Origin: Thiomicrorhabdus sp. Kp2
GTDB taxonomy: Bacteria; Pseudomonadota; Gammaproteobacteria; Thiomicrospirales; Thiomicrospiraceae
Direction: 5' to 3'
Length of the DNA stretch: 64,000 bases
Assembly: GCF_000478585.1 (NCBI RefSeq)
Contig: NZ_ARWI01000001.1
Coordinates: forward strand, 1,240,001-1,304,000
In this document: positions 1 through 64,000 of the stretch, one piece after another
How the letters are laid out: every line of letters starts with the position of its first letter
Numbering within the stretch: the first letter of the stretch is position 1
Translations under genes and position numbers: made by a program
Notes under the pieces: model-generated
Told to the model about the DNA's origin: nothing
The model's input: the letters and a program-made list of their open reading frames with translations, nothing else
Database searches by the model: none

Positions 1-584
1 ATAAAATCATATGCCCCCTTATTAACCATAATCAATAGACAGTTTCGAACTTCCTGCCCCTCTAAAGAACTGCCACCAGTATTTAACCTTTGAAACAAAT
101 CATATTTAGCATTGTCGTCACTTTCTTTCTTAATGATTTTAAAATCGATTTTATAGCGTTTAAAATCCCTTTGAACTTCTATAGGCAAAGCTTTGTCGCC
201 AAACTCAGATTTCCATACTGTTCCATCTAAATCTGGAATATATTTTGTTTTCTCAAGAACTAACGGTTCTAAAGGCTCACCATTTTCATTTTTATACTCG
301 CCAGTGAAAGACAAAATAGTTGCTAACCTTTGCAGCCCATCAACTAAGTCCCATATACCGTCTTCTCTTTGGGACACAAAAAATGATGGCAAAGGTATGC
401 CCATTAGAATTGATTCAATCAAGCTTGATTTTTGGTACTCATCCCAACGATAGACCCTCTGAAATTCTGGATGAATATCAATTTCACCATCCCTATACAG
501 ATTTATAACTTCACCAATTGACATTGGGTAAGCATCCGTTGAAATCTTTCTCTTATTTTCTTCAATTTCTTCGATTAAGCTCAT
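1..584 (-). CDS. DUF262 (ParB/GmrSD-N-like) domain protein, 3' end missing
   Basis: An open frame of 194 codons starts at the ATG complementary to 582-584, after a GAGGG-type ribosome site, and runs off the left edge. The fragment has the hallmarks of the DUF262 N-terminal domain: a QRxYxW-like stretch near residues 42-48, VDGLQRLATI at 81-90, and FQRLNTGGSSL followed by QEVRN at about 164-181. In this family the DGxQR motif belongs to a ParB/Srx-like nucleotide-binding fold. Members include the N-terminal half of GmrSD type IV restriction enzymes and many uncharacterised defence-linked proteins. It lies downstream of the nuclease and helicase genes, on the same strand and 32 bp away, so it is probably co-transcribed. 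Without the C-terminus the subfamily cannot be assigned. Confidence 0.75.
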   Translation of the reverse strand, partial: MSLIEEIEENKRKISTDAYPMSIGEVINLYRDGEIDIHPEFQRVYRWDEYQKSSLIESILMGIPLPSFFVSQREDGIWDLVDGLQRLATILSFTGEYKNENGEPLEPLVLEKTKYIPDLDGTVWKSEFGDKALPIEVQRDFKRYKIDFKIIKKESDDNAKYDLFQRLNTGGSSLEGQEVRNCLLIMVNKGAYDF

Positions 585-616
585 CTATAAATACCCTCTA
601 CTTGAAAAAAGTTCTT

Positions 617-1060
617 TCACTGACACCAATCAGTCTTAGTTCTACCGTCATAACTTACAGCAAGTCCATTCCTAATAAGACTTTTCCCTAAGTCTTGCCC
701 ATCAATTGATACATCCGCAAGAATACGAAAGTATTTCCCCCTGTCTATATCCTGTAATTCAATTCTTTTGGCTCCGCGAAGCATCTGAACAGTATGCTGT
801 TTAGCTTTTCTAGCCAACTCTTTTTCTAGCTGACATTTACCTCGTAGTTCTGGTGTATCAATACCTTTTACTCGAACCGGAATTCTCTGCCCGACAATAG
901 CCGGCCAAGCATTGATATTCACTCGAAAAGTATCGCCATCGTAGATACTCGTCACTTCATCAACAACGACAGGGCCATAACTTTTACCAGATGCTTGAAC
1001 TACTTCAGCTAAAGCAAAAAGACAAAAAATAAACAAAACTCTGCCAGCAAGCTTAATCAT
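617..1060 (-). CDS. Secreted thermonuclease-like (SNase) protein
   Basis: The 147-residue protein starts with a hydrophobic signal-like segment (about residues 7-23, possible cleavage after VQA), so it is probably exported. The mature part is a staphylococcal-nuclease fold: DGDTFRV at 41-47, RVKGIDTPE at 63-71 (the Arg, Asp and Glu expected at the active site) and YFRILADV at 110-117 carrying the second catalytic Arg. Two Cys (76 and 146) could form a disulfide in the periplasm. The family cleaves DNA or RNA in a Ca2+-dependent way. The ATG overlaps the TGA of the upstream helicase gene, which indicates translational coupling. A periplasmic nuclease coupled to a cytoplasmic helicase is odd. 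It may be simple cargo or act on incoming DNA. Confidence 0.8.
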   Translation of the reverse strand: MIKLAGRVLFIFCLFALAEVVQASGKSYGPVVVDEVTSIYDGDTFRVNINAWPAIVGQRIPVRVKGIDTPELRGKCQLEKELARKAKQHTVQMLRGAKRIELQDIDRGKYFRILADVSIDGQDLGKSLIRNGLAVSYDGRTKTDWCQ

Positions 1061-3660
1061 GGTCTTTCTTCTAAATAAGACTTAGCAACTTTACTCTTAA
1101 GACTATTCTTTAAACTAAGCACATCAACACCATTTGCCTGGAGTACTTCAATAGCCTGTGCCCTCCAAACTAAATCGCCTGGCTCAACAAATGTTTTTCT
1201 AATTTCTCGCATGGTTCTCATCGCAATCTGAGCCCATTCTTTAAAATCCGCTAACGTCCAAAAAAAGAATCCAGAAAGATGAGGCAATGCACCTGAATTG
1301 GCAGTCAAAACAGGTGATACCATTACAGAGATAATTTCGACATTCTCAGAAGAGCACGTCGGAACATTTGCTCTTATCCATGAAGGGTGTGTAGCTGCTT
1401 GTCTAGCCTTGGTGGCATTTAAGGAAGAAGTATCCTCCGCACCAGCGTAATCTTCAAAAACAATACAGAAATCTCCTAATTGCCACCAAGGATCCGGAGA
1501 AGCATCAGATTCAACTTTTCCGGCATCATAACCCAAATGCTCACCTAATAGCTTCTGAGCGTTTTCAAAAGTTGACTCATTCTCGAATCCTTCTAAAATT
1601 TGTCGTTCTCTTTGAGAATAACTTCGATCATGCCTTGTTCCAAGAGAACTAAGCACGGCTTCAATTTTCTCCACTTGCAGGACTACTAATTCGTGAAGAG
1701 AATCTGTCTCAAGTATGCTTGGGTCTAATTCTAAGTGTTGAGACAACTTAACTAACCAAGGAACACTCTTTGCTGCTTTTTTTGCTGCCTTATAGTGTTC
1801 CATCGCTTTTACATTAAAGGCTAAATTACCATCTGATACGGCTAGCTTTGCAGCTGAACCAGCAAGATACTCCCAAAGAGCTCGATAACCTCCAAGTTGA
1901 CCATCAGTAAGAACTCCAATAACAGATTCTGCACAAGAAACTGCTTCTGTATAATCTTTCTGCCATAGAGCCATCTGATATTCAACTTCGAACTTTACTG
2001 CTTCAGATAACTGCTCAATGCTTGGAAAAGGAACTTTTTCAGCCCTATTCCGCTCTTCTACAATCATTTGATTTGCAGCATCCCATTCATCCCCATTTTC
2101 GAGAAACAGAGCAAAGTTTTCCTCAAAATCTAAAATGCTCTTGTCTTTCGATTGTGCTACCCCAAACGAAAGTTCGGCTTGAAGCTCAGGATGAAAATGC
2201 TGTCTTCTGCTTCGATCAGAGAGATAGTCCGGCAATTCTTCACCACTCACAACTACAGCAGAATAATCCTCCAATGACCTAGTACATCGTCCAATTGCTT
2301 GTAAAACTCTTGTTTGAACCCTCTCATTAAATAGTAAATTTGCACCCATTCTGCTCATGAAGAAGCGTTCTTGAGCATTAACAGCTTTCGGAAGCCCTTC
2401 AATAAACAGTAATCGACACTCTTCACCCGGAAAATCTATACCATCATATCTATTAGCGACCACTGCAACAGAACCAGTTGACTCAACAAAACTCTGCTTT
2501 GATTTCTCTATATCTTCAGCTGAGAACACTTCAAGAGATAAATTTTCTTCTATATCTTCAGATATATGATTTTTCAGGTTGTCAGACGGTACTAGAATCA
2601 AACTGCGGTCTGCCTTTTTAATAAGAGAACGTCTCAATTTGACTTCGTCTTCATCTTTTAAAGACAGACTTGGAAACATAAAAAAGCGTCGCCCAACGCC
2701 TTGTAGATCCCAGCCATCAGGGACGGGGAGCCTTAAGATTTTTTTCCTTCCCATCAAACGCTCTAAATCCCCACCTTCTCCCAGAGTTGCGGACATATAG
2801 ATTCTCTGTTTAGGATTATTAAATGAAGGAAGCTCCCAAGTAGGAGCAATTATTGGCCTGATAACAATTTCAGAAAATGAAATATAAATATGACATGAGC
2901 TCAGATTATTGCGAAGCATACTCCACGAATATTTAAGGTCGCTATCCGCAGTATAAGTATCCATAATATCAACGAGATCGTCATGAATTTCCAATAAAGA
3001 TGGTGAAGGGATTTTATCAACCCATGAAGAATCCAAAGGGTTTTCCCATTTACCCGTCATTTTTGTGTAACTTGTCGCATCAATATAAGGCTTTAGTACC
3101 GATGCTAAAACAGAGTGCAAAGCAGTATGCTTATCATTAAACCTATCTACATCCAAGGACCACATCTTAGCCACATAGTTTTCAGCTGAATGAGCATCGT
3201 CTATGATGATGACATCCGCATCTGAAAAATATGGATTCGTATTAAACAAACTGCTATATGTCGTTATTGCTATTGCATCACCCTGTTTGTAACTTGTTTT
3301 GTCCGAAGGTGAATAATCTCGTTGAGATCCTGTAAAACCGATTACATTTAATCCATATTTGTGCTCTGCTTGATCAACAGCCTGATAGACCAATTGTCGG
3401 GTTGGGCAAAGATAAACAATTTTCTCTTTATATTTTCTGCGACGCCACTCAGCAATCAGTAACCCCACTAAAGTTTTCCCACTTCCCGTTGGCAATTGCA
3501 ATGCAACGTCAGGGGCATTTTGAGCCTCAGAAGCATAACGCTCCATCATGTCTTTCTGATGCGGCAATACATCTGGAAACTTCCTCCTGGTTAACTCTCT
3601 AAATAACAAGTCTGGACTAGCTGGTGCTAAAGTTCTCTGTGATATTTTTGTAAAAGCCAT
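1057..3660 (-). CDS. Superfamily 2 DEAD/DEAH-type helicase, DinG/XPD-like C-terminal half
   Basis: The 867-residue protein has Walker A PTGSGKT at 57-63, a motif Ia-like CPTRQL at 85-90 and a DDAH Walker B box at 154-157. A C-terminal helicase lobe contains VANRYDGIDFPG and the motif VI-like QAIGRCTRS, which resembles the Helicase_C_2 region of DinG/XPD proteins. No conserved Fe-S cysteine cluster is apparent between the motor motifs. The last roughly 350 residues are rich in helices and match nothing I recognise. It likely unwinds or translocates on nucleic acid using ATP. It starts 12 bp after the TnsE-like gene and overlaps the SNase gene by ATGA, so the three form one operon. As mobile-element cargo it could belong to a defence module, but no named system is recognised. 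Confidence 0.8.
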   Translation of the reverse strand: MAFTKISQRTLAPASPDLLFRELTRRKFPDVLPHQKDMMERYASEAQNAPDVALQLPTGSGKTLVGLLIAEWRRRKYKEKIVYLCPTRQLVYQAVDQAEHKYGLNVIGFTGSQRDYSPSDKTSYKQGDAIAITTYSSLFNTNPYFSDADVIIIDDAHSAENYVAKMWSLDVDRFNDKHTALHSVLASVLKPYIDATSYTKMTGKWENPLDSSWVDKIPSPSLLEIHDDLVDIMDTYTADSDLKYSWSMLRNNLSSCHIYISFSEIVIRPIIAPTWELPSFNNPKQRIYMSATLGEGGDLERLMGRKKILRLPVPDGWDLQGVGRRFFMFPSLSLKDEDEVKLRRSLIKKADRSLILVPSDNLKNHISEDIEENLSLEVFSAEDIEKSKQSFVESTGSVAVVANRYDGIDFPGEECRLLFIEGLPKAVNAQERFFMSRMGANLLFNERVQTRVLQAIGRCTRSLEDYSAVVVSGEELPDYLSDRSRRQHFHPELQAELSFGVAQSKDKSILDFEENFALFLENGDEWDAANQMIVEERNRAEKVPFPSIEQLSEAVKFEVEYQMALWQKDYTEAVSCAESVIGVLTDGQLGGYRALWEYLAGSAAKLAVSDGNLAFNVKAMEHYKAAKKAAKSVPWLVKLSQHLELDPSILETDSLHELVVLQVEKIEAVLSSLGTRHDRSYSQRERQILEGFENESTFENAQKLLGEHLGYDAGKVESDASPDPWWQLGDFCIVFEDYAGAEDTSSLNATKARQAATHPSWIRANVPTCSSENVEIISVMVSPVLTANSGALPHLSGFFFWTLADFKEWAQIAMRTMREIRKTFVEPGDLVWRAQAIEVLQANGVDVLSLKNSLKSKVAKSYLEERP

Positions 3661-3672
3661 AATTCTCTAATC

Positions 3673-5307
3673 CTAATTAAACCCTGCATCCATCAAGTTT
3701 TTTAAACGCTGAGCCAAAGGCTTAGAATGCTTAAAAACTTTCACCTGACCCAGCAAGTCTTCTAAGGCACCTTCTGCCTCAAGCAATAAACCATCTTTTG
3801 CTTTGATACATTCCATAATCGCGTAAACAAACTCACATTCAAGCGGCTCTGACGGATAACCAAACATCAATCCACGATACTTATCACTTTTTGTCCTTGG
3901 TTGAATTTCAACAAAATAAAAAAGTTGCCCGTCATAATTCACTCTAATAAGAGCGATCTTCCGATAGGTAATTGCATATTCAGAGGGGAATGTGTCTTTT
4001 ATCTTCTTTCGCTTAGTGTGATGCCAAAGCATTTTTCCCGCATCTTTTTCTCCATTATTAGGAAATGAAATTGTGAAGAACGAACCTGTGACCACTTCAC
4101 AAATAACGTCATCACACCTTAAGATAGCGTAGCCATTCATCTTCTCATCTAAAGCACTCAGTGCCTCTAAAGCCTCAATAAAATCTTGCTGAATACCTGA
4201 TGAATCCTCTACTGAGGTATTACTAATATCTAACTTACCAATTTGATCATTGTCAGAAAATTCACTACCTGAAGAAAATTGCTCTGGCTCATTGGCATCT
4301 TTATCTCTAGGGGCTGTAATAGGGTCATTTCTTTCAACTAAAATCTCATTTACTATGTTTGAGTCATAAACATCAACACCTGAATCAATATATTGAGTAT
4401 TACTACCTGTTCCTGGTGGAGTTGAGCTTTGAACATCTATTTCATCATGTTCGGTGGTTTTTGAATTTGGCTTACGACCAACATTATGCTTATTAGGTTT
4501 GGTAGAAATTTTTTCCTTTATCTTGACTAAAGACATTTCAGTAGGGGTTCTAAATTTATTTATTCTATGAACAAAGATTTCCCCATTAATTTCTTCGTAA
4601 GCGGCTTCAAAAGACAATTTAGTTGGGTGGTATGGAAGAGCATCAATAAAGCGCTCACCTTGATTTATTTGTGAGCGAATTTTTGATAAACGTTGACGAG
4701 TAACGGGATGATTCGCAATATAAGCAAGGAATACAGCATTAGAACGCTCAAAACCCTTTGGAAGAATATATTCCCCATTAATCATTCCCTGCTGACTTTT
4801 CGGCACGAAGTTGTCTACAACACTGTCCAGATCAAAGTTCAATAAAGCTCTACGAATATTCTTGTTTTCAGGGGTATAAAGGGAGGTGAATATTTCTAAT
4901 GATTGTACGTAAACAACCTGGCTTGTCGTTGTAAGAAGCTTAGCTACACGCGTTTTACCAATTTCTTCATCAGGTCGGTATTTACTAATGACCTGATGGA
5001 GATTGAGAAACTCAACCTGCTGGCTAGAAAGATCAAATTCAAACCATCCTTTTCTTAGGCTTGTTTTGTCTTGAAAATCATTTTGAATGCCTACACGTCC
5101 ATTCCAAACACTGCCTATACGCAATACGTCAAGCTCTGCAATAGCAGCTGTAGAATATTCAATCTGATTATTATCAATTCTTCTGAATGCAATAGTAACT
5201 AATGGATTTGAACGATCAGATGTGTTTTGTTTTACACGACAAAAAGCCCTAACAACTCTTTGAAGATTGTCATTGAATAATGTTTCTATACGAAAAGTTT
5301 TAGACAA
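3673..5307 (-). CDS. TnsE-like transposition protein (putative)
   Basis: The chosen start is TTG (5305-5307), giving 544 residues, because an AGGAGG sits seven bases before it. A longer ATG frame from 5343 lacks such a site. The layout recalls Tn7 TnsE (about 540 residues): a mixed N-terminal domain, a helical segment (SLEIFTSLYTPENKNIRRALL near 135-155), a charged low-complexity linker (about 260-370) and a compact C-terminal domain containing AITYRKIALIRV and FYFVEIQPR. TnsE directs Tn7 to replicating or conjugating DNA through the sliding clamp. The assignment rests on overall pattern and on position beside an element end in comM, not on a diagnostic catalytic motif. It lies immediately inside the element end, whereas in Tn7 tnsE is the last gene of the tnsABCDE run. 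Confidence 0.5.
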   Translation of the reverse strand: MSKTFRIETLFNDNLQRVVRAFCRVKQNTSDRSNPLVTIAFRRIDNNQIEYSTAAIAELDVLRIGSVWNGRVGIQNDFQDKTSLRKGWFEFDLSSQQVEFLNLHQVISKYRPDEEIGKTRVAKLLTTTSQVVYVQSLEIFTSLYTPENKNIRRALLNFDLDSVVDNFVPKSQQGMINGEYILPKGFERSNAVFLAYIANHPVTRQRLSKIRSQINQGERFIDALPYHPTKLSFEAAYEEINGEIFVHRINKFRTPTEMSLVKIKEKISTKPNKHNVGRKPNSKTTEHDEIDVQSSTPPGTGSNTQYIDSGVDVYDSNIVNEILVERNDPITAPRDKDANEPEQFSSGSEFSDNDQIGKLDISNTSVEDSSGIQQDFIEALEALSALDEKMNGYAILRCDDVICEVVTGSFFTISFPNNGEKDAGKMLWHHTKRKKIKDTFPSEYAITYRKIALIRVNYDGQLFYFVEIQPRTKSDKYRGLMFGYPSEPLECEFVYAIMECIKAKDGLLLEAEGALEDLLGQVKVFKHSKPLAQRLKNLMDAGFN

Positions 5308-5314
5308 TATTACA

Positions 5315-5320
5315 CCTCCT
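5315..5320 (-). promoter_or_regulatory. Ribosome binding site that fixes a TTG start
   Basis: AGGAGG on the minus strand, seven bases before the TTG at 5305-5307. It supports initiation of the TnsE-like protein at TTG rather than at the upstream ATG at 5343. Confidence 0.7.
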
Positions 5321-5397
5321 TGATAAGAAGATGTCTTGACCAAAAATATATTCTGAAATGTATCTATTAGTGAGCTTGAATAGCTCTTTTAAACATC

Positions 5398-5437
5398 TGT
5401 AGCAAAAACTATTGTAATGTAGCAAAAACTTTTGTAA
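5398..5437. repeat. Two tandem 20-bp repeats at the element end
   Basis: TGTAGCAAAAACTATTGTAA (5398-5417) is followed directly by the same 20 bases with one change, A to T at position 14 (5418-5437). They stop a few bases short of recognisable comM sequence. Adjacent direct repeats of about 20 bp just inside a terminus are typical of TnsB-type transposase binding sites, so I read them as the transposase-binding end of the element. Confidence 0.7.
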
Positions 5438-6331
5438 ATGGCACCCACCACCGACCATTGCCGCTGCAGAAGCGGTATGATGAGGATGAATAAACGGTCT
5501 AACGTAAAAAGATTCTTGAGTGATAACCTCACCAGAAATAGATCTGATATTAGCCGCCTCAATGGCTTCTTCTGCTGTTAAATCAGGTAAAAGGGTAATC
5601 AGTCTCGATGCCAACATACTTTTACCAGAACCTGGTGGGCCAACCATCATCATAGAATGATGACCACTTGCCGAAATCTCAAGCGCACGCTTAGCTTGTG
5701 ACTGTCCTCGAACATCGGCAATGTCTTCAATGTAACGCGTTTGAGAATTTGACGAGTCTTGAATTCGGTCTAAATCCATAGAAAAAGAGGGGGGGTCACC
5801 TAATAAAACCTGGCAGGCCTCTCTGAGGTCTTTAACAAGAAACAGCGTTTCATTCAGCGCGGGATATGTTTCAATTAATAGTTGTGCTTCGTGAAGGTTA
5901 TCAAATGGAAGAATAATCTTTTTATTCTCAGAATGAGAGGCGAGCAGGCTTGAGATAGCACCGTGGATTCCGCGCAACTCACCCGTTAATGCAAGCTCTC
6001 CAAAAAACTCAAAACGGTTTACATCACTTATTTGCAACTGCTCTGTTGCTAATAATATACCAATGGCTATAGGCAAGTCATAACGCCCTCCCGTTTTAGG
6101 CAAATCAGCGGGTGCTAGATTAACCGTAATACGTTTAGGAGGTAACTTAAAACCCGAACTAATCAGCGCACTTCTGACCCTATCCTTACTTTCTTTTACC
6201 GATGCCTCTGGTAAACCTACAATTGAAAATGAGGGTAGACCATTACTGGCATGCACTTCAACCACCACTTTTGGTGAGTCCATACCAAGAACAGCACGGG
6301 TATTTAAGCTGGCAACCAACACTCTAGTACT

Positions 6332-6583
6332 TTATTTTGCGTTAAGCTGCTGTTCTAACTCAGCAACCAACTTTTCTAAACGCTCCAACTTTTCCCGTGT
6401 TTTAGCTAAGACCCCCGATTGAATATCAAACTCTTCACGAGTGACTAAATCCATTTTATCGAATGCATTACTTAAAACCGTCTTAACTTGAGACTGCATT
6501 GCTTCAGGCATCTCACCAAAACCTTCGGGAATAATATCAGCAATTTTTTTTGCCATTGATTCTAACTGTGAGGGGTTTAACAT
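6332..6583 (-). CDS. ubiK: UbiK family accessory factor (YqiC/BMFP domain)
   Basis: A small 83-residue protein with an amphipathic N-terminal half (LESMAKKIADIIPEGFGEM) and a C-terminal coiled coil (about 52-82, LAKTREKLERLEKLVAELEQQL). This is the layout of UbiK/YqiC, which assists aerobic ubiquinone biosynthesis by binding UbiJ and lipids. It forms a two-gene unit with comM, an arrangement common in gammaproteobacteria. The length is normal and the gene looks intact, so the insertion into comM lies downstream and should not silence it. Confidence 0.85.
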   Translation of the reverse strand: MLNPSQLESMAKKIADIIPEGFGEMPEAMQSQVKTVLSNAFDKMDLVTREEFDIQSGVLAKTREKLERLEKLVAELEQQLNAK

Positions 6584-6769
6584 AGGAAGTTCCTTGAATT
6601 CATTAGGCTAAAGCAAAACTATAACGTTTTATAGATATTTTCTCCATAAGTAAGCATAGATTATTTACTCAGCTCAGCATAAATTGTTGTGGGTCAAAGG
6701 CCTTTTTTTGCATAGCTTTCATGGTAAAATTTAAGCATATTTATGCATGATTTATAAGGAATCTCAGCT

Positions 6770-7828
6770 GTGTTAGTGGATATTAAGGATGCACCAGAAA
6801 AAGCGAAACGCATTTTCAATAATTTAATTGATGCTTTTGAAGAGCAAAACATCAACCCAACCCCACTAAATTATTTTGTTTGGTACCAATATTACAAGGG
6901 CGACAATCCACAATTTCGCCAAGAGATGGATGCCATTATCAATGACCCATTTGGTTATAACGATCGTGTTGGACGACGATTATATGATGACTATTTAGCA
7001 AGCGACGATAACTCCGCTTCTGAATTTGATCGCGCATTCAAACGTTTAATTGATCTTATGATCAAGAAAATGAACGACTGGAGTGAGAAACTTGAAACCC
7101 ATACTCATGAACTTGATAGTTGTACAACCAAACTTTCTGACCCAAACCTCAATACCGAACAAGTAAAAGCCATTACCAATACGGTGCTCAGTGCTGCAAC
7201 CAACATGAAAGAGAGCAGCCGCGCTTTTCAAGAAGAGATGCAACACAGCTCAGATGAGGTTAAGAAACTTAGAGAACAACTCATTGAAGCGCGTGCTGAA
7301 GCGATGCAAGATGAGCTAACAGAAGTGGGAAATCGCAAAGCGTTCAATAACGCCTTACAGGAATTAATACTCGACGCAATAGACTCTCCAGAATCGTTAT
7401 GTTTGATTCTTAGTGATATCGATCATTTTAAAAAATTCAATGATACCTACGGTCACCTGGTTGGCGATAGCGTACTTAGATATTACGCAAGCATTATGAA
7501 GAAAGATAAAGCCGACAATGAAACCATTTGTCGATACGGAGGTGAAGAGTTTGCCATTTTAGTCGCCAATTCCTCAATAGAAGAAGCGGCTGCTCGTGCC
7601 GAAACCATCCGCAAAGCAATAGAATCGGCTCATTTAAAGCGTAAAAATGAAGATAAACCCATTTCTACCATCACAGCGTCATTTGGAATCGCTACTTTTA
7701 ACGGAAATGAAACAGGTGAAGACTTAATTGCCCGAGCGGATAAGGCCTTATATAAAGCGAAGACAGACGGTAGAAACCGAGTTGTATTAGAAACCGACTT
7801 AGTTGATAAACCTGAAAAAGATAAATAA
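6770..7828 (+). CDS. Cytoplasmic diguanylate cyclase (GGDEF)
   Basis: The 352-residue protein begins at a GTG preceded by AAGGA about ten bases upstream. The N-terminal 170 residues are helical, without transmembrane segments, and end in a coiled coil (about 110-175) that probably dimerises the enzyme. The C-terminal domain has SDIDHFKKFNDTYGH and the active-site loop GGEEF at about 257-261, so it should make c-di-GMP from two GTP. The inhibitory RxxD site expected just before the loop is replaced by ADNE, so product inhibition is probably weak. It stands alone between divergent ubiK and a terminator. Confidence 0.9.
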   Translation: MLVDIKDAPEKAKRIFNNLIDAFEEQNINPTPLNYFVWYQYYKGDNPQFRQEMDAIINDPFGYNDRVGRRLYDDYLASDDNSASEFDRAFKRLIDLMIKKMNDWSEKLETHTHELDSCTTKLSDPNLNTEQVKAITNTVLSAATNMKESSRAFQEEMQHSSDEVKKLREQLIEARAEAMQDELTEVGNRKAFNNALQELILDAIDSPESLCLILSDIDHFKKFNDTYGHLVGDSVLRYYASIMKKDKADNETICRYGGEEFAILVANSSIEEAAARAETIRKAIESAHLKRKNEDKPISTITASFGIATFNGNETGEDLIARADKALYKAKTDGRNRVVLETDLVDKPEKDK

Positions 7829-7881
7829 GCTAAAACCAAAAATATAGAGCGTGTTTAAAAAGATGCTCAAGCAAAATCACA

Positions 7882-7907
7882 AAAAAGGGGCGAATTAGCC
7901 CCTTTTT
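7882..7907. terminator. Bidirectional intrinsic terminator
   Basis: GGGGC-loop-GCCCC with a six-base loop, flanked by five A on the left and five T on the right. It can end the forward diguanylate cyclase gene and the reverse SPOR/argS transcript. Confidence 0.85.
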
Positions 7908-7935
7908 ATTACCTCTAATAACCGACAAAACTCAC

Positions 7936-8622
7936 TTAATTTGATTCTTTGGTTTTGGGCGCTTTCAGCAATAATGTATCCACACCAAGCTGACGTAGTT
8001 CATTTCTTTTTTTGTTTAAAGCTAAGCGATCAGAATAAGGACCTACTCTTAAACGGTAGTAGGTTCGTGTTTTAGTATTTAAAACCGAAAGCTCTAGCTT
8101 TTGACCCAAACGTAACAAACGTTGCAGTTCAGAGCGCGCAACTTTCTCAGAACCAAATGTTCCAGCTTGAATGTAATAAGGTTGTTCTAGAGCGACTGAA
8201 ATAGGAACCGCATCAACCACCACCTCCATCTGTCCTAAGCCTTCATAAAAGCTATATGAAGTTTTTTGTGCAGGGTTTGAATTTGGATGTTCGCTATCAA
8301 GCTTAACCGCTTCAACCACGACCGTTTTAGGTTGTAATTTTTCAGAGACCTCATTAACAGACTCTACCGCCTGTTCTTTAATCTCTTTAGCTGCGGTAAA
8401 AATCGACTTTTCTGATGGCTGATCAGACTTCACCCCTTGGGATGCAAAATGCTGTGTCACAAAGAAGCCCACTAAAAACACCGCAGACACTAAAAAACCA
8501 CCCGCCCAAATCATTGGCACGGATGACTTGCCAGCACTCACTGCTTTAGATGCCTCTTGAGACTTTCGCTGAAACGTTTGTTTGCGATGTTGAGCATGCC
8601 CATGACGAAAATCTCTAGCCAT
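7936..8622 (-). CDS. SPOR domain membrane protein (FtsN-like)
   Basis: The 228-residue protein has a short basic cytoplasmic head (about 1-35), one membrane segment (about 40-60), a polar linker and a C-terminal SPOR domain (about 147-222). The SPOR part includes YYIQAGTFGSEKVARSELQRL and YRLRVGPYSDRLALNKKRNEL. SPOR domains bind denuded peptidoglycan at the division septum, and this topology matches FtsN-type division proteins placed after argS in many gammaproteobacteria. Its ATG directly abuts the argS stop, so the two are co-translated. Calling it FtsN itself is an inference. Confidence 0.8.
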   Translation of the reverse strand: MARDFRHGHAQHRKQTFQRKSQEASKAVSAGKSSVPMIWAGGFLVSAVFLVGFFVTQHFASQGVKSDQPSEKSIFTAAKEIKEQAVESVNEVSEKLQPKTVVVEAVKLDSEHPNSNPAQKTSYSFYEGLGQMEVVVDAVPISVALEQPYYIQAGTFGSEKVARSELQRLLRLGQKLELSVLNTKTRTYYRLRVGPYSDRLALNKKRNELRQLGVDTLLLKAPKTKESN

Positions 8623-10386
8623 TTACATTGTCTCTGGAGCAGAAACCCCAATAATGGCCAAACCATTCTGTAACACTTGCTGAACGGCTGTAATCAAGGT
8701 TAATCGAGCCTGGCGTGTAGCATCATCTTCAACAATAAACTGACTCGCATTGTAATAAGAGTGTAACCCATGAGCTAAATCTTTTAAGTAGTAAGCAATT
8801 TGATGTGGTTCATAGAACCCTGCCGCTCGCGCAACAATTTCAGGGTACTTAGCCAGCTCTGTCGCCAGTTTTACTTCATGCTCACCGTCAAGTTTTTCAA
8901 TACTTGCCAGGCCTGCTTGTAAATCCAGACTATAGCCTTGTTGCTGTGCCTGTTCCATAACACGACAAATACGTGCATGCGCATATTGAATGTAATAAAC
9001 AGGGTTTTCATTTGATTTCGATTTTGCTAAATCCAAATCAAAATCCATGTGTTGTTCAGATTTACGCTGAACATAGAAAAAACGAGCGGCATCGCTACCG
9101 ACCTCATCACGCAACTCACGCAAGGTCACAAACTGACCACTTCGTGTAGACATTGCAAGCTTTTCACCACTACGATAAAGCACGGCAAACTGAACTAATA
9201 GCACTTTTAATGCTTCAGAATCCGTGCCCATCGCTTCCATAGCGGCCTTAACACGTGGTACATAACCATGATGATCTGAACCCCAAATATCAATCAAAAT
9301 ATCAAAACCACGTTCTAGCTTATTGAAGTGGTAAGCGATATCTGAAGCAAAATAAGTCTTAATGCCGTTGTCACGTACAACCACACGGTCTTTTTCATCA
9401 CCATAATCGGTTGATCTAAACCAAAGCGCACCGTTTTTTTCGTAGATTTTGTCGGCCGCTTGTAATTTTTCAATCGCCGCATCAATCACGCCTGAATCCA
9501 TCAATGAACGTTCTGAATACCATTCATCAAAGTGAACATTAAAACCTGCTAAGTCCTCTTTAATATCACCAAGAATGGCATCAATTGCCATTTTAAAAAC
9601 AGCTTCATAGTGTTTTGCGCCTAATAAATTTTTGGCTTTAACAATCAGGTCATCAATATGTTTTTCTTTATCGCCATTCTCTTGACCATCATCAGGCGTA
9701 ACACCTGCAAAAATTTCTAAAGCTGGTTTTTGTAAAGTGGTTGCAAACTCGGCTTGTAAACTATCGCAAATCGCATAGATGTAATCGCCTTTATAACCGT
9801 TACTTGGAAAAGCAAACTTTTCACCGCACTGTTCTAAATAACGTAACCAAACAGACGTTGCCAAAATATCCATCTGGCGACCAGCATCATTCACATAATA
9901 CTCTTTGGCCACCGTAAAGCCTGCTACCTCAAGCAAGTTGGCCACACTTGCACCATAAGCCGCACCACGACCATGCCCTACATGCAAAGGCCCTGTTGGG
10001 TTAGCCGAAACAAACTCCACCAAAACCGAACGACCTTGTCCAACATTACACTTACCAAAATCGGCTTTTTCCTCTAATACGGTTTTAACCACCGCAAACT
10101 TAGCCGAATCGTCCACAAAAAAGTTAATAAAACCTGGCCCAGCAATTTCCACTTTTTGCACAATCGGTACATCATCAACCAGTTCAATAATTTTTTGCGC
10201 CAATTCTCTTGGTGGCATACCCGCTTGTTTGGTGAGCATCATCGCTAAATTAGTTGCAAAATCACCATGCGATTTATCGCGGGTGTTTTCTACATTGATG
10301 CGTGGTGATACATCTTCAGGAATAACCCCTTGTTGTTTTAACTGTTGAACAACTTCGATTAAAATCTGCGCAATTTGCTGCTTCAT
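8623..10386 (-). CDS. argS: Arginyl-tRNA synthetase
   Basis: The 587-residue class I synthetase has the N-terminal Add-1 domain with FATNLAM. It has the HIGH-type signature in SANPTGPLHVGHGRGA (about 123-138), IWGSDHHGYVPRVKAAM in the catalytic core, a KMSTR-like LAMSTRSG, and a helical DALR anticodon domain at the C-terminus. It charges tRNA-Arg with arginine in the cytoplasm. Length and motifs are complete. It is the first gene of an argS-SPOR unit. Confidence 0.97.
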   Translation of the reverse strand: MKQQIAQILIEVVQQLKQQGVIPEDVSPRINVENTRDKSHGDFATNLAMMLTKQAGMPPRELAQKIIELVDDVPIVQKVEIAGPGFINFFVDDSAKFAVVKTVLEEKADFGKCNVGQGRSVLVEFVSANPTGPLHVGHGRGAAYGASVANLLEVAGFTVAKEYYVNDAGRQMDILATSVWLRYLEQCGEKFAFPSNGYKGDYIYAICDSLQAEFATTLQKPALEIFAGVTPDDGQENGDKEKHIDDLIVKAKNLLGAKHYEAVFKMAIDAILGDIKEDLAGFNVHFDEWYSERSLMDSGVIDAAIEKLQAADKIYEKNGALWFRSTDYGDEKDRVVVRDNGIKTYFASDIAYHFNKLERGFDILIDIWGSDHHGYVPRVKAAMEAMGTDSEALKVLLVQFAVLYRSGEKLAMSTRSGQFVTLRELRDEVGSDAARFFYVQRKSEQHMDFDLDLAKSKSNENPVYYIQYAHARICRVMEQAQQQGYSLDLQAGLASIEKLDGEHEVKLATELAKYPEIVARAAGFYEPHQIAYYLKDLAHGLHSYYNASQFIVEDDATRQARLTLITAVQQVLQNGLAIIGVSAPETM

Positions 10387-10535
10387 GCGATGGTCTCTTT
10401 ACTTTTGGCGGATGATACTTTTGGGCTTCTTTAACTCGACCGTTTACATAAACGGGTTCAATGAAAAGACCAAAAAGTTTAGATATTTTATAAAACAGGA
10501 TATTTTACTAAATTAAATTTAGTCAACGAGGTTAA

Positions 10536-10565
10536 TTTTAAGTTACCAGGCCTGGTAACTTAAAA
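10536..10565. repeat. Palindrome copy, extended to 30 bp, between argS and topA
   Basis: The core ACCAGGCCTGGT is at 10545-10556. The arms pair for 15 bp on each side of the centre, the longest perfect extension I found. It lies downstream of topA and upstream of argS, and could form a hairpin near the end of the topA transcript. Confidence 0.9.
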
Positions 10566-10600
10566 ATTCAGAAAATTACTGTTTGATTTTAAGCTAATAC

Positions 10601-10648
10601 GCCACTCAAATTAGCGAACAACCAGTTTAATTCGCTTAATTGAGTGGC
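10601..10648 (-). terminator. Long stem-loop just after topA
   Basis: Arms at 10601-10618 and 10631-10648 are complementary at 16 of 18 positions around a 12-base loop, starting eight bases after the topA stop. There is no T-run behind it on the minus strand, so it may protect the 3' end or act as a factor-assisted terminator rather than a classical one. Confidence 0.5.
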
Positions 10649-10655
10649 AAAACAA

Positions 10656-13187
10656 TTATTCAGAAGCTGTTTTCTTGGCAGGTGATTTTCGAGTTGTCGA
10701 TTTTGTAGCAGGTTTTTTAGCGGGTGCTTTTTTAGGAGCCGCCTTTTTTGTAGCTGGTTTTTTTGTAGTTGCTTTTTTAGCGGTTGTTTTTTTTGCTGCT
10801 GGTTTTTTAGCAGGCGCCTTTTTAGCCGCTGCACGACCACGCTTTTTAGGCTCTGGCGCTTCATCTAAACGCTTCTGACACTCTTCTAAAGACAATTCTA
10901 GCGCATCTTCATCCTTAGCAATTTTGGCGTTTTTCTTGGTCACCATATCGGTAATATATGGCCCCCACCGTCCTTTAAGGATTTTGACATCGGTACCAAC
11001 AAAGGTTTTTACAATCTTATCGGCATCGGCTTGAATTTTGTTTTCAATTAGCGCCACCGATTCTTCTAAAGTAATGCTTAGAGGGTCAAAGCCTTTAATG
11101 GGAGCAAACATTTTTGGACCATATTCCAAATAAGGACCAAACGGGCCTTGCTTAGCAATAATCACTTGCCCTTTTTCAATACCAAATTCACTACCATCAA
11201 CGGCGGTTGCTTTAAAAGTTTCAGGCATTTCTCCTACTTCACGAGGTAACTTAAAAAGCTCTAGCGCATCTTCTATGGTAATCAAATCCATCTTTTGCCC
11301 TGGCATTAAGCTAGCAAAAGTCGGCTTTTCATCATTCTCACCATCCCCCACTTGTACATAAGGCCCAAAACGACCAATTTTAACAAACATGGGTTTACCA
11401 CTTTGCGGATGATTGCCTAATGAACGTGCCTGACCCGCTTCTTCACGTGAAACATCTTCGGCTGCGACTACCTTAGGGTGAAATTGCCCGTAAAACTCGG
11501 CCAACATCTCTTGCCACTGCATATTACCTTGGGCAATCACATCAAACTTATCTTCTACTTTGGCGGTAAATTGATAATCCAACACATCACCAAAGTGTTT
11601 GGTTAAAAAGTTGGTCACAATGCCAGCAATATCAGTAGGGAATAATTTATTCTTCTCACTTCCCGCCATCTCAGATAGGGTTTCAGCTTTAACCTCACCC
11701 TTATTCAAGGTGATTTGTCGGTACTCTCTAGGCTTACCTTCTCGGTCCTCCTTAACCACATAACCACGTTGTTGCACCGTATCAATAGTCGGAGCATAGG
11801 TTGATGGTCGTCCAATCCCCATCTCTTCTAAAGTGCGAACCAAGCTCGCTTCGTTATAACGTGCCGGTGGACGACTAAAGCTCTGTCTTGCGCTTAACTC
11901 AGAAACATCTAACTTTTGACCGACTGTCATAGGTGGTAATAAGCCACCTTCATCTTTGGTATCAAAGTCGTATACTTTTAAGAAACCGTCAAAAATGACC
12001 ACTTCACCTTTGGCGGTAAATTTATCACCCGGTAATAAATCAATCCCCACATCCACCGTGGTTCTTTTTAATTGTGCATCCGCCATTTGCGAGGCGATTG
12101 CTCTACGCCAAATCAACTGATAAAGACGCTGTTCATTACGCTCACCTGTGACATTTTCAACGCTAAAGTCGGTTGGACGAATCGCTTCGTGCGCCTCTTG
12201 TGCATCGGCATTTTTGGTTTTAAACCGTCTTGAATGACTGTATTCACTGCCGTAATCGGAGCTAATCACATTTTTAGCTTGTTCAATCGCCAACTCAGAC
12301 AAATTCACTGAGTCCGTTCTCATATAGGTGATTTTCCCAGACTCATATAAACGTTGCGCCACCATCATGGTCTGCTTCACCGAGAAGCCCAGCTTTGAAG
12401 ATGCCTCTTGTTGCAAAGTTGAAGTGGTAAACGGCGCTTTAGGGGTGCGTTTTGCTGGTTTTTCTTCTAAAGAGATGACCGATAAATTCGCTTTAGCCAC
12501 CGCTTCTAAAAAGGCAACGGCCTCTTCTTCAGTTGCAAAAGTTGCGGTGCGCTTTACATCTAAAACACCTACTTTTTTTCCCGCCTCATCCAGCAAATTA
12601 AGTTCGCCCTGAACTCTAAAAACAAAATTTGATTCAAACGCTTCAACTTCACGCTCACGCTCTACAATTAAACGCACGGCAACGGACTGTACTCGCCCTG
12701 CTGACAAGCCTGTACGAATTTTTTTCCACAAGATAGGCGACAGTTCAAAACCCACTATTCGGTCTAATATGCGACGCGCTTGTTGAGCGTCTACCAAATC
12801 TAAGTCAACCGTTCTTGGCGCAGCAATCGCCGCTTGAATAGCGGGCTTGGTAATTTCATGGAATACAATACGTTTGGTGGTATTTATATCTAGCTTTAAG
12901 GCTTCCGCAAGGTGCCAGGCAATCGCCTCCCCCTCGCGGTCCTCATCCGTTGCCAACCATACGGCCTCAGCCGTTTTAGCCAGCTTTCTTAATTCGGCTA
13001 CGTTTTTCTTTTTATCTGCAGAGATTTCGTAGTTTGGTAAAAACCCATTTTCTAGGTCAATCCCCATCCCTTTTTTCTGAATATCACGAATATGACCGTA
13101 ACTTGACCGTACAGTAAAATCTTTACCTAAATATTTCTCGATTGTTTTTGCTTTAGCGGGGGACTCCACTATCACCAAATTCGTCAT
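10656..13187 (-). CDS. topA: DNA topoisomerase I with lysine-rich tail
   Basis: The 843-residue enzyme starts with a Toprim domain (NLVIVESPAKAKTIEKYLG, acidic TDEDREGEAIAWHL) and carries the catalytic tyrosine in ITYMRTDSVNLS. Topoisomerase C-terminal repeat modules follow (GPYVQVGDGEN, GPYLEYGPKMF, GPYITDMVTKKNAKI). Instead of the Cys4 zinc ribbons of E. coli TopA, it ends in a Lys/Ala/Thr/Pro-rich tail of about 55 residues resembling histone H1, a feature known in some other proteobacteria. It relaxes negative supercoils. The tail should bind DNA non-specifically and raise processivity. The repetitive codons of the tail create long spurious frames on other strands. Confidence 0.97.
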   Translation of the reverse strand: MTNLVIVESPAKAKTIEKYLGKDFTVRSSYGHIRDIQKKGMGIDLENGFLPNYEISADKKKNVAELRKLAKTAEAVWLATDEDREGEAIAWHLAEALKLDINTTKRIVFHEITKPAIQAAIAAPRTVDLDLVDAQQARRILDRIVGFELSPILWKKIRTGLSAGRVQSVAVRLIVEREREVEAFESNFVFRVQGELNLLDEAGKKVGVLDVKRTATFATEEEAVAFLEAVAKANLSVISLEEKPAKRTPKAPFTTSTLQQEASSKLGFSVKQTMMVAQRLYESGKITYMRTDSVNLSELAIEQAKNVISSDYGSEYSHSRRFKTKNADAQEAHEAIRPTDFSVENVTGERNEQRLYQLIWRRAIASQMADAQLKRTTVDVGIDLLPGDKFTAKGEVVIFDGFLKVYDFDTKDEGGLLPPMTVGQKLDVSELSARQSFSRPPARYNEASLVRTLEEMGIGRPSTYAPTIDTVQQRGYVVKEDREGKPREYRQITLNKGEVKAETLSEMAGSEKNKLFPTDIAGIVTNFLTKHFGDVLDYQFTAKVEDKFDVIAQGNMQWQEMLAEFYGQFHPKVVAAEDVSREEAGQARSLGNHPQSGKPMFVKIGRFGPYVQVGDGENDEKPTFASLMPGQKMDLITIEDALELFKLPREVGEMPETFKATAVDGSEFGIEKGQVIIAKQGPFGPYLEYGPKMFAPIKGFDPLSITLEESVALIENKIQADADKIVKTFVGTDVKILKGRWGPYITDMVTKKNAKIAKDEDALELSLEECQKRLDEAPEPKKRGRAAAKKAPAKKPAAKKTTAKKATTKKPATKKAAPKKAPAKKPATKSTTRKSPAKKTASE

Positions 13188-13507
13188 ATTGTTTGCTCTA
13201 AATTTAAAAGGTTTATCGTATCTTGTCTAATCACTTAAATACGGTTTAATTATTTTCTTCTTTTTTAAGATGCATAATTTTAAGTGGTTTTGCAAACACT
13301 TATTTAAATTTGTCGGTAATTAATATCAGGATTTTATTGCTACCAAACTTCATCAAGCTCATCTTTTCATCATAAACTACGTTTTTTTACTCAAATAATA
13401 TTTGCTATAATAATAAGAGTTAGACATCTCATTTGACGCTTCAATGTCAATTTGTATGATGCACCGCACTAAGAGTGCCTTTACCTATACAATAACTGAG
13501 AACTTGA
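13188..13507. other. Divergent AT-rich intergenic region
   Basis: The 320 bases between divergent topA and the receiver/ATPase gene contain no coding frame I can support. They hold runs of A and T and one promoter-like site at 13403-13411. No copy of the palindrome is present. Confidence 0.7.
13403..13411 (+). promoter_or_regulatory. Extended -10 promoter
   Basis: TGCTATAAT is a perfect extended -10 element about 97 bases before the start of the 13508 gene. The -35 region is only T-rich, which is tolerated with an extended -10. Confidence 0.5.
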
Positions 13508-14431
13508 ATGCCTGAAGCCCAACCTGTACCTGCTGTAGCAGACACCCGTCGGTTATTATTTATTGGTGTCGACCCTACACATCAATTAGACATTCAACGC
13601 AAACTGAATCATTTCAATTTTGAATTTACATTTTGCGCCACGCCTCTCGAAGGGATTCAAATCTTAAAAAAGTTCGCCACCCCCTCTTTTGAAGCCGTTA
13701 TTATTGATGAATGCATGCTCGACAGAGATGACTTTAAAGCATTTCATAGCTACCAAAAACAACCCATTTACAATGTAATACCCTTAATCCTGCAAATTAA
13801 TAACCCACGCACTGAGATTGTTCAAAAGGCGTTAGAAAACGGGGTGTATTTTTCATTAAACTACCCTTATAACGCTTCCTTGTTTAAAACCGTTTTAATG
13901 GCGGCTACCTATGGATTCAGTCGGCATTTGGAGGTGGCGCACCGTTTAGCCAATTTTGAAAATGTTCATCCTCTCATGCAAAAAGCCACTTTTCATGTAA
14001 AAACAATACAGGATGCACAAACCGTATCGTCGGTTTTAGCTTTTATAACACCAGATCAAAAACATGTTGCGATTGGTTTATTTGAGCTTATCCTGAACTC
14101 CATTGAACATGGAAATCTAGGCATTGGCTATGAAGAAAAAACGCGCTTAACATCAAAAGGTTCTTTACAGGCTGAAATTGAACGACGATTAAATCTACCT
14201 GAGAACAAGCATAAACATGTTGAAGTCAGTGTTGAAAGGTTTAAAGAATACTTGCAATTTACCATTAAAGACAATGGTCTGGGCTTTGATTTTTCAAGTT
14301 ACCTAGACTATGTTGAAAACCGCGCTTTACATCATCACGGTAGAGGAATCATGATTGCCAATCAGCTCAGTTTTGATGCTCTTGATTACCAGGATTCTGG
14401 CTCAAAAGCCATTTGTAAAGTCAACCTTTAA
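13508..14431 (+). CDS. Degenerate receiver plus HATPase (anti-sigma-like) regulator
   Basis: The 307-residue soluble protein has an N-terminal receiver-like fold (about 14-135). AVIIDECML keeps a central Asp, but the acidic pair expected after the first strand is replaced by FIGVD, so phosphorylation is doubtful. The C-terminal half is a GHKL ATPase of the RsbW type: LFELILNSIEHGNLGIGY (N box, about 196-213), IKDNGLGFDF (G1 box) and HGRGIMIANQL (G2 box). No histidine phosphoacceptor domain is seen. Such proteins often act as anti-sigma kinases or take part in partner switching. The family is recognisable but the partner is unknown. It converges on dprA, 24 bp away. Confidence 0.7.
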   Translation: MPEAQPVPAVADTRRLLFIGVDPTHQLDIQRKLNHFNFEFTFCATPLEGIQILKKFATPSFEAVIIDECMLDRDDFKAFHSYQKQPIYNVIPLILQINNPRTEIVQKALENGVYFSLNYPYNASLFKTVLMAATYGFSRHLEVAHRLANFENVHPLMQKATFHVKTIQDAQTVSSVLAFITPDQKHVAIGLFELILNSIEHGNLGIGYEEKTRLTSKGSLQAEIERRLNLPENKHKHVEVSVERFKEYLQFTIKDNGLGFDFSSYLDYVENRALHHHGRGIMIANQLSFDALDYQDSGSKAICKVNL

Positions 14432-14455
14432 ACAGCTCACAAATACCCCTTTATT

Positions 14456-15568
14456 TTATTTGATTCTGCGCCAACGAGCGGCTGACATAGCTTCAATTTC
14501 GCCCGCCAACTCCAATAGCATAAGCTCGCCTTGCAAGCTTGAAACAGGTTGCTTAGTTAACACCACTAACTCATCTAAACTGGTCGGTTCATAACCAATG
14601 CTGTTTAGCAAAGCACTTTTTGATTGGTTGTTCGGCTGAGTTACCAGGCCTGGTAACTCTTGCGTTGTTTGCAAATCCAAACGATATTGTAAATTAGCTG
14701 ACAACTCCTCTAACACATCTTGACCAGACTCCACTAATTTAGCGCCTTGCTTAATCAACTGGTGACACCCTTTGGCTTGTGGATTATGAATAGAGCCAGG
14801 CACAGCAAACACTTCTCTACCTTGTTCTAAAGCGGTTCTTGCCGTAATTAATGAACCACTTTTTAACGCCGCCTCAACCACCAAAGTACCCAGACTCAAA
14901 CCACTGATAATTCGGTTTCTTTTAGGAAAATTGTAATTCAGCGGTTTTGTACCCAGCACAAACTCTGAAATCATCACTCCTTCTTCTACAATTTGATGCC
15001 CCAAACCTTGATTGGAAGCAGGGTAAATACGGTCTAACCCTGTTGCCACTACCGCAACGGTTTTACCCATACCTTGTAACCCGCCCTGATGGGCCGCAGT
15101 ATCAATCCCCAAAGCTAAACCACTGGTAATACCCAACCCTTGTTGCGAAAGAAAGCGTGCAAAATCTTTGGCCGTTTCCATACCCTGCTTGGACGCGTGG
15201 CGACTCCCCACTATCGCAACTTGTGGATCACTTAACAGTTCAACATTACCTCTCACTCCAAGCAGAATAGGCGGGTCGGTTATCTCTTTAAGTGGCTGCG
15301 GAAACGATGTTGAGCCAATAGGTAGCCAGGCCTGGTTATCTTTTTCTGCCCACTCAAGTGCTTCATCCACACGAATTTTGCACTCATCGCTTAATAAATC
15401 ATTAACCTGTTTAGCGGATAATAACTCTCTATTTTGCCAGTCAGAAGGGGAACTATTTAGTGCATTTTCTAAACTGCCAAAATATGTATGAATGGCTTGT
15501 AACTGCTGAAACGAAACGTAGCAAGCGTGAAAGGCAAGCATTGAGGGTAAATCGGCAAAATTTGACAT
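14456..15568 (-). CDS. dprA: DNA processing protein DprA
   Basis: The 370-residue protein has the Rossmann-fold core: VAIVGSRHASKQGMETA, SGLALGIDTAAHQGGL and SLGTLVVEAALKSGSLITARTALEQGREVFAVPGS. It also has a short C-terminal winged-helix-like domain. DprA loads RecA onto single-stranded DNA entering during natural transformation, so this host keeps at least part of a competence pathway although comM is broken. One exact palindrome (14643-14654, read as LPGLV) and one near copy (15325-15336, read as NQAWL) lie within the coding sequence. It is divergent from def. Confidence 0.95.
   Translation of the reverse strand: MSNFADLPSMLAFHACYVSFQQLQAIHTYFGSLENALNSSPSDWQNRELLSAKQVNDLLSDECKIRVDEALEWAEKDNQAWLPIGSTSFPQPLKEITDPPILLGVRGNVELLSDPQVAIVGSRHASKQGMETAKDFARFLSQQGLGITSGLALGIDTAAHQGGLQGMGKTVAVVATGLDRIYPASNQGLGHQIVEEGVMISEFVLGTKPLNYNFPKRNRIISGLSLGTLVVEAALKSGSLITARTALEQGREVFAVPGSIHNPQAKGCHQLIKQGAKLVESGQDVLEELSANLQYRLDLQTTQELPGLVTQPNNQSKSALLNSIGYEPTSLDELVVLTKQPVSSLQGELMLLELAGEIEAMSAARWRRIK
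14643..14654. repeat. Palindrome copy inside dprA
   Basis: Exact ACCAGGCCTGGT with arms that stay perfectly paired over 22 bp (14638-14659). In the dprA frame it encodes Pro-Gly-Leu-Val in a poorly conserved linker. Confidence 0.9.
15325..15336. repeat. Palindrome near-copy inside dprA
   Basis: GCCAGGCCTGGT, one mismatch from the 12-mer. On the dprA strand it reads Gln-Ala-Trp. Confidence 0.7.
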
Positions 15569-15575
15569 AATCAGC

Positions 15576-15581
15576 TATAAT
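15576..15581 (+). promoter_or_regulatory. Candidate -10 box for the def operon
   Basis: A perfect TATAAT lies 38 bases before the def ATG, in the gap between divergent dprA and def. No good -35 box is seen at 17 bases, so strength is uncertain. Confidence 0.4.
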
Positions 15582-15618
15582 AATCCGCAGTTATTTTATT
15601 GAAAGTATATACGACACC

Positions 15619-16125
15619 ATGGAAAAACTCGATATCGTTCTCTACCCTGAAGCTGGTCTTCGTGAAATCTGCGCCCCAATCCCTGAAATGAGTGATGAGA
15701 TTGATAAACTTATTGATGACATGTTTTACACCATGTATGACGCGCCAGGCATTGGTTTAGCCGCCCCACAAATTGCCGTTCAACAGCGCTTAATTGTGGT
15801 TGATGTCTCTGAAACCAAAGACCAACCCATTGCATTAATCAATCCAGAAATCATTCGTTCGGCTGGGCAAATTAAGTGGGAAGAAGGCTGTTTATCTATA
15901 CCTGGCGTTTATGGAACGGTTACCAGACCAAGCGACATCATTGTGCGCGGCATGGATAGAGATGGCAAACAGATTGAGTTTGAAGCCAATGATTTATTGG
16001 CCGTGTGTATTCAACATGAAATTGATCACCTAAACGGCAAGCTGTTTGTTGACCACCTTTCTGGTTTAAAACGCACCCGAGCTTTGCAGAAGTTTCGTAA
16101 ATTAATGGAAGAAGAGCAACCGTAA
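15619..16125 (+). CDS. def: Peptide deformylase
   Basis: The 168-residue enzyme carries all three family motifs: GIGLAAPQ (about 45-52), EGCLSIPG with the metal-binding Cys (about 90-97), and QHEIDHLNG with two His and the catalytic Glu (about 132-140). It removes the formyl group from the N-terminal methionine of new proteins. It heads the def-fmt-rsmB unit, with fmt starting three bases after its stop. Confidence 0.97.
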   Translation: MEKLDIVLYPEAGLREICAPIPEMSDEIDKLIDDMFYTMYDAPGIGLAAPQIAVQQRLIVVDVSETKDQPIALINPEIIRSAGQIKWEEGCLSIPGVYGTVTRPSDIIVRGMDRDGKQIEFEANDLLAVCIQHEIDHLNGKLFVDHLSGLKRTRALQKFRKLMEEEQP

Positions 16126-16128
16126 ATT

Positions 16129-17100
16129 ATGGGTCAAACAACCAATCCATCCCTTCGCATTATTTTTGCAGGTACTCCAGAATTTTCGGTTGCGCCACTG
16201 CAAACACTGATTGATTCAGAACATGACGTTATTGCCGTCTACACACAGCCAGACCGCCCTGCAGGACGTGGTCGCAAACTGACAGCAAGCCCTGTGAAAC
16301 AACTTGCTTTGGAACACAATATTCCTGTTTTTCAGCCTGAAACTTTACGTAATCCAGAAGCCCAAGAAGAGCTTAAAGCCTTAAATGCCGACATTATGAT
16401 TGTGGTGGCTTACGGCCTGATTTTGCCGCAAGTGGTGTTAGATATGCCTAAGATGGGTTGCTTAAATATTCACGCCTCTTTACTGCCTAGATGGCGTGGC
16501 GCAGCGCCTATTCAGCGCGCGATTGAAGCGGGAGATGCTGAAACAGGTGTAACCATTATGCAAATGAATGCGGGGCTTGATACTGGCGACATGCTCTATA
16601 AAATCGCCACTCAAATTACGCCTACCGATAATGCTCAAGCCCTGCATGACCGTTTAAGCACCATGGGTTGCGAGGCTTTAATGGCGACCTTAACAGGGCT
16701 TTTAGATAAAAGCATTACGCCTGAAAAGCAAGATGAGTCATTAGTGACCTATGCTGAAAAAATGCATAAAGAAGAGGCGCAAATTATCTGGTCGCAACCT
16801 GCTCAAAATATCCTTCGTAAAATACAGGCCTTTAACCCTTGGCCAGTGGCTTTTACCCCTTATGAAGAAAAACCGTTGCGTATTTGGCAAGCGCGTTTAC
16901 TTAACAGTGAAGAGCAAGAAAAATTCAATTCAAAAGAGAAGTTACCAGGCCTGGTACTTGGCTTAACCAAGCAAGGCTTAATCGTTGCCACGGCAGACCA
17001 AGCTATCTGTATTGAACAGTTACAGCCTGCAGGCAAAAAAGCGATGAACGCCTATGACTTTGCTCAATCTCGTAATCTTGATGGCTACCAGTTTGCATGA
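16129..17100 (+). CDS. fmt: Methionyl-tRNA formyltransferase
   Basis: The 323-residue protein contains the formyl-folate binding signature HASLLPRWRGAAPIQRAI (about 110-127) and GDAETGVTIMQM, followed by the C-terminal OB-like tRNA domain. It formylates initiator Met-tRNA using 10-formyl-THF. It overlaps rsmB by four bases (ATGA). An exact palindrome at 16944-16955 encodes LPGLV in the C-terminal domain. Confidence 0.97.
   Translation: MGQTTNPSLRIIFAGTPEFSVAPLQTLIDSEHDVIAVYTQPDRPAGRGRKLTASPVKQLALEHNIPVFQPETLRNPEAQEELKALNADIMIVVAYGLILPQVVLDMPKMGCLNIHASLLPRWRGAAPIQRAIEAGDAETGVTIMQMNAGLDTGDMLYKIATQITPTDNAQALHDRLSTMGCEALMATLTGLLDKSITPEKQDESLVTYAEKMHKEEAQIIWSQPAQNILRKIQAFNPWPVAFTPYEEKPLRIWQARLLNSEEQEKFNSKEKLPGLVLGLTKQGLIVATADQAICIEQLQPAGKKAMNAYDFAQSRNLDGYQFA
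16944..16955. repeat. Palindrome copy inside fmt
   Basis: Exact ACCAGGCCTGGT, read as Pro-Gly-Leu-Val in a variable loop of the C-terminal domain. Confidence 0.9.
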
Positions 17101-18443
17101 GTAACGAAACCTCTACACCCAATGTAAACAGCACAGGGTTAAACAGTCGATTCATTGCGCTTAAAATCTGTTTAACGGTTATTCAAAACGGTCGTTCATT
17201 AAGCCAAAGCTTGCCTGAAGGCTTAGCACAGTTTCAAGACCGTCGAGAGCGTGGCTTTACCCAAAACCTGGTGATTGGCACCTTACGTTGGCAAGCGCGT
17301 TTAGAGGCCATTCGAGCCCAACTGCTCAAAAAGAAACTTAAAGAAAAAGATGAGGATATCAACCAGCTCATTTTGATTGGTTTGTATCAGATTCTCTATA
17401 TGGAAACCCCAGAACATGCGGCGGTTTCAGAAACCGTTGCCGTGGTGCAAAAACTCAAAAAACCTTGGGCCAAAGCGTTGATAAATGGTGTTTTACGCAC
17501 CTTTTTACGTGACCAAGAAGCGATTTGTGCTGAGGCCGATTTAAAACCCGCACACAAATACTCGCACCCGCAGTGGATATTTAAAGCCTTACGTAAAGCC
17601 TACCCAGATGATTGGCAATCGATTATGCAAGCCAACAACGAGATTGCTCCGCTCACCTTGCGGGTAAATACCATGAAGCAAACACGTGAAGCCTTTATGC
17701 AGCAACTTCAGCAAGAAGATATTGCAGCCAGAATTCATGCCACGGCACCACAAGGCATTGTCTTAGAAAATAGCATGGACATCAGTCAACTACCCACTTA
17801 CGAAGAAGGTGGGTTTAGCGTGCAAGATGGCGCGGCACAGCAAGCTGCTAACATCTTGCAACCTAAAGCGAATGAACGCATTTTAGATGCGTGTGCCGCA
17901 CCAGGTGGAAAAACCACCCATCTTTTAGAGCTATCTAACAATCAGGCGCAGGTGTTTGCCATAGAAAAAGAGCCCGAACGCATAGAACGTTTAGCTGAAA
18001 ACCTATACCGTTTAGATTTAGAAGCAGAGTACCAAGTTGGCGACGCTTCTTGTCCTGACGAGTGGTGGGATAAACAACTGTTTGACAAAATCCTGCTTGA
18101 TGCACCCTGTTCTGCAACGGGTATTATTCGCCGTCATCCAGATATTAAATGGCATCGCACCCCCGAAGACATTGAAGCCCTGGTTGAAATCCAAGCGAAT
18201 ATTCTAAAGGCATTATGGGCCACGCTAAAACCAGGCGGCCAACTGCTTTATGCCACCTGCTCTGTTTTACCAGAAGAGAACACCTTACAAATGCAACGCT
18301 TTATTGAAAGTGAAGCATCGGCTAAAGTGGTTCCATTAGAACTTGAGGCCACAGTCACTTTTGAAACACCAGGTAATCAATACCTTCCAGGACGATTAGA
18401 TATGGATGGTTTTTTCTACTGTTTACTGGAAAAGAGCTTGTAA
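17097..18443 (+). CDS. rsmB: 16S rRNA m5C967 methyltransferase RsmB
   Basis: The 448-residue protein has an N-terminal NusB-like RNA-binding domain and a C-terminal SAM methyltransferase domain. The latter shows DACAAPGGKT (SAM motif I), DAPCSATGIIRRHPDIKW with one catalytic Cys, and LLYATCSVLPEEN with the second Cys. It methylates C967 of 16S rRNA. The gene starts inside the end of fmt and is followed after three bases by the DUF4390 gene. Confidence 0.96.
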   Translation: MSNETSTPNVNSTGLNSRFIALKICLTVIQNGRSLSQSLPEGLAQFQDRRERGFTQNLVIGTLRWQARLEAIRAQLLKKKLKEKDEDINQLILIGLYQILYMETPEHAAVSETVAVVQKLKKPWAKALINGVLRTFLRDQEAICAEADLKPAHKYSHPQWIFKALRKAYPDDWQSIMQANNEIAPLTLRVNTMKQTREAFMQQLQQEDIAARIHATAPQGIVLENSMDISQLPTYEEGGFSVQDGAAQQAANILQPKANERILDACAAPGGKTTHLLELSNNQAQVFAIEKEPERIERLAENLYRLDLEAEYQVGDASCPDEWWDKQLFDKILLDAPCSATGIIRRHPDIKWHRTPEDIEALVEIQANILKALWATLKPGGQLLYATCSVLPEENTLQMQRFIESEASAKVVPLELEATVTFETPGNQYLPGRLDMDGFFYCLLEKSL

Positions 18444-18446
18444 ACC

Positions 18447-19163
18447 ATGCAAAGAGTCCGCGCCATTGCTCTGTTATGTTTGCAATTAAGGCACGATTTA
18501 AGCCAAACGCTGAGGTTCATCTTTAATAAGCTTTTAGCCGCTCCTTCATACACAACAAGCGTGCTATTTTTCTGCATTTTACCAGGCCTGGTAACTTGTA
18601 ATATCGCGGTAGCAGAAAGTGTTTTACCCACAACCAACACGGTTGAAAATCCCATTACGATTCTCAACGTTCGCGATTATCAACAAGATAAACAGCTGTT
18701 AATAGACTCTGAGAGTGACTTTAATCTACCCTCAAGCGTTATTGAAGCGATTCACCATGAAATTCCGCTGAGCTTTAGAATCCAAATCGAGTTAACCGAA
18801 TCTAGCCGAATTCTAGGTATAAAATATGAACGTAATCGCAATATCATCAGTTACCACACCGATATCTATGCCTATGGTGTCAATCGCTTATACGCGCTTT
18901 ACAATAACCGAAACCAAAATGCTAAAACCTTTAAAACCATTGATGATGCATTAACTACCCTAGCGACCTTACAAGCGTTTCCCATTGCATCTCTTTCTGA
19001 ATTACATCCTGAACAAAGGTATACTTTACGCATGCGCATATCGCTTGATTTTTGGAAGTTACCTGCACCGTTAATTTTAGAAGCGCTGCTCTCACCCACG
19101 GTTTGGCAGTTAGACAGTGGTTGGTTTGAAACCACCCTAAAAACCCCATTGAGTTGGCAATGA
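18447..19163 (+). CDS. DUF4390 domain protein, exported
   Basis: The 238-residue protein begins with a long hydrophobic N-terminal region (about 35-55, ending IAVAES), probably a signal or anchor. It continues with a beta-rich DUF4390 domain that includes LRMRISLDFWKLPAPL near the C-terminus. The family has no established function but is typically encoded between rsmB and an NtrY-type kinase, as here. It overlaps the kinase gene by ten bases, implying co-translation and perhaps a role in what the kinase senses. An exact palindrome (18581-18592) encodes LPGLV within the hydrophobic signal region. Confidence 0.8.
   Translation: MQRVRAIALLCLQLRHDLSQTLRFIFNKLLAAPSYTTSVLFFCILPGLVTCNIAVAESVLPTTNTVENPITILNVRDYQQDKQLLIDSESDFNLPSSVIEAIHHEIPLSFRIQIELTESSRILGIKYERNRNIISYHTDIYAYGVNRLYALYNNRNQNAKTFKTIDDALTTLATLQAFPIASLSELHPEQRYTLRMRISLDFWKLPAPLILEALLSPTVWQLDSGWFETTLKTPLSWQ
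18581..18592. repeat. Palindrome copy inside the DUF4390 gene
   Basis: Exact 12-mer with TTACC...GGTAA arms, lying in the signal-sequence codons and read as Leu-Pro-Gly-Leu-Val. Confidence 0.9.
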
Positions 19164-21340
19164 ATGCATTTGGCCGTTATTTAAAACAATATGGTTTACT
19201 GACCTTACTCTCTAGCTTACTGCTGCTAGCGCTAGTGGTAATGAGTCAAACCCTGCAAAACGCTTCAAGCTTTGCTGACAGTTACTCTACTCTGCTGTTC
19301 TTTACTGTTGGTGGTGTGGGTTTACTGCTATTTTTTCTTGTAAAAACGCTATTTCATTTATACCAACAGTTCCGCAAAAAAGTTCCAGGCAGTAAGGTCA
19401 CCGTTCGTTTAACCTTTATCACCAGTTTATTACTAGGGATTCCAACGGCCATTATCTTCTACTTCTCATTGAGTTTTATTCAACAAGGGATAAACCAATG
19501 GTTTGATGTTAAAACCGAAGTTGCTTTAGATAATGCTACCGCTGTCGTTCGAATTACCCTCGACAATAAAACGCGCGAAAGCCTTAAAATGACACTTGCT
19601 TTAGCCAAAGCAAATAACACCTTACTGACTACCTCACCCAGTTTGGCCGTAAATACATTACGCCAGCAGTTAGGTGCGCAAGAGGTTGCGCTTTACCATG
19701 TTAACCAACAATTGATTGCCTTTAGTAGTGAATACGATACGGCCATTTTACCAGCAACACCTGGAGACAACCTCTTTCAACAAATTCGTAATAACAAAAC
19801 CTATGCCGCCTTAGAAAACCGACCTGGTGCTACCACCAAAGAGGAATTTATTCGTGTTTTAGTGCCTTTTACCGACCTCACCTTAAAAACCCAATATGCC
19901 CTGCAAGCGATCTTTCCTGTGCCAACTGACATCACACTTTTATCAGAATCGGTTGGCACGGCATCTGGCCAATACAAAGAGTTGTCCTACTTAAAAAACC
20001 CTTTAACCGCGAGCTTTGTGCTGGTTCTTTCTATGGTTCTACTGCTCACATTAGTGACTGCGGTACTTTTCACTATTCAAGCGGTACAAAACTTTACAAT
20101 GCCAATTCGAACCCTAGCAAAAGGGACTCGTGCCATATCTAAGGGTGACTATAGCGTTAAAATGGCTGTCCCTGAAAATGACGAATTTGGTGATTTGATT
20201 CAATCCTTTAACGATATGATTCAACGTATTTCTAAAGCGCGAAATGACATTAAACTCAGCCATCAACAGACCGAAGTACAAAAACTCTATCTGCAAGCCA
20301 TAATCAAAAACTTATCGAGTGGTGTTGTTACCCTAGATATGCACTACCGAATCCGTACGATTAACGATGCCATTCAAGAAATTCTAAATACCGATATCAG
20401 CAAACACATTGGTAAAAAATTGCTGGATGTAATAGACCGTGAAGATAGCGCACACCTGAATGAACTGGTTCATAAAATTGCCCCCAAGTTTGAACACAAC
20501 TCTGAACCCTGGTCAATGCAAATTGACTTTACCTGCAAGAAAGGCCAAAAGATTTTATTAATACAGGGTTCTACACTACCAAGCATTGATAAAAAAATAG
20601 GCGGTTATGTTATTGTTATTGACGACATTACCGAGCTTGTTCAAGCTCAGGTTCATGCCGCCTGGAGTGATGTAGCACGTCGATTAGCACATGAGATTAA
20701 GAACCCCTTAACGCCCATACAACTCTCAGCAGAGCGACTTAAATTTAAATTACATAATAAACTCGACAACACTGACCAAGACCTACTCAGCCGCATGACC
20801 GAAACCATTATTGAACAAGTTTCAACCATGCAAAAACTCGTACAAGCGTTTAGTGATTACGCCAATACACCTGAAGTTGAGTTGCACCCCACTCAAATCA
20901 ATAAATTGATATACAACATTACTGAAATGTACCGCGATCCAGATTCTAATTGGCGTGTCTCTGCAGAAATTGATGATCACTGCCCTCAAGTAATGGCAGA
21001 CAGTTCACGGCTACGTCAGTTACTACATAATTTAATTAAAAATGCCCTTGAAGCGACTGAAGAAACGCCTAAAGCGCATGTTATAGTAAAAACACAGTGT
21101 GATGAGAGTGATGAAATAACCCTCTCCATTTGTGACAATGGTCCAGGTATTCCAGAAGAAGCACAAAACTGGATTTTTGAGCCTTATGCCACCGACAAGC
21201 CCAAGGGCACAGGTTTAGGCCTTGCCGTTGTGCGTAAAATAGTTGAAGAACATAACGGTCAAATTACATTAACTTCTTCACCAGGAAACGGAACCTGTTT
21301 TATAATTAAACTTCCTATAATCGCCAAAAGAGGTAGTTAA
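19154..21340 (+). CDS. NtrY-like membrane sensor histidine kinase
   Basis: The 728-residue protein has several N-terminal membrane segments (about 13-33, 45-65, 82-105) and an extracytoplasmic stretch. A further membrane segment lies near 285-305, followed by HAMP (TLAKGTRAISKGDYSVKM) and a PAS domain. The HisKA box is WSDVARRLAHEIKNPLTPIQLSAERL and the ATPase boxes are NLIKNALEA, DNGPGIPEEA and GTGLGLAVV. The order and the HEIKNPLTPIQ box are typical of NtrY. It presumably phosphorylates the regulator encoded ten bases downstream. The signal is unknown, and nitrogen control is a name only here. Confidence 0.9.
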   Translation: MAMNAFGRYLKQYGLLTLLSSLLLLALVVMSQTLQNASSFADSYSTLLFFTVGGVGLLLFFLVKTLFHLYQQFRKKVPGSKVTVRLTFITSLLLGIPTAIIFYFSLSFIQQGINQWFDVKTEVALDNATAVVRITLDNKTRESLKMTLALAKANNTLLTTSPSLAVNTLRQQLGAQEVALYHVNQQLIAFSSEYDTAILPATPGDNLFQQIRNNKTYAALENRPGATTKEEFIRVLVPFTDLTLKTQYALQAIFPVPTDITLLSESVGTASGQYKELSYLKNPLTASFVLVLSMVLLLTLVTAVLFTIQAVQNFTMPIRTLAKGTRAISKGDYSVKMAVPENDEFGDLIQSFNDMIQRISKARNDIKLSHQQTEVQKLYLQAIIKNLSSGVVTLDMHYRIRTINDAIQEILNTDISKHIGKKLLDVIDREDSAHLNELVHKIAPKFEHNSEPWSMQIDFTCKKGQKILLIQGSTLPSIDKKIGGYVIVIDDITELVQAQVHAAWSDVARRLAHEIKNPLTPIQLSAERLKFKLHNKLDNTDQDLLSRMTETIIEQVSTMQKLVQAFSDYANTPEVELHPTQINKLIYNITEMYRDPDSNWRVSAEIDDHCPQVMADSSRLRQLLHNLIKNALEATEETPKAHVIVKTQCDESDEITLSICDNGPGIPEEAQNWIFEPYATDKPKGTGLGLAVVRKIVEEHNGQITLTSSPGNGTCFIIKLPIIAKRGS

Positions 21341-21350
21341 GTGAGCGTAC

Positions 21351-22691
21351 ATGAAACCTGGTAAATTACTGATTGTTGATGATGAAAAAGATATTCGCAG
21401 CTTAATGGAAGAGATCTTTTTAGAAGAAGGTTATCAAGTTGAAACCGCAGCCAATGGCGTACAGGCACAAAATGCTTGGAGAAATTTTCTTCCAGACATT
21501 ATCTTTTTGGATGTTTGGATGCCAGATATCGACGGAATTTCACTTCTCAAACAGATGCAAGAAGAGGGGGTTTTAGATAACACCAAAGTCATTATGATGT
21601 CTGGACACGGCACGATTGAAACCGCGATTGAAGCCACAAAACTCGGTGCTTATGATTTTCTTGAAAAACCGCTCTCTTTGGCAAAACTGATTGTCACGGC
21701 CGAACGTGCCATAGAGCATAACCAACTTAACTTAGAAAACCGCCAGTTAAAACAAAAACAGCCAAATCACTTTTTACCCATAGGTAAAAGTAAAGCTGTG
21801 TTACAACTGCGTGAAACCATTGAACGTCTCTCTAAATTTACCATGCCGATTTTGGTGACTGGAGAGTCAGGCACAGGCAAACACCACTTTGCCGAAGCGC
21901 TTCACAAAACCAGCCTGCGTCAAACCAATCCTTATACCCATTTTCATGCTTTAGATTTCAACGATCTATGTTTGCCTGAAAACCTAGAAAAACTCAAAAA
22001 AGCCTTACGTGAAGTTCATCAAGGCACAATGGTTATCGCACATATTGAACAACTCTCTAAAGAGGCACAAGCTCAGCTTTCGAATATTGTTCTTAAACAA
22101 TGTTTCCAAGTGGACAATAATAGCGATGCCATTTGCATTGATATTCGCGTCATCGCCTTAACCAAACACGACTTAGAAAGTGACGTAGACCGTAAAGCAT
22201 TTAGAGAGGATTTATACCAGCGCTTAAAAGTCATGCAAATTCATATCCCTGCTTTACGTCAACACACTGAAGATATTCCTGAGTTGATTGAGTACTATGT
22301 GGATCACTTTGTGACATTTGAAGGCTTAGAGTATCGCCATTTTAGTGTCCCAGCGCAAAATATTCTGCGCCAACATCACTGGCCTGGTAACTTAAAAGAG
22401 CTTAAAAATCATATTCAACGCTTGCTCATTTTAGGTAATAACGAAGTCTCAGATGATGAAGTCAAAGAGTTATTAACCAGTGCCCAAGCCTCTAATAGTT
22501 TAGGTGAAGTGGTAGATACAACCCTCTCTTTAAAAGAGGCTAAAGAGAATTTTGAAGCGCGTTATTTAAGCCAATTATTACGCGAAAGCAGTGGTAATGT
22601 ATCCGAAACGGCAAAACGTTCTGGGGTAGATAGAACCAATTTATACCGAAAATTAAAAACCTTAGGGATAGATCCTAAAAACCCTCAATAA
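21351..22691 (+). CDS. NtrX-like response regulator with degenerate AAA+ domain
   Basis: The 446-residue protein has an intact receiver (LIVDDEKDIRSL acidic pair, FLDVWMPDIDG phospho-Asp, MMSGHG, DFLEKPL). It then has an AAA+ region with Walker A GESGTGKHHF and a C-terminal Fis-type helix-turn-helix (GNVSETAKRSGVDRTNLYRKL). In canonical NtrX the GAFTGA loop and a Walker B ending in DE follow Walker A. Here the GAFTGA segment is absent and the Walker B position reads GTMVIAHIEQL, without acidic residues. It should bind DNA and accept phosphate but probably cannot hydrolyse ATP or activate sigma54 promoters. It forms a two-component pair with the upstream kinase. Confidence 0.88.
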   Translation: MKPGKLLIVDDEKDIRSLMEEIFLEEGYQVETAANGVQAQNAWRNFLPDIIFLDVWMPDIDGISLLKQMQEEGVLDNTKVIMMSGHGTIETAIEATKLGAYDFLEKPLSLAKLIVTAERAIEHNQLNLENRQLKQKQPNHFLPIGKSKAVLQLRETIERLSKFTMPILVTGESGTGKHHFAEALHKTSLRQTNPYTHFHALDFNDLCLPENLEKLKKALREVHQGTMVIAHIEQLSKEAQAQLSNIVLKQCFQVDNNSDAICIDIRVIALTKHDLESDVDRKAFREDLYQRLKVMQIHIPALRQHTEDIPELIEYYVDHFVTFEGLEYRHFSVPAQNILRQHHWPGNLKELKNHIQRLLILGNNEVSDDEVKELLTSAQASNSLGEVVDTTLSLKEAKENFEARYLSQLLRESSGNVSETAKRSGVDRTNLYRKLKTLGIDPKNPQ

Positions 22692-22756
22692 TGCGGTGTA
22701 AAATAAAACGAACCACTCTGAAATGAGCTAATGAGATAGTTGAGTAAAGTACACAA

Positions 22757-24157
22757 ATGAATATTGTAATTTTAGGTGCAGGACAAGTTGGTTCTTCGCT
22801 AGCAGAACTTCTAGCCTTAGAAAGTAACGATGTAACCGTTGTTGATTTAGACCGATTACAGTTGCAGCGCTTACAAGATAGGCTCGATATTCGTACCGTA
22901 GTTGGGCATGCCTCTCATCCTGACATTCTCAATCAAGCAGGTCTGGAAGATGCGGATATGTTGATTGCCGCCACACAAAATGATGAAACCAATATCCTCG
23001 CTTGCTATCTTGCTCATAGCATGTATAAAACCGATAAGAAAATCGCTCGTGTTCGTGGTAAATCTTACCTTGACCATCCAGAACTCTTTGATCGTTCTCT
23101 CAATACCTATGCCATTCCTATTGACGTACTCATTAGCCCAGAGATGCTGGTAACCAATTATATTCTGCAGCTCATCGAATACCCAGGCTCACTTCAGGTT
23201 ATTGACTTTGCAGAAGGAAAAGTGCGTTTAGTGGCCATGCGTGCTTATGCCGATGGCATGCTGGTTGGCAAACAAATTCGTACATTAAGAGACCATCTAC
23301 CCAGTAATATCAAAGCGCGAATTGTAGCCGTTTACCGTCGTGGCCAAGTGGTTATGCCTACTGGAGATACCGTGATTAAAGCGGGCGATGAAGTCTTTTT
23401 CTTAGCGGAAGCGGCTCATATCCCCATTATCGTAAATGAGTTGCGTCGCAGCAAATTACGCCCCTCTCGCCGAATTATGATTGCTGGAGGTGGCCATATA
23501 GGTTTTAGCTTGGCGCAAGCGCTAGAGAAGAGTCATCAAGTAAAGCTGATTGACCACAATATGCAGCAAGCCCGTGAAGTAGCCGAAGCGCTGGATAACA
23601 CCATTATTATTCATGGCGATGTTTCCGATAAAGAGTTGCTGCTTGAAGAAAATATCGACGAAATTGACCTATTTGTTGCCGTTACCAATAATGATGAAGC
23701 GAATATTATTTCGGGTATGCTTGCCAAAAAGCTCGGGGTTCGTCGAGTGATTGCTTTAGTCAACAACCAATCTTATGTTGAACTGATTCAGCGCAACAGC
23801 ATAGATGTCGCCATTTCTGCCGATAGTATCACCACTAGCCACCTACTGCATTACACTCGTAAAGGCGATACCGTTAAGGTAGCGACTCTCCGCAAGGGGG
23901 CCGCAGAAGCGATGGAAGTGATTGCCCACGGCAGTGAAAACAGCTCTGAAATTATTGGTAAAAAAATTGGTGAAATCGAATGGCCAAGCGACATTACGGT
24001 CGGCTGTATTATTCGCGATGAAAAAGTCATTATCGCCCACCGTGATTTAGAAATAAAAGCGGAAGACCACGCCATCTTATTTTTAAGTAATTCTGAAAAT
24101 GCCGCAGAGATAGCCAAACTCTTTTCGCCAGAAGAAAAACGTAGCTGGTTTAGTTAA
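22757..24157 (+). CDS. trkA: Trk potassium transporter regulatory subunit TrkA
   Basis: The 466-residue protein is a duplicated RCK module. It has two Rossmann folds (NIVILGAGQVGSSLAELLA at the start and RIMIAGGGHIGFSLAQAL near 240) each followed by a TrkA-C domain. It binds NAD(H) on the cytoplasmic face and gates TrkH. The gene precedes trkH on the same strand with a 65-base gap containing three short direct repeats. Confidence 0.96.
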   Translation: MNIVILGAGQVGSSLAELLALESNDVTVVDLDRLQLQRLQDRLDIRTVVGHASHPDILNQAGLEDADMLIAATQNDETNILACYLAHSMYKTDKKIARVRGKSYLDHPELFDRSLNTYAIPIDVLISPEMLVTNYILQLIEYPGSLQVIDFAEGKVRLVAMRAYADGMLVGKQIRTLRDHLPSNIKARIVAVYRRGQVVMPTGDTVIKAGDEVFFLAEAAHIPIIVNELRRSKLRPSRRIMIAGGGHIGFSLAQALEKSHQVKLIDHNMQQAREVAEALDNTIIIHGDVSDKELLLEENIDEIDLFVAVTNNDEANIISGMLAKKLGVRRVIALVNNQSYVELIQRNSIDVAISADSITTSHLLHYTRKGDTVKVATLRKGAAEAMEVIAHGSENSSEIIGKKIGEIEWPSDITVGCIIRDEKVIIAHRDLEIKAEDHAILFLSNSENAAEIAKLFSPEEKRSWFS

Positions 24158-24190
24158 TCATCAGATTAATCATCATTAGGTTAATCATCA
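24154..24190 (+). repeat. Three direct repeats of TTAATCATCA between trkA and trkH
   Basis: Copies begin at 24154, 24166 and 24181. The first overlaps the trkA stop codon. They are too short to assign a function. Confidence 0.6.
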
Positions 24191-24222
24191 ATAGGCAAAT
24201 AGCCCTACAATAAGAACTTACT

Positions 24223-25674
24223 ATGCACTCAAAAATCATCTTTAAAGTCTTTGGCCTACTCTTAATGGTATACAGCATTAGCCTGTTACCACCCATTATG
24301 ATTGCACTCTATTATCAAGATGGAGGGCTGTGGGCCTTTGTACAAGTGCTAATTGGTGTTTTATTAACGGGTCTCATTATTTGGTATCCCGTCCGAAACC
24401 ACTCTCGAGAACTTAAAATTCGTGATGGCTTTATTGTGGTTGTAATGTTCTGGACAGTACTTGGGTTTGCTGGAGCCTTACCGTTTTATATAGATAAAGA
24501 TGTTCCTCTTAGTTTAACCGACTCTATCTTTGAATCCTTCTCTGGCTTAACCACCACTGGGGCGACCGTTATTATTGGCTTAGATGAGCTGCCTCACGCG
24601 GTACTCTGGTATCGCCAACAACTGCAATGGATGGGCGGTATGGGGATTATCGTTTTGGCCGTTGCCATCTTGCCAATGCTTGGCATTGGGGGCATGCAGC
24701 TTTACCGAGCAGAAACGCCAGGTCCCGTTAAAGACACCAAAATCGCACCGCGTATCTCAGAAACCGCCAAAGCGCTTTGGTATATCTATTTAGGCTTAAC
24801 CATTGTTTGCGCAGTCAGTTATTGGTTTGCTGGAATGAATTGGTTTGACGCCTTTAGCCATAGTTTTTCTACCGTGGCCATCGGAGGCTTTTCAACACAT
24901 GACGAGAGCATAGGTTACTTCAACAATATTAATATTGAAATCATCGCCATGATCTTCATGTTTTTATCAGGGATTAACTTTGCTCTGCACTTTACCGCGT
25001 TTAGGCACCTTAGCCCGCACTCCTATTTTTATGACCCTGAATTCAAAGCCTACACAGGCCTGCTTATTGGGGCGGCCATAATTGCTATTGGCTACATACA
25101 TCTGCAAGACGTCTACCCAACTTGGCAAGAGGCCGTGCGTTATGGCCTATTTCAAACCATCTCACTGGCCACTACCACTGGTTTTTCCAATGCCGACTTC
25201 TCAATGTGGCCTGGCTTCTTACCTATTATGCTTATTTTTATGAGTTTTATTGGGGGCAGTGCAGGCTCAACCGCAGGTGGTATGAAAGTGATTCGTTTTA
25301 TTCTGCTCTTTAAACAAGGTATGCGAGAAATCTCAGGACTACTACACCCAAATGCCGTTATGCCCGTAAAACTCAGTGGAAAAAGTATTCCAGAAAAAGT
25401 CATGACCGCCGTTTGGGGATTCTTTTCGGTCTATGTCTTTACCTTTGCGATTTTAATGCTCATTATTATGGCGTTGGGTGTTGATCAAGTTACTGCTTTC
25501 TCTGCTATTGCCGCTATGATGAATAACTTAGGCCCAGGTTTAGGTGATGTTGCTGCCAACTTCCAATCGATGAGTGATCCTGTTAAGTGGGTACTGACCT
25601 TTGCAATGTTATTAGGCCGACTTGAAATCTTTACCTTACTGGTTCTATTTACCGCAGCCTTCTGGAGAAAATAA
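24223..25674 (+). CDS. trkH: Trk potassium uptake channel TrkH
   Basis: The 483-residue protein has about ten hydrophobic segments and the selectivity-filter-like loops of the SKT superfamily: SGLTTTGATVI (about 108-118), STVAIGGFSTHD, SLATTTGFSNADF and MMNNLGPGLGDV. GGSAGSTAGGMKVIR marks the intramembrane loop. It imports K+ and partners with TrkA encoded just upstream. Confidence 0.96.
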   Translation: MHSKIIFKVFGLLLMVYSISLLPPIMIALYYQDGGLWAFVQVLIGVLLTGLIIWYPVRNHSRELKIRDGFIVVVMFWTVLGFAGALPFYIDKDVPLSLTDSIFESFSGLTTTGATVIIGLDELPHAVLWYRQQLQWMGGMGIIVLAVAILPMLGIGGMQLYRAETPGPVKDTKIAPRISETAKALWYIYLGLTIVCAVSYWFAGMNWFDAFSHSFSTVAIGGFSTHDESIGYFNNINIEIIAMIFMFLSGINFALHFTAFRHLSPHSYFYDPEFKAYTGLLIGAAIIAIGYIHLQDVYPTWQEAVRYGLFQTISLATTTGFSNADFSMWPGFLPIMLIFMSFIGGSAGSTAGGMKVIRFILLFKQGMREISGLLHPNAVMPVKLSGKSIPEKVMTAVWGFFSVYVFTFAILMLIIMALGVDQVTAFSAIAAMMNNLGPGLGDVAANFQSMSDPVKWVLTFAMLLGRLEIFTLLVLFTAAFWRK

Positions 25675-25681
25675 TCGCATT

Positions 25682-26272
25682 ATGAGTTTAGAAATGGCTG
25701 AAAAGTGGGATGCAAAGTATGCCCAATGCAATTTACAAACCCCTGCAAACCCTTGCTTTGTTTTAAAACAGCATAGTCGCTTTTTGCCCTTTCACGGCCA
25801 AGCTTTAGAGCTCGCTTGTGGCCTGGGAGGCAATGCCCGTTTTTTAGCACAGTGCGGGCTTAAAACCCACGCTTGGGATATCTCTGATAACGCCCTTACG
25901 GTACTCAATAATTTTGCCAGTTTAAATCAACTCTCAATCACCCCACTCATCACCGATTTAGAGCAAATGATTTTGCCTTATCAACAGTTTGATGTCATTG
26001 TGATTAGCCGTTATTTAGACCGCAACCAATTCAAAGCGATTGCCGATGCCCTAAAACCTAAAGGCCTACTCTATTACCAAACCTTTTTAGCGCCCGTGCA
26101 AGACAATGCGCCACAGAACCCAGATTTTTATATTCAACCAGGAGAATTCAACCAGGCCTGGTCAAACCTAGAAACCCTAGTTTACGGTGAAGGCTGGTTA
26201 ACCAATGAAAACACCGCAGAACAAGGCAGCAACAAACATCGCTACGCTTGGTATGTGGGTCGTAAACAATGA
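25682..26272 (+). CDS. SAM-dependent class I methyltransferase
   Basis: I start this at the ATG at 25682 (196 residues). An upstream frame extension to 25622 lies inside trkH and has no family sequence. EMAEKWDAKYAQ at the N-terminus, ALELACGLGGNARFLAQ (SAM motif I, about 40-56) and DVIVISRYLDRNQF mark a small TehB-like methyltransferase. The substrate is unknown. It follows trkH after seven bases, so it is probably in the same transcript. An exact palindrome at 26151-26162 reads NQAWSN. Confidence 0.8.
   Translation: MSLEMAEKWDAKYAQCNLQTPANPCFVLKQHSRFLPFHGQALELACGLGGNARFLAQCGLKTHAWDISDNALTVLNNFASLNQLSITPLITDLEQMILPYQQFDVIVISRYLDRNQFKAIADALKPKGLLYYQTFLAPVQDNAPQNPDFYIQPGEFNQAWSNLETLVYGEGWLTNENTAEQGSNKHRYAWYVGRKQ
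26151..26162. repeat. Palindrome copy inside the methyltransferase gene
   Basis: Exact 12-mer, read as Asn-Gln-Ala-Trp-Ser. Confidence 0.9.
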
Positions 26273-26282
26273 CTCATAAACC

Positions 26283-27200
26283 GTGACCGAAAAAACTTCA
26301 CTCTCCGCTTTTAACATCGGTTTACTCTTAGCCATAATCGGCACGGCGCTCTTCTCGTTAAAATCCATATTCATTAAACTCGCCTACGCCCAAGGCTTAG
26401 ATACCGACAGCGTGCTTATGTTACGCATGGCCATCGCCTTACCTATTTACCTAGGCGTTTTATTTTGGTTAACCAAACAACAAAACGTACCCGACAACCT
26501 CTCATCCAAAATAGTAAAAATCACCTTTTTAGGTTTTATTGGCTATTACTTATCCTCCTGGTTTGACCTAAAAGGCCTTGAGATGATTAGTGCTCAGTTG
26601 GAACGATTAACCCTCTTTACCTACCCCATTATGGTGGCCTTATTGGGCGCGCTGTTTTTTAGAACTCCACTGACTCGTAAAGTAATTCTCTCATTAATCA
26701 TCACTTACTCAGGACTTCTATTAGTCTTCTATAAAGAGCTATCGCTAGAGGGTGAAAACGTCATTCTCGGCACACTCCTGGTTGCACTCGCCGCCCTCTC
26801 ATTCTCGTTTTATGTACTGTTTGGCAAACAAGAAATCCAAAAAATGGGCAGCGTTTGGTTTACAGGCCTGGCAATGAGTATTTCCAGTCTATTTGTACTG
26901 ATTCACTTCACAATATTCAATGACTATTCCGATTTACACGTCACCGCAATGGCATGGGTTTGGCTGGTTTTATTAGCCGTATTTAGCACCGTCATCCCCA
27001 GCTTTATGATTAGCGAAGCCATTCACCGAATAGGCCCAGCACAAACAGGTATTGTAGGTTCTCTAGGGCCAATAATGACCATGGGATTAGCCATCTGGAT
27101 TCTAAACGAACCCTTTACCCTTTGGCATGCCATGGGAATGGCATTAGTGGTAGGCGGAATTTCCTTTTTAAGTTATCGGGGCAAAAATAAAAGTGAATAA
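26283..27200 (+). CDS. EamA/DMT family transporter
   Basis: A 305-residue protein starting at GTG, with ten predicted membrane helices arranged as two EamA repeats, for example GTALFSLKSIFIKLAYAQG near 15-33 and a second repeat from about 155. The C-terminus ends LSYRGKNKSE. DMT transporters export or import small metabolites, but the substrate cannot be read from sequence. It is the last gene of the forward run, ten bases after the methyltransferase. Confidence 0.85.
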   Translation: MTEKTSLSAFNIGLLLAIIGTALFSLKSIFIKLAYAQGLDTDSVLMLRMAIALPIYLGVLFWLTKQQNVPDNLSSKIVKITFLGFIGYYLSSWFDLKGLEMISAQLERLTLFTYPIMVALLGALFFRTPLTRKVILSLIITYSGLLLVFYKELSLEGENVILGTLLVALAALSFSFYVLFGKQEIQKMGSVWFTGLAMSISSLFVLIHFTIFNDYSDLHVTAMAWVWLVLLAVFSTVIPSFMISEAIHRIGPAQTGIVGSLGPIMTMGLAIWILNEPFTLWHAMGMALVVGGISFLSYRGKNKSE

Positions 27201-27282
27201 TCACTTTTAAAAGATAATGTAATTCAAGCTCTAAAAACTTAACAAAAAGGGAGTCAGAATAGGATTTACTCACACACCTTTT

Positions 27283-27294
27283 ACCAGGCCTGGT
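27283..27294. repeat. Palindrome copy downstream of the EamA gene
   Basis: Exact 12-mer with full TTACC...GGTAA arms (27281-27296), in the 250-base gap after the EamA gene. The rest of that gap has no recognisable feature. Confidence 0.9.
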
Positions 27295-27450
27295 AATCTC
27301 GTATATAAAGGTATTTGAATCAATCCCTTCTATTATTATCGCTTAAATTAATGAACATTAAATTTAGTTTATTCTAGCTGTATAATTCAATGCAACTCAA
27401 AACCATCATAAACTTTGCCAGCCGTTTCTGGCAGTAAGAAAAATAGGCTT

Positions 27451-28032
27451 ATGGAATTCATTTTACAAATATGGGGGGGACTATTTTATCTACTCAACAA
27501 GATATTATTCGCGCTGGCAGAAGGTAAAAAAGTACCGCTTAAAAAGAAACTAAAAGTGTCTGGTTGGAGCATTTATATATTAGGTGTACCTGCTTGGGTC
27601 ATTATTTTAATCGACCACCATAACTGGATTGCGGCTTCTATAGAGGCTGGAGGCATACCTGCGATGTTATTGGGTTTATACAATACCTATCACGACTACA
27701 AGAAACCAAATAAAGGGTTTAATGCCTTTGTGACCTTATGCACCTATTCCTCTTTAGCGTTGGGAGTTACGTACAGTTTGTATGTTCATGGTGGTATCAC
27801 CTCAATATCTCAGGTGTTAGAAATAGGTGTTATGCTAGGTTTTTTGTTAGGAAGTTATTATTTGGCTAAAAATAACCCTAATGGCTGGTTATTTTTTATG
27901 TTGATGAATCTAAGCATGGCGAGCTTAATGTTTTTGCAAGATAAACCGATACTAATGGCTCAACAACTCCTCTCTTTCTGTTTTGTTCTATATGGTTTTA
28001 ATACAACGCGCCAAAACTCACTGACGGTTTAA
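27451..28032 (+). CDS. Integral membrane protein, PnuC-like in outline
   Basis: I prefer the ATG at 27451 (193 residues) over a TTG at 27415, whose extra 12 residues are polar and unlike the rest. The protein has about six hydrophobic segments. Its C-terminal stretch (GWLFFMLMNLSMASLMFLQ) followed by a last helix and YGFNTTRQ resembles the end of nicotinamide-riboside transporters (PnuC), but the match is weak. No neighbouring NAD-salvage gene is present. Treat as an unknown membrane protein. Confidence 0.55.
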   Translation: MEFILQIWGGLFYLLNKILFALAEGKKVPLKKKLKVSGWSIYILGVPAWVIILIDHHNWIAASIEAGGIPAMLLGLYNTYHDYKKPNKGFNAFVTLCTYSSLALGVTYSLYVHGGITSISQVLEIGVMLGFLLGSYYLAKNNPNGWLFFMLMNLSMASLMFLQDKPILMAQQLLSFCFVLYGFNTTRQNSLTV

Positions 28033-28053
28033 CGAAGCTGCAGATAATCATTG

Positions 28054-28108
28054 GATCGGAGTAAAATTTAATTAACATTTATATTCTTTAATTAACTTTA
28101 CTCTGATC
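28054..28108. repeat. Inverted repeat between convergent genes
   Basis: GATCGGAGTAAA (28054-28065) is repeated inverted as TTTACTCTGATC (28097-28108) with one mismatch. Inner TTAATTAA-type sequences (around 28068-28074 and 28088-28095) are also complementary. It lies between converging genes and may be a hairpin terminator without a T-run, or a remnant of a miniature element. Confidence 0.5.
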
Positions 28109-28142
28109 ACTGTTAAGGCCGTTTTAATTGACTCAGGGTACT

Positions 28143-28532
28143 TTAGTAACCGATATCTTCATGGTGTGATTGTTGAATGTCACCAGCTCCTGGTAATAAA
28201 TACCACATTAAGTAATCAACCACCATTGGAACCAGCACAGTATGCTGATTACCCGTTTCTTGCAATTGTTGGCGAATCCCATGCTTTATCTCTGGGCGAT
28301 TTGATGTGTCCATAATGATATCAATATCGGTACCAAATTTTTGTAGCATCTCTTCATACTCAGAAAAGTTTGGAATACCGCGATCATTCGCATCTTGCAG
28401 TAGAGGGTTATCCATATTAGGCTCACTAATACCAATAATCTCAACATGTTCAGGTTTCATACTGGTGAACTGCTGATAAAATTTACCCCCAATACGCCCT
28501 AAACCAACCATTGCTACGGTTATTTTCCTCAT
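28143..28532 (-). CDS. Short NAD(P)-binding Rossmann protein (Gfo/Idh/MocA-like N-terminal part)
   Basis: The 129-residue protein starts with a clear dinucleotide-binding fold: ITVAMVGLGRIGGKFYQQF (about 4-22), then VEIIGISEPN and DIDIIMDTSNRPEIK. Gfo/Idh/MocA or homoserine-dehydrogenase-like enzymes add a catalytic C-terminal domain of 150-200 residues. Here the frame ends at 129 without one. Either it is a stand-alone Rossmann protein or a truncated gene. No continuation is seen in other frames downstream. It has no clear operon partner. Confidence 0.6.
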   Translation of the reverse strand: MRKITVAMVGLGRIGGKFYQQFTSMKPEHVEIIGISEPNMDNPLLQDANDRGIPNFSEYEEMLQKFGTDIDIIMDTSNRPEIKHGIRQQLQETGNQHTVLVPMVVDYLMWYLLPGAGDIQQSHHEDIGY

Positions 28533-28885
28533 ACTTTTCTCTCCATATACTCTAAATACAACGGAACCACTTCATTCTTTAGAAATGATTTTCAGCATTG
28601 ATTATATGAATTAAAACGTAATGAACCAGGTAAAACTTCTTATCATTCCCCGAGCAAAATTTATCAGATAAATTCTATCTAAATAACTTTGAAGCTAAAA
28701 AACCATGCAACCGTCAATACAGAGCAGGCCTGGTAATATTTTCAAATAGAAAAAATCATTCTATAAGCGAGATGTTTTGAATTAAAATCGTTTATTCCGA
28801 TTTTGCTTTATTTCATAAATAGTTCAAACTTCAAGCGCTGTTTTCTGCAAAATAGTAGAAATCCTTTTAAAAAAATACTGTTTTT
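28533..28885. other. Intergenic region with a palindrome near-copy
   Basis: The 353 bases between the divergent Rossmann and CHAD genes hold no coding frame I can support. A near-copy of the palindrome (AGCAGGCCTGGT) is at 28723-28734. The rest is AT-rich and would contain promoters for both genes. Confidence 0.6.
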
Positions 28886-29638
28886 ATGAAAGCCAATTTA
28901 GAGAAATTAAACCGTGCCCTTTTGCGCTATATCACTATGGCGGATAGTGATGCTAAACAAGTTAAGATTTTGCATGATATACGAGTCACGGCACGCAAAT
29001 TGATTGTTGTAATGCATCCCGATGACATGCTGACTCTGGGTTTAAAAAAGCTAATTCAGTCGAGTAATAAACTACGTGATTTAGATGTCTTTACCAGTGA
29101 AATCTTGCCACTATTTCCTAAGAAACTTCATACGGCATTTAAAGACATTAAACTTGTTTTACAAGATACAAGAGTTGAGATGAACCATGATTTTAAGAGT
29201 TTAGTGGGCTCTGAATGGCTTGATGATTTACCCCAAACTCAAGGCTTATCGTTCATTACTCAGCAGCAGAGTGAAGCAAATTTAAGTCGTCATCAAATGC
29301 CGTTAAACGAAATTGAAAAACGCTTAAAAAAATCCATTAGGGAATTAAACTTATTAGACTTAGAAGACAAACAGTTACATAAGATTCGTCTGGTTATAAA
29401 ACGTTTGCACTATCAATTAGAACGCTTTTACCCAAAAGAAAAGCGATCCATCGCTTTAACAAAACGGATGCAAGAAAAGCTTGGTACATTTCATGACTTT
29501 TACCAAGCAATCAAACTTCTAAAACAGCATAAAGAACAGATTAAAGCGAAAGCGTACAAAACCGCTATTGGGTTTTTAGAAGAACAAAAAAACCAAACCA
29601 TTAAAGAGTTACGTAAAGATATTCGTAAACGTCTATAA
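28886..29638 (+). CDS. CHAD domain protein
   Basis: The 250-residue basic helical protein shows the conserved histidine/charged pattern of CHAD domains: HDIRVTARKLIVVM (about 29-42), SSNKLRDLDVF (about 54-64) and LHKIRLVIKRLHYQLERFYP in the second half. CHAD domains bind inorganic polyphosphate, often with a CYTH domain, which is absent here. It converges with the EamA gene and overlaps its end by six bases. Confidence 0.8.
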   Translation: MKANLEKLNRALLRYITMADSDAKQVKILHDIRVTARKLIVVMHPDDMLTLGLKKLIQSSNKLRDLDVFTSEILPLFPKKLHTAFKDIKLVLQDTRVEMNHDFKSLVGSEWLDDLPQTQGLSFITQQQSEANLSRHQMPLNEIEKRLKKSIRELNLLDLEDKQLHKIRLVIKRLHYQLERFYPKEKRSIALTKRMQEKLGTFHDFYQAIKLLKQHKEQIKAKAYKTAIGFLEEQKNQTIKELRKDIRKRL

Positions 29639-30559
29639 AGGTTTATTTGCCGCTTTGCGATGTTGGTTTCGACCATGAACAACCAGGCCTAACCCAGTTA
29701 GCATGAGTAGTGCGGCGACCATAAAGGTCATGGTAATCGGTTCATCAATTAACCAAGTGGCGCCAAAAGCGGCAATTAATGGCACTAACAACTGTGATGA
29801 CGATGCCATGCTTGATGAAATTTTAGGCAAGGCCGAATACCATAAGATATAACCTAACCCTGTGGTCACTCCGCCAGAGACAATTGCCAACCATACACCT
29901 CTATTAGTCAAAAACGTCTCTTCGGTTAGCCAAACACTCAAGCCGCTCGCAATCACTATCATCGGAATGGTTCGGTAAAAATTAAAGGCTGTATCTGACA
30001 ATGGATTGGCTGATTTGCGTCCATTAATGGTATAAAGCGCCCAAGTAAAAGCCGACATACTCATCATGACCAACCCCCACCAAGATGAGGTTGTTAGTTT
30101 TGGGTAAACCAAATAAATCAACCCAATTAAGGCCAGCCCAACCCCTATCCACTCAGCAAGATGAAGCTTTTCACCCTTATGAACGGCGTAGCCCAATATA
30201 GTCAACTGCACAATACCTGCAAGCAGTAATGCGCCTGTTGCGGTGCTAATTGCCACATAACCATAGGAGAAGGTCATTGCATATACAAATAAAACAATGG
30301 CGGCTTGCCAACTACCACGGCTGATTTTATTAGGAGCTTCAGGGATACTCTTTTGGTTGACTTTCGATTTGCGCCAATAAAACCAAGTCATAACCGCAAA
30401 TAAAACGAGCGCGGCTGAACCTAAACGTAAACTGGTAAAACTCATTGGGTCAATTAGCTGATGATCTAACGCCCAACGACAGATTATCGCGTTGGCGGAA
30501 AATGCCACCATTGAAAGCAAGGTTAATAGGGAAACTTGAATGAGGGATTGTTGATTCAT
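29633..30559 (-). CDS. EamA/DMT family transporter
   Basis: A 308-residue protein with ten hydrophobic segments in two EamA repeats, including FSANAIICRWALDHQLIDPMSF at the N-terminus and TTGLGYILWYSALPKISSS in the second repeat. The family exports amino acids and other metabolites, and the substrate is not evident. It differs in sequence from the EamA protein at 26283. Confidence 0.85.
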   Translation of the reverse strand: MNQQSLIQVSLLTLLSMVAFSANAIICRWALDHQLIDPMSFTSLRLGSAALVLFAVMTWFYWRKSKVNQKSIPEAPNKISRGSWQAAIVLFVYAMTFSYGYVAISTATGALLLAGIVQLTILGYAVHKGEKLHLAEWIGVGLALIGLIYLVYPKLTTSSWWGLVMMSMSAFTWALYTINGRKSANPLSDTAFNFYRTIPMIVIASGLSVWLTEETFLTNRGVWLAIVSGGVTTGLGYILWYSALPKISSSMASSSQLLVPLIAAFGATWLIDEPITMTFMVAALLMLTGLGLVVHGRNQHRKAANKPL

Positions 30560-30642
30560 TTGGGTTTGAACACGGTTCTTTTAATAAAAGACAGATATCT
30601 TACGCCTAAAATGTAGCAGGCGCTACACTTTAAATTAAATCT

Positions 30643-30654
30643 ACCAGGCCTGGT
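30643..30654. repeat. Palindrome copy between the acyltransferase and EamA genes
   Basis: Exact 12-mer with CTACC...GGTAA flanks, in the 148-base gap between two minus-strand genes. Confidence 0.9.
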
Positions 30655-30707
30655 AAATTGAACGGTATACATTAAGCATTGGGCATTGAACATTGGGATT
30701 TTAATGC

Positions 30708-31634
30708 TTATTTTTTATAGATATCGGCGACTTCAGCAGGTGGTTTACGGTAACGTTTGTATGACCATAAATACTGTTCTGGTGCAATGGCAATACATTG
30801 CTCAACTCCCTGGTTTAAAGCCTGAGTTGCAACCTCAGCCTCTTCACTTGCAACCTCATGTTGTGCAGGCAAAAAGTGCAGAGCATAACCTTGCCCTTTT
30901 GGAAGGCGCTTCATCACCACAAACAGACAAGCGCTATCGGTTTTTTGTAACAACTTGCTGACTAAAGTCATGGTTCTAGCAGGGCGACCAAAAAAAGGGG
31001 CATAAACACCACCAGATTCACCTGGATCTTGGTCAGGTAAAATAGCCGTGACTTCTTTATTTTTTAAGGCCTTCATTAAACTTCTCACCCCGCGGCCATC
31101 AGTAGCCACCATAGTCGCCCCAAATCGACCTCTGGCGTTAACCATAAAAGTTTCAACCGAAGGAACATTGGGGGGACGATAGAGAATAGTAGATGGGTAT
31201 AGCACCGAAAGATAAGTGGCAATCAACTCCCAAGAACCGATATGCGGGCCTAAAAAGACAACCCCTTTTTCTTTAGCTACCGCTTGCTCAACGAGATCTT
31301 TACCCTTTATTTCTACAACTTGTTTTAACAGTTTTTCGCTTGACCAACACCAAGCAGGCCCTAATTCCATAAAGGCTTTTGCGGTCTCTTTTAAGTTCGC
31401 TTTAAGCAGAGCCTGTTGCTGTTGTGGAGAGCGGTCTGAATAGACCTGTTGAATATTAATCTGGGCAATACGGCGATTACTGTTGGGAATCCAATAGAGC
31501 AAAACGCCCAATGCAGAACCTAAAGCGTGGTTTAGTCGCAACGGCATCCAACTTAAAAAGCGTATCAATCCTTTTAAAATCGCTCCTAACCAGGCCTGTT
31601 GATTCTCTGGTTTTTTGGCTGATTGCTGACTCAT
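30708..31634 (-). CDS. LpxL/HtrB-like lipid A acyltransferase
   Basis: The 308-residue protein has a hydrophobic N-terminal anchor (about 20-48) and the LABLAT signature: HIGSWE (HxxxxE catalytic pair, about 131-136), LYRPPN, GRGVRSLMKALKN and ILPDQDPGESGGVYAPFFG. It should transfer an acyl chain from ACP to lipid A precursors at the inner membrane. Its ATG overlaps the stop of ttcA by one base. A palindrome near-copy at 31589-31600 encodes the N-terminal QQAWLG. Confidence 0.88.
   Translation of the reverse strand: MSQQSAKKPENQQAWLGAILKGLIRFLSWMPLRLNHALGSALGVLLYWIPNSNRRIAQINIQQVYSDRSPQQQQALLKANLKETAKAFMELGPAWCWSSEKLLKQVVEIKGKDLVEQAVAKEKGVVFLGPHIGSWELIATYLSVLYPSTILYRPPNVPSVETFMVNARGRFGATMVATDGRGVRSLMKALKNKEVTAILPDQDPGESGGVYAPFFGRPARTMTLVSKLLQKTDSACLFVVMKRLPKGQGYALHFLPAQHEVASEEAEVATQALNQGVEQCIAIAPEQYLWSYKRYRKPPAEVADIYKK
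31589..31600. repeat. Palindrome near-copy inside the acyltransferase gene
   Basis: ACCAGGCCTGTT, one mismatch from the 12-mer, read as Gln-Ala-Trp on the gene strand. Confidence 0.65.
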
Positions 31635-32494
31635 TACAAATCAATCCCGTCCGTTTGTTCAGTGTTCTTTTCTGAGGCTATGGTCGTTAAATCGGCTTGC
31701 CCTTCGTGGTTATCGTCGGCAATCAACGGTTGCATGGCACGCCAAAGATTGGCGTAAAGATGCTTGTTTTTTTGCTCTTGAGCCAATAACAACTCTTTGG
31801 TTTCTGCACGCGCCTGTGGTTTGGCGTAACAGGCTGGGCAGTTGTCTTCAATAACGGGTAGCTCTGCGGCAATGGCAAAGTCACGAGTTTGATTTTCTCG
31901 CACACGTACTAATGGGCGAATGATTCTTACATCTTCATCATCATTCAGATAATGGGCTTTCATGGTGCGTAGTTGACCTGCATTAAAAGCCGACATAATA
32001 AAGCTTTCGGCCAAATCATCCAAATGCTGCGCCAAAGCCAAGACGTTATAACCTTCTCTACGACAAACGGAATATAAAATTCCACGCTTTTGGCGTGCGC
32101 AAAAACTGCAAAATGAGTCGCCTTTCATGCGCTCTTCTGCCAGGCCCACCATATCTTCCGATTCATAAAAATATGGCACCTCCATTTTGGCACACCACTC
32201 TTTTAATGGCGAAGGATCAAACCCTGGAATCTCAGGGTCAATCGTACAAGCCGCCAACTCAAACTTTACAGGTGCGTGACGTTGTAGGTGTTTCAATATC
32301 ACGAGCAGAGCCATCGAATCTTTACCGCCAGATAGACCCAAAAGCACTCTATCGCCGTCACGCAACATTTTGTATTGTGCCATAGCTCTGCCTACTAATT
32401 TCATAATCGATTTAGGTGGCTTAATCCAATCTTTGGTACGTTCTTTTTTAGTTAATTTTGTGGCTGAATCGTTTTCAATGGTGGTTTGTGTCAT
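31634..32494 (-). CDS. ttcA: tRNA 2-thiocytidine(32) synthetase TtcA
   Basis: I start at the ATG at 32494 (286 residues, MTQTTIENDS). The frame stays open to 32560 but that extension is not family-like. The PP-loop LLGLSGGKDSMALL and two CxxC pairs (SFCSFCARQ and CPACYA) that hold the Fe-S cluster are intact. TtcA thiolates C32 of several tRNAs in an ATP-dependent reaction. It precedes the acyltransferase with a one-base stop/start overlap. Confidence 0.95.
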   Translation of the reverse strand: MTQTTIENDSATKLTKKERTKDWIKPPKSIMKLVGRAMAQYKMLRDGDRVLLGLSGGKDSMALLVILKHLQRHAPVKFELAACTIDPEIPGFDPSPLKEWCAKMEVPYFYESEDMVGLAEERMKGDSFCSFCARQKRGILYSVCRREGYNVLALAQHLDDLAESFIMSAFNAGQLRTMKAHYLNDDEDVRIIRPLVRVRENQTRDFAIAAELPVIEDNCPACYAKPQARAETKELLLAQEQKNKHLYANLWRAMQPLIADDNHEGQADLTTIASEKNTEQTDGIDL

Positions 32495-32650
32495 GGCGGC
32501 TATCGTATTGCTGAGCTTAAATAATTGGCTTATTTTACACGTGCTGAAGTGTATTCCCAAAATAACTTCTCTAAAGTCATCGCTATCTACCGTATGTAAG
32601 CTAAAATTTAACTTTTATGATTACCCTTCTTATCTCGCTGGAGAGCTTAA

Positions 32651-33652
32651 ATGCGCTTACTTTTCTTATTATTATCAACTTATATTCTGCTCTTTAGTGC
32701 TAACGGTTATGCAGTACAGCAAATTGCCAAACCAATTAACCAGGCCTGGTTAATTTCACAGAACTTGCAAGTAGATAATTTGAATATCAGCGGAATTGCT
32801 TTACCTTACGGTTTTATGGCGCTGGCGACCGATGAGGGTAACCAGCTCCAGATTTTAAAACCTGCTGTCAAAAATCATTGGCAAAACCACAGCACAATCA
32901 CGCTAAGCAACACCCCCGATGAGTTGGATATTGAAGCACTTGCCTGGCAAGAACCCTATTTATATGCTCTAGGTTCACACAGTGCAAAACGCAAAAAAAT
33001 CAAAAGCAATAAAACTCAAAAAGAGAATGTAAAACGACTTACGCAAACCAGCCCAGAACCCGCCAGACAGCAACTGTTTCGCATTGAATTAAAGTCCAAT
33101 GCTCAACCTAAATCTATTCAAATACTATCTTTACAAAAGTTCATTGAAAATGACCCTATCCTAAAAGCTTTTTCGGGCATTCCCAGTAAAGAAAACGGCA
33201 TTGACTTAGAAGGTCTTGCAATTGATCAAAAAGCGAGGCTTCTCATCGGTTTTAGAGGCCCTGTTTTAAGAGGTAATATTGTGCCGATAATGAGAATAAA
33301 ACTGGCTAAAAATGCTTTTAAAGTCAAAGAGTCTAAAACGATTTTTATTGAAACCAGCGGTACAGGAGTGAGAGGCATTGCCGAAATTCCAAATAGCAAT
33401 CAATTTTTAGTCTTAACGGGAGCTATGGGTGACCAACCCTTGCCTTATCAAGTCGCTCTGTGGGATGGAGACAATGCCATACCTGGCGCCGATGCTAACC
33501 CATCAATTAAACTCCTTTGTGACTTGCCTGTTTCAAAAGGCAAGGCTGAAGGCGTGCAATTTATTAAGCAAACTAAAGAGAAAATTGAATTTTTAGTGGT
33601 GTTTGATGGCTTAGAAAACGGGCAACCAACTGCTTTTGAGTGCAGCAAATAA
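32651..33652 (+). CDS. Exported DUF3616-like protein
   Basis: The 333-residue protein has a clear signal peptide (MRLLFLLLSTYILLFSANGYA, cleavage about 21). The mature part shows IDLEGLAIDQKARLLIGFRGPVLRG (about 195-219) and GVRGIAEIPNSNQFLVLTGA, which match the beta-propeller-like DUF3616 family. No enzyme activity is established. A copy of the palindrome (32739-32750) encodes INQAWLI just after the signal peptide. It is divergent from ttcA. Confidence 0.75.
   Translation: MRLLFLLLSTYILLFSANGYAVQQIAKPINQAWLISQNLQVDNLNISGIALPYGFMALATDEGNQLQILKPAVKNHWQNHSTITLSNTPDELDIEALAWQEPYLYALGSHSAKRKKIKSNKTQKENVKRLTQTSPEPARQQLFRIELKSNAQPKSIQILSLQKFIENDPILKAFSGIPSKENGIDLEGLAIDQKARLLIGFRGPVLRGNIVPIMRIKLAKNAFKVKESKTIFIETSGTGVRGIAEIPNSNQFLVLTGAMGDQPLPYQVALWDGDNAIPGADANPSIKLLCDLPVSKGKAEGVQFIKQTKEKIEFLVVFDGLENGQPTAFECSK
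32739..32750. repeat. Palindrome copy inside the DUF3616-like gene
   Basis: Exact 12-mer extended to the perfect 18-bp TTAACC...GGTTAA (32736-32753), read as Asn-Gln-Ala-Trp-Leu. Confidence 0.9.
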
Positions 33653-33667
33653 TCAAATCAACGCTAT

Positions 33668-34330
33668 TTAGCGCTGTAACAGTGTTTGAATCGATTGAGA
33701 CCATGCCAAGGATAGCGCGGGGTGTTTAACCGCTTCTTTTAAGATTTTTCTAGAAGCTTTCTCGCTGGCATTATGCCTGGCTAAAAATAAGGTTTTAACT
33801 GAAATTCTTGGGAACTTCTTTTCTTGCTCTTCGTTACGGGTTAACCATCTCACTGACTGATTTTCTTGCAACCAACCCTGGCCAAGCACTCGGCAATAAA
33901 AACCCACTCGGCCGCTATCACTGTATGCCTTTAAAAACTCACCTGTTTGCCATTTAGAATCTTGTGTAGCTTGTGCATCCAGCTTCCAACATGGAGAACG
34001 AGGTTGAGTCACCTCTAGTAAAACAGAGCCGATTTGCAAACGATCACCCAAACAAATTTCGTCTTCATCGATATCGCTAATCGTTAAGTTTTCACCTAAA
34101 AACCCGTACGGATGTGATATTTCAAAACGTTGATAAGCACTGCTTGGCAAAACTAAAATCGCTTTATCTTTGCCACCGTGGTTTTTTAAATCGGCCTGTT
34201 CATCACCTTCTAACCCAAGTTCCGCAAGCCATAGTTTATCTGCAATGGCAGTTTTATGAATTGCCGTCATAGTGCCAGTTCGCCACGGTTGCTCAACACA
34301 TTTTCCAATATTTAAAGACACAATTCGCAT
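33668..34330 (-). CDS. MOSC domain protein (YiiM-like)
   Basis: The 220-residue protein has the YiiM/MOSC pattern: DLKNHGGKDKAILVLPSSAYQRFE, FLGENLTI, DRLQIGSVLLEVTQPRSPCWKLD with the conserved Cys, and GFYCRVLGQGWL. MOSC proteins carry sulfur or molybdenum cofactor and reduce N-hydroxylated compounds. The C-terminal helical tail matches the YiiM extension. The gene is monocistronic in appearance. Confidence 0.85.
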   Translation of the reverse strand: MRIVSLNIGKCVEQPWRTGTMTAIHKTAIADKLWLAELGLEGDEQADLKNHGGKDKAILVLPSSAYQRFEISHPYGFLGENLTISDIDEDEICLGDRLQIGSVLLEVTQPRSPCWKLDAQATQDSKWQTGEFLKAYSDSGRVGFYCRVLGQGWLQENQSVRWLTRNEEQEKKFPRISVKTLFLARHNASEKASRKILKEAVKHPALSLAWSQSIQTLLQR

Positions 34331-34409
34331 ACAGATTCCTTAATCTAAAACAAGCAAATTAATCGAACGTGCCCTCTGCTCACAAAGCTTAGTTTGCCAC
34401 AGGGCTTTT

Positions 34410-34421
34410 ACCAGGCCTGGT
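34410..34421. repeat. Palindrome copy between MOSC and TauE genes
   Basis: Exact 12-mer with TTACC...GGTAA arms (34408-34423), 20 bases downstream of the TauE gene. Confidence 0.9.
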
Positions 34422-34441
34422 AACTTTTAAAAACACGTTAT

Positions 34442-35206
34442 TTAAAACAGGCCAGGAAGGTTTTTATACAAGATAAACGCACCCATTAACACTAAAAATA
34501 TCGCAAAGCCACGTTTGAGTTGCTCTTGGTTAATTCGGCTACTGATTTTATGGCCTAACCAACCACCCACAATTCCAATCACCGAAAACATACCAATAAT
34601 TTCCCAGTCGACACTTAACTGTAACTCTTGTAAAACATGCAAATACTCTGCAAAACCAGCAAAGGATTTAACCGCAATAATAACCAAACTGGTTCCCACG
34701 GCTAATCGCATGGATAAACCGCCAAGTAGCACCAGAGCAGGAATAATTAAAAAACCACCGCCTACGCCAACAAGACCTGTAACCGCACCAACGATAAAAC
34801 CATCTAGGGCGATTTTATACATCGCTCGCTCTTCTAGTTCCGTTTCCGAATCCAATTTGACGGGCTTAAACATAAGGTACGAAGCGGCAAGCAACAGTAC
34901 TGAAAAGATTAACATCTGCAATGCGTCACTCACAAAATGCGCTGACCAAGCACCAAATACCGCCCCTGCCATACCAGGTACACCAAAGATCACCACGGTA
35001 CGCCATTTAACCAAACCTTGTCTGGCATAAGGAATGGCTGAAAATATACTGATAATACCCACAATCATTAAAGAGCCAGCAATCGCTACCTTGGTCTCTT
35101 GTCCTACAACGTAGGTTAAAACAGGTACGGTTAAAATGGATCCACCAGAACCTAACAGCCCCAAAGTTAAACCAATAAAAAGTGCGCCTATCCAAGCTAA
35201 AATCAT
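34442..35206 (-). CDS. TauE/SafE family sulfite/anion exporter
   Basis: The 254-residue protein has about eight hydrophobic helices with the family repeat GLTLGLLGSGGSILTVPVL at the N-terminus and VTGLVGVGGGFLIIPALVLLGG in the middle. TauE/SafE proteins move sulfite, sulfoacetate or related anions across the inner membrane, which fits a sulfur-metabolising host. The ATG abuts the trmA stop, so the two are co-transcribed. Confidence 0.85.
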   Translation of the reverse strand: MILAWIGALFIGLTLGLLGSGGSILTVPVLTYVVGQETKVAIAGSLMIVGIISIFSAIPYARQGLVKWRTVVIFGVPGMAGAVFGAWSAHFVSDALQMLIFSVLLLAASYLMFKPVKLDSETELEERAMYKIALDGFIVGAVTGLVGVGGGFLIIPALVLLGGLSMRLAVGTSLVIIAVKSFAGFAEYLHVLQELQLSVDWEIIGMFSVIGIVGGWLGHKISSRINQEQLKRGFAIFLVLMGAFILYKNLPGLF

Positions 35207-36304
35207 TTAGTTTTCCTTTTTCTTTAAAAACACACCACTTTCAATGTGATGTGTGTATGGAAATTGGTCAAACAGCGCTGTTTCAACAATATCATGGGTT
35301 TTCTGAATTGACTCTAAATCAATCGCTAGGGTTTCTGGATTACAAGAGATATAAATAATACGGTCAAACTCGGTGACCATTTTGCGGGTTAAATCATCTA
35401 AACCAGAGCGTGGTGGGTCAACAAAAATGGTTTGAAAATCGTAGCTATTCAAATCAATATCTTTCAGTCTAAAAAATTCTTGGCCTTGCAAAGCGGCACT
35501 AATCTCTTCGGCGGCCATTTTAATCACCGTAAGGTTTTCAACCTGGTTGGCCGCAATATTATATTGGGCTGATGCCACCGAGGTTTTTGAAATTTCAGTC
35601 GCTAAAACTCGGTTGTAGTGTTCACTCAATGCAATTGAAAAGTTCCCATTACCGCAATAGAGTTCAATTAAATCGCCCGTAGCATCTTGCGAGACTTTTC
35701 GTGCCCAATGCAACATATTTTGCGCCATCTTAGCGTTAGGCTGAGTAAAGCTGTTTTCGATTTGTTGGTAAAAAAAGGTTTTGCCATCTACTTGCAGCTC
35801 TTCAACCACAAAGTCTTCATCTAACAAAATCTTTTGTTTACGAGCTCGACCAATAATATGCGTAATTGGCAATGCCACTTTTAAAGCATTTGCCGCATTT
35901 AACCAGGCCTGGTCATCTTTAATCGATTTACGATAAATTAACGTAACCAACATTTGCCCGCTTAATGTGGCCAAAAAATCGACCTGAAAAAGACGTTCAC
36001 GCAGAATCGGTTGTTTGATGATTTCAGCCATCAGTTTTGGCATTAAGTCAGCAATCGACTCAATCGCCATTGGGCACTCTTTTATGGCGACCTTCTCTTT
36101 GGTCTCCTGGTCAAACATAATGTAATCTGACTCATCGCCCTCGTGCCAAATTCTAAATTCGGCACGTGCTCGGTAGTGTTCTGGCGTAGAAGCAAAGACC
36201 GTTTGCGGCTGCGCTAAAGCAGATTGCGGAAGAAGTTGATTTAATCGAGCCACTTTATCGGCTAATTGACTGTCGTATCGTTCTGGGAATACTTGGCAGA
36301 GCAT
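35207..36304 (-). CDS. trmA: tRNA (uracil-54-C5)-methyltransferase TrmA
   Basis: The 365-residue length matches E. coli TrmA. Motifs include [27 protein letters not shown] (SAM binding, about 218-244), [15 protein letters not shown] and [15 protein letters not shown] with the catalytic Cys. It makes ribothymidine in the T-loop of tRNAs. A palindrome (35902-35913) encodes DDQAWLN in the middle of the gene. Confidence 0.95.
35902..35913. repeat. Palindrome copy inside trmA
   Basis: Exact 12-mer, read as Asp-Gln-Ala-Trp-Leu on the gene strand. Confidence 0.9.
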
Positions 36305-36563
36305 AATCTAAGCTTTATTTTGGGAATTTATCAAAGAGTCGCAATTATACTTGATTCACCGCAAAGTAGATATGCTCTTCAAACCACACTCATAAAACCT
36401 TAATAATTCCATGCTTTTACGGCCATTCAAAATATTAGCTTTTGCTTATTAATTTACTAAAAACAGGCATTCTAAATTAGTGATTAGCGTTCAAATCAGG
36501 TAAAATGTGCGGTTCTTAGAAATTTACGCAACGCACATACAGCAATTAACAAACGGCTAACTT

Positions 36564-39500
36564 ATGACAAATCGTACCGAACGCATCCAAACTCTTCGCA
36601 ACCTGCTTAAAGAACGTGTAGTGGTTCTTGATGGGGCTATGGGCACCATGATTCAGAACCTGAATCTGACTGAAGAAGATTTTCGTGGCGAACGTTTTGC
36701 CGATTATCACATGGACATCAAAGGCAATAATGACATCCTAGTCATCACCAAGCCAGAAGTAATTCGTGAGATTCATCTTGAGTTTTTGCGCAAAGGTGCC
36801 GACATTCTTGAGACTAACTCATTTAACGCCACCACCATTGCCCAAGCCGACTACGACATGCAAAATTACGTTGCTGAAATCAACCTGGCCGCCGCCAAAG
36901 TAGCACGTGAAGCGTGTGATATTGCCGAAGCCGAGGATGGTAAACCGCGTTTTGTAACGGGGGTTTTAGGGCCAACAAACCGCACCGCTTCCATCTCGCC
37001 AGACGTAAACGACCCAGGCTACCGCAACACCTCTTTTGATGAACTGGTTGAAGCTTATAAACAAGCCACTCATGCCTTGCTAGACGGTGGCGTTGACACC
37101 ATTTTAATTGAAACCATCTTTGACACTTTAAACGCCAAAGCTGCGATTTTTGCGGTAAAAGAAGTTGAACAAGAAGTCGGTTATGAAGTCCCTATTCAAT
37201 TAAGTGGAACCATCACTGACGCTTCTGGCCGAACCCTTTCCGGTCAAACCACCGAAGCCTTTTACAATGCGGTTGCACATGCCGAGCCGTTATCAGTTGG
37301 GCTTAACTGTGCTTTAGGGCCTGAAGAACTACGCCCTTATGTGCAAGAGTTAAGCCGCGTATGCGAAACTTATGTCTCGATTCACCCCAATGCAGGCCTG
37401 CCAAATGAGTTTGGTGAATACGATGAAACCCCAGAACAGATGGCCGAAGAAATTGCGGTTTGGGCAGAGCGTGGTTGGATCAATATTATTGGTGGTTGCT
37501 GTGGCACCACGCCAGACCATGTACAAGCGATGGCAGAAGCAGCACTAAAACATCCTGCTCGTCCATTACCCGAAGTGCATCCTGCTTGCCGTTTATCTGG
37601 CTTAGAGCCTTTAAACATTGATGAAAAAACGCTATTTGTAAACGTCGGTGAACGTAATAACGTCACGGGTTCTGCTTTATTCAAACGTTTAATCATTGAA
37701 GAGAACTACGATGAAGCGATTGATATCGCGGTAAAACAGGTACAAGACGGGGCGCAGATTATTGACGTAAACATGGATGAAGGCATGCTGGATGCCAAAG
37801 CATGTATGGTGCGTTTCTTAAACCTGTTGGCATCAGAACCCGAAGCATCACGTGTGCCGATTATGATTGACTCCTCAAAATGGGAGGTGATTGAAGCGGG
37901 CTTGAAGTGTATTCAAGGTAAGGGTGTCGTTAACTCTATCTCGCTAAAAGAGGGCGAAGAGGCCTTTATTCACCACGCTAAACTGGTTAAAAAATACGGT
38001 GCGGCCGCTATTATTATGGCGTTTGACGAAGACGGTCAGGCCGACACGCTTGAGCGTAAAATCGAAATCTGTAAACGCTCTTATGAAGTATTAACCCAAA
38101 AAGTAGGCTTTTTACCACAAGATATTATTTTTGACCCAAACATCTTTGCCGTGGCCACGGGGATTGAAGAGCATAACAACTACGGTTTAGATTTTATAAA
38201 CGCCGTTACCTGGATAAAAGCCAACCTGCCACACGCTAAAATCTCAGGTGGCGTGTCAAACGTCTCGTTCTCGTTCCGTGGTAATAACCCCGTGCGTGAA
38301 GCGATTCACTCGGTCTTTTTGTACTATGCCATTAAAGAAGGCATGGACATGGGGATTGTAAACGCTGGTCAAATGGCGATTTACGATGACTTACCAGAAA
38401 AACTGCGTATTGCGGTAGAAGACGTTATCTTAAACAAAGACGCCGATGCAGGTGAGCGTTTACTAGAAATTGCCGCTGAATTCTTAGGAGATGGCAGCGC
38501 TGCTTCTAAAGTAGCGGATTTAAGCTGGCGTGAAACCACGGTTGAAAAACGTTTAGAGCACTCGCTGGTTAAAGGTATTACCGACTTCATTGAAGAGGAC
38601 ACCGAAGAAGCCTATCAAAAGCTCGGATCTGGTCTGCTGGTAATAGAAGGGCCACTAATGGATGGCATGAATGTGGTGGGCGACCTATTTGGTTCAGGAA
38701 AAATGTTCCTACCGCAAGTGGTTAAATCCGCACGAGTTATGAAACGTGCGGTGGCTCATCTTGACCCATATATTTTAGCGGCTAAAACTGAAGGGCAAGT
38801 CAACGGAAAAATTGTGATGGCCACGGTAAAAGGCGATGTTCACGACATTGGTAAAAACATTGTGGGTGTTGTTCTACAATGTAATAACTTTGAAGTGATT
38901 GACTTGGGCGTAATGGTACCTGCCGAGAAAATTCTAGACACCGCAGTGGAACAAGGTGCTAACGTTATTGGGCTTTCTGGCTTAATTACCCCTTCGCTTG
39001 AAGAGATGGTCAATGTGGCCAAGCTCATGAAAGAGCGCGGTATGAATTTACCACTTTTAATTGGTGGCGCAACTACTTCTAAAGCCCATACAGCCGTTAA
39101 AATAGAGCCACAATACGACCACCCAGTTGTATATGTTAAAGATGCTTCTCGTGCTGTGGGCGTGGCGCAAAGCTTAATCTCTAACGACTTAAAAGTAGAT
39201 TTTGCCGCTAAGATTCGTGCCGAATATGAGCAAGTACGTGAAGAGCGTAAAGCGCGCGCTAAAGAGGTGCGTCGTATTCCTATTAATAAAGCCCGTGAAA
39301 ACCCATCCTTAACCGACCAGGCCTGGTCAGATTACACCCCTGTAAAACCGAAGTTTTTAGGGGCAAAAGTGCTTGAAGACTTCCCTCTAGAAAGATTAGT
39401 AGAACGTTTTGACTGGTCACCGTTCTTTCAATCTTGGGAGCTACACGGTCTTTACCCACGAATTTTAGAAGACAAAGTAGTGGGCGAAGAAGCCAAAAAA

Positions 39501-40274
39501 GTTTTTGCTGATGCGCAAGCGATGCTTAAACAAATTGTGGACGAGAAATGGCTAACCGCCAAAGCGGTATATGGTTTTTATCCAGCAAACCGCGTGGGTG
39601 ATGATATTGAGATTTATGCCGATGAAAGTCGCTCTGAAGTGATTCATAAGTTCCACCACATTCGCCAACAGGCCGAGAAAAGACGTGGTGGTGCTAATAA
39701 CTGTCTATCTGACTTTGTGGCCGCTAAAGCCTCTGGCGTAGTGGATTACATTGGTTTATTTGCCGTTACGGCGGGAATTGGTATTGATGAACATATCGAG
39801 CGTTTTGAAGCAAATCACGATGATTACAGTTCCATTATGTTAAAAGCCTTGGCTGACCGTTTTGCAGAAGCCTTTGCAGAAACCTTACATGAGATTGTAC
39901 GTAAAGAAGATTGGGGTTATGCGCCAGATGAGGCCTTAGATAACGAAGACTTGATTAAAGAACGTTACCAAGGGATTCGCCCTGCCGCAGGCTACCCTGC
40001 TTGCCCAGATCACACAGAAAAAGGCACGCTGTGGGAAGTGTTAAAACCCGATGAAAAAATTGGTTTAGACATCACCGAAAGTTTTGCGATGTATCCAACG
40101 GCAGCGGTGTCAGGCACCTACTTTGCCCATCCAGAGTCTCGCTATTTTGGGGTAGGGTCATTAGGTCGTGACCAAGTAGAGGACTACGCCCACCGTAAAG
40201 GCTGGAGCATTGAAAAAGCCGAAACTTGGTTAGCGCCAAACCTGGGGTACGATCCAGAAGATTTTGCCAACTAA
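36564..40274 (+). CDS. metH: Cobalamin-dependent methionine synthase
   Basis: The 1236-residue protein has all four modules. The homocysteine domain has zinc Cys in GLNCALG (about 248-254) and [10 protein letters not shown]. The pterin domain follows ([16 protein letters not shown], about 359-374, onward). The cobalamin domain has [14 protein letters not shown] carrying the lower-ligand His. The SAM activation domain has [13 protein letters not shown]. It methylates homocysteine from methyl-THF. No riboswitch-like leader was recognised in the 259 bases upstream. A palindrome (39316-39327) encodes TDQAWSD between the B12 and activation domains. A strong terminator follows. Confidence 0.97.
39316..39327. 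repeat. Palindrome copy inside metH
   Basis: Exact 12-mer within GACC...GGTC, read as Asp-Gln-Ala-Trp-Ser in the interdomain linker. Confidence 0.9.
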
Positions 40275-40297
40275 AGTAATTTACTCTTGTTAAAACT

Positions 40298-40330
40298 AAA
40301 AAGCCTAAGAAATTATTTCTTAGGCTTTTT
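40298..40330. terminator. Intrinsic terminator after metH
   Basis: A near-perfect hairpin with AAGCCTAAGAAAT pairing to ATTTCTTAGGCTT over a one-base centre, preceded by A and followed by T runs. It works in both directions, between metH and the convergent GGDEF-EAL gene. Confidence 0.9.
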
Positions 40331-40371
40331 GCTTTGTAAACACTCCACACCTTGTAAAAACCGAGTTGGAA

Positions 40372-40393
40372 AACCTACCAGGCCTGGTAGGTT
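40372..40393. repeat. Palindrome copy after the metH terminator
   Basis: The exact 12-mer is at 40377-40388 and the arms stay paired over 22 bp (AACCTACC to GGTAGGTT). It lies between convergent genes, directly after the terminator. Confidence 0.9.
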
Positions 40394-40480
40394 GTTTGTT
40401 TTTAATAATGTAAACGACGGCTAGAAAAACACCCAATCGAGCGCCATTGATTTACGGCATTGTTAACAAGGTGTTTCAGA

Positions 40481-42619
40481 TCAGTGAATTTGTTTTGCCC
40501 ATTCGCCAGCAGGAATAGGTTTGGCGTAGATAAATCCTTGAATAATTGGATCACCAATTTTATTCACAATCTCAAGTTGATTGTCCTCTTCTACCCCCTC
40601 AACAACCACATCAAGGTCAAAGGTTTTGGCCACTTCAAAAATTGCTCGCACCAGTTTTAAATCATCTTCATTTGAAGCAATGTCATTAATAAAGAGTTTA
40701 TCTATCTTAAGTTCTTGAACGGGCAACTTTTTTAGATAAGCTAAAGAGGAATAGCCTGTACCAAAGTCATCAATTGAAAAACGTATTCCATAGCGACGCA
40801 GATAGTGCATTTTTTCTATTACAGCCTCAAGGTCTGTCATCAGGACACTTTCGGTGATTTCAATCGTTAATTTATTCGCATCAACACCTGTTTTAAGAAT
40901 CAAGGCATCGATGTAATCGATAAAACCAGGTTTTATAAAATGGCGACCAGAGATATTGACCGAAATATGTACTTTTTTACCCTGCAAAGTTTGCTGCACA
41001 ATAAATTCACAGGCTTTATTTAGCATCCATTTATCAATTTGGATGATTAATTCCGATTTTTCAGCTATGCCGATAAATACAGCTGGGGAAATAAAGCCTT
41101 TCTGCGGGTGAATCCAGCGCACCAAAGACTCGGCATAATGAATCGAACTTTTTGGGTAAACCTGGCTTTGTAGGTAGAACTCAAGCTCATTGTTTTTGAT
41201 GGCTTTTTCGAGGTCTTTTTCTACCTCAAAGCTGTCATTTGCATTTTTTAAAAGTTCTTCATTAAAAATGACCGTTTGACGCTGGCCGTGCTCTTTAGAG
41301 TTATGCAAGGCAATCATACTGTGCCTAAATACTTCTAACGGGCTATCATCATCACTTAATGGGTAAAGTGTCATGCCGATATTAACGGTGATTTTTATGC
41401 GATTGTTAGAAATAGAAAAATACTCACCTAAGTGTTCATGTAGTGATTCAGCAATCATATTGAGCTTTTGAGACAAGTCACCATTTTGAAACGAGGTACA
41501 AGGAACTCTAATGGCAAACTCATCCCCTCCTACTCTGAAACACTCCATATTTGGTTGCTTAAAGTTTTTTAAGCGCAAAGCGACTAGCTTTAACAGTTCA
41601 TCACCAAACTCATACCCCATTCCATCATTGAACAATTTAAAACGGTTAAGGTTAATTTTGAGCAATAGGTTTTGCCGTTGAGAGCGTTTCAATTCTTCAA
41701 GTTCGGTATTAATCACTTTAAGCAGTGATGCGCGATTCGGTAGTTTTGTCAGCGTGTCTGAATAAGCCAACTCATAGATTCTTGTTTGCTCTTCTTGATT
41801 GGTAATCAACACTTCTCTAAATTTAAGTACCGCTTGGCCTAAATTTTTGATCTCACCAGAGGTCGTGGTTTCCACAAGTTTGGTTATCTGAGGTAGTTCA
41901 GGTACACGTTTGCTATTTTGAGTTAAAACCGAAAGCGACGAGAGGATGACTCGATGATATTCAGAGAGCTTGCGTGCCGCCAAAATAGCAATTAAAAAGG
42001 CAATTAAAGAGGAGGCTACAAACATAATGTAAAGAAGTTGCGTAGAATCTTCCAGTAGCGTTTTAGATGAACTCAGCGTTTGATTTGTTTGTAAAGTGAG
42101 CTGTTCTGAAACTTGATAGGCGTTATAGGAAAAATCAAAGAATGATTTTTGAGCGGCGTTAATGTAGTTTTCTGCCGTACTTGGGTCAATGGCAATAATG
42201 TCTGTTGCCATTGTCGTAAAGTTTTTAAATTTAACAAACCCAGCCTGCCATTTCGCAATAGATTCTTGACTATTGATATCTTTTGACAAAAAGCTTTTTA
42301 AATCTGCAAACTGCTTTTCTAAAATAGCTAATTCATCAATAATTTGTGTATGCTGAATATACAACTGCTCTTGAGACTGGGTTCGTTTTTTTGCCGCCTC
42401 AATCAGATTTTCAAGCCGAGAGTGTAATCGCCCTGTTTTTTGAATAAAATTAACGGTTGAACTCATCAGTTGGGCATTTTGCTCAATGCCAACTAGATTA
42501 CGTTGTTCAGCTTCAATAAAATGGGTTGTGCCATAAAGATAAACTACCCCCATGATGCCCAACCCCAAAAAGGCTGGCAATAAAAAAATCAATAGGGATG
42601 AAATCTGTAGTTTTCTCAT
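40481..42619 (-). CDS. Membrane GGDEF-EAL protein
   Basis: The 712-residue protein has two membrane segments (about 8-30 and 192-212) enclosing a helical periplasmic sensor, then GGDEF and EAL domains. The GGDEF loop RVGGDEFAIRV is intact (about 366-376). In the EAL domain the namesake motif reads ESL (YAESLVRW). NISGRHF, IEITESVL, SIDDFGTGYSSL and QGFIYAKP keep the metal and catalytic residues. It may therefore both make and break c-di-GMP. It starts six bases after a histidine-phosphatase gene on the same strand. Confidence 0.92.
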   Translation of the reverse strand: MRKLQISSLLIFLLPAFLGLGIMGVVYLYGTTHFIEAEQRNLVGIEQNAQLMSSTVNFIQKTGRLHSRLENLIEAAKKRTQSQEQLYIQHTQIIDELAILEKQFADLKSFLSKDINSQESIAKWQAGFVKFKNFTTMATDIIAIDPSTAENYINAAQKSFFDFSYNAYQVSEQLTLQTNQTLSSSKTLLEDSTQLLYIMFVASSLIAFLIAILAARKLSEYHRVILSSLSVLTQNSKRVPELPQITKLVETTTSGEIKNLGQAVLKFREVLITNQEEQTRIYELAYSDTLTKLPNRASLLKVINTELEELKRSQRQNLLLKINLNRFKLFNDGMGYEFGDELLKLVALRLKNFKQPNMECFRVGGDEFAIRVPCTSFQNGDLSQKLNMIAESLHEHLGEYFSISNNRIKITVNIGMTLYPLSDDDSPLEVFRHSMIALHNSKEHGQRQTVIFNEELLKNANDSFEVEKDLEKAIKNNELEFYLQSQVYPKSSIHYAESLVRWIHPQKGFISPAVFIGIAEKSELIIQIDKWMLNKACEFIVQQTLQGKKVHISVNISGRHFIKPGFIDYIDALILKTGVDANKLTIEITESVLMTDLEAVIEKMHYLRRYGIRFSIDDFGTGYSSLAYLKKLPVQELKIDKLFINDIASNEDDLKLVRAIFEVAKTFDLDVVVEGVEEDNQLEIVNKIGDPIIQGFIYAKPIPAGEWAKQIH

Positions 42620-42625
42620 AAAGTC

Positions 42626-43333
42626 CTAGTGATTATGTGCTAAACCGCTCTCTCGATTACGGCTTTCAAGCCTACCAAGTAGTTGTGGCCAATCTTGAGG
42701 TTGAATGCTTCCGATGTATTCAAACTGATTACCGCCTTTTGGCTTAAAAACGACAATGGTTGTTTCAACTGGAAAGTACCCCATTAAATCCATCATATTT
42801 GGGCCGTGTGCCACTAAAACTCGGTTACCGCCACTGGTAACTGGGCGAGAAACCAGTTCACGAGTCTTTTGAATAACAGGTTTTTTTTGCGCACTGGTCA
42901 TGCCACCAGTGTACATAATTTTGGGTTCCAGTTGATATCGTCCAAAAGCATTCAATGCCGAGTTTTTGGCGCGACACATCGGGCTCGAGTAAATCTCATT
43001 CACAGGTATCTCTGCCACACGGATATATTCACCGATTTTTTTGGTGATTGTGCGCCCCTCTTCATTTAAAACTCTCTGTGTATTGCAGTCATTTAAGTCA
43101 ACACTAGGCACTCTATCAGGTCGAGAGTTATCGGTATTACCGTGACGCATATAGAGAACAAAACCGCCTTGTTTTAGCTGAGTCAGCAACTCAGGCGTGG
43201 CGATTTTTTCATTAAAACTTTTTCCTGAAGCCGCATTTGCAACAGAAACAGCGATAAAACAACAAAACAACACACTAATAAATAAACGGTAGATAGGATT
43301 TTGTAACGGCAAAATAAACACCAATCTTTTCAT
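42626..43333 (-). CDS. Exported histidine phosphatase superfamily protein
   Basis: The 235-residue protein has a hydrophobic signal segment (about 15-34, ending VANA) and the branch-1 motif YMRHGNTDNSRPDR with the phosphate-accepting His. It also has EIYSSPMCRAKNSA and the second His in VLVAHGPNMMD. This is a periplasmic phosphatase of the phosphoglycerate-mutase fold with unknown substrate. It is probably co-transcribed with the GGDEF-EAL gene behind it. Confidence 0.85.
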   Translation of the reverse strand: MKRLVFILPLQNPIYRLFISVLFCCFIAVSVANAASGKSFNEKIATPELLTQLKQGGFVLYMRHGNTDNSRPDRVPSVDLNDCNTQRVLNEEGRTITKKIGEYIRVAEIPVNEIYSSPMCRAKNSALNAFGRYQLEPKIMYTGGMTSAQKKPVIQKTRELVSRPVTSGGNRVLVAHGPNMMDLMGYFPVETTIVVFKPKGGNQFEYIGSIQPQDWPQLLGRLESRNRESGLAHNH

Positions 43334-43707
43334 TGAAAACGAAACACCATTAAACCTTAAATCATTACAATATTAAAGGCTTTTTACCGAATTATTGAGT
43401 ATAAAAAGCTTATAATATAACCACATCACAATACGGTAAAAAATGACCCGCCAGCAATAACCTTAACCCCCTTCTTAACCGTTATTTAAGACTCCAATCC
43501 ATCATTAAAAAAAAACTAAGTCTTAATTACCAGGCCTGGTAAACTGAACTTTTAAAACGCACATGTTCGTGGTCGGTGTATACATTAACTTTGAATGACA
43601 CTTTGATAAAACATTAACTTTTTGTATGTGAGTTTAAAGTAAAATGATTCAACCATAAAATATAGCATCTACCTTAATCGCAACAAGACATAACCAATAA
43701 GTTTTAT
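43334..43707. other. Divergent intergenic region with a palindrome copy
   Basis: The 374 bases between divergent genes hold no coding frame I can support. The palindrome is at 43529-43540. AT-rich sequence before 43708 has several TAAAAT-like boxes but no clear promoter pair. Confidence 0.6.
43529..43540. repeat. Palindrome copy in the divergent region
   Basis: Exact 12-mer with TTACC...GGTAA arms (43527-43542). Confidence 0.9.
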
Positions 43708-45162
43708 ATGAAATTCAATGCCAACCTTAAAATCGTTATTGTTATCACGTTTCTTCTTATATTATTGTCAGTTTCTATTTCTCTCATTAACTTTTTCGTT
43801 TCTCTCAATGCCAAACAAACTGAATTAGAGACCCGTTCTCTGCCTCTATCGCTTGAAAATATTTATTCAGAAATTCAAAGTAATATTATTGAACCCAACT
43901 TAATCTCCTCCATGATGGCGCACGATACCTTTGTGACCTATTGGCTATTGCATGAAGAACACAGCCATGAAAAAATTCAGCAATATTTAGCTTCGATTCA
44001 ACAGAAGTATGGAATGTTTTTAACTTTTCTATCCTCAGAAAGAACTCAAAACTATTATTCACAAAATGGGTTTGTTGAAAAAATGAGTCCAGAAAATCCA
44101 GATAATCAATGGTATTTTCGTTTTAAAAATTCAGATAAAGCACACGAAATCAACTTAGATTACAACGACCAGTTTAGCAACACGATGATTATGTTCATTA
44201 ATCACAAAATATTTGATAAAAACAATAAGCAACTAGGTGTAACAGGTATTGGCATGAGAATGTCCTATATTGACGGCATTTTGAAAGAATTTAGAGAAAC
44301 CTACCATTTCACGGTGTTTTTTATTAACAAAGATGGCGAAGTCATACTCCGTGAACGTAAAGAAAACCCTTTAACCAATATTGATGAAATACCAAACTTA
44401 GGCGCTCTACGTAATGAGATTTTTAGTAATCAAAAAAAGGTAATGGAATATAGCTTTAACGGCGATCGGTTTTTGCTCAATAGTCAGTATATTCCTGAGC
44501 TAGAATCTTACCTGCTGGTGCAAGCAAAGCTGGCTGATTTCACCCAAGAAGTTCGTCAAACCTTTTATATTAACCTGGCGTTTTCTATGCTGATTACGCT
44601 CATAGTTATCTTTATCACTCTAGCGACAGTACGCCGTTTTAACCGTAAACTCGCCTTTTTGGCACAAAATGACAGCCTGACACATTTACAAAATAGACGC
44701 GCTTTTAACGAGGCCTTTACTCAATACTGGAATCTGGCAAAACGCAATAATTCTGAGATGTGTTTAATCTTTTTTGATGTCGATAACTTTAAAGATATTA
44801 ATGATAGCTATGGTCATCACGTAGGTGACAAAGTGTTAATTCGTATTAGTGAAATACTAAACCACTGCTTAAGAGAAACCGATATTAGTGCTCGTTGGGG
44901 TGGTGAAGAGTTTATTATTGGCTTAATGAACACCCCTCTTGATGACGCCAAAAATCTATCTGAAAAATTGCGCATTGAAATTGAGCAAGATGCCGTACTA
45001 ATCGATCTAACTCAACAACCCGTAACCGTTAGTTTGGGCGTTACTGAATGCCTCATAAACGATAGCCAAGATTTGATTTTTCATCGTCTTGATTCTGCCA
45101 TGTACGAAGCGAAACGTACGGGTAAAAACAAAACCGTTGGTAGCGATACTCTTTATAAATGA
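43708..45162 (+). CDS. Membrane-bound diguanylate cyclase with periplasmic sensor
   Basis: The 484-residue protein has membrane segments at about 9-31 and 287-310 flanking a large periplasmic domain of Cache type (NQWYFRFKNSDKAHEINLDYND, GVTGIGMRMSYIDGIL). The C-terminal GGDEF domain has FFDVDNFKDINDSYGHHVGD and RWGGEEFIIGL (about 395-405). It should make c-di-GMP in response to a small ligand. It appears monocistronic and is followed ten bases later by a palindrome copy. Confidence 0.9.
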   Translation: MKFNANLKIVIVITFLLILLSVSISLINFFVSLNAKQTELETRSLPLSLENIYSEIQSNIIEPNLISSMMAHDTFVTYWLLHEEHSHEKIQQYLASIQQKYGMFLTFLSSERTQNYYSQNGFVEKMSPENPDNQWYFRFKNSDKAHEINLDYNDQFSNTMIMFINHKIFDKNNKQLGVTGIGMRMSYIDGILKEFRETYHFTVFFINKDGEVILRERKENPLTNIDEIPNLGALRNEIFSNQKKVMEYSFNGDRFLLNSQYIPELESYLLVQAKLADFTQEVRQTFYINLAFSMLITLIVIFITLATVRRFNRKLAFLAQNDSLTHLQNRRAFNEAFTQYWNLAKRNNSEMCLIFFDVDNFKDINDSYGHHVGDKVLIRISEILNHCLRETDISARWGGEEFIIGLMNTPLDDAKNLSEKLRIEIEQDAVLIDLTQQPVTVSLGVTECLINDSQDLIFHRLDSAMYEAKRTGKNKTVGSDTLYK

Positions 45163-45171
45163 ACTTAATTT

Positions 45172-45183
45172 ACCAGGCCTGGT
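45172..45183. repeat. Palindrome copy after the GGDEF gene
   Basis: Exact 12-mer with TTACC...GGTAA arms (45170-45185), starting eight bases after the stop codon. Confidence 0.9.
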
Positions 45184-45243
45184 AATATCCAACGGTGCCG
45201 CTATATGTGTGTATTGGGTCAAAACGAGAAACCCTATCAACAA

Positions 45244-45448
45244 TTAAGCTGTAGTATTTATATTGCGTCCTAAATTATCTGGCGAGTTTTTTCTACTAGA
45301 AGCTTTTGGTATAGATTCAATGCGTGCTATGACACTTTGGACTTGAATCTCTAAAGACTTTAAAGCCAAGCGACAATGCGCTGATTTGTGCTTGACTGTA
45401 AACCTTGTTTTGTACCAAAACAGCATTGATTACTCCGTTTACTGACAT
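45244..45448 (-). pseudogene. YjfB-like putative motility protein, frameshifted
   Basis: From an ATG at 45448, after a GAGGAAAG ribosome site, one frame reads MSVNGVINAVLVQNKVYSQAQISALSL and then loses sense. From about 45370 another frame continues with LKSLEIQVQSVIARIESIP and ends DNLGRNINTTA at 45244. Joined, they give a protein of about 67 residues. It has the start (a Gln-rich helix), the central KxLxxQ helix and the LGxNIxxxA ending of the YjfB-like family (PF14070). A single-base indel near 45365-45375 explains the break. The family link is from memory of the ending motif. The break could also be a sequencing error. Confidence 0.55.
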
Positions 45449-45518
45449 CTTTCCTCACCCATATCCAAATCTCACTGTTTGTTGTTTTTTCCATCAAAAC
45501 CTTGATAGGCCACCACTT

Positions 45519-46295
45519 TTAGAGAGTAACAACTCGGTCTCGTCCATTTTTCTTAGCTTCATATAGAGCGGAATCGACACGCTCAACTAAGCTTTCTAAG
45601 GTGTCATCCACTCTAACCTCAGTAACACCAAAACTTGCTGTAACAGTATGACCTGGTAACAACGTAATCTGTTTAATTTTGGTTCTTAAGGTTTCTGCGA
45701 TAATGCAGGTTTTTTCTAGACCCGCCGATGGAAGAAGTATCAAGAATTCTTCACCACCCCAACGACATATCACATCAGTCTGTCGCTGATTTTTATCAAG
45801 AACCTGTGCCACATCAATCAGCACTTTATCTCCCATATTGTGCCCAAATTGGTCATTAATTTTTTTAAAAAAATCAATATCTAGCATAATTAGGCTCATC
45901 TCGTTCTCTCGCCCTTTCATGCTCACAAACTCAGAGGTAAAAATCTCAGTAAACTTATAACGGTTGTATAATTTTGTTAATGGGTCTTTGGCAGCCAAAC
46001 CTTCATAAGGTTTACTTTTTTGTTCAAGCAATGTATTGATTTCTTGTAACTCACTTTGAAACTTTCTCATAATAACCGCCCAATTACTGTATGAGAGTGA
46101 AATCAATTCATTTTGTGTAACGATTCCTTGCAACTCACCCTCCTCGCTTACCACGACCACACCTTTAAAGTGCTTTTCTTGGATAAATCGTAAGGCCGCT
46201 TTAATGGACATATTGGCGTTGATTGTTTCAACAGGTTTGCTCATGTAATCCTCAAGAGGACATGCAAGATGGCTGTGTTTATCAAAAAGACGCAT
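45519..46295 (-). CDS. CBS-GGDEF remnant, still open
   Basis: This 258-residue frame starts at an internal ATG of a larger decayed gene. It has one CBS pair remnant (EDYMSKPVETINANMSIKAALRFIQEKHFKGVVVVSEEG, about 17-55), a linker helix and an intact GGDEF domain (MLDIDFFKKINDQFGHNMGD, CRWGGEEFLILL). The cyclase part could still work if translated. The ATG is not preceded by a good ribosome site, so expression is doubtful. Confidence 0.6.
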   Translation of the reverse strand: MRLFDKHSHLACPLEDYMSKPVETINANMSIKAALRFIQEKHFKGVVVVSEEGELQGIVTQNELISLSYSNWAVIMRKFQSELQEINTLLEQKSKPYEGLAAKDPLTKLYNRYKFTEIFTSEFVSMKGRENEMSLIMLDIDFFKKINDQFGHNMGDKVLIDVAQVLDKNQRQTDVICRWGGEEFLILLPSAGLEKTCIIAETLRTKIKQITLLPGHTVTASFGVTEVRVDDTLESLVERVDSALYEAKKNGRDRVVTL

Positions 46296-46842
46296 TACAT
46301 CTTAGATGGTAAAAATACCTTTTATGCCTTTGCCATCCTTGGCGATCACACAATCTGATTGTGTTTAACCATCAAGGCAATGACATCTTCTGTTTTATCA
46401 GACGCTTTTACCCAAATATCACCGCGATGACGCTTTAATACATCACTAACGGAGTAGTTCTCAAGAAGAACTTAGGGATCGATACTATTAACAATGTCGC
46501 TATGGGTTAATATGCCACACAAATCACCTTGCTCATCTACAATATCAATTTGGTCAATTTCGTCTTTTAAAAACGCCACACAATCTAGAATATTATCGTC
46601 TTTATTCACCATGGAAAGCCTTGGCATATCAAGCTCTTTTAATGCGGTATCAGGAGACACTTTTTGGAGGTTAAATTGCAAAACTTCTTTAGCACGCAAG
46701 ATATGGTGGTAATGCTCCCCGCAACAATAATATTGCGATGATTGAACGCTAACATTTGATCTAATGCCTCTTTCAAGGAAGCCTTAGAATGAATCTTAAG
46801 AACATTTTTTGAACAGATATCATAAACATTTGGAAAACGCAT
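45519..46842 (-). pseudogene. Multi-CBS diguanylate cyclase gene with several lesions
   Basis: Family-like sequence runs continuously from ATG 46842 to 45519 but in three frames. MRFPNVYDICSKNVLKIHSKASLKEALDQM...NHRNIIV is in the first frame. A shift near 46730 gives EHYHHILRAKEVLQFNLQKV...DIVNSIDP, ended by TAA at 46472-46474. Coding sense goes on past it (LLENYSVSDVLKRHRGDIWVK). A second shift near 46341-46365 leads to DCVIAKDGKGIKGIFTI, then another in-frame TAA at 46302-46304, then the CBS-GGDEF remnant. The original protein had about 440 residues with two CBS pairs controlling a cyclase. Four separate lesions argue for real decay rather than sequencing error. Confidence 0.75.
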
Positions 46843-46998
46843 TAATTCTCACTTCTTTAATTGCTTAACCACTTAATTTTACGCTTATTACAAGAAGCAC
46901 TCCGATTCATTTATATAATAATTATTTAAAATCAAATAACAGATTTACCGCACATTACAGGCAAACCTGCAATAGGTTATAAAAAATACAACCTCACT

Positions 46999-47017
46999 CA
47001 ATAAGTCTTACTTATTG
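46999..47017. repeat. Small hairpin upstream of the YeeE pair
   Basis: CAATAAG and CTTATTG pair around a five-base loop, about 90 bases before the YeeE/YedE start. It could be an operator or a weak terminator. Confidence 0.35.
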
Positions 47018-47103
47018 ACCCAATAAAAACCCTGTATTGACTCAGTTATTAAAAGACTGAACAATAGCGATAATATTGAAAACTGATATAAGGGCTATGC
47101 TTT

Positions 47104-47592
47104 ATGGAAATTACCGTTTGGTCTGGATGGATAGCAGGCCTGGCAATTGGATTATTTGTTATTTTGCATTTTTGGTTAATCGGTAAGCCTGCAGGCTGCT
47201 CGACTGGCTACGGAAACGTCTGTGGTTACATATGTAAAAACATGAGTTACTACCACGAGGGCGAATACCGCGAAAAAAACAATCCTAAACTTTGGTTTTT
47301 AATAGGCATTCCAATAGGGGGATTATTAAGCGCTTTAGGTTCTGATGACCCTTGGCATATTAGTTTTGATATGGGCATGTATGAAGAAATTTTGCCACAA
47401 TCTGATGCCGCAAAAGCGATTTGGCTTATGTTTGGCGGGATGTTATTAGGCTTTGGCGCACGTTTAGCGGGTGCTTGCACCACAGGTCACGCGCTGGTGG
47501 GCGGTGCAATGATGAACCCTCCTAGCTTGTTAGCTGGTGCGGTATTTTTTATGAGCGCATTTATTACCACTAGACTGTTGTTTGGCACTTAA
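47104..47592 (+). CDS. YeeE/YedE family half-permease, first part
   Basis: The 162-residue membrane protein has about four helices, an N-terminal GLFVILHFWLIGKPAGCSTGYGNVCGY with conserved Cys, and GMLLGFGARLAGACTTGHALVGGAMMNPPS. The second motif (ACTTGH) is a sulfur-relay Cys site of thiosulfate/sulfur permeases. Full-length YeeE proteins carry two such halves. Here the second is encoded separately 54 bases downstream. It probably imports thiosulfate or a related sulfur compound. Confidence 0.85.
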   Translation: MEITVWSGWIAGLAIGLFVILHFWLIGKPAGCSTGYGNVCGYICKNMSYYHEGEYREKNNPKLWFLIGIPIGGLLSALGSDDPWHISFDMGMYEEILPQSDAAKAIWLMFGGMLLGFGARLAGACTTGHALVGGAMMNPPSLLAGAVFFMSAFITTRLLFGT

Positions 47593-47646
47593 ATATAACA
47601 CCAGCTAAGACCTTATCGGCAAGGCTTAAATTAAAAAGAATTCACT

Positions 47647-48186
47647 ATGACAAAAGAAGATAAAGAGCAAAAAAAAGAAAAGCATAACTTACCATTAACC
47701 AAGAGCATTAAACTGACGTTAATCTCTTTTAGTTATGCCTACCGTGCCAATATTTTAGGTCTGTTTATGGGAGTGATGTTTGGCTTTTTAATGAGTCATG
47801 CAGGGGCAACGACCTATGACTTTCATGCCAAGATGTTTCTGTTTATTGATATGCAATTAATGAAGGTAATTGGTACCGCTGTTGTGGTTTCAATGATTGG
47901 GGTTTATTTATTAAAGAAATACCATGTACAAGCTTTAACAACAGGCATGGAAGTAGACTTTGTTAAAAAACCGTATCAACAAGGCTTGATTGCTGGTGCA
48001 TTTTTGTTTGGCATTGGCTGGGCTATGACGGCCTCATGCCCTGGTACTGTACCCGCGATGATCGGTGAAGGTAAAATCAGCGCCCTCTTTACCTTATTTG
48101 GTTTGCTTTTGGGTACAATGGCTTATGGGGTTTTACAAAGTTTTATTGCACACAACGGCCGTTATTCAGATGCATTTAAAGACTAA
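47647..48186 (+). CDS. YeeE/YedE family half-permease, second part
   Basis: The 179-residue protein has a charged N-terminal tail (1-22), about four helices and the second conserved site GIGWAMTASCPGTVPAMIGEG (about 124-144). It pairs with the preceding gene to form a two-subunit sulfur-compound permease. The gene order and cysteine sites suggest the halves work together. Confidence 0.85.
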   Translation: MTKEDKEQKKEKHNLPLTKSIKLTLISFSYAYRANILGLFMGVMFGFLMSHAGATTYDFHAKMFLFIDMQLMKVIGTAVVVSMIGVYLLKKYHVQALTTGMEVDFVKKPYQQGLIAGAFLFGIGWAMTASCPGTVPAMIGEGKISALFTLFGLLLGTMAYGVLQSFIAHNGRYSDAFKD

Positions 48187-48688
48187 TTCTTTACGGTTAA
48201 GCGCATTTTAGATTGATAAAAACAAAAAAATTAACCACGAAGACACGAAGAATTCTAAAACTAAACCCGTTTTATTTGAGCAAATAGCCGTACTAATTGC
48301 CATTTGTTAGTCGTTAGTCGTTATAAAATCTTATAAATAAAGTATTTATGTCGCATGAGTTAAAACACAGGAACGGTGTTATTTCTAATCGCCATTACCC
48401 CTTTTAAACCTTCGCGTTTTCGTGGTTGATTCTGACGAATCAATCACAAAATATGGATACCTTTCTTTACAAATAGACTTTAATAATTAAAGCCTATACT
48501 CTCTGATTATTTCTTTAAGTTAGTTACTGTTTAGAGTGACTCAGCATTCGCATATGCAATAAAAATCATCAATAACCTATAAATTCCTTTTAATTTCATT
48601 ATAATACCTTCTTTTTCAAATTCTTAGCGGCCAATAAGCCAGTGAAAACACTGCGATTTTGCCACTACCCCTAGATAGAGAGCGAGCC
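48187..48688. other. Long intergenic region before typA
   Basis: About 500 bases without a supported gene. It contains the inverted-repeat element at 48231-48430, a GTTAGTC tandem pair (48306-48319) and a TATAAT box at 48600-48605 that may serve typA, though no good -35 accompanies it. Confidence 0.6.
48231..48430. repeat. Small element bounded by ACCACGAAGACACGAAG-type inverted repeats
   Basis: The left arm TTAACCACGAAGACACGAAG (48231-48250) is matched by an inverted right arm at 48409-48429 at 17 of 21 positions. Sequences related to ACCACGAAGACACGAAG are scattered in many unrelated bacterial genomes. The roughly 200-bp unit has no coding frame and looks like a miniature mobile or REP-type element. 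Confidence 0.6.
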
Positions 48689-50512
48689 ATGAAAACGGAT
48701 CACATTCGCAATGTTGCGATTATTGCCCACGTTGACCACGGGAAAACCACCCTGGTTGACCAATTACTACAGCAGTCTGGAACATTTGACGATGTTCGTA
48801 AAGACTTGGGCGAACGTGTCATGGACTCGAATGACCTAGAAAAAGAACGTGGAATCACCATCCTTTCTAAAAACACCGCAGTTAACTGGAACGGTTACCG
48901 TATCAACATCGTAGATACTCCAGGCCACGCCGATTTTGGTGGTGAAGTAGAACGTATTCTTTCTATGGTTGACTCAGTTTTATTACTTGTTGACTCTGTT
49001 GAAGGGCCAATGCCGCAAACACGTTTTGTAACATCTAAAGCCTTAGCTCAAGGGCTTAAGCCGATTGTTGTTATTAACAAAATCGACCGTCCTGGTGCAC
49101 GTCCTGACTGGGTACTTGACCAAACGTTTGACCTATTTGACCGCTTAGGCGCAACCGATGAGCAGATGGACTTTGACGTTATCTACGCTTCTGGTTTAAA
49201 TGGTTTTGCTGGTTTTGATGAAGATGTTCGTGAAGGCGATATGGAGCCTGTATTCCAAACTATCGTTGATAAAGTGGCCGCTCCTGACGTAGATTTAGCA
49301 GGTCCTTTCCAGCTGCAGTGTATCTCTCTTGATTACGATAACTACAAAGGTGTTATTGGTACAGGTCGCATTAAACGCGGTGCGGCTCAAGTGGGTATGC
49401 AAGTTGTGATCGTGGATGCGAAAGGTAATCAGCGTAAAGGCAAGATTGGTGAAATCTTTGGTTACATGGGTCTTGAACGTGTTAACGTTGATGAAGCACA
49501 TGCCGGTGATATCGTTGCATTCTCTGGTTTAGATCCGCTAAATATCTCTGATACTTTATGTGATCCTAACCACCCAGAAGCCTTACCTGCTCTTACGGTT
49601 GACCAACCTACTGTAAGCATGACTTTCCAAGTTAACGACTCTCCGTTTGTTGGACAAGAAGGTAAGCTATTAACTTCTCGTCAGATTCGTGAGCGTTTAG
49701 AGAAAGAACTAATCACAAACGTGGCATTACGTGTTGAAGACACTGAAGATGCGAACAAATTCCGTGTTTCGGGTCGTGGTGAACTTCACCTTTCAGTATT
49801 GATTGAAACCATGCGTCGTGAAGGTTTTGAGATGGGGATTTCTCGTCCAGAAGTAATCTTCCGTGAAATTGATGGTGAAATGCAAGAACCTTATGAAACC
49901 TTAACGGTTGACGTTCCAGAGTCTGCTCAAGGTACGATTATGGAAGGTTTAGGTCTGCGTAAAGCCGAAATGCAAGACATGGTTCCAGACGGACACGGTC
50001 GTGTGCGTATCGACTTCATTATTCCTTCACGTGGATTAATTGGTTACCGTACCGAGTTTATGACAGCCACTCAAGGTGAGGGTTTAATCTTCTCAAGTTT
50101 CTCTCATTACGGCCCTAAATTCACTGGTACTTTAGGTGAAAGAACACGTGGTGTACTGATTTCTATGGAAAAAGGTAAAGCGCTGGCATTCTCTTTATTT
50201 AACCTACAAGACCGTGGTCGTTTATATGTTGGTCACGGTGAAGAAGTGTATGAAGGTATGGTCATTGGTCTGCACAGTCGTGCTAATGACTTAACGGTTA
50301 ACCCTGTTAAAGGTAAGCAGTTAACAAACATGCGTGCTTCTGGTACAGATGAAGCTCTAACGTTAACACCACCTATTCGTTTCTCGCTTGAACAGGCACT
50401 TGAATTCATTGATGATGATGAGTTAGTTGAAGTCACGCCAGAAAGCGTTCGTATTCGTAAGAAATTACTGACCGAGAACGAACGTAAACGTGCAGGACGC
50501 TCTAAAGGATAA
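48689..50512 (+). CDS. typA: Ribosome-associated GTPase TypA/BipA
   Basis: I start at ATG 48689 (607 residues, [22 protein letters not shown]). An earlier ATG at 48659 adds ten residues unlike the family. G1 [17 protein letters not shown]3 [14 protein letters not shown] and G4 [12 protein letters not shown] are intact, followed by the EF-G-like domains and the TypA C-terminal domain (RSKGxx end). It assists 50S assembly and stress growth. A T-rich terminator follows. Confidence 0.96.
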
Positions 50513-50531
50513 TCTTTTAGCGTCTAAACAG

Positions 50532-50563
50532 AAAAAGGTCTCAGTAATTGAGGCCTTTTTTTT
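50532..50563 (+). terminator. Intrinsic terminator after typA
   Basis: GGTCTC and GAGGCC pair around a seven-base loop (one G-T pair) and are followed by eight T. Confidence 0.85.
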
Positions 50564-50591
50564 GCTTTAAAAAAACACGCATTTCACTTTA

Positions 50592-50603
50592 ACCAGGCCT
50601 GGT
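50592..50603. repeat. Palindrome copy after the typA terminator
   Basis: Exact 12-mer extended to the perfect 18-bp TTAACC...GGTTAA (50589-50606), 29 bases after the terminator. Confidence 0.9.
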
Positions 50604-50732
50604 TAAATAGGTTTAATCCATTTTACAAAAAAACCTAAACGTAAAATCAATATCCTTAATTCTTGTAATGATAGAATAAAAAATTATTGCTCTCGATTCA
50701 CCTTGTTTTCACAATTAAGGACCGTTCACTTC

Positions 50733-51584
50733 ATGCTTCATAAGATCATCTTATTTTCTGCCGTGACATTCTTGTTGGGGTGTTCACCGTCTGAGTCCCC
50801 CTCTTCAAGAGAGCAGAATATAGATTTAATTATCTACAGCGGCATTACCATGGTGAGACCATTGAATGTGCTTGTCAAAGAATTTGAAGCAAAAAATAAC
50901 GTTAATATTGAAATCAAACAAGGGGCAACAGGCTACCTTTATAAAACGATTAAAGCGGAGCAAAAAGGGGATATTTTTTTTCCTGGTTCTGATTCGTATC
51001 GTATTAAAAATCAAGCCGATGGTCTTTTAAAAGATTATGTATTTGTGGGCTATAACCGTCTGGCATTAGTGATTGCTAAAGGCAACCCTAAAGGTTTAAG
51101 CAATGAGCTCACACAACTGATTAATCCTGAATATTCTGTGGTTTTATCCGCACCTGAATCTGGCGCTGTAGGAAGAGCCGCCAAAGCTTTGCTAGACCAA
51201 CAAGGATTAACCAAAGAGGTTTACGACAATGTTACCTACTTTACAACCGATTCTCATCGTATATTCAATGCGATACAAAATGGCGATGCTGACGTTGCCA
51301 TAAACTGGTATGCAACAACAAAATGGCCTGAAACAGAAGATTATATGGATGCCATTTTATTGCCCGAAGACATTGCAAAACCGAAAAGGCTCGAACTAAA
51401 CTTATTATCCTTTTCCAAACAACCAGGCCTGGCCATGCAGTTTATGCAGTATGCGAGTTCTAAACATGGATTAGAAACATTTGCTCAATATGGTTTTTTA
51501 ACAGAACAAGAGTTAAAAACCGCCTTGGCTCACTTAAAAACAGAGAAACAAACAACCAAATCGGTTGAGAAAGAGGCACAATGA
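50733..51584 (+). CDS. ModA-like substrate-binding lipoprotein
   Basis: I start at ATG 50733 (283 residues), because MLHKIILFSAVTFLLGC forms a proper lipoprotein signal with lipobox LLGC. A longer frame from 50703 would bury it. The mature protein resembles molybdate/phosphate-type binding proteins (SBP_bac_11): LIIYSGITMVRPLNVLVKEFEAKNNV, QGATGYLYKTIKAEQKGDIFFPGS and LSAPESGAVGRAAKALL. No permease or ATPase gene is near. It overlaps a hybrid histidine kinase gene by ATGA, so it probably senses an oxyanion for the kinase rather than feeding a transporter. A near palindrome (51422-51433) encodes QPGLAM. Confidence 0.8.
   Translation: MLHKIILFSAVTFLLGCSPSESPSSREQNIDLIIYSGITMVRPLNVLVKEFEAKNNVNIEIKQGATGYLYKTIKAEQKGDIFFPGSDSYRIKNQADGLLKDYVFVGYNRLALVIAKGNPKGLSNELTQLINPEYSVVLSAPESGAVGRAAKALLDQQGLTKEVYDNVTYFTTDSHRIFNAIQNGDADVAINWYATTKWPETEDYMDAILLPEDIAKPKRLELNLLSFSKQPGLAMQFMQYASSKHGLETFAQYGFLTEQELKTALAHLKTEKQTTKSVEKEAQ
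51422..51433. repeat. Palindrome near-copy inside the binding-protein gene
   Basis: ACCAGGCCTGGC, one mismatch, read as Pro-Gly-Leu-Ala. Confidence 0.65.
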
Positions 51585-53887
51585 AAACCTTAAAACGCCC
51601 TTACTTAAACCACACTCCAAGAAATTTATTCCTTTTGCTCCTTATTTTTATATTTGGTATTGGTTCTCAAGCGGTGCTTAATCTCAGCATTTCTAATTTT
51701 ATTTCGGAATTAGACCAAAGAGTTCAAAACTCTGAAGTAGAAAACCTTTTAGGCCAAGAAATTATCTTAGAAATCCATAAAATTGAATCTGATTTCTTTC
51801 AAATGGCGGCATTCCCAAATAAGCATTTAAGAAAAATACTTATTAAAGACATTCTTAAACAACAAGAAGCGATTAAAGACGCCTTAACCATCTTAAATGA
51901 AGGCGGAATCTATAAACATCATATTGATTTAAACCTGCCCAATACTGAACGCCAATTTGATATTTTGTTGTATAAACCAGAAATAAAAGACATGTTTTCC
52001 TTTTCACGTTCCGATATTCTGCCTAAATTCACCATCATCAATAGCAAAATGGATGAATTGACACAACGTTTAGAAGAGATAGATCTCTTACGTAAAACCA
52101 ATTCTCCAAAACTCTCTGAAGCAATTACTGAACTTAAGCTCCAAGTAAAATTCATTAAACCTTTATTTGTACGCATCAAGGAAGATGCTAATCATATTTT
52201 TCACCAAAACAAACTGCATTTTAAACAGACCAGAAAAGAGGTTGAAGCTCAGAAGAAGTTTTATCAGAACATACAAATTTCACTCACCCTATCGGTATTT
52301 ATTCTTGGTTTAATTGCCTTTTATACACTCAGTCGAAATATTCGTAACACCACCCAAGAAATTCAAACCAATCAAGACTACACTCAAGACATTCTTGACT
52401 CACAATCTAATATTATTATTGTGAATGATGGTGTCAATATTATCGATGCCAGTGGTGGTTTTTTTAAATTTTTCTCAAACTATCCAACATTAGATGCCTT
52501 TGCCAAAGACTACACTTGTATTTGCGATTTATTTGTTAAAGAGCCAGGCCTGGTCTATAAATTTGAGGATAAAAATTGGATTGAATTCTTAATTAAGAAT
52601 CCAGAGCAGACGCATAAAGCAAAAATTAATTATCAAGGTGTGATAACCACTTTTCAGCTCAATGCAGTTAAATCCGATAAATATCATCGCTACATCATTT
52701 CTATGTTTGATATTTCAGGGAATGAAAAAACCAACCGCATCCTACAAGAGCAGAAAAACCAAGCGCTTGAAGCGACTCAAGCAAAAGGTGCATTTTTGGC
52801 AAATATGTCCCATGAAATACGCACTCCTTTAAATGCCATCCTTGGCTTTATTGGTTTGTTAAAAGATAAAACGCATGATGAAGAATCCACCAAATATTTA
52901 GATACCATTGATAACTCAAGCCACTCCCTGCTCGGTATTATTAATGACATATTAGATTTCAGTAAGATTGAAAGCGGAAAGCTCAATATTGACCCTGTTG
53001 TTTTCAATCCAATCAAAGAGTTCAGCTCTACCGCTGATCTATTTCGAGCGCGATGCAGTGAAAAACAACTGACCTTTTCGATTGAGCTATCAGAAACACT
53101 TCCAAACGGCTTAAAGTGCGATGTTTTGCGCATTAAACAAGTGCTTTCTAACCTTATTTCAAATGCAATTAAGTTTACGGATTCACATAAAAGCATTTAT
53201 TTAGAAATTAGTTATGCACACGGTTATTTACATTTTTCTGTTAAAGACCAAGGCATTGGCATTTCTAAAGAAGCTCAAGAACATATATTTGAAGCCTTTG
53301 CACAAGCCGAGACATCGACTACTCGAAAATATGGTGGTACTGGCCTTGGTTTAGCTATCAGTGCAAAACTAGTGCAAATGCTAGGAGGAGAACTGCATGT
53401 CGAATCCACGCTTGGCAAAGGAAGCCGTTTTTACTTTAGTGTACCAGCCAAAATCGTAGAAATAACAGAAAGGCCTGCATTGCAGAGTCTTTCAGCATCT
53501 CAACTAGCAGGCCATATCCTATTGGTTGAAGACAATAAAACCAACCAACTACTCATGAGTGCAATTCTCACTAAACAGGGCATTACTTTTGATTTAGCCG
53601 AAGATGGCCTAGAAGCCGTTTCAGCGGTGACAAAAAACCACTACGACCTAGTGTTAATGGATGAAAACATGCCAAATCTAAACGGCATTGAAGCGACGAA
53701 ACAAATAAGAGAATGGGAGCAACAACAAAACCTTAATCGACTCCCTATTATTGCTTTGACAGCCAATGCAATGACTGGCGATAGGGAGCGATTTGTCTCT
53801 GCTGGGATGGATGAATATCTAACGAAACCCGTTAACATTCCTAAATTACATGAGATTTTTAGGCTTTATTTAACCAGCAGTGTTTAA
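51581..53887 (+). CDS. Hybrid sensor histidine kinase with receiver domain
   Basis: The 768-residue protein has membrane segments at about 15-35 and 232-252 around a helical periplasmic domain, and a PAS-like domain (about 265-385). HisKA follows with FLANMSHEIRTPLNAILGFIGLL (about 406-428), then HATPase boxes NLISNAIKF, DQGIGISKEA and GTGLGLAISAKL. The C-terminal receiver has LLVEDNKTNQ, VLMDENMPNLNG (phospho-Asp) and ALTANAM. No HPt domain is attached. The only HPt gene in the window is at 57656. It is translationally coupled to the binding-protein gene. A near palindrome at 52543-52554 encodes EPGLV. Confidence 0.93.
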   Translation: MKTLKRPYLNHTPRNLFLLLLIFIFGIGSQAVLNLSISNFISELDQRVQNSEVENLLGQEIILEIHKIESDFFQMAAFPNKHLRKILIKDILKQQEAIKDALTILNEGGIYKHHIDLNLPNTERQFDILLYKPEIKDMFSFSRSDILPKFTIINSKMDELTQRLEEIDLLRKTNSPKLSEAITELKLQVKFIKPLFVRIKEDANHIFHQNKLHFKQTRKEVEAQKKFYQNIQISLTLSVFILGLIAFYTLSRNIRNTTQEIQTNQDYTQDILDSQSNIIIVNDGVNIIDASGGFFKFFSNYPTLDAFAKDYTCICDLFVKEPGLVYKFEDKNWIEFLIKNPEQTHKAKINYQGVITTFQLNAVKSDKYHRYIISMFDISGNEKTNRILQEQKNQALEATQAKGAFLANMSHEIRTPLNAILGFIGLLKDKTHDEESTKYLDTIDNSSHSLLGIINDILDFSKIESGKLNIDPVVFNPIKEFSSTADLFRARCSEKQLTFSIELSETLPNGLKCDVLRIKQVLSNLISNAIKFTDSHKSIYLEISYAHGYLHFSVKDQGIGISKEAQEHIFEAFAQAETSTTRKYGGTGLGLAISAKLVQMLGGELHVESTLGKGSRFYFSVPAKIVEITERPALQSLSASQLAGHILLVEDNKTNQLLMSAILTKQGITFDLAEDGLEAVSAVTKNHYDLVLMDENMPNLNGIEATKQIREWEQQQNLNRLPIIALTANAMTGDRERFVSAGMDEYLTKPVNIPKLHEIFRLYLTSSV
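52543..52554. repeat. Palindrome near-copy inside the hybrid kinase gene
   Basis: GCCAGGCCTGGT, one mismatch, read as Pro-Gly-Leu-Val in the PAS region. Confidence 0.65.
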
Positions 53888-54024
53888 TAATTCCTTCACG
53901 TTACTTAAACAATCATTAGTTCAAATCAAGCTCAATTTATTGGATTTTGTGACTTTATTAGACTATGAAAAGCGTTTTTTTCTAGTAAACTTAGAAATAA
54001 AAATATTTTTGGAGTCTTAATACA

Positions 54025-54990
54025 TTGATACAGCCAGCTTATTTGTACCCTCCCATCGAGCCTTATGTTCAACATAGTCTTCAAGTAGACAGCACACACT
54101 CCTTACATATAGAAGAGTGCGGAAACCCTGCGGGGATTCCTGTGCTGTTTATTCATGGCGGTCCAGGTGGTGGGTACTCAGCCATTCATCGTCAATACTT
54201 TTGTCCACAACGTTACCGTATTATTTTATTCGACCAACGAGGTTGTGGTAAATCACGTCCCCACGCCTGTATAACCAAAAATACAACCGCTCACCTCATA
54301 GAAGATATTGAAAAAATTCGCCGCCATCTAACGATTGATAAATGGTTATTATTTGGTGGCTCTTGGGGTTCAACACTTGCACTGCTCTACGCTCAAACTT
54401 ATCCCGAAAGAGTACTTGGCTTAATTTTGCGAGGCATTTTCTTATGTCGCGAACAAGACTTGAACTGGTTCTACCAAAAAGGGGCTGATCAATTCTATCC
54501 CGAATATTGGGAGGACTTTATTGCCCCAATTGAGCCTAATAAACGTCACAACATGATTGCTGCTTATCACGAATTATTAACCAGCGATAATGAAGTTGCG
54601 CGAATGCGTGCCGCTGAAGCGTGGTCCATTTGGGAGGGCAGAACCTCTAATCTTGAAACCGATCCAAATATTGTTAAGCATTTTGGCGAGCCTTTTCATG
54701 CTTTAGCGATGGCACGAATTGAGTGCCATTACTTCCGCCATGAAGCCTTTATTGAAAAAAACCAGATTCTACAAGACATTGACTCCATCAAACACCTGCC
54801 TATCACCCTTATTCATGGGCGATATGATATGGTTTGCCCAATCAATCAAGCTTTTGATTTGCATAATAAGTTACCGTTATCGAAATTAATCGTGTGTAAC
54901 CATTCTGGGCACTCCGCCATGGAACCTGAAATTGCGAAAATGCTGGTTGAAACAACCGATTTATATGCCGAACAACTGGGTGAGATATGA
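54025..54990 (+). CDS. pip: Proline iminopeptidase
   Basis: The 321-residue alpha/beta hydrolase starts at TTG (54025) with GGAG ten bases upstream. It shows the oxyanion HGGPGGG, DQRGCGKSRPHA, the nucleophile GGSWGSTLAL (Ser in GxSxG, about 113-122), and the acid and His in HGRYDMVCP and HSGHS. It releases N-terminal proline from peptides. It overlaps dtd by ATGA. Confidence 0.93.
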   Translation: MIQPAYLYPPIEPYVQHSLQVDSTHSLHIEECGNPAGIPVLFIHGGPGGGYSAIHRQYFCPQRYRIILFDQRGCGKSRPHACITKNTTAHLIEDIEKIRRHLTIDKWLLFGGSWGSTLALLYAQTYPERVLGLILRGIFLCREQDLNWFYQKGADQFYPEYWEDFIAPIEPNKRHNMIAAYHELLTSDNEVARMRAAEAWSIWEGRTSNLETDPNIVKHFGEPFHALAMARIECHYFRHEAFIEKNQILQDIDSIKHLPITLIHGRYDMVCPINQAFDLHNKLPLSKLIVCNHSGHSAMEPEIAKMLVETTDLYAEQLGEI

Positions 54991-55424
54991 TTTGCTTACT
55001 TCAAAGAGTCACTCAGGGAGAAGTTTCAATCAACAATGAAGTCGTTGGCAAAATTGGACCAGGCCTGGTCGTTTTAACAGGCTTTCAACCAGGTGATCAG
55101 AGTGAAACACTTCATAAGATGTCGCACAAGCTTTTGCACTATCGCGTATTCTCGGACAACAACGATAAGATGAATCTTAATGTTCAACAGGTTTCAGGAG
55201 GAGTGTTACTGGTACCCCAATTCACCTTAGCGGCTGACACAAAATCAGGCCTAAGACCGAGTTTTTCGACGTCAGCCCCACCCGAAATCGCTACCAAACA
55301 ATTTGATGAATTTGTTCAATATACTCAATCACTCTACCCATTCATTCAAACTGGCAAATTTGGTGCTGATATGAAAGTGAGTTTAATTAATGATGGTCCT
55401 GTCACATTTTGGTTAGAAATTTAA
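54987..55424 (+). CDS. dtd: D-aminoacyl-tRNA deacylase
   Basis: The 145-residue length and motifs VPQFTLAADTKSGLRPSF (about 76-93) and the C-terminal NDGPVTFWLEI are diagnostic. It removes D-amino acids wrongly attached to tRNA. Coupled to pip by a four-base overlap. An exact palindrome (55058-55069) encodes GPGLVVL in the N-terminal region. This may partly reflect the conserved GxGLVV sequence of the family. Confidence 0.95.
   Translation: MICLLQRVTQGEVSINNEVVGKIGPGLVVLTGFQPGDQSETLHKMSHKLLHYRVFSDNNDKMNLNVQQVSGGVLLVPQFTLAADTKSGLRPSFSTSAPPEIATKQFDEFVQYTQSLYPFIQTGKFGADMKVSLINDGPVTFWLEI
55058..55069. repeat. Palindrome copy inside dtd
   Basis: Exact 12-mer within GACC...GGTC, read as Gly-Pro-Gly-Leu-Val. 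Confidence 0.9.
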
Positions 55425-55549
55425 TCCTATTTTGATTTAAATCACCATCTAGCTTGATTGTATTGAATATTCCCTGAAACAGGTTTTAATTTCAGCAATT
55501 AGTCGCTAAACTAACGCTCTATAACAACGATTGGAACTTATCGTTTAAG

Positions 55550-57631
55550 ATGCCGACTACAACGCAAGCAAACCCTAGAATACTCATTATCGAAGATGAT
55601 CCTGTCACTCGGTTAACGTTGCGTAAAGTATTAGCTCAATCGGACTATGAAGTGTTTGATGCCAGCAATGGCCGTGAGGGATTCACAAGCTATATCGAAC
55701 AAGCACCCAATCTTGTTATTGTCGATGCCATGATGCCAGAGATGAATGGCTACGAAACCATACAAGCCATCCGTAAATACGAACAAGATCGCGCTATTCC
55801 ACTATTAATGCTCACAGCACTGGATGACGTTGACTCCATTAATAATGCTTTTGATGCGGGCGCCACCGACTTTATTACCAAGCCAATCAATTGGGGTCTA
55901 TTAACACAGCGTGTGAAATATGCACTTCGTTCAGCAGAAATTGAAGAACAATTAAGAAGTAGCCAAGCGCAACTGGTCTTTGCTCAAAAACTGGCGAAAC
56001 TGGGTTATTGGGAGTGGGATGCTGTCTCAGACCGAGTCACGGGATCACAATCGGCCTTTAGTTTATTTGGCGTTCCTAAACACTCTGCGGTTAGCTTAGA
56101 CAATTTTTTAAGTCGCGTTTTGCCTAAAGATTTACCTATCATTCAACAAGCTGTTTCTGAAGCAAGCAATGGACAGTCTCATATTCAAATCAGCTTTAGA
56201 GTCATTCAGCAAGATGGCAATCTGCGCCATATTGAATGTTTAGGGGAAGTGAGTTATGACAGCCAAGACAAAATCAATAAGATTACAGGTTCTGCCCAAG
56301 ATATTAGTCGCCTACATAAAGCTGAAACCTTAATTCATTATCAATCGAAACATGACACACTAACAGAACTTCCAAACAGGGTGAGTTTTAATGAAACTCT
56401 AACAACCCTGTTGTCAGAAAACGCTCATCAACAACTTGGTGCTGTGCTTATTTTTGATATTGACCGTTTTAAACAAATCAATAAAAACTTAGGTCAAGAA
56501 CAGGGAGACAATCTGCTCATTTCGCTTGCACAGCGTTTAAACCGAATTACCCGAGAGGGTGATTTTGTGGCTAGAATCGGAAGTGATGAATTTGCCATCC
56601 TCTTACCTAAGATACAAAACAACAATGAACTAAACTTGGTCATTAACCGTTTCAGGAATGACTTAAACGCTCCTTTTATCGTTAATAATAAAGAATTATT
56701 TATCAGTTATAGTTGTGGTGTATCCGTTTTTCCAGATGATGCCACGGACACTGAAACTTTAATTGAGCATGCGAACAGCGCAAGAACCAACGCCAAATCA
56801 CATGGTGGTAATCAATTCATTTTTTACAGACCAGAAATGAATGACAACGCCTTAGATATGCTCACTTTAGAGAACGATCTACGCAAGGCTTTAAAAAATA
56901 ATGAAATCGAAGTTTTTTACCAACCACAAGTTCATGCTAAAACACTTGAACCTATCGGCTCAGAAGCTTTAGTACGTTGGCGCCACCCTACTCGTGGCAT
57001 CGTCTCTCCTGTGGTATTTATTCCCTTGGCTGAAAGCACTGGAATGATTATTGAGATTGGTCGTTATGTCTTGGAAACGGCCATTAAACAAACGGAAATT
57101 TGGCACAATTTAGGTTATGACCAAATGCGTATTGGCATCAATTTATCGAGTAGACAGTTTACCCAATCTAACCTTATGCAAGACACCCAAACCGCGTTAA
57201 GTAAAACGAAATTGCCGAGTCATTTTGTTGATTTAGAAATCACCGAGAGCCTTGCGATGAGCGACGCTGAGACCAATATCAATATATTGAGTGGCTTAAA
57301 AGCCATGGGAGTTTCTCTCTCTATTGATGATTTTGGTACGGGCTATTCATCCTTAGCTTATCTGCACAGCTTTCCCATTGATACGATTAAAATTGACCGT
57401 TCGTTTGTACTAAATCTTGACACTCCAGAAGGTCAGGCCATTGCTAAAACGATATTAGCCATGGCTGAAAGTCTTAACTTGGAAGTAGTGGCCGAAGGGA
57501 TTGAACTTGATGAACAAGTGACGTTTTTTGCCGATAAACACTGCGATATTTTCCAAGGCTACAAATTTGGTAAACCGATGCCACATAATGAGTTTACTGA
57601 TTGGTTAAAACAACACCACTCTAAAAAATAA
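55550..57631 (+). CDS. Response regulator REC-PAS-GGDEF-EAL
   Basis: The 693-residue soluble protein has a receiver (LIIEDDPVTRL, IVDAMMPEMNG, phospho-Asp about 58), a PAS domain (about 150-260), then GGDEF and EAL domains. The GGDEF loop reads GSDEF (ARIGSDEFAILL), so cyclase activity is uncertain. The EAL domain is intact (GSEALVRWRHP, NLSSRQF, LEITESLAM, SIDDFGTGYSSLAYL, GYKFGKP), so the net role may be c-di-GMP breakdown. An HPt gene follows 24 bases later, which suggests a phosphorelay input. Confidence 0.93.
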   Translation: MPTTTQANPRILIIEDDPVTRLTLRKVLAQSDYEVFDASNGREGFTSYIEQAPNLVIVDAMMPEMNGYETIQAIRKYEQDRAIPLLMLTALDDVDSINNAFDAGATDFITKPINWGLLTQRVKYALRSAEIEEQLRSSQAQLVFAQKLAKLGYWEWDAVSDRVTGSQSAFSLFGVPKHSAVSLDNFLSRVLPKDLPIIQQAVSEASNGQSHIQISFRVIQQDGNLRHIECLGEVSYDSQDKINKITGSAQDISRLHKAETLIHYQSKHDTLTELPNRVSFNETLTTLLSENAHQQLGAVLIFDIDRFKQINKNLGQEQGDNLLISLAQRLNRITREGDFVARIGSDEFAILLPKIQNNNELNLVINRFRNDLNAPFIVNNKELFISYSCGVSVFPDDATDTETLIEHANSARTNAKSHGGNQFIFYRPEMNDNALDMLTLENDLRKALKNNEIEVFYQPQVHAKTLEPIGSEALVRWRHPTRGIVSPVVFIPLAESTGMIIEIGRYVLETAIKQTEIWHNLGYDQMRIGINLSSRQFTQSNLMQDTQTALSKTKLPSHFVDLEITESLAMSDAETNINILSGLKAMGVSLSIDDFGTGYSSLAYLHSFPIDTIKIDRSFVLNLDTPEGQAIAKTILAMAESLNLEVVAEGIELDEQVTFFADKHCDIFQGYKFGKPMPHNEFTDWLKQHHSKK

Positions 57632-57655
57632 AAATAGATATGGAACAAATAAGTT

Positions 57656-57994
57656 ATGCACATTGATTTAGACAACCTAGACATGCTAAAAGAAATTATT
57701 GGCGACGACCTGAAAGAGGTTCTTAATGTTTTTTTAGACAGCACACCCGATAGCATTTTACAGTTACAAAATGCCATTGACTCAAATACTATGCCTAAAA
57801 TTCAATCATTAGCTCATGCCATTAAGGGCAGTGCCGCTAACATTGGTGCTAATCAACTATCTATACTGGCGGGGCAAATTGAGCAGCAAGCTAAACTGAA
57901 TAATTCAGCCAACTTTGCAGAACTTTTGCCTCAAGTTATTTCAGAAAACCGAGCGGTTGAAGAAGCGTTAAAAACCTATATGGCCAATTTTTAA
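57656..57994 (+). CDS. Stand-alone HPt phosphotransfer protein
   Basis: The 112-residue helical protein contains the HPt signature AHAIKGSAANIGA (phospho-His about 49). It can carry phosphate between a hybrid kinase and a receiver. The nearest candidates are the hybrid kinase at 51581, which lacks an HPt, and the REC-GGDEF-EAL protein directly upstream. Confidence 0.88.
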   Translation: MHIDLDNLDMLKEIIGDDLKEVLNVFLDSTPDSILQLQNAIDSNTMPKIQSLAHAIKGSAANIGANQLSILAGQIEQQAKLNNSANFAELLPQVISENRAVEEALKTYMANF

Positions 57995-58042
57995 CCTTAT
58001 CACCTATCTCTACATAGCCCATTTAATTAAAGGATTTGCTAT

Positions 58043-58639
58043 ATGCATTATCGTGTAACCGAAGATGAAAAACGCCGTGCTAAAACACCGCATCACATTT
58101 TCAATATTAACGTTATTATCACTCATCTATTTATTTCTATGATTGTTCTTGAAATAGGTGAAACACTTGAATTATTACTTGTTCCACTGATATCAAGTTT
58201 AGTGATTGCTTTTCTTTATTTTAAAACAAAGAAAGTGATTCAAAATGATACTTGGTTTGTGAGCTCTCACTGGATTATGGCTTGGCGTCGAGGACGCATA
58301 CTGCTTTTCAGTTATGCGGTTGCAATAGGCATGGTATTGGTTTATTTATTGATCGACACCCTCTTTCCAGGAGGGTTTAGTATGAACGATTTTTCAACAG
58401 AAGGCTCTCAAACCAACTTAGGTGAAGTCATTACCTTGCGTTTTGCAGCCGTAGTCATTTTTGTTGCTGTACTAATTACCTTTATGCAAACAGGTATTGC
58501 CGTGTATGACGCAGGCAATGGGATATCAAACCCTAATATTGCAAAAATTCTACCAAGAGATGAAAACTCAAATGAAGAGCTTGGAAAAGGTAGTGATGAA
58601 GGCAATCAAACGGCTAAAGTGGACGATACACCGAAATGA
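58043..58639 (+). CDS. Membrane protein of unknown function
   Basis: The 198-residue protein starts after an AAAGGA site and has about four membrane helices (about 22-40, 45-62, 88-108, 133-155). It ends in a charged polar tail from about 170. No known domain is recognised. It overlaps the next gene by ATGA, so the two probably act together. Confidence 0.65.
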   Translation: MHYRVTEDEKRRAKTPHHIFNINVIITHLFISMIVLEIGETLELLLVPLISSLVIAFLYFKTKKVIQNDTWFVSSHWIMAWRRGRILLFSYAVAIGMVLVYLLIDTLFPGGFSMNDFSTEGSQTNLGEVITLRFAAVVIFVAVLITFMQTGIAVYDAGNGISNPNIAKILPRDENSNEELGKGSDEGNQTAKVDDTPK

Positions 58640-59310
58640 GTGATAGTAAGAATTTGGGTGCAAAGCCCAAAACAAAAAATTTACCCGTTTTTTGGATTTT
58701 AATCGTTTTTAGCGTGATTGGCTTTGGTTTAATTCTTTTAATACAGCCTGATAGAGAGCCTGTAAACCAAGAACACCTTCCTTGGAATGCACACTTTGAT
58801 AAAGAGGGAAAATTACACGCTTTAGGTTTAACGATTCATGAGTCAACCCTTGAGGATGCCATGGCACTCTATGGTAAAGATGTTGAGGTAAAGATGTTCT
58901 CTAAGCTCGATGAATCTAATAAATCATTAGAAGCTTATTTTCCCGTTATTTATATCGGCTCTATCAAAGCCGCTTTAACGCTTAAATTAGCCGCAACACA
59001 AGAACAACTTAATACAACCTATGATAATGGTAAAAAGATCACAATGACCACCTCAGGAGAGAGGGAAATTGAGCTATATACATCTGATATTACCAAGTTC
59101 TTCAATACCCCCATTTCAAGCCTAGCGTTGATACCAAGAAACAATTTAACCGATAGAGCCATTGCGAAACGTTTTGGTGAACCTAATAAAAAAGAGATTC
59201 AATCAGATGGTTTACCCCATTGGTTTTTCAACGATCTAGGGCTTGAACTTATTTTAGACCAGAAAGGCCCTGAGGCGTTGCAATACACAACAAGTATTGC
59301 CCCAAAGTAA
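58636..59310 (+). CDS. Membrane-anchored protein of unknown function
   Basis: The 224-residue protein has one membrane helix near the N-terminus (about 16-36) and a mostly soluble domain, probably periplasmic. It includes LHALGLTIHESTLEDAMALYG and KRFGEPNKKEIQSDGLPHWFFNDLGLELIL. The pattern hints at a beta-rich lipoprotein-like domain, but no family is recognised. It is translationally coupled to the gene before it. Confidence 0.6.
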   Translation: MSDSKNLGAKPKTKNLPVFWILIVFSVIGFGLILLIQPDREPVNQEHLPWNAHFDKEGKLHALGLTIHESTLEDAMALYGKDVEVKMFSKLDESNKSLEAYFPVIYIGSIKAALTLKLAATQEQLNTTYDNGKKITMTTSGEREIELYTSDITKFFNTPISSLALIPRNNLTDRAIAKRFGEPNKKEIQSDGLPHWFFNDLGLELILDQKGPEALQYTTSIAPK

Positions 59311-59352
59311 AATCTAATCTTGTTTACAATTCAACGATAAATAAACCAACTT

Positions 59353-59364
59353 ACCAGGCCTGGC
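59353..59364. repeat. Palindrome near-copy between convergent genes
   Basis: ACCAGGCCTGGC with TTACC on the left arm, one mismatch from the 12-mer, in the gap between the unknown membrane protein and ccoS. Confidence 0.7.
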
Positions 59365-59465
59365 AAACCCTATGACCATCAAAACACTGTGAGCGTAGGG
59401 TTGGATAGATTGGTTTTTATTATTAAATAGTATCTATAGGATTAATATTGTGCTTTGAAAAGTTG

Positions 59466-59705
59466 TTAACTCGTTTTCTCTGACTCTTTAGATCCTGCAG
59501 ATAGCTTATCGTCACGCGCCTCCTCTACTGAGGAAGCCTGCTTTTTCTGTTCAATATCCTCTGGAAATTCATCGTCCATAAAAATACGATTAGCTTGCCC
59601 ATCCATATCATCAAAATGGCCATTTTTTGCCATCCAAATAAAGACAACCACCACCAAAAACCCAAAGAAAAGCATCATTGGAATTAAGCCATAGATCACA
59701 TCCAT
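59466..59705 (-). CDS. ccoS: cbb3 oxidase assembly protein CcoS
   Basis: A 79-residue protein with one N-terminal membrane helix (about 5-26) followed by FIWMAKNGHFDDMDGQANRIFMDD, the CcoS family core. CcoS is needed for cofactor insertion into cbb3-type oxidase. It lies 27 bases downstream of ccoI. Confidence 0.9.
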   Translation of the reverse strand: MDVIYGLIPMMLFFGFLVVVVFIWMAKNGHFDDMDGQANRIFMDDEFPEDIEQKKQASSVEEARDDKLSAGSKESEKTS

Positions 59706-59732
59706 TTTTTGTCCCTCTACATCTATCTTGCT

Positions 59733-62201
59733 TTATTTTAATGAATGCTTTTTATTAAAAAAGCTACGAATACGAGCGGCATTACCAATCACAACTAAAC
59801 TACTTAAAGGCATAGTAATAGCGGCAATCAATGGTGTTAACACACCTGACATCGCTAAAGGAACCATAATTAAGTTATAAGTTATCGAGCTCGCAATATT
59901 CTGTTTAATCGTGCGTAATGTTTTGGCTGAAAGCTCTATAGCGGTATCTACAGCCAACAATTCATTGTTCATTAAAACAATATCCGCACTTTCCATTGAT
60001 ACATCTGTACCTGATCCTAAAGCAATCCCAACATTGGCTCTCACTAATGCAGGTGCATCATTGACACCATCACCCACCATAGCCACTGTTTGACCTTGTG
60101 CTTGCAATGTCTTAATCACTTCATTTTTGTCTTCAGGCAGTACTTCAGCAATAACATTCATGCCACCTAACTGCTCGGCAACCCGATCCGCCACGACAGC
60201 CAAATCACCACTCAATAGAGAAACCTTTTTACCTTTAGCTTTCAAGCGAGAAATCAGTTCTACGGCTTCAGGTCTGATTTCATCCTCTAAGAAAATAACC
60301 CCTTTTATTTCTGAGTCTTTTGCAATCCACACCGCTGTTTGCCCAAGTTTTGCTTTTTCTTCTGCAACGGTTTGCAAACTATCAGGTAATGTAAAGTTTA
60401 AAGAGGAGAGCCAACTCGCTGTACCAATCTGGTAAAGACTGTTAGCAACCGTTCCTTGAACACCTTTACCTGCAATAATTTTAAAACCATCTACTTTAGA
60501 CCATTCACTATTGCCAATTGAAAAACGGTTTTTAACAGATTTAACTATTCCATTTCCTAAGCTGTGTTCTGATAAATTTTCTATTGAGGCAACCGCTCTA
60601 AGAATCTTCTCTTGTTCTGTTGAATCGACAAACGCTTCTCCAACTAACTTCATTTCACCCTTCGTTAAGGTGCCTGTTTTGTCAAAAACAAAGTGTTCAA
60701 TTGAGTGTAACACCTCTAATACAGTACCGTTTTTGACCAAGATACCGTTACGTGCTGAAACACCTGACGCCACGGCTATTGCCATTGGGGTCGCTAAACC
60801 GAAAGCACAAGGGCAGGTTATAATTAAAACCGCCGTAGCTGTAATCACCGCAAATTCAATATTAGCCATAAACAGCCAGAATACAAAACTAGCTAATGCC
60901 AGTGAAATTGTGGTTGAAACAAACCATGGCATAATTTTATCGGCAGTACATTGGATGGGGGCTTTTGAACCCTGCGCCTCTTCAACCATATGAACAATCT
61001 TACCGAGCTTGGTATCCTGTAAAATCTTATCTACTTGAATGGTAAGGTGACCATCTACATTTAAAGTACCCGCCACAACACTGTCATTAACATTCTTGCT
61101 TATTTCTTTTGATTCCCCACTCAGCATAGATTCATTAACCATGCTTTGGCCAAAGCTTATTGTGCCATCTACTGGAATTTGTTCGCCTGGTTTAACGACA
61201 ATTAAATCCCCTTTTAATAAGGTTCTCACAGGCACAATGTTCTCTGCTTCTTCATTTAATTTACGCGCCACTTTGGGCTGTAGATCCATTAATCTTCTAG
61301 AAGCATCAATCGCTTTATTTTTAGAGATCGCTTCTAAATAGCGACCAATCAAGAGTAGAAACATAAAGTCTATCAGAGTATCGAAATAGACATCACCAGA
61401 GTGATTAGGGTGAATTGTGACCCAAAAAGAGTAGAAATAGGTCGTAAGCATACCTAAACTAATCGAGACATCCATTCCTACCGTTCTAGATTTTATTGCT
61501 GTTAAAGCCCCTTTAAGGAAGGGTTGACCTGAATAGGCTAATGCAGCGGTCGCAATAAAAAACTCAAGCCAATGAAAATAGTTGCGGTATTCAAGATCCT
61601 CTGCAGCCCCTGAATATAATGCGACGGAAAACCACATAACATTCATCATGGCAAAACCTGCAAAACCTAGACGGTAAAGAAGATCACGATTCGCTTTTTT
61701 ATAGGCTTGTTCACTCGCTGAAGGGTCATAAGGTGTGGCGTCATAACCAATAGAATTGAGTTTTTTGATAATTTCTGAGAGCTTAGTTTTACTGTTGTCC
61801 CAGCGAATTTTAATTTGTTTATTGGTAAAGTTGACCCGTGCCAATAACAAACCGTCCATTTTTGCTAAGGTATGCTCAATCAGCCAAACGCAAGCAGCGC
61901 AATGAATGGCTTCTGACATCAAAGTAATCTCACGTCTATCCGAGAGATTATCGACAAACTGAGATTGAACTTCATCATAATCAAAAAATTCAATATCTTT
62001 ATTAGGTGGAGGTGGCGGGCTTAGCAATTCACCATCAGGTGTTCGTTTATAAAAGCTCTCCATGCCTGCCTCATGGATTACTTCACACACTGAAGCACAT
62101 CCATGGCAACAAAAACTCTGTTGAGTGCCATTAATCTCTTTTAAAACCAAATCGCCTTTAGGTATGGCTTGCCCGCAATGAAAGCAACTATTTTTCATCA
62201 T
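59733..62201 (-). CDS. ccoI: Copper-transporting P-type ATPase for cbb3 assembly (CcoI/FixI)
   Basis: The 822-residue protein begins with a Cys-rich N-terminal domain (CFHCGQAIP, CCHGCASVCEVIH) and an HMA domain with CAACVW. About eight membrane helices follow, with the metal-site CPCAFGLATP, the phospho-Asp motif DKTGTLTKGE and MVGDGVNDAPAL. This is the FixI/CcoI subtype that exports copper for the cbb3 oxidase. It overlaps ccoH by one base. Confidence 0.93.
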   Translation of the reverse strand: MMKNSCFHCGQAIPKGDLVLKEINGTQQSFCCHGCASVCEVIHEAGMESFYKRTPDGELLSPPPPPNKDIEFFDYDEVQSQFVDNLSDRREITLMSEAIHCAACVWLIEHTLAKMDGLLLARVNFTNKQIKIRWDNSKTKLSEIIKKLNSIGYDATPYDPSASEQAYKKANRDLLYRLGFAGFAMMNVMWFSVALYSGAAEDLEYRNYFHWLEFFIATAALAYSGQPFLKGALTAIKSRTVGMDVSISLGMLTTYFYSFWVTIHPNHSGDVYFDTLIDFMFLLLIGRYLEAISKNKAIDASRRLMDLQPKVARKLNEEAENIVPVRTLLKGDLIVVKPGEQIPVDGTISFGQSMVNESMLSGESKEISKNVNDSVVAGTLNVDGHLTIQVDKILQDTKLGKIVHMVEEAQGSKAPIQCTADKIMPWFVSTTISLALASFVFWLFMANIEFAVITATAVLIITCPCAFGLATPMAIAVASGVSARNGILVKNGTVLEVLHSIEHFVFDKTGTLTKGEMKLVGEAFVDSTEQEKILRAVASIENLSEHSLGNGIVKSVKNRFSIGNSEWSKVDGFKIIAGKGVQGTVANSLYQIGTASWLSSLNFTLPDSLQTVAEEKAKLGQTAVWIAKDSEIKGVIFLEDEIRPEAVELISRLKAKGKKVSLLSGDLAVVADRVAEQLGGMNVIAEVLPEDKNEVIKTLQAQGQTVAMVGDGVNDAPALVRANVGIALGSGTDVSMESADIVLMNNELLAVDTAIELSAKTLRTIKQNIASSITYNLIMVPLAMSGVLTPLIAAITMPLSSLVVIGNAARIRSFFNKKHSLK

Positions 62202-62722
62202 TATTCAGGATCTTGAACCATAATACTTCGGCCGATATTGATACGAATATCACCCTTGGTCACTTCCATAATCAAATCCCATTTGCCTTTTACAGGTAAG
62301 CTAAATTCTTGTTCGTATTGTCCTATCCCATCTACTTTATTCATCTCCACGTTGCCATCCAGCTTTCTATCTGCTGGACGGTAAAAATAAAGCGTGGCAG
62401 TTTCAACCTCAATAGGATTATTTTCTTTATCTAACACCGATAGTTTTACAGTGTCTTTTTTACCTTCTGACAGAATCGGTAAATCCACCTGTAACTGCCA
62501 CCCTATTTTTTCCATACGTTTTTGCTCAGCCAGAATGACATCCATTCTTTTGCCTTGTTCGTAGTAGTCATCAACAACCAATCCTGGGTTTGTCACGATC
62601 GCCATACTCACCATAAAAAAATTGACGGTTAAAACGATAAGCAAAATCACAATCCAAGCTATAACAAACGGATTTTTCCAGGCAATACTCCAATCACGAG
62701 TATCTTTCTTACTATCAGTCAT
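62201..62722 (-). CDS. ccoH: FixH family protein (CcoH)
   Basis: The 173-residue protein has one membrane helix (about 18-40) and a periplasmic domain with [17 protein letters not shown] and [11 protein letters not shown], typical of FixH/CcoH. CcoH helps assemble or stabilise the cbb3 oxidase. It is the first gene of ccoHIS and lies behind a terminator that follows ccoG. Confidence 0.9.
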
Positions 62723-62765
62723 TCCTTTACTCCTAAATTTTGCCAGGAGCTTTACTCCTGAAACG

Positions 62766-62800
62766 AAAAAGCCCTATTAAGGACTTTCCTAAATAGGGCT
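62766..62800 (-). terminator. Intrinsic terminator between ccoG and ccoH
   Basis: AGCCCTATT and AATAGGGCT pair over nine bases around a 13-base loop and are followed on the minus strand by a T-run. It would limit read-through from ccoG into ccoHIS. Confidence 0.75.
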
Positions 62801-62849
62801 ATTATAGCTGTAAAATAATTTGTAGCTACAGCTTCATTTTATTATGGCA

Positions 62850-64000
62850 TTAGCGTTTTTTAGGGCTAATAAATGCCGTTTCATATTTTGCAGATATCGA
62901 TTCATTATTTAAATTCACAACATGAATAGTGATTGGTGTACTAGTCTCTGTTAAGTTTTTATTAGGAATCTTAACAAACAAGGTGGTAGCACCAACATTA
63001 CCAGGCTGAACTGTAATCTGTTTATCTGCAATGTATGTCAATCCTTCTGGTCCTGTGACATCAATTTTTGCCAACATGACTTCATTAGACTTATTCACAA
63101 CCTTAACTGTCCATTTATTCTGAATATTACCATCACTCATTTGAACAAACAGTGGTGAACGCTCATGCAGTGCCTTTAAGTCGATTGGTGACATAGTTAG
63201 TAGACCATAAACCATAGCGATAGCCGCAAAAGCCATAATCGCTGAATATACGATTACTCTTGGTCGCTTAAATAAAGGTGGGGGCTTTTGTCCGGCAAAC
63301 TCTGCAAGTGAGGCGTAACGGATTAATCCACGTGGTTTTTTGATTTTATCCATAACAGAATCACAGGCATCGATACATAAACCACAGGTTATACAACCAA
63401 ATTGTTGACCTCGTCTAATATCTACACCTGTTGGGCAAACTGCGACACAAAGGTTACAGTCAATACAGTCACCTAAATCAGGAGCTTCTTCACCTGGTTT
63501 AAGACGCTTCATTCTCCCTCTTGGTTCTCCACGATCCACATCGTATGTTGGAACAACGGTTTGGGTATCAATCATTGCACCCTGGATACGAGCATAAGGG
63601 CAAAAACCGATGCAAGTTTGCTCACGCAAAATGCCTGCAAAGAAGAATGTCGCTGCGGCTAAACCTAAAATAACACTTGTTTCTGTTCCACCCCATTCAA
63701 AACTAAACAAACGTGCCCACAAATCAAACGCATCAGTAAAGTATGCGACAAAACTGAACGAAGTCATAAAAGCGATAATAGCCCACAGCACAAATTTAGG
63801 AAGCTTAGTCTTAATTTTAGAAAGGCTCATAGGTGCTTCATCTAACTTAATACGCTTGTTAGGTTGACCCTCAAACTTCTCTTCAATCCAAGTAAAAACA
63901 TCGGTCCATACAGTATGAAAACAAAAATATCCACACCAAAGACGCCCTGCTACAGCCGTAGATGCTGCTAGCAGAAGTGCGCCAAAGAGCAGAATCATGG
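62850..64000 (-). CDS. ccoG: cbb3 oxidase accessory protein CcoG, 5' end missing
   Basis: At least 382 residues lie within the window. The family is about 460-490 long, so the start lies beyond 64000 and the Met at 63998 is internal. It shows RLWCGYFCFHTVWTDVFTWIEE, membrane helices and two 4Fe-4S motifs (CIDCNLCVAVCPTGVDIRRGQQFGCITCGLCIDACD). A C-terminal IgG-like domain follows (VRVVNKSNE type). CcoG reduces Cu(II) to Cu(I) for the oxidase. The ccoNOQP structural genes probably lie just upstream, outside the window. Confidence 0.93.
   Translation of the reverse strand, partial: MILLFGALLLAASTAVAGRLWCGYFCFHTVWTDVFTWIEEKFEGQPNKRIKLDEAPMSLSKIKTKLPKFVLWAIIAFMTSFSFVAYFTDAFDLWARLFSFEWGGTETSVILGLAAATFFFAGILREQTCIGFCPYARIQGAMIDTQTVVPTYDVDRGEPRGRMKRLKPGEEAPDLGDCIDCNLCVAVCPTGVDIRRGQQFGCITCGLCIDACDSVMDKIKKPRGLIRYASLAEFAGQKPPPLFKRPRVIVYSAIMAFAAIAMVYGLLTMSPIDLKALHERSPLFVQMSDGNIQNKWTVKVVNKSNEVMLAKIDVTGPEGLTYIADKQITVQPGNVGATTLFVKIPNKNLTETSTPITIHVVNLNNESISAKYETAFISPKKR

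Follow-up and report, generated by a model that had tools for sequence, protein, structure and literature searches.

A Tn6022-family Tn7-like transposon splits comM in Thiomicrorhabdus sp. Kp2 and carries a TniQ-TnsF pair apparently exchanged independently of TnsABC and TnsE

Introduction

The comM gene helps bacteria to retain imported DNA. A reading frame in Thiomicrorhabdus sp. Kp2 begins as ComM and ends as something else, raising the questions of what has entered the gene, how it was directed there and whether its parts share one history. We analysed a 64,000-nt stretch, hereafter the window (bases 1240001-1304000 of C1, the single 2,725,706-bp contig of this one-contig genome), together with the sequence to its left and with other genomes. 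The initial annotation of the window had proposed that a mobile element breaks comM at a Tn7-family hotspot, which agrees with AbaR/Tn6022, where comM is split after the same GGG. The evidence makes it very probable that a 26,019-bp Tn7-like transposon of the Tn6022 family has inserted into the sole comM found in Kp2, probably aimed by TnsF, and that its TniQ-TnsF pair has been swapped independently of TnsABC and TnsE.

Results

A 26-kb element separates the two halves of comM

The frame at window positions 5300-6322 (minus strand; Pfam ChlI, 4e-44, and Mg_chelatase, 9e-37) follows ComM through AMVGGG, residue 293, and then runs into element DNA, as initially annotated; residues 1-293 occupy window 5444-6322. 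The 3´ half, expected to the left of the window, is present there in an ORF at C1:1218751-1219512, of which C1:1218751-1219424 is comM. Chance likeness to ComM was rejected, as both halves match whole domains. The initial annotation had left room for an intact comM elsewhere, and this too was rejected. Since Pfam Mg_chelatase_C matches the contig at one place and, of four ChlI places, the split comM alone spans the whole domain, no second ComM was found in the contig.

Between the halves lies the transposon (C1:1219425-1245443), whose right-hand 5.4 kb, delimited by the junctions and the length, forms window 1-5443 and whose bulk is left of the window. Its ends, TGACATTTCCAGAAGTTAATGCTACA and TGCCATTTACAAAAGTTTTTGCTACA, are almost identical to each other in inverted orientation; the left one is the second end anticipated for such an element. 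The two tandem 20-bp repeats already recognized in the right end, at window 5398-5417 (inner) and 5418-5437 (outer), read TGTAGCAAAAACT(A/T)TTGTAA and resemble TnsB sites; they hold the two GCTACA cores of this end, and the left end has four. Flanking the element is the predicted 5-bp target duplication, with one mismatch: GCCAC on the left (C1:1219420-1219424) and CCCAC, on the plus strand, on the right (window 5444-5448), alike at four of five bases (chance of at least four, 0.016). The pentamer pairs at the same junction, codon ~293, are identical in three genomes of the family (G419, G422 and G415), in Guyparkeria and in AbaR.

The junctions are taken from the assembly, and the split could in principle be an assembly or rearrangement artefact with no insertion. 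We regard this as extremely improbable, however, given the matching inverted ends, the nearly identical pentamers, the complete tns set described below and other, independent genomes with the junction at this codon.

The imperfect duplication and the end bases also bear on a second alternative, in which the element is a decayed island, no longer mobile, whose pentamers and ends changed after insertion and left it uncuttable. Tn7-like elements usually end in TGT, and the third base is T in AbaR, Guyparkeria and G422, whereas Kp2 has TGA on the left and TGC on the right. Yet the TGA left end also is found in G415 and G419, both with identical pentamers, and in G406, and looks like a clade trait; TGT is therefore not required of Tn6022-family members, and decay was rejected as the cause of the TGA left end. 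All six transposition genes, moreover, are open frames. We thus consider decay unlikely, though worth keeping in view, and the Kp2 element probably still is mobile.

The element encodes a Tn6022-type transposition machinery

Read from the left end, the genes encode TnsA (Pfam Tn7_TnsA-like_N, 3e-15), TnsB (Mu-transpos_C, 2e-10), TnsC (TniB, 6e-57), a short TniQ of 358 aa (1.6e-21) and, overlapping the tniQ gene, a 497-aa TnsF homologue rich in cysteine pairs; TnsE is encoded at the far end, on the opposite strand. The tnsABC genes that the initial annotation had called for between the comM halves are thus found, with tniQ, tnsF and tnsE in addition. TnsF aligns over its length with the TnsF proteins of AbaR (31% identity) and Guyparkeria, with the cysteine pairs conserved; a TnsF of the Tn6022 family would be expected to have zinc fingers at its N terminus and a tyrosine-recombinase domain that is incomplete and dead. 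In the available portions of PMC10293859, the TnsF of the Tn6022 family (formerly orf3/tniE) is a 498-aa protein encoded in an operon with a 369-aa short TniQ, tnsE is on the opposite strand, and insertion of AjTn6022 from A. johnsonii into comM requires TnsF.

The tnsE gene (window 3673-5343, minus strand; 556 aa from TTG or 546 aa from GTG at 5313) was assigned by fold and by tblastn. In a structural model of the product (mean pLDDT 62), the segment from residue ~370 to 546 matches the C-terminal domain of TnsE in three entries (Z scores of 11.1-11.5), the next entry being at 5.9. Foldseek with the same model ranked TnsE (E 0.42-0.72, probability 0.80-0.92) under unrelated rows, and it was the structural aligner that separated TnsE. 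TnsE was not found by sequence or profile searches of the PDB or, in three genomes, by the Pfam TnsE_C model, and NCBIfam names none of TnsC, TniQ, TnsF, TnsE and a 532-aa cargo protein described below. A tblastn search with Kp2 TnsE detected proteins in the corresponding position in AbaR (2e-8 and 2e-7), in A. tandoii (4e-7) and in Vreelandella titanicae (1e-7). Separately, a hypothetical protein on an Aliarcobacter plasmid (L052:3977-5755) is TnsE-like (3e-16 to Kp2 TnsE), and none of the genes annotated around it is a tns gene.

Comparison with known systems places the Kp2 element. Tn6022/AbaR (AbaR record NZ_CP077849.1, L051) has the same TnsABC, short TniQ overlapping TnsF and opposite-strand TnsE at the far end, and has entered comM behind the same codon, duplicating 5 bp; in this record comM is broken after ALVGGG, and the pentamer on each side is ACCGC. 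The two differ in sequence (~39% identity for TnsB), in the TGA left end of Kp2 and in cargo, which consists of defence genes in Kp2 and of resistance genes in the AbaR stretch read. The element of Guyparkeria sp. SCN-R1 (G158; L048/L067) likewise shares the gene order and the comM codon, with GCCGC on both sides, but is shorter, contains an IS3-like gene by eye, and is 43% identical in TnsB and 32% in TnsF. Tn7 has the TnsABC core and the TnsE C-terminal fold in common with Kp2 but uses a long TnsD at glmS, according to the accessible part of PMC11406308, instead of TniQ and TnsF at comM. Two further systems are reported to share comM as a target: the Tsy transposon, with an active TnsF homologue (PMC10293859, in part), and a type I-B1 CAST, with a crRNA (PMC11406308, in part). 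In the Kp2 element, however, no YRec/Tsy or Cas genes were found among the proteins in family searches, and an Rfam search of L010 gave no match. The Kp2 element belongs, as a diverged new member at a known site, to the Tn6022 family, which is already known to target comM.

Onto these observations (the gene set and its arrangement, the two ends, the near-perfect duplication, the codon shared with relatives and no other intact comM) we place a proposed route of insertion. As in the A. johnsonii element that has been tested, TnsF would bind a conserved part of comM. TnsF would be bridged to TnsC by the short TniQ, and TnsA with TnsB would excise the element and insert it after codon ~293, generating the 5-bp duplication, while the far-end TnsE is probably used for a second route, which leads into conjugative plasmids. 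Aiming of the Kp2 copy by TnsF is likely, its target specificity being taken from the position of the element, with a TnsF ~31% identical to that of AbaR.

comM is split repeatedly in the family, at two sites

We surveyed 62 genomes of the family of the window (Thiomicrospiraceae), of which 59 have a ComM match and six a TnsF match. comM is split beside Tn7-like genes in 11 of the 59, with both halves found in nine; two genomes whose comM is cut by contig ends (G423 and G403) were not counted as split. The split is at codon ~293 in five genomes: Kp2, G419, G422 and G415, with both halves, and G375, where the 5´ half is followed by a frame like AbaR TnsE (1e-8) and then by the contig end, and where the 3´ half was searched for and not found. 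Among the 30 comM loci listed for relatives (52 of 58 genomes matched), 28 continue across codon 293, and those of Kp2 and G375 stop exactly there. TnsF was detected in three of 369 genomes drawn from the class (Kp2, G158 and G121) and matches 72 plasmid records, 51 of them from Acinetobacter. Other families of the class, too, have TnsA genes next to a comM C-half (L049 in G121, L169 in G139 and L172 in G076); the TnsF match in G121 is weak, N-terminal alone, and lies in a 690-aa open frame.

Scanning of genomes with names gave 31 TnsF loci, 25-38% identical to Kp2 TnsF in the best segment, and 20 of these have the comM C-half beside the tns genes. For the remaining 11, the contig ends first at four (L065, L076, L080 and L082), L056 has no other Tns match, and at six (L060, L061, L062, L079, L081 and L083) no comM match was found despite room beside TnsA. 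These six loci count against our explanation, as do the pentamer difference at one of five bases, the A and C in place of T at the third end base, and the TnsF elements of G406 and G405, which lie outside comM as far as seen. The G406 element (C1:863549-869449 of that genome, L115) is a TnsABC-TniQ-TnsF set with no adjoining comM, whose left end, TGAC, joins unrelated sequence and which has, by eye, an IS256-like gene past TnsF.

In the other six split genomes, the break is at codons ~373-378, ~80 codons downstream of the codon-293 site and at G-R-C codons. Both halves were found in G391 (L120/L027), G406 (L162), G410 (L163), G412 (L165/L166) and G389 (L164), and the 3´ half only in G369 (L119). 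Junction pentamers are identical in all five genomes with both junctions: GTTGT in G391 and G406, GCTGT in G410 and G412, and GTTGC in G389. Beside the 3´ half, all six encode a TnsB 34-40% identical to that of Kp2, and the four elements with ORFs listed (G391, G406, G410 and G389) have TnsA, TnsB, TnsC and a TniQ frame of 338-391 aa. No TnsF match at 1e-5 was found beside the split comM in any of the six; G406 has one elsewhere. Where TnsE would be expected, a second-site element encodes a 606-aa protein that is unlike Kp2 TnsE in sequence (score 37, lower than the mean of 41.5 after shuffling) and has no match in Pfam or PADLOC. The available text of PMC10293859, PMC11406308 and PMC8649781, and the listings of a literature search, contain no mention of this second comM site.

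The codon-293 element of G415 holds a second-site right end of ~3.5 kb, including the 606-aa protein (C1:326661-331691 of that genome, L114, compared with L163:1209-4833; 97% identity). The two comM lineages, at codon 293 and at the second site, recombine or nest.

TniQ and TnsF have a history apart from TnsABC

Within the codon-293 group, Kp2 and G419 are closely alike in TnsA (86% identity), TnsB (90%), TnsC (92%) and TnsE (75%), in contrast to TniQ (41%) and TnsF (42%), whereas G419 and G422, which share one genus (g2), are alike in TniQ (52%) and TnsF (65%) and distant in TnsB (42%). At the DNA level, likeness between Kp2 and G419 starts at the left end and reaches C1:1223276, 164 bp into tniQ (83%); it resumes at C1:1243674, adjoining the tnsE stop, and continues up to the right end (78%). 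Between these positions there is no match at 1e-5, and thus the cargo differs as well.

We compared trees of TnsABC and of TniQ plus TnsF for 27 rows, comprising 20 of the 31 named loci, the six family elements (Kp2 included) and AbaR. Rows without one of TnsA, TnsB, TnsC, TniQ and TnsF were left out, as were L062, L063, L074, L079 and L081 (near-copies or broken TnsF); the G405 TnsF is cut by a contig end. Two translations were over-long (G419 TnsF, with stops just before its start and just after its end, and G415 TnsB, with a stop before its start); the stops were removed, and a few residues outside the genes entered the trees. In the TnsABC tree, Kp2 is joined with G419 (SH-aLRT 100) and G422 groups with four Acinetobacter rows (100). 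In the TniQ-TnsF tree, G419 is joined with G422 (100) and the six family rows form one clade (98). Approximately unbiased (AU) tests on TnsABC reject G419 with G422 (p 3e-136) and a clade of the six family rows (4e-81), and on TniQ-TnsF they reject Kp2 with G419 (9e-10) and G422 with Acinetobacter (0.004). These values are indicative, because the groups were named after the trees had been seen and the trees were quick ones without a mixture model.

The same pattern might arise with no exchange if TniQ and TnsF evolve much faster than TnsABC, such that Kp2 and G419 merely look swapped. Identities of TniQ and TnsF indeed are below those of TnsABC in most pairs, and the stated limits of the tree tests leave some room for this reading. 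Faster change does not fit, however, with G419 being nearer to G422 than to Kp2 in TniQ and TnsF while its TnsB is far nearer to that of Kp2, with the abrupt end and return of DNA likeness inside tniQ and at the tnsE stop codon, or with the rejection of Kp2 plus G419 and of G419 plus G422 by the AU tests, and we judge it very unlikely. As read from these alignments and trees, TniQ-TnsF is inherited apart from TnsABC and appears to have been exchanged between comM elements independently of TnsABC and TnsE. The few elements at hand suggest that this aiming pair follows the host.

Cargo and host context

The cargo includes a type I Wadjet system in the order JetA-D (PADLOC JetA1 4.5e-59, JetB1 2.9e-27, JetC1 1.6e-163 and JetD1 3.3e-48), adjoined by a WYL regulator. 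Wadjet acts against plasmids. Also present are an 822-aa fused methylase-nuclease with BsuBI/PstI domains, an ImmA/IrrE-like protein and a 177-aa PycTM effector (Pfam 5.8e-10, PADLOC 8e-29). The PycTM gene and that of a 532-aa protein face each other (C1:1226273-1228340, L010:8273-10340). Neither Pfam nor PADLOC nor NCBIfam assigned the latter protein to a family; by eye it begins like a class III cyclase and ends like a degenerate Nudix domain, and it may be an unrecognised Pycsar cyclase. The cargo further includes a HEPN protein paired with a 363-aa DUF262/GmrSD_N protein (Pfam GmrSD_N; PADLOC NsnA, 1.4e-65; whole gene C1:1239493-1240584, its 5´ part at window 3-584, minus strand), an SNase-like protein (window 617-1060, minus strand; Pfam SNase, 2.4e-10) and a PDC-S28 helicase, a candidate defence protein (window 1057-3660, minus strand; PADLOC 6e-108; DEAD and Helicase_C_2 domains).

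From these matches, the Wadjet system, the BsuBI/PstI-like methylase-nuclease, PycTM, the HEPN-DUF262 pair and the PDC-S28 helicase would work in defence. Wadjet (JetD) and ImmA already are on record as cargo of Tn7-like transposons in the available part of PMC8649781. Shared inheritance of the Wadjet cargo is unsupported, the proteins of Kp2 and G415 being just 22-32% identical.

Outside the element, Kp2 has kept dprA, as initially annotated (window 14456-15568, minus strand; Pfam DNA_processg_A, 3.8e-77), and also comEC. In two strains of A. baumannii, curing of AbaR with restoration of comM raised transformation ~1,000- and 300-fold (PMC7508600, available in part). By analogy, the comM break probably lowers transformation in Kp2; since dprA and comEC are retained, DNA uptake may go on at a lower rate.

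Other Tn7-like loci are present in the Kp2 genome. A second set (C1:1390272-1397257, L047:8269-15257) encodes TnsABC and a 468-aa TniQ/TnsD protein and adjoins an HI0933/YhiN-like gene, a location that we take to be that of Tn6230-type elements. This yhiN-side element includes one cluster (C1:1386837-1389719, L047:4837-7719) of a QueC-like protein, a fusion of PfkB and deoxyribosyltransferase and a protein SagB-like by eye, in which PADLOC matched no system apart from QueC. A third set (C1:1000681-1005653, L118:10681-15653) comprises TnsA-, TnsB- and TnsC-like genes with a 485-aa gene, TniQ-like by eye. In addition, a TnsF piece that lacks the first ~117 residues and is 82% identical to G406 TnsF adjoins an IS110-like gene (C1:1378764-1379873, L046:16764-17876), with a further fragment downstream (L046:19551-19930).

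Discussion

The Kp2 element itself is ordinary; the TniQ-TnsF exchange and the second Tn7-like comM site are the newer parts and are worth specialist follow-up. With our confidence evenly divided, we suggest that comM is contested by two Tn7-like lineages at sites ~80 codons apart, one guided by TniQ-TnsF and the other, with no detectable TnsF, perhaps by TniQ alone. In the first, TniQ-TnsF would follow the host lineage and TnsABC would come from elsewhere, as if a locally fitted aiming module had been taken by recombination with an element already in comM.

The natural exchange of TniQ-TnsF offers ready-made pairs for asking if a target selector can be moved from one Tn7-like core to another, and a different means of targeting comM may be in use at the second site. 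With comM split in 11 of 59 genomes, the hotspot is clearly established for an environmental family that is distant from Acinetobacter. Insertions into comM may repeatedly turn down gene uptake in this family, in Kp2 alongside a Wadjet system.
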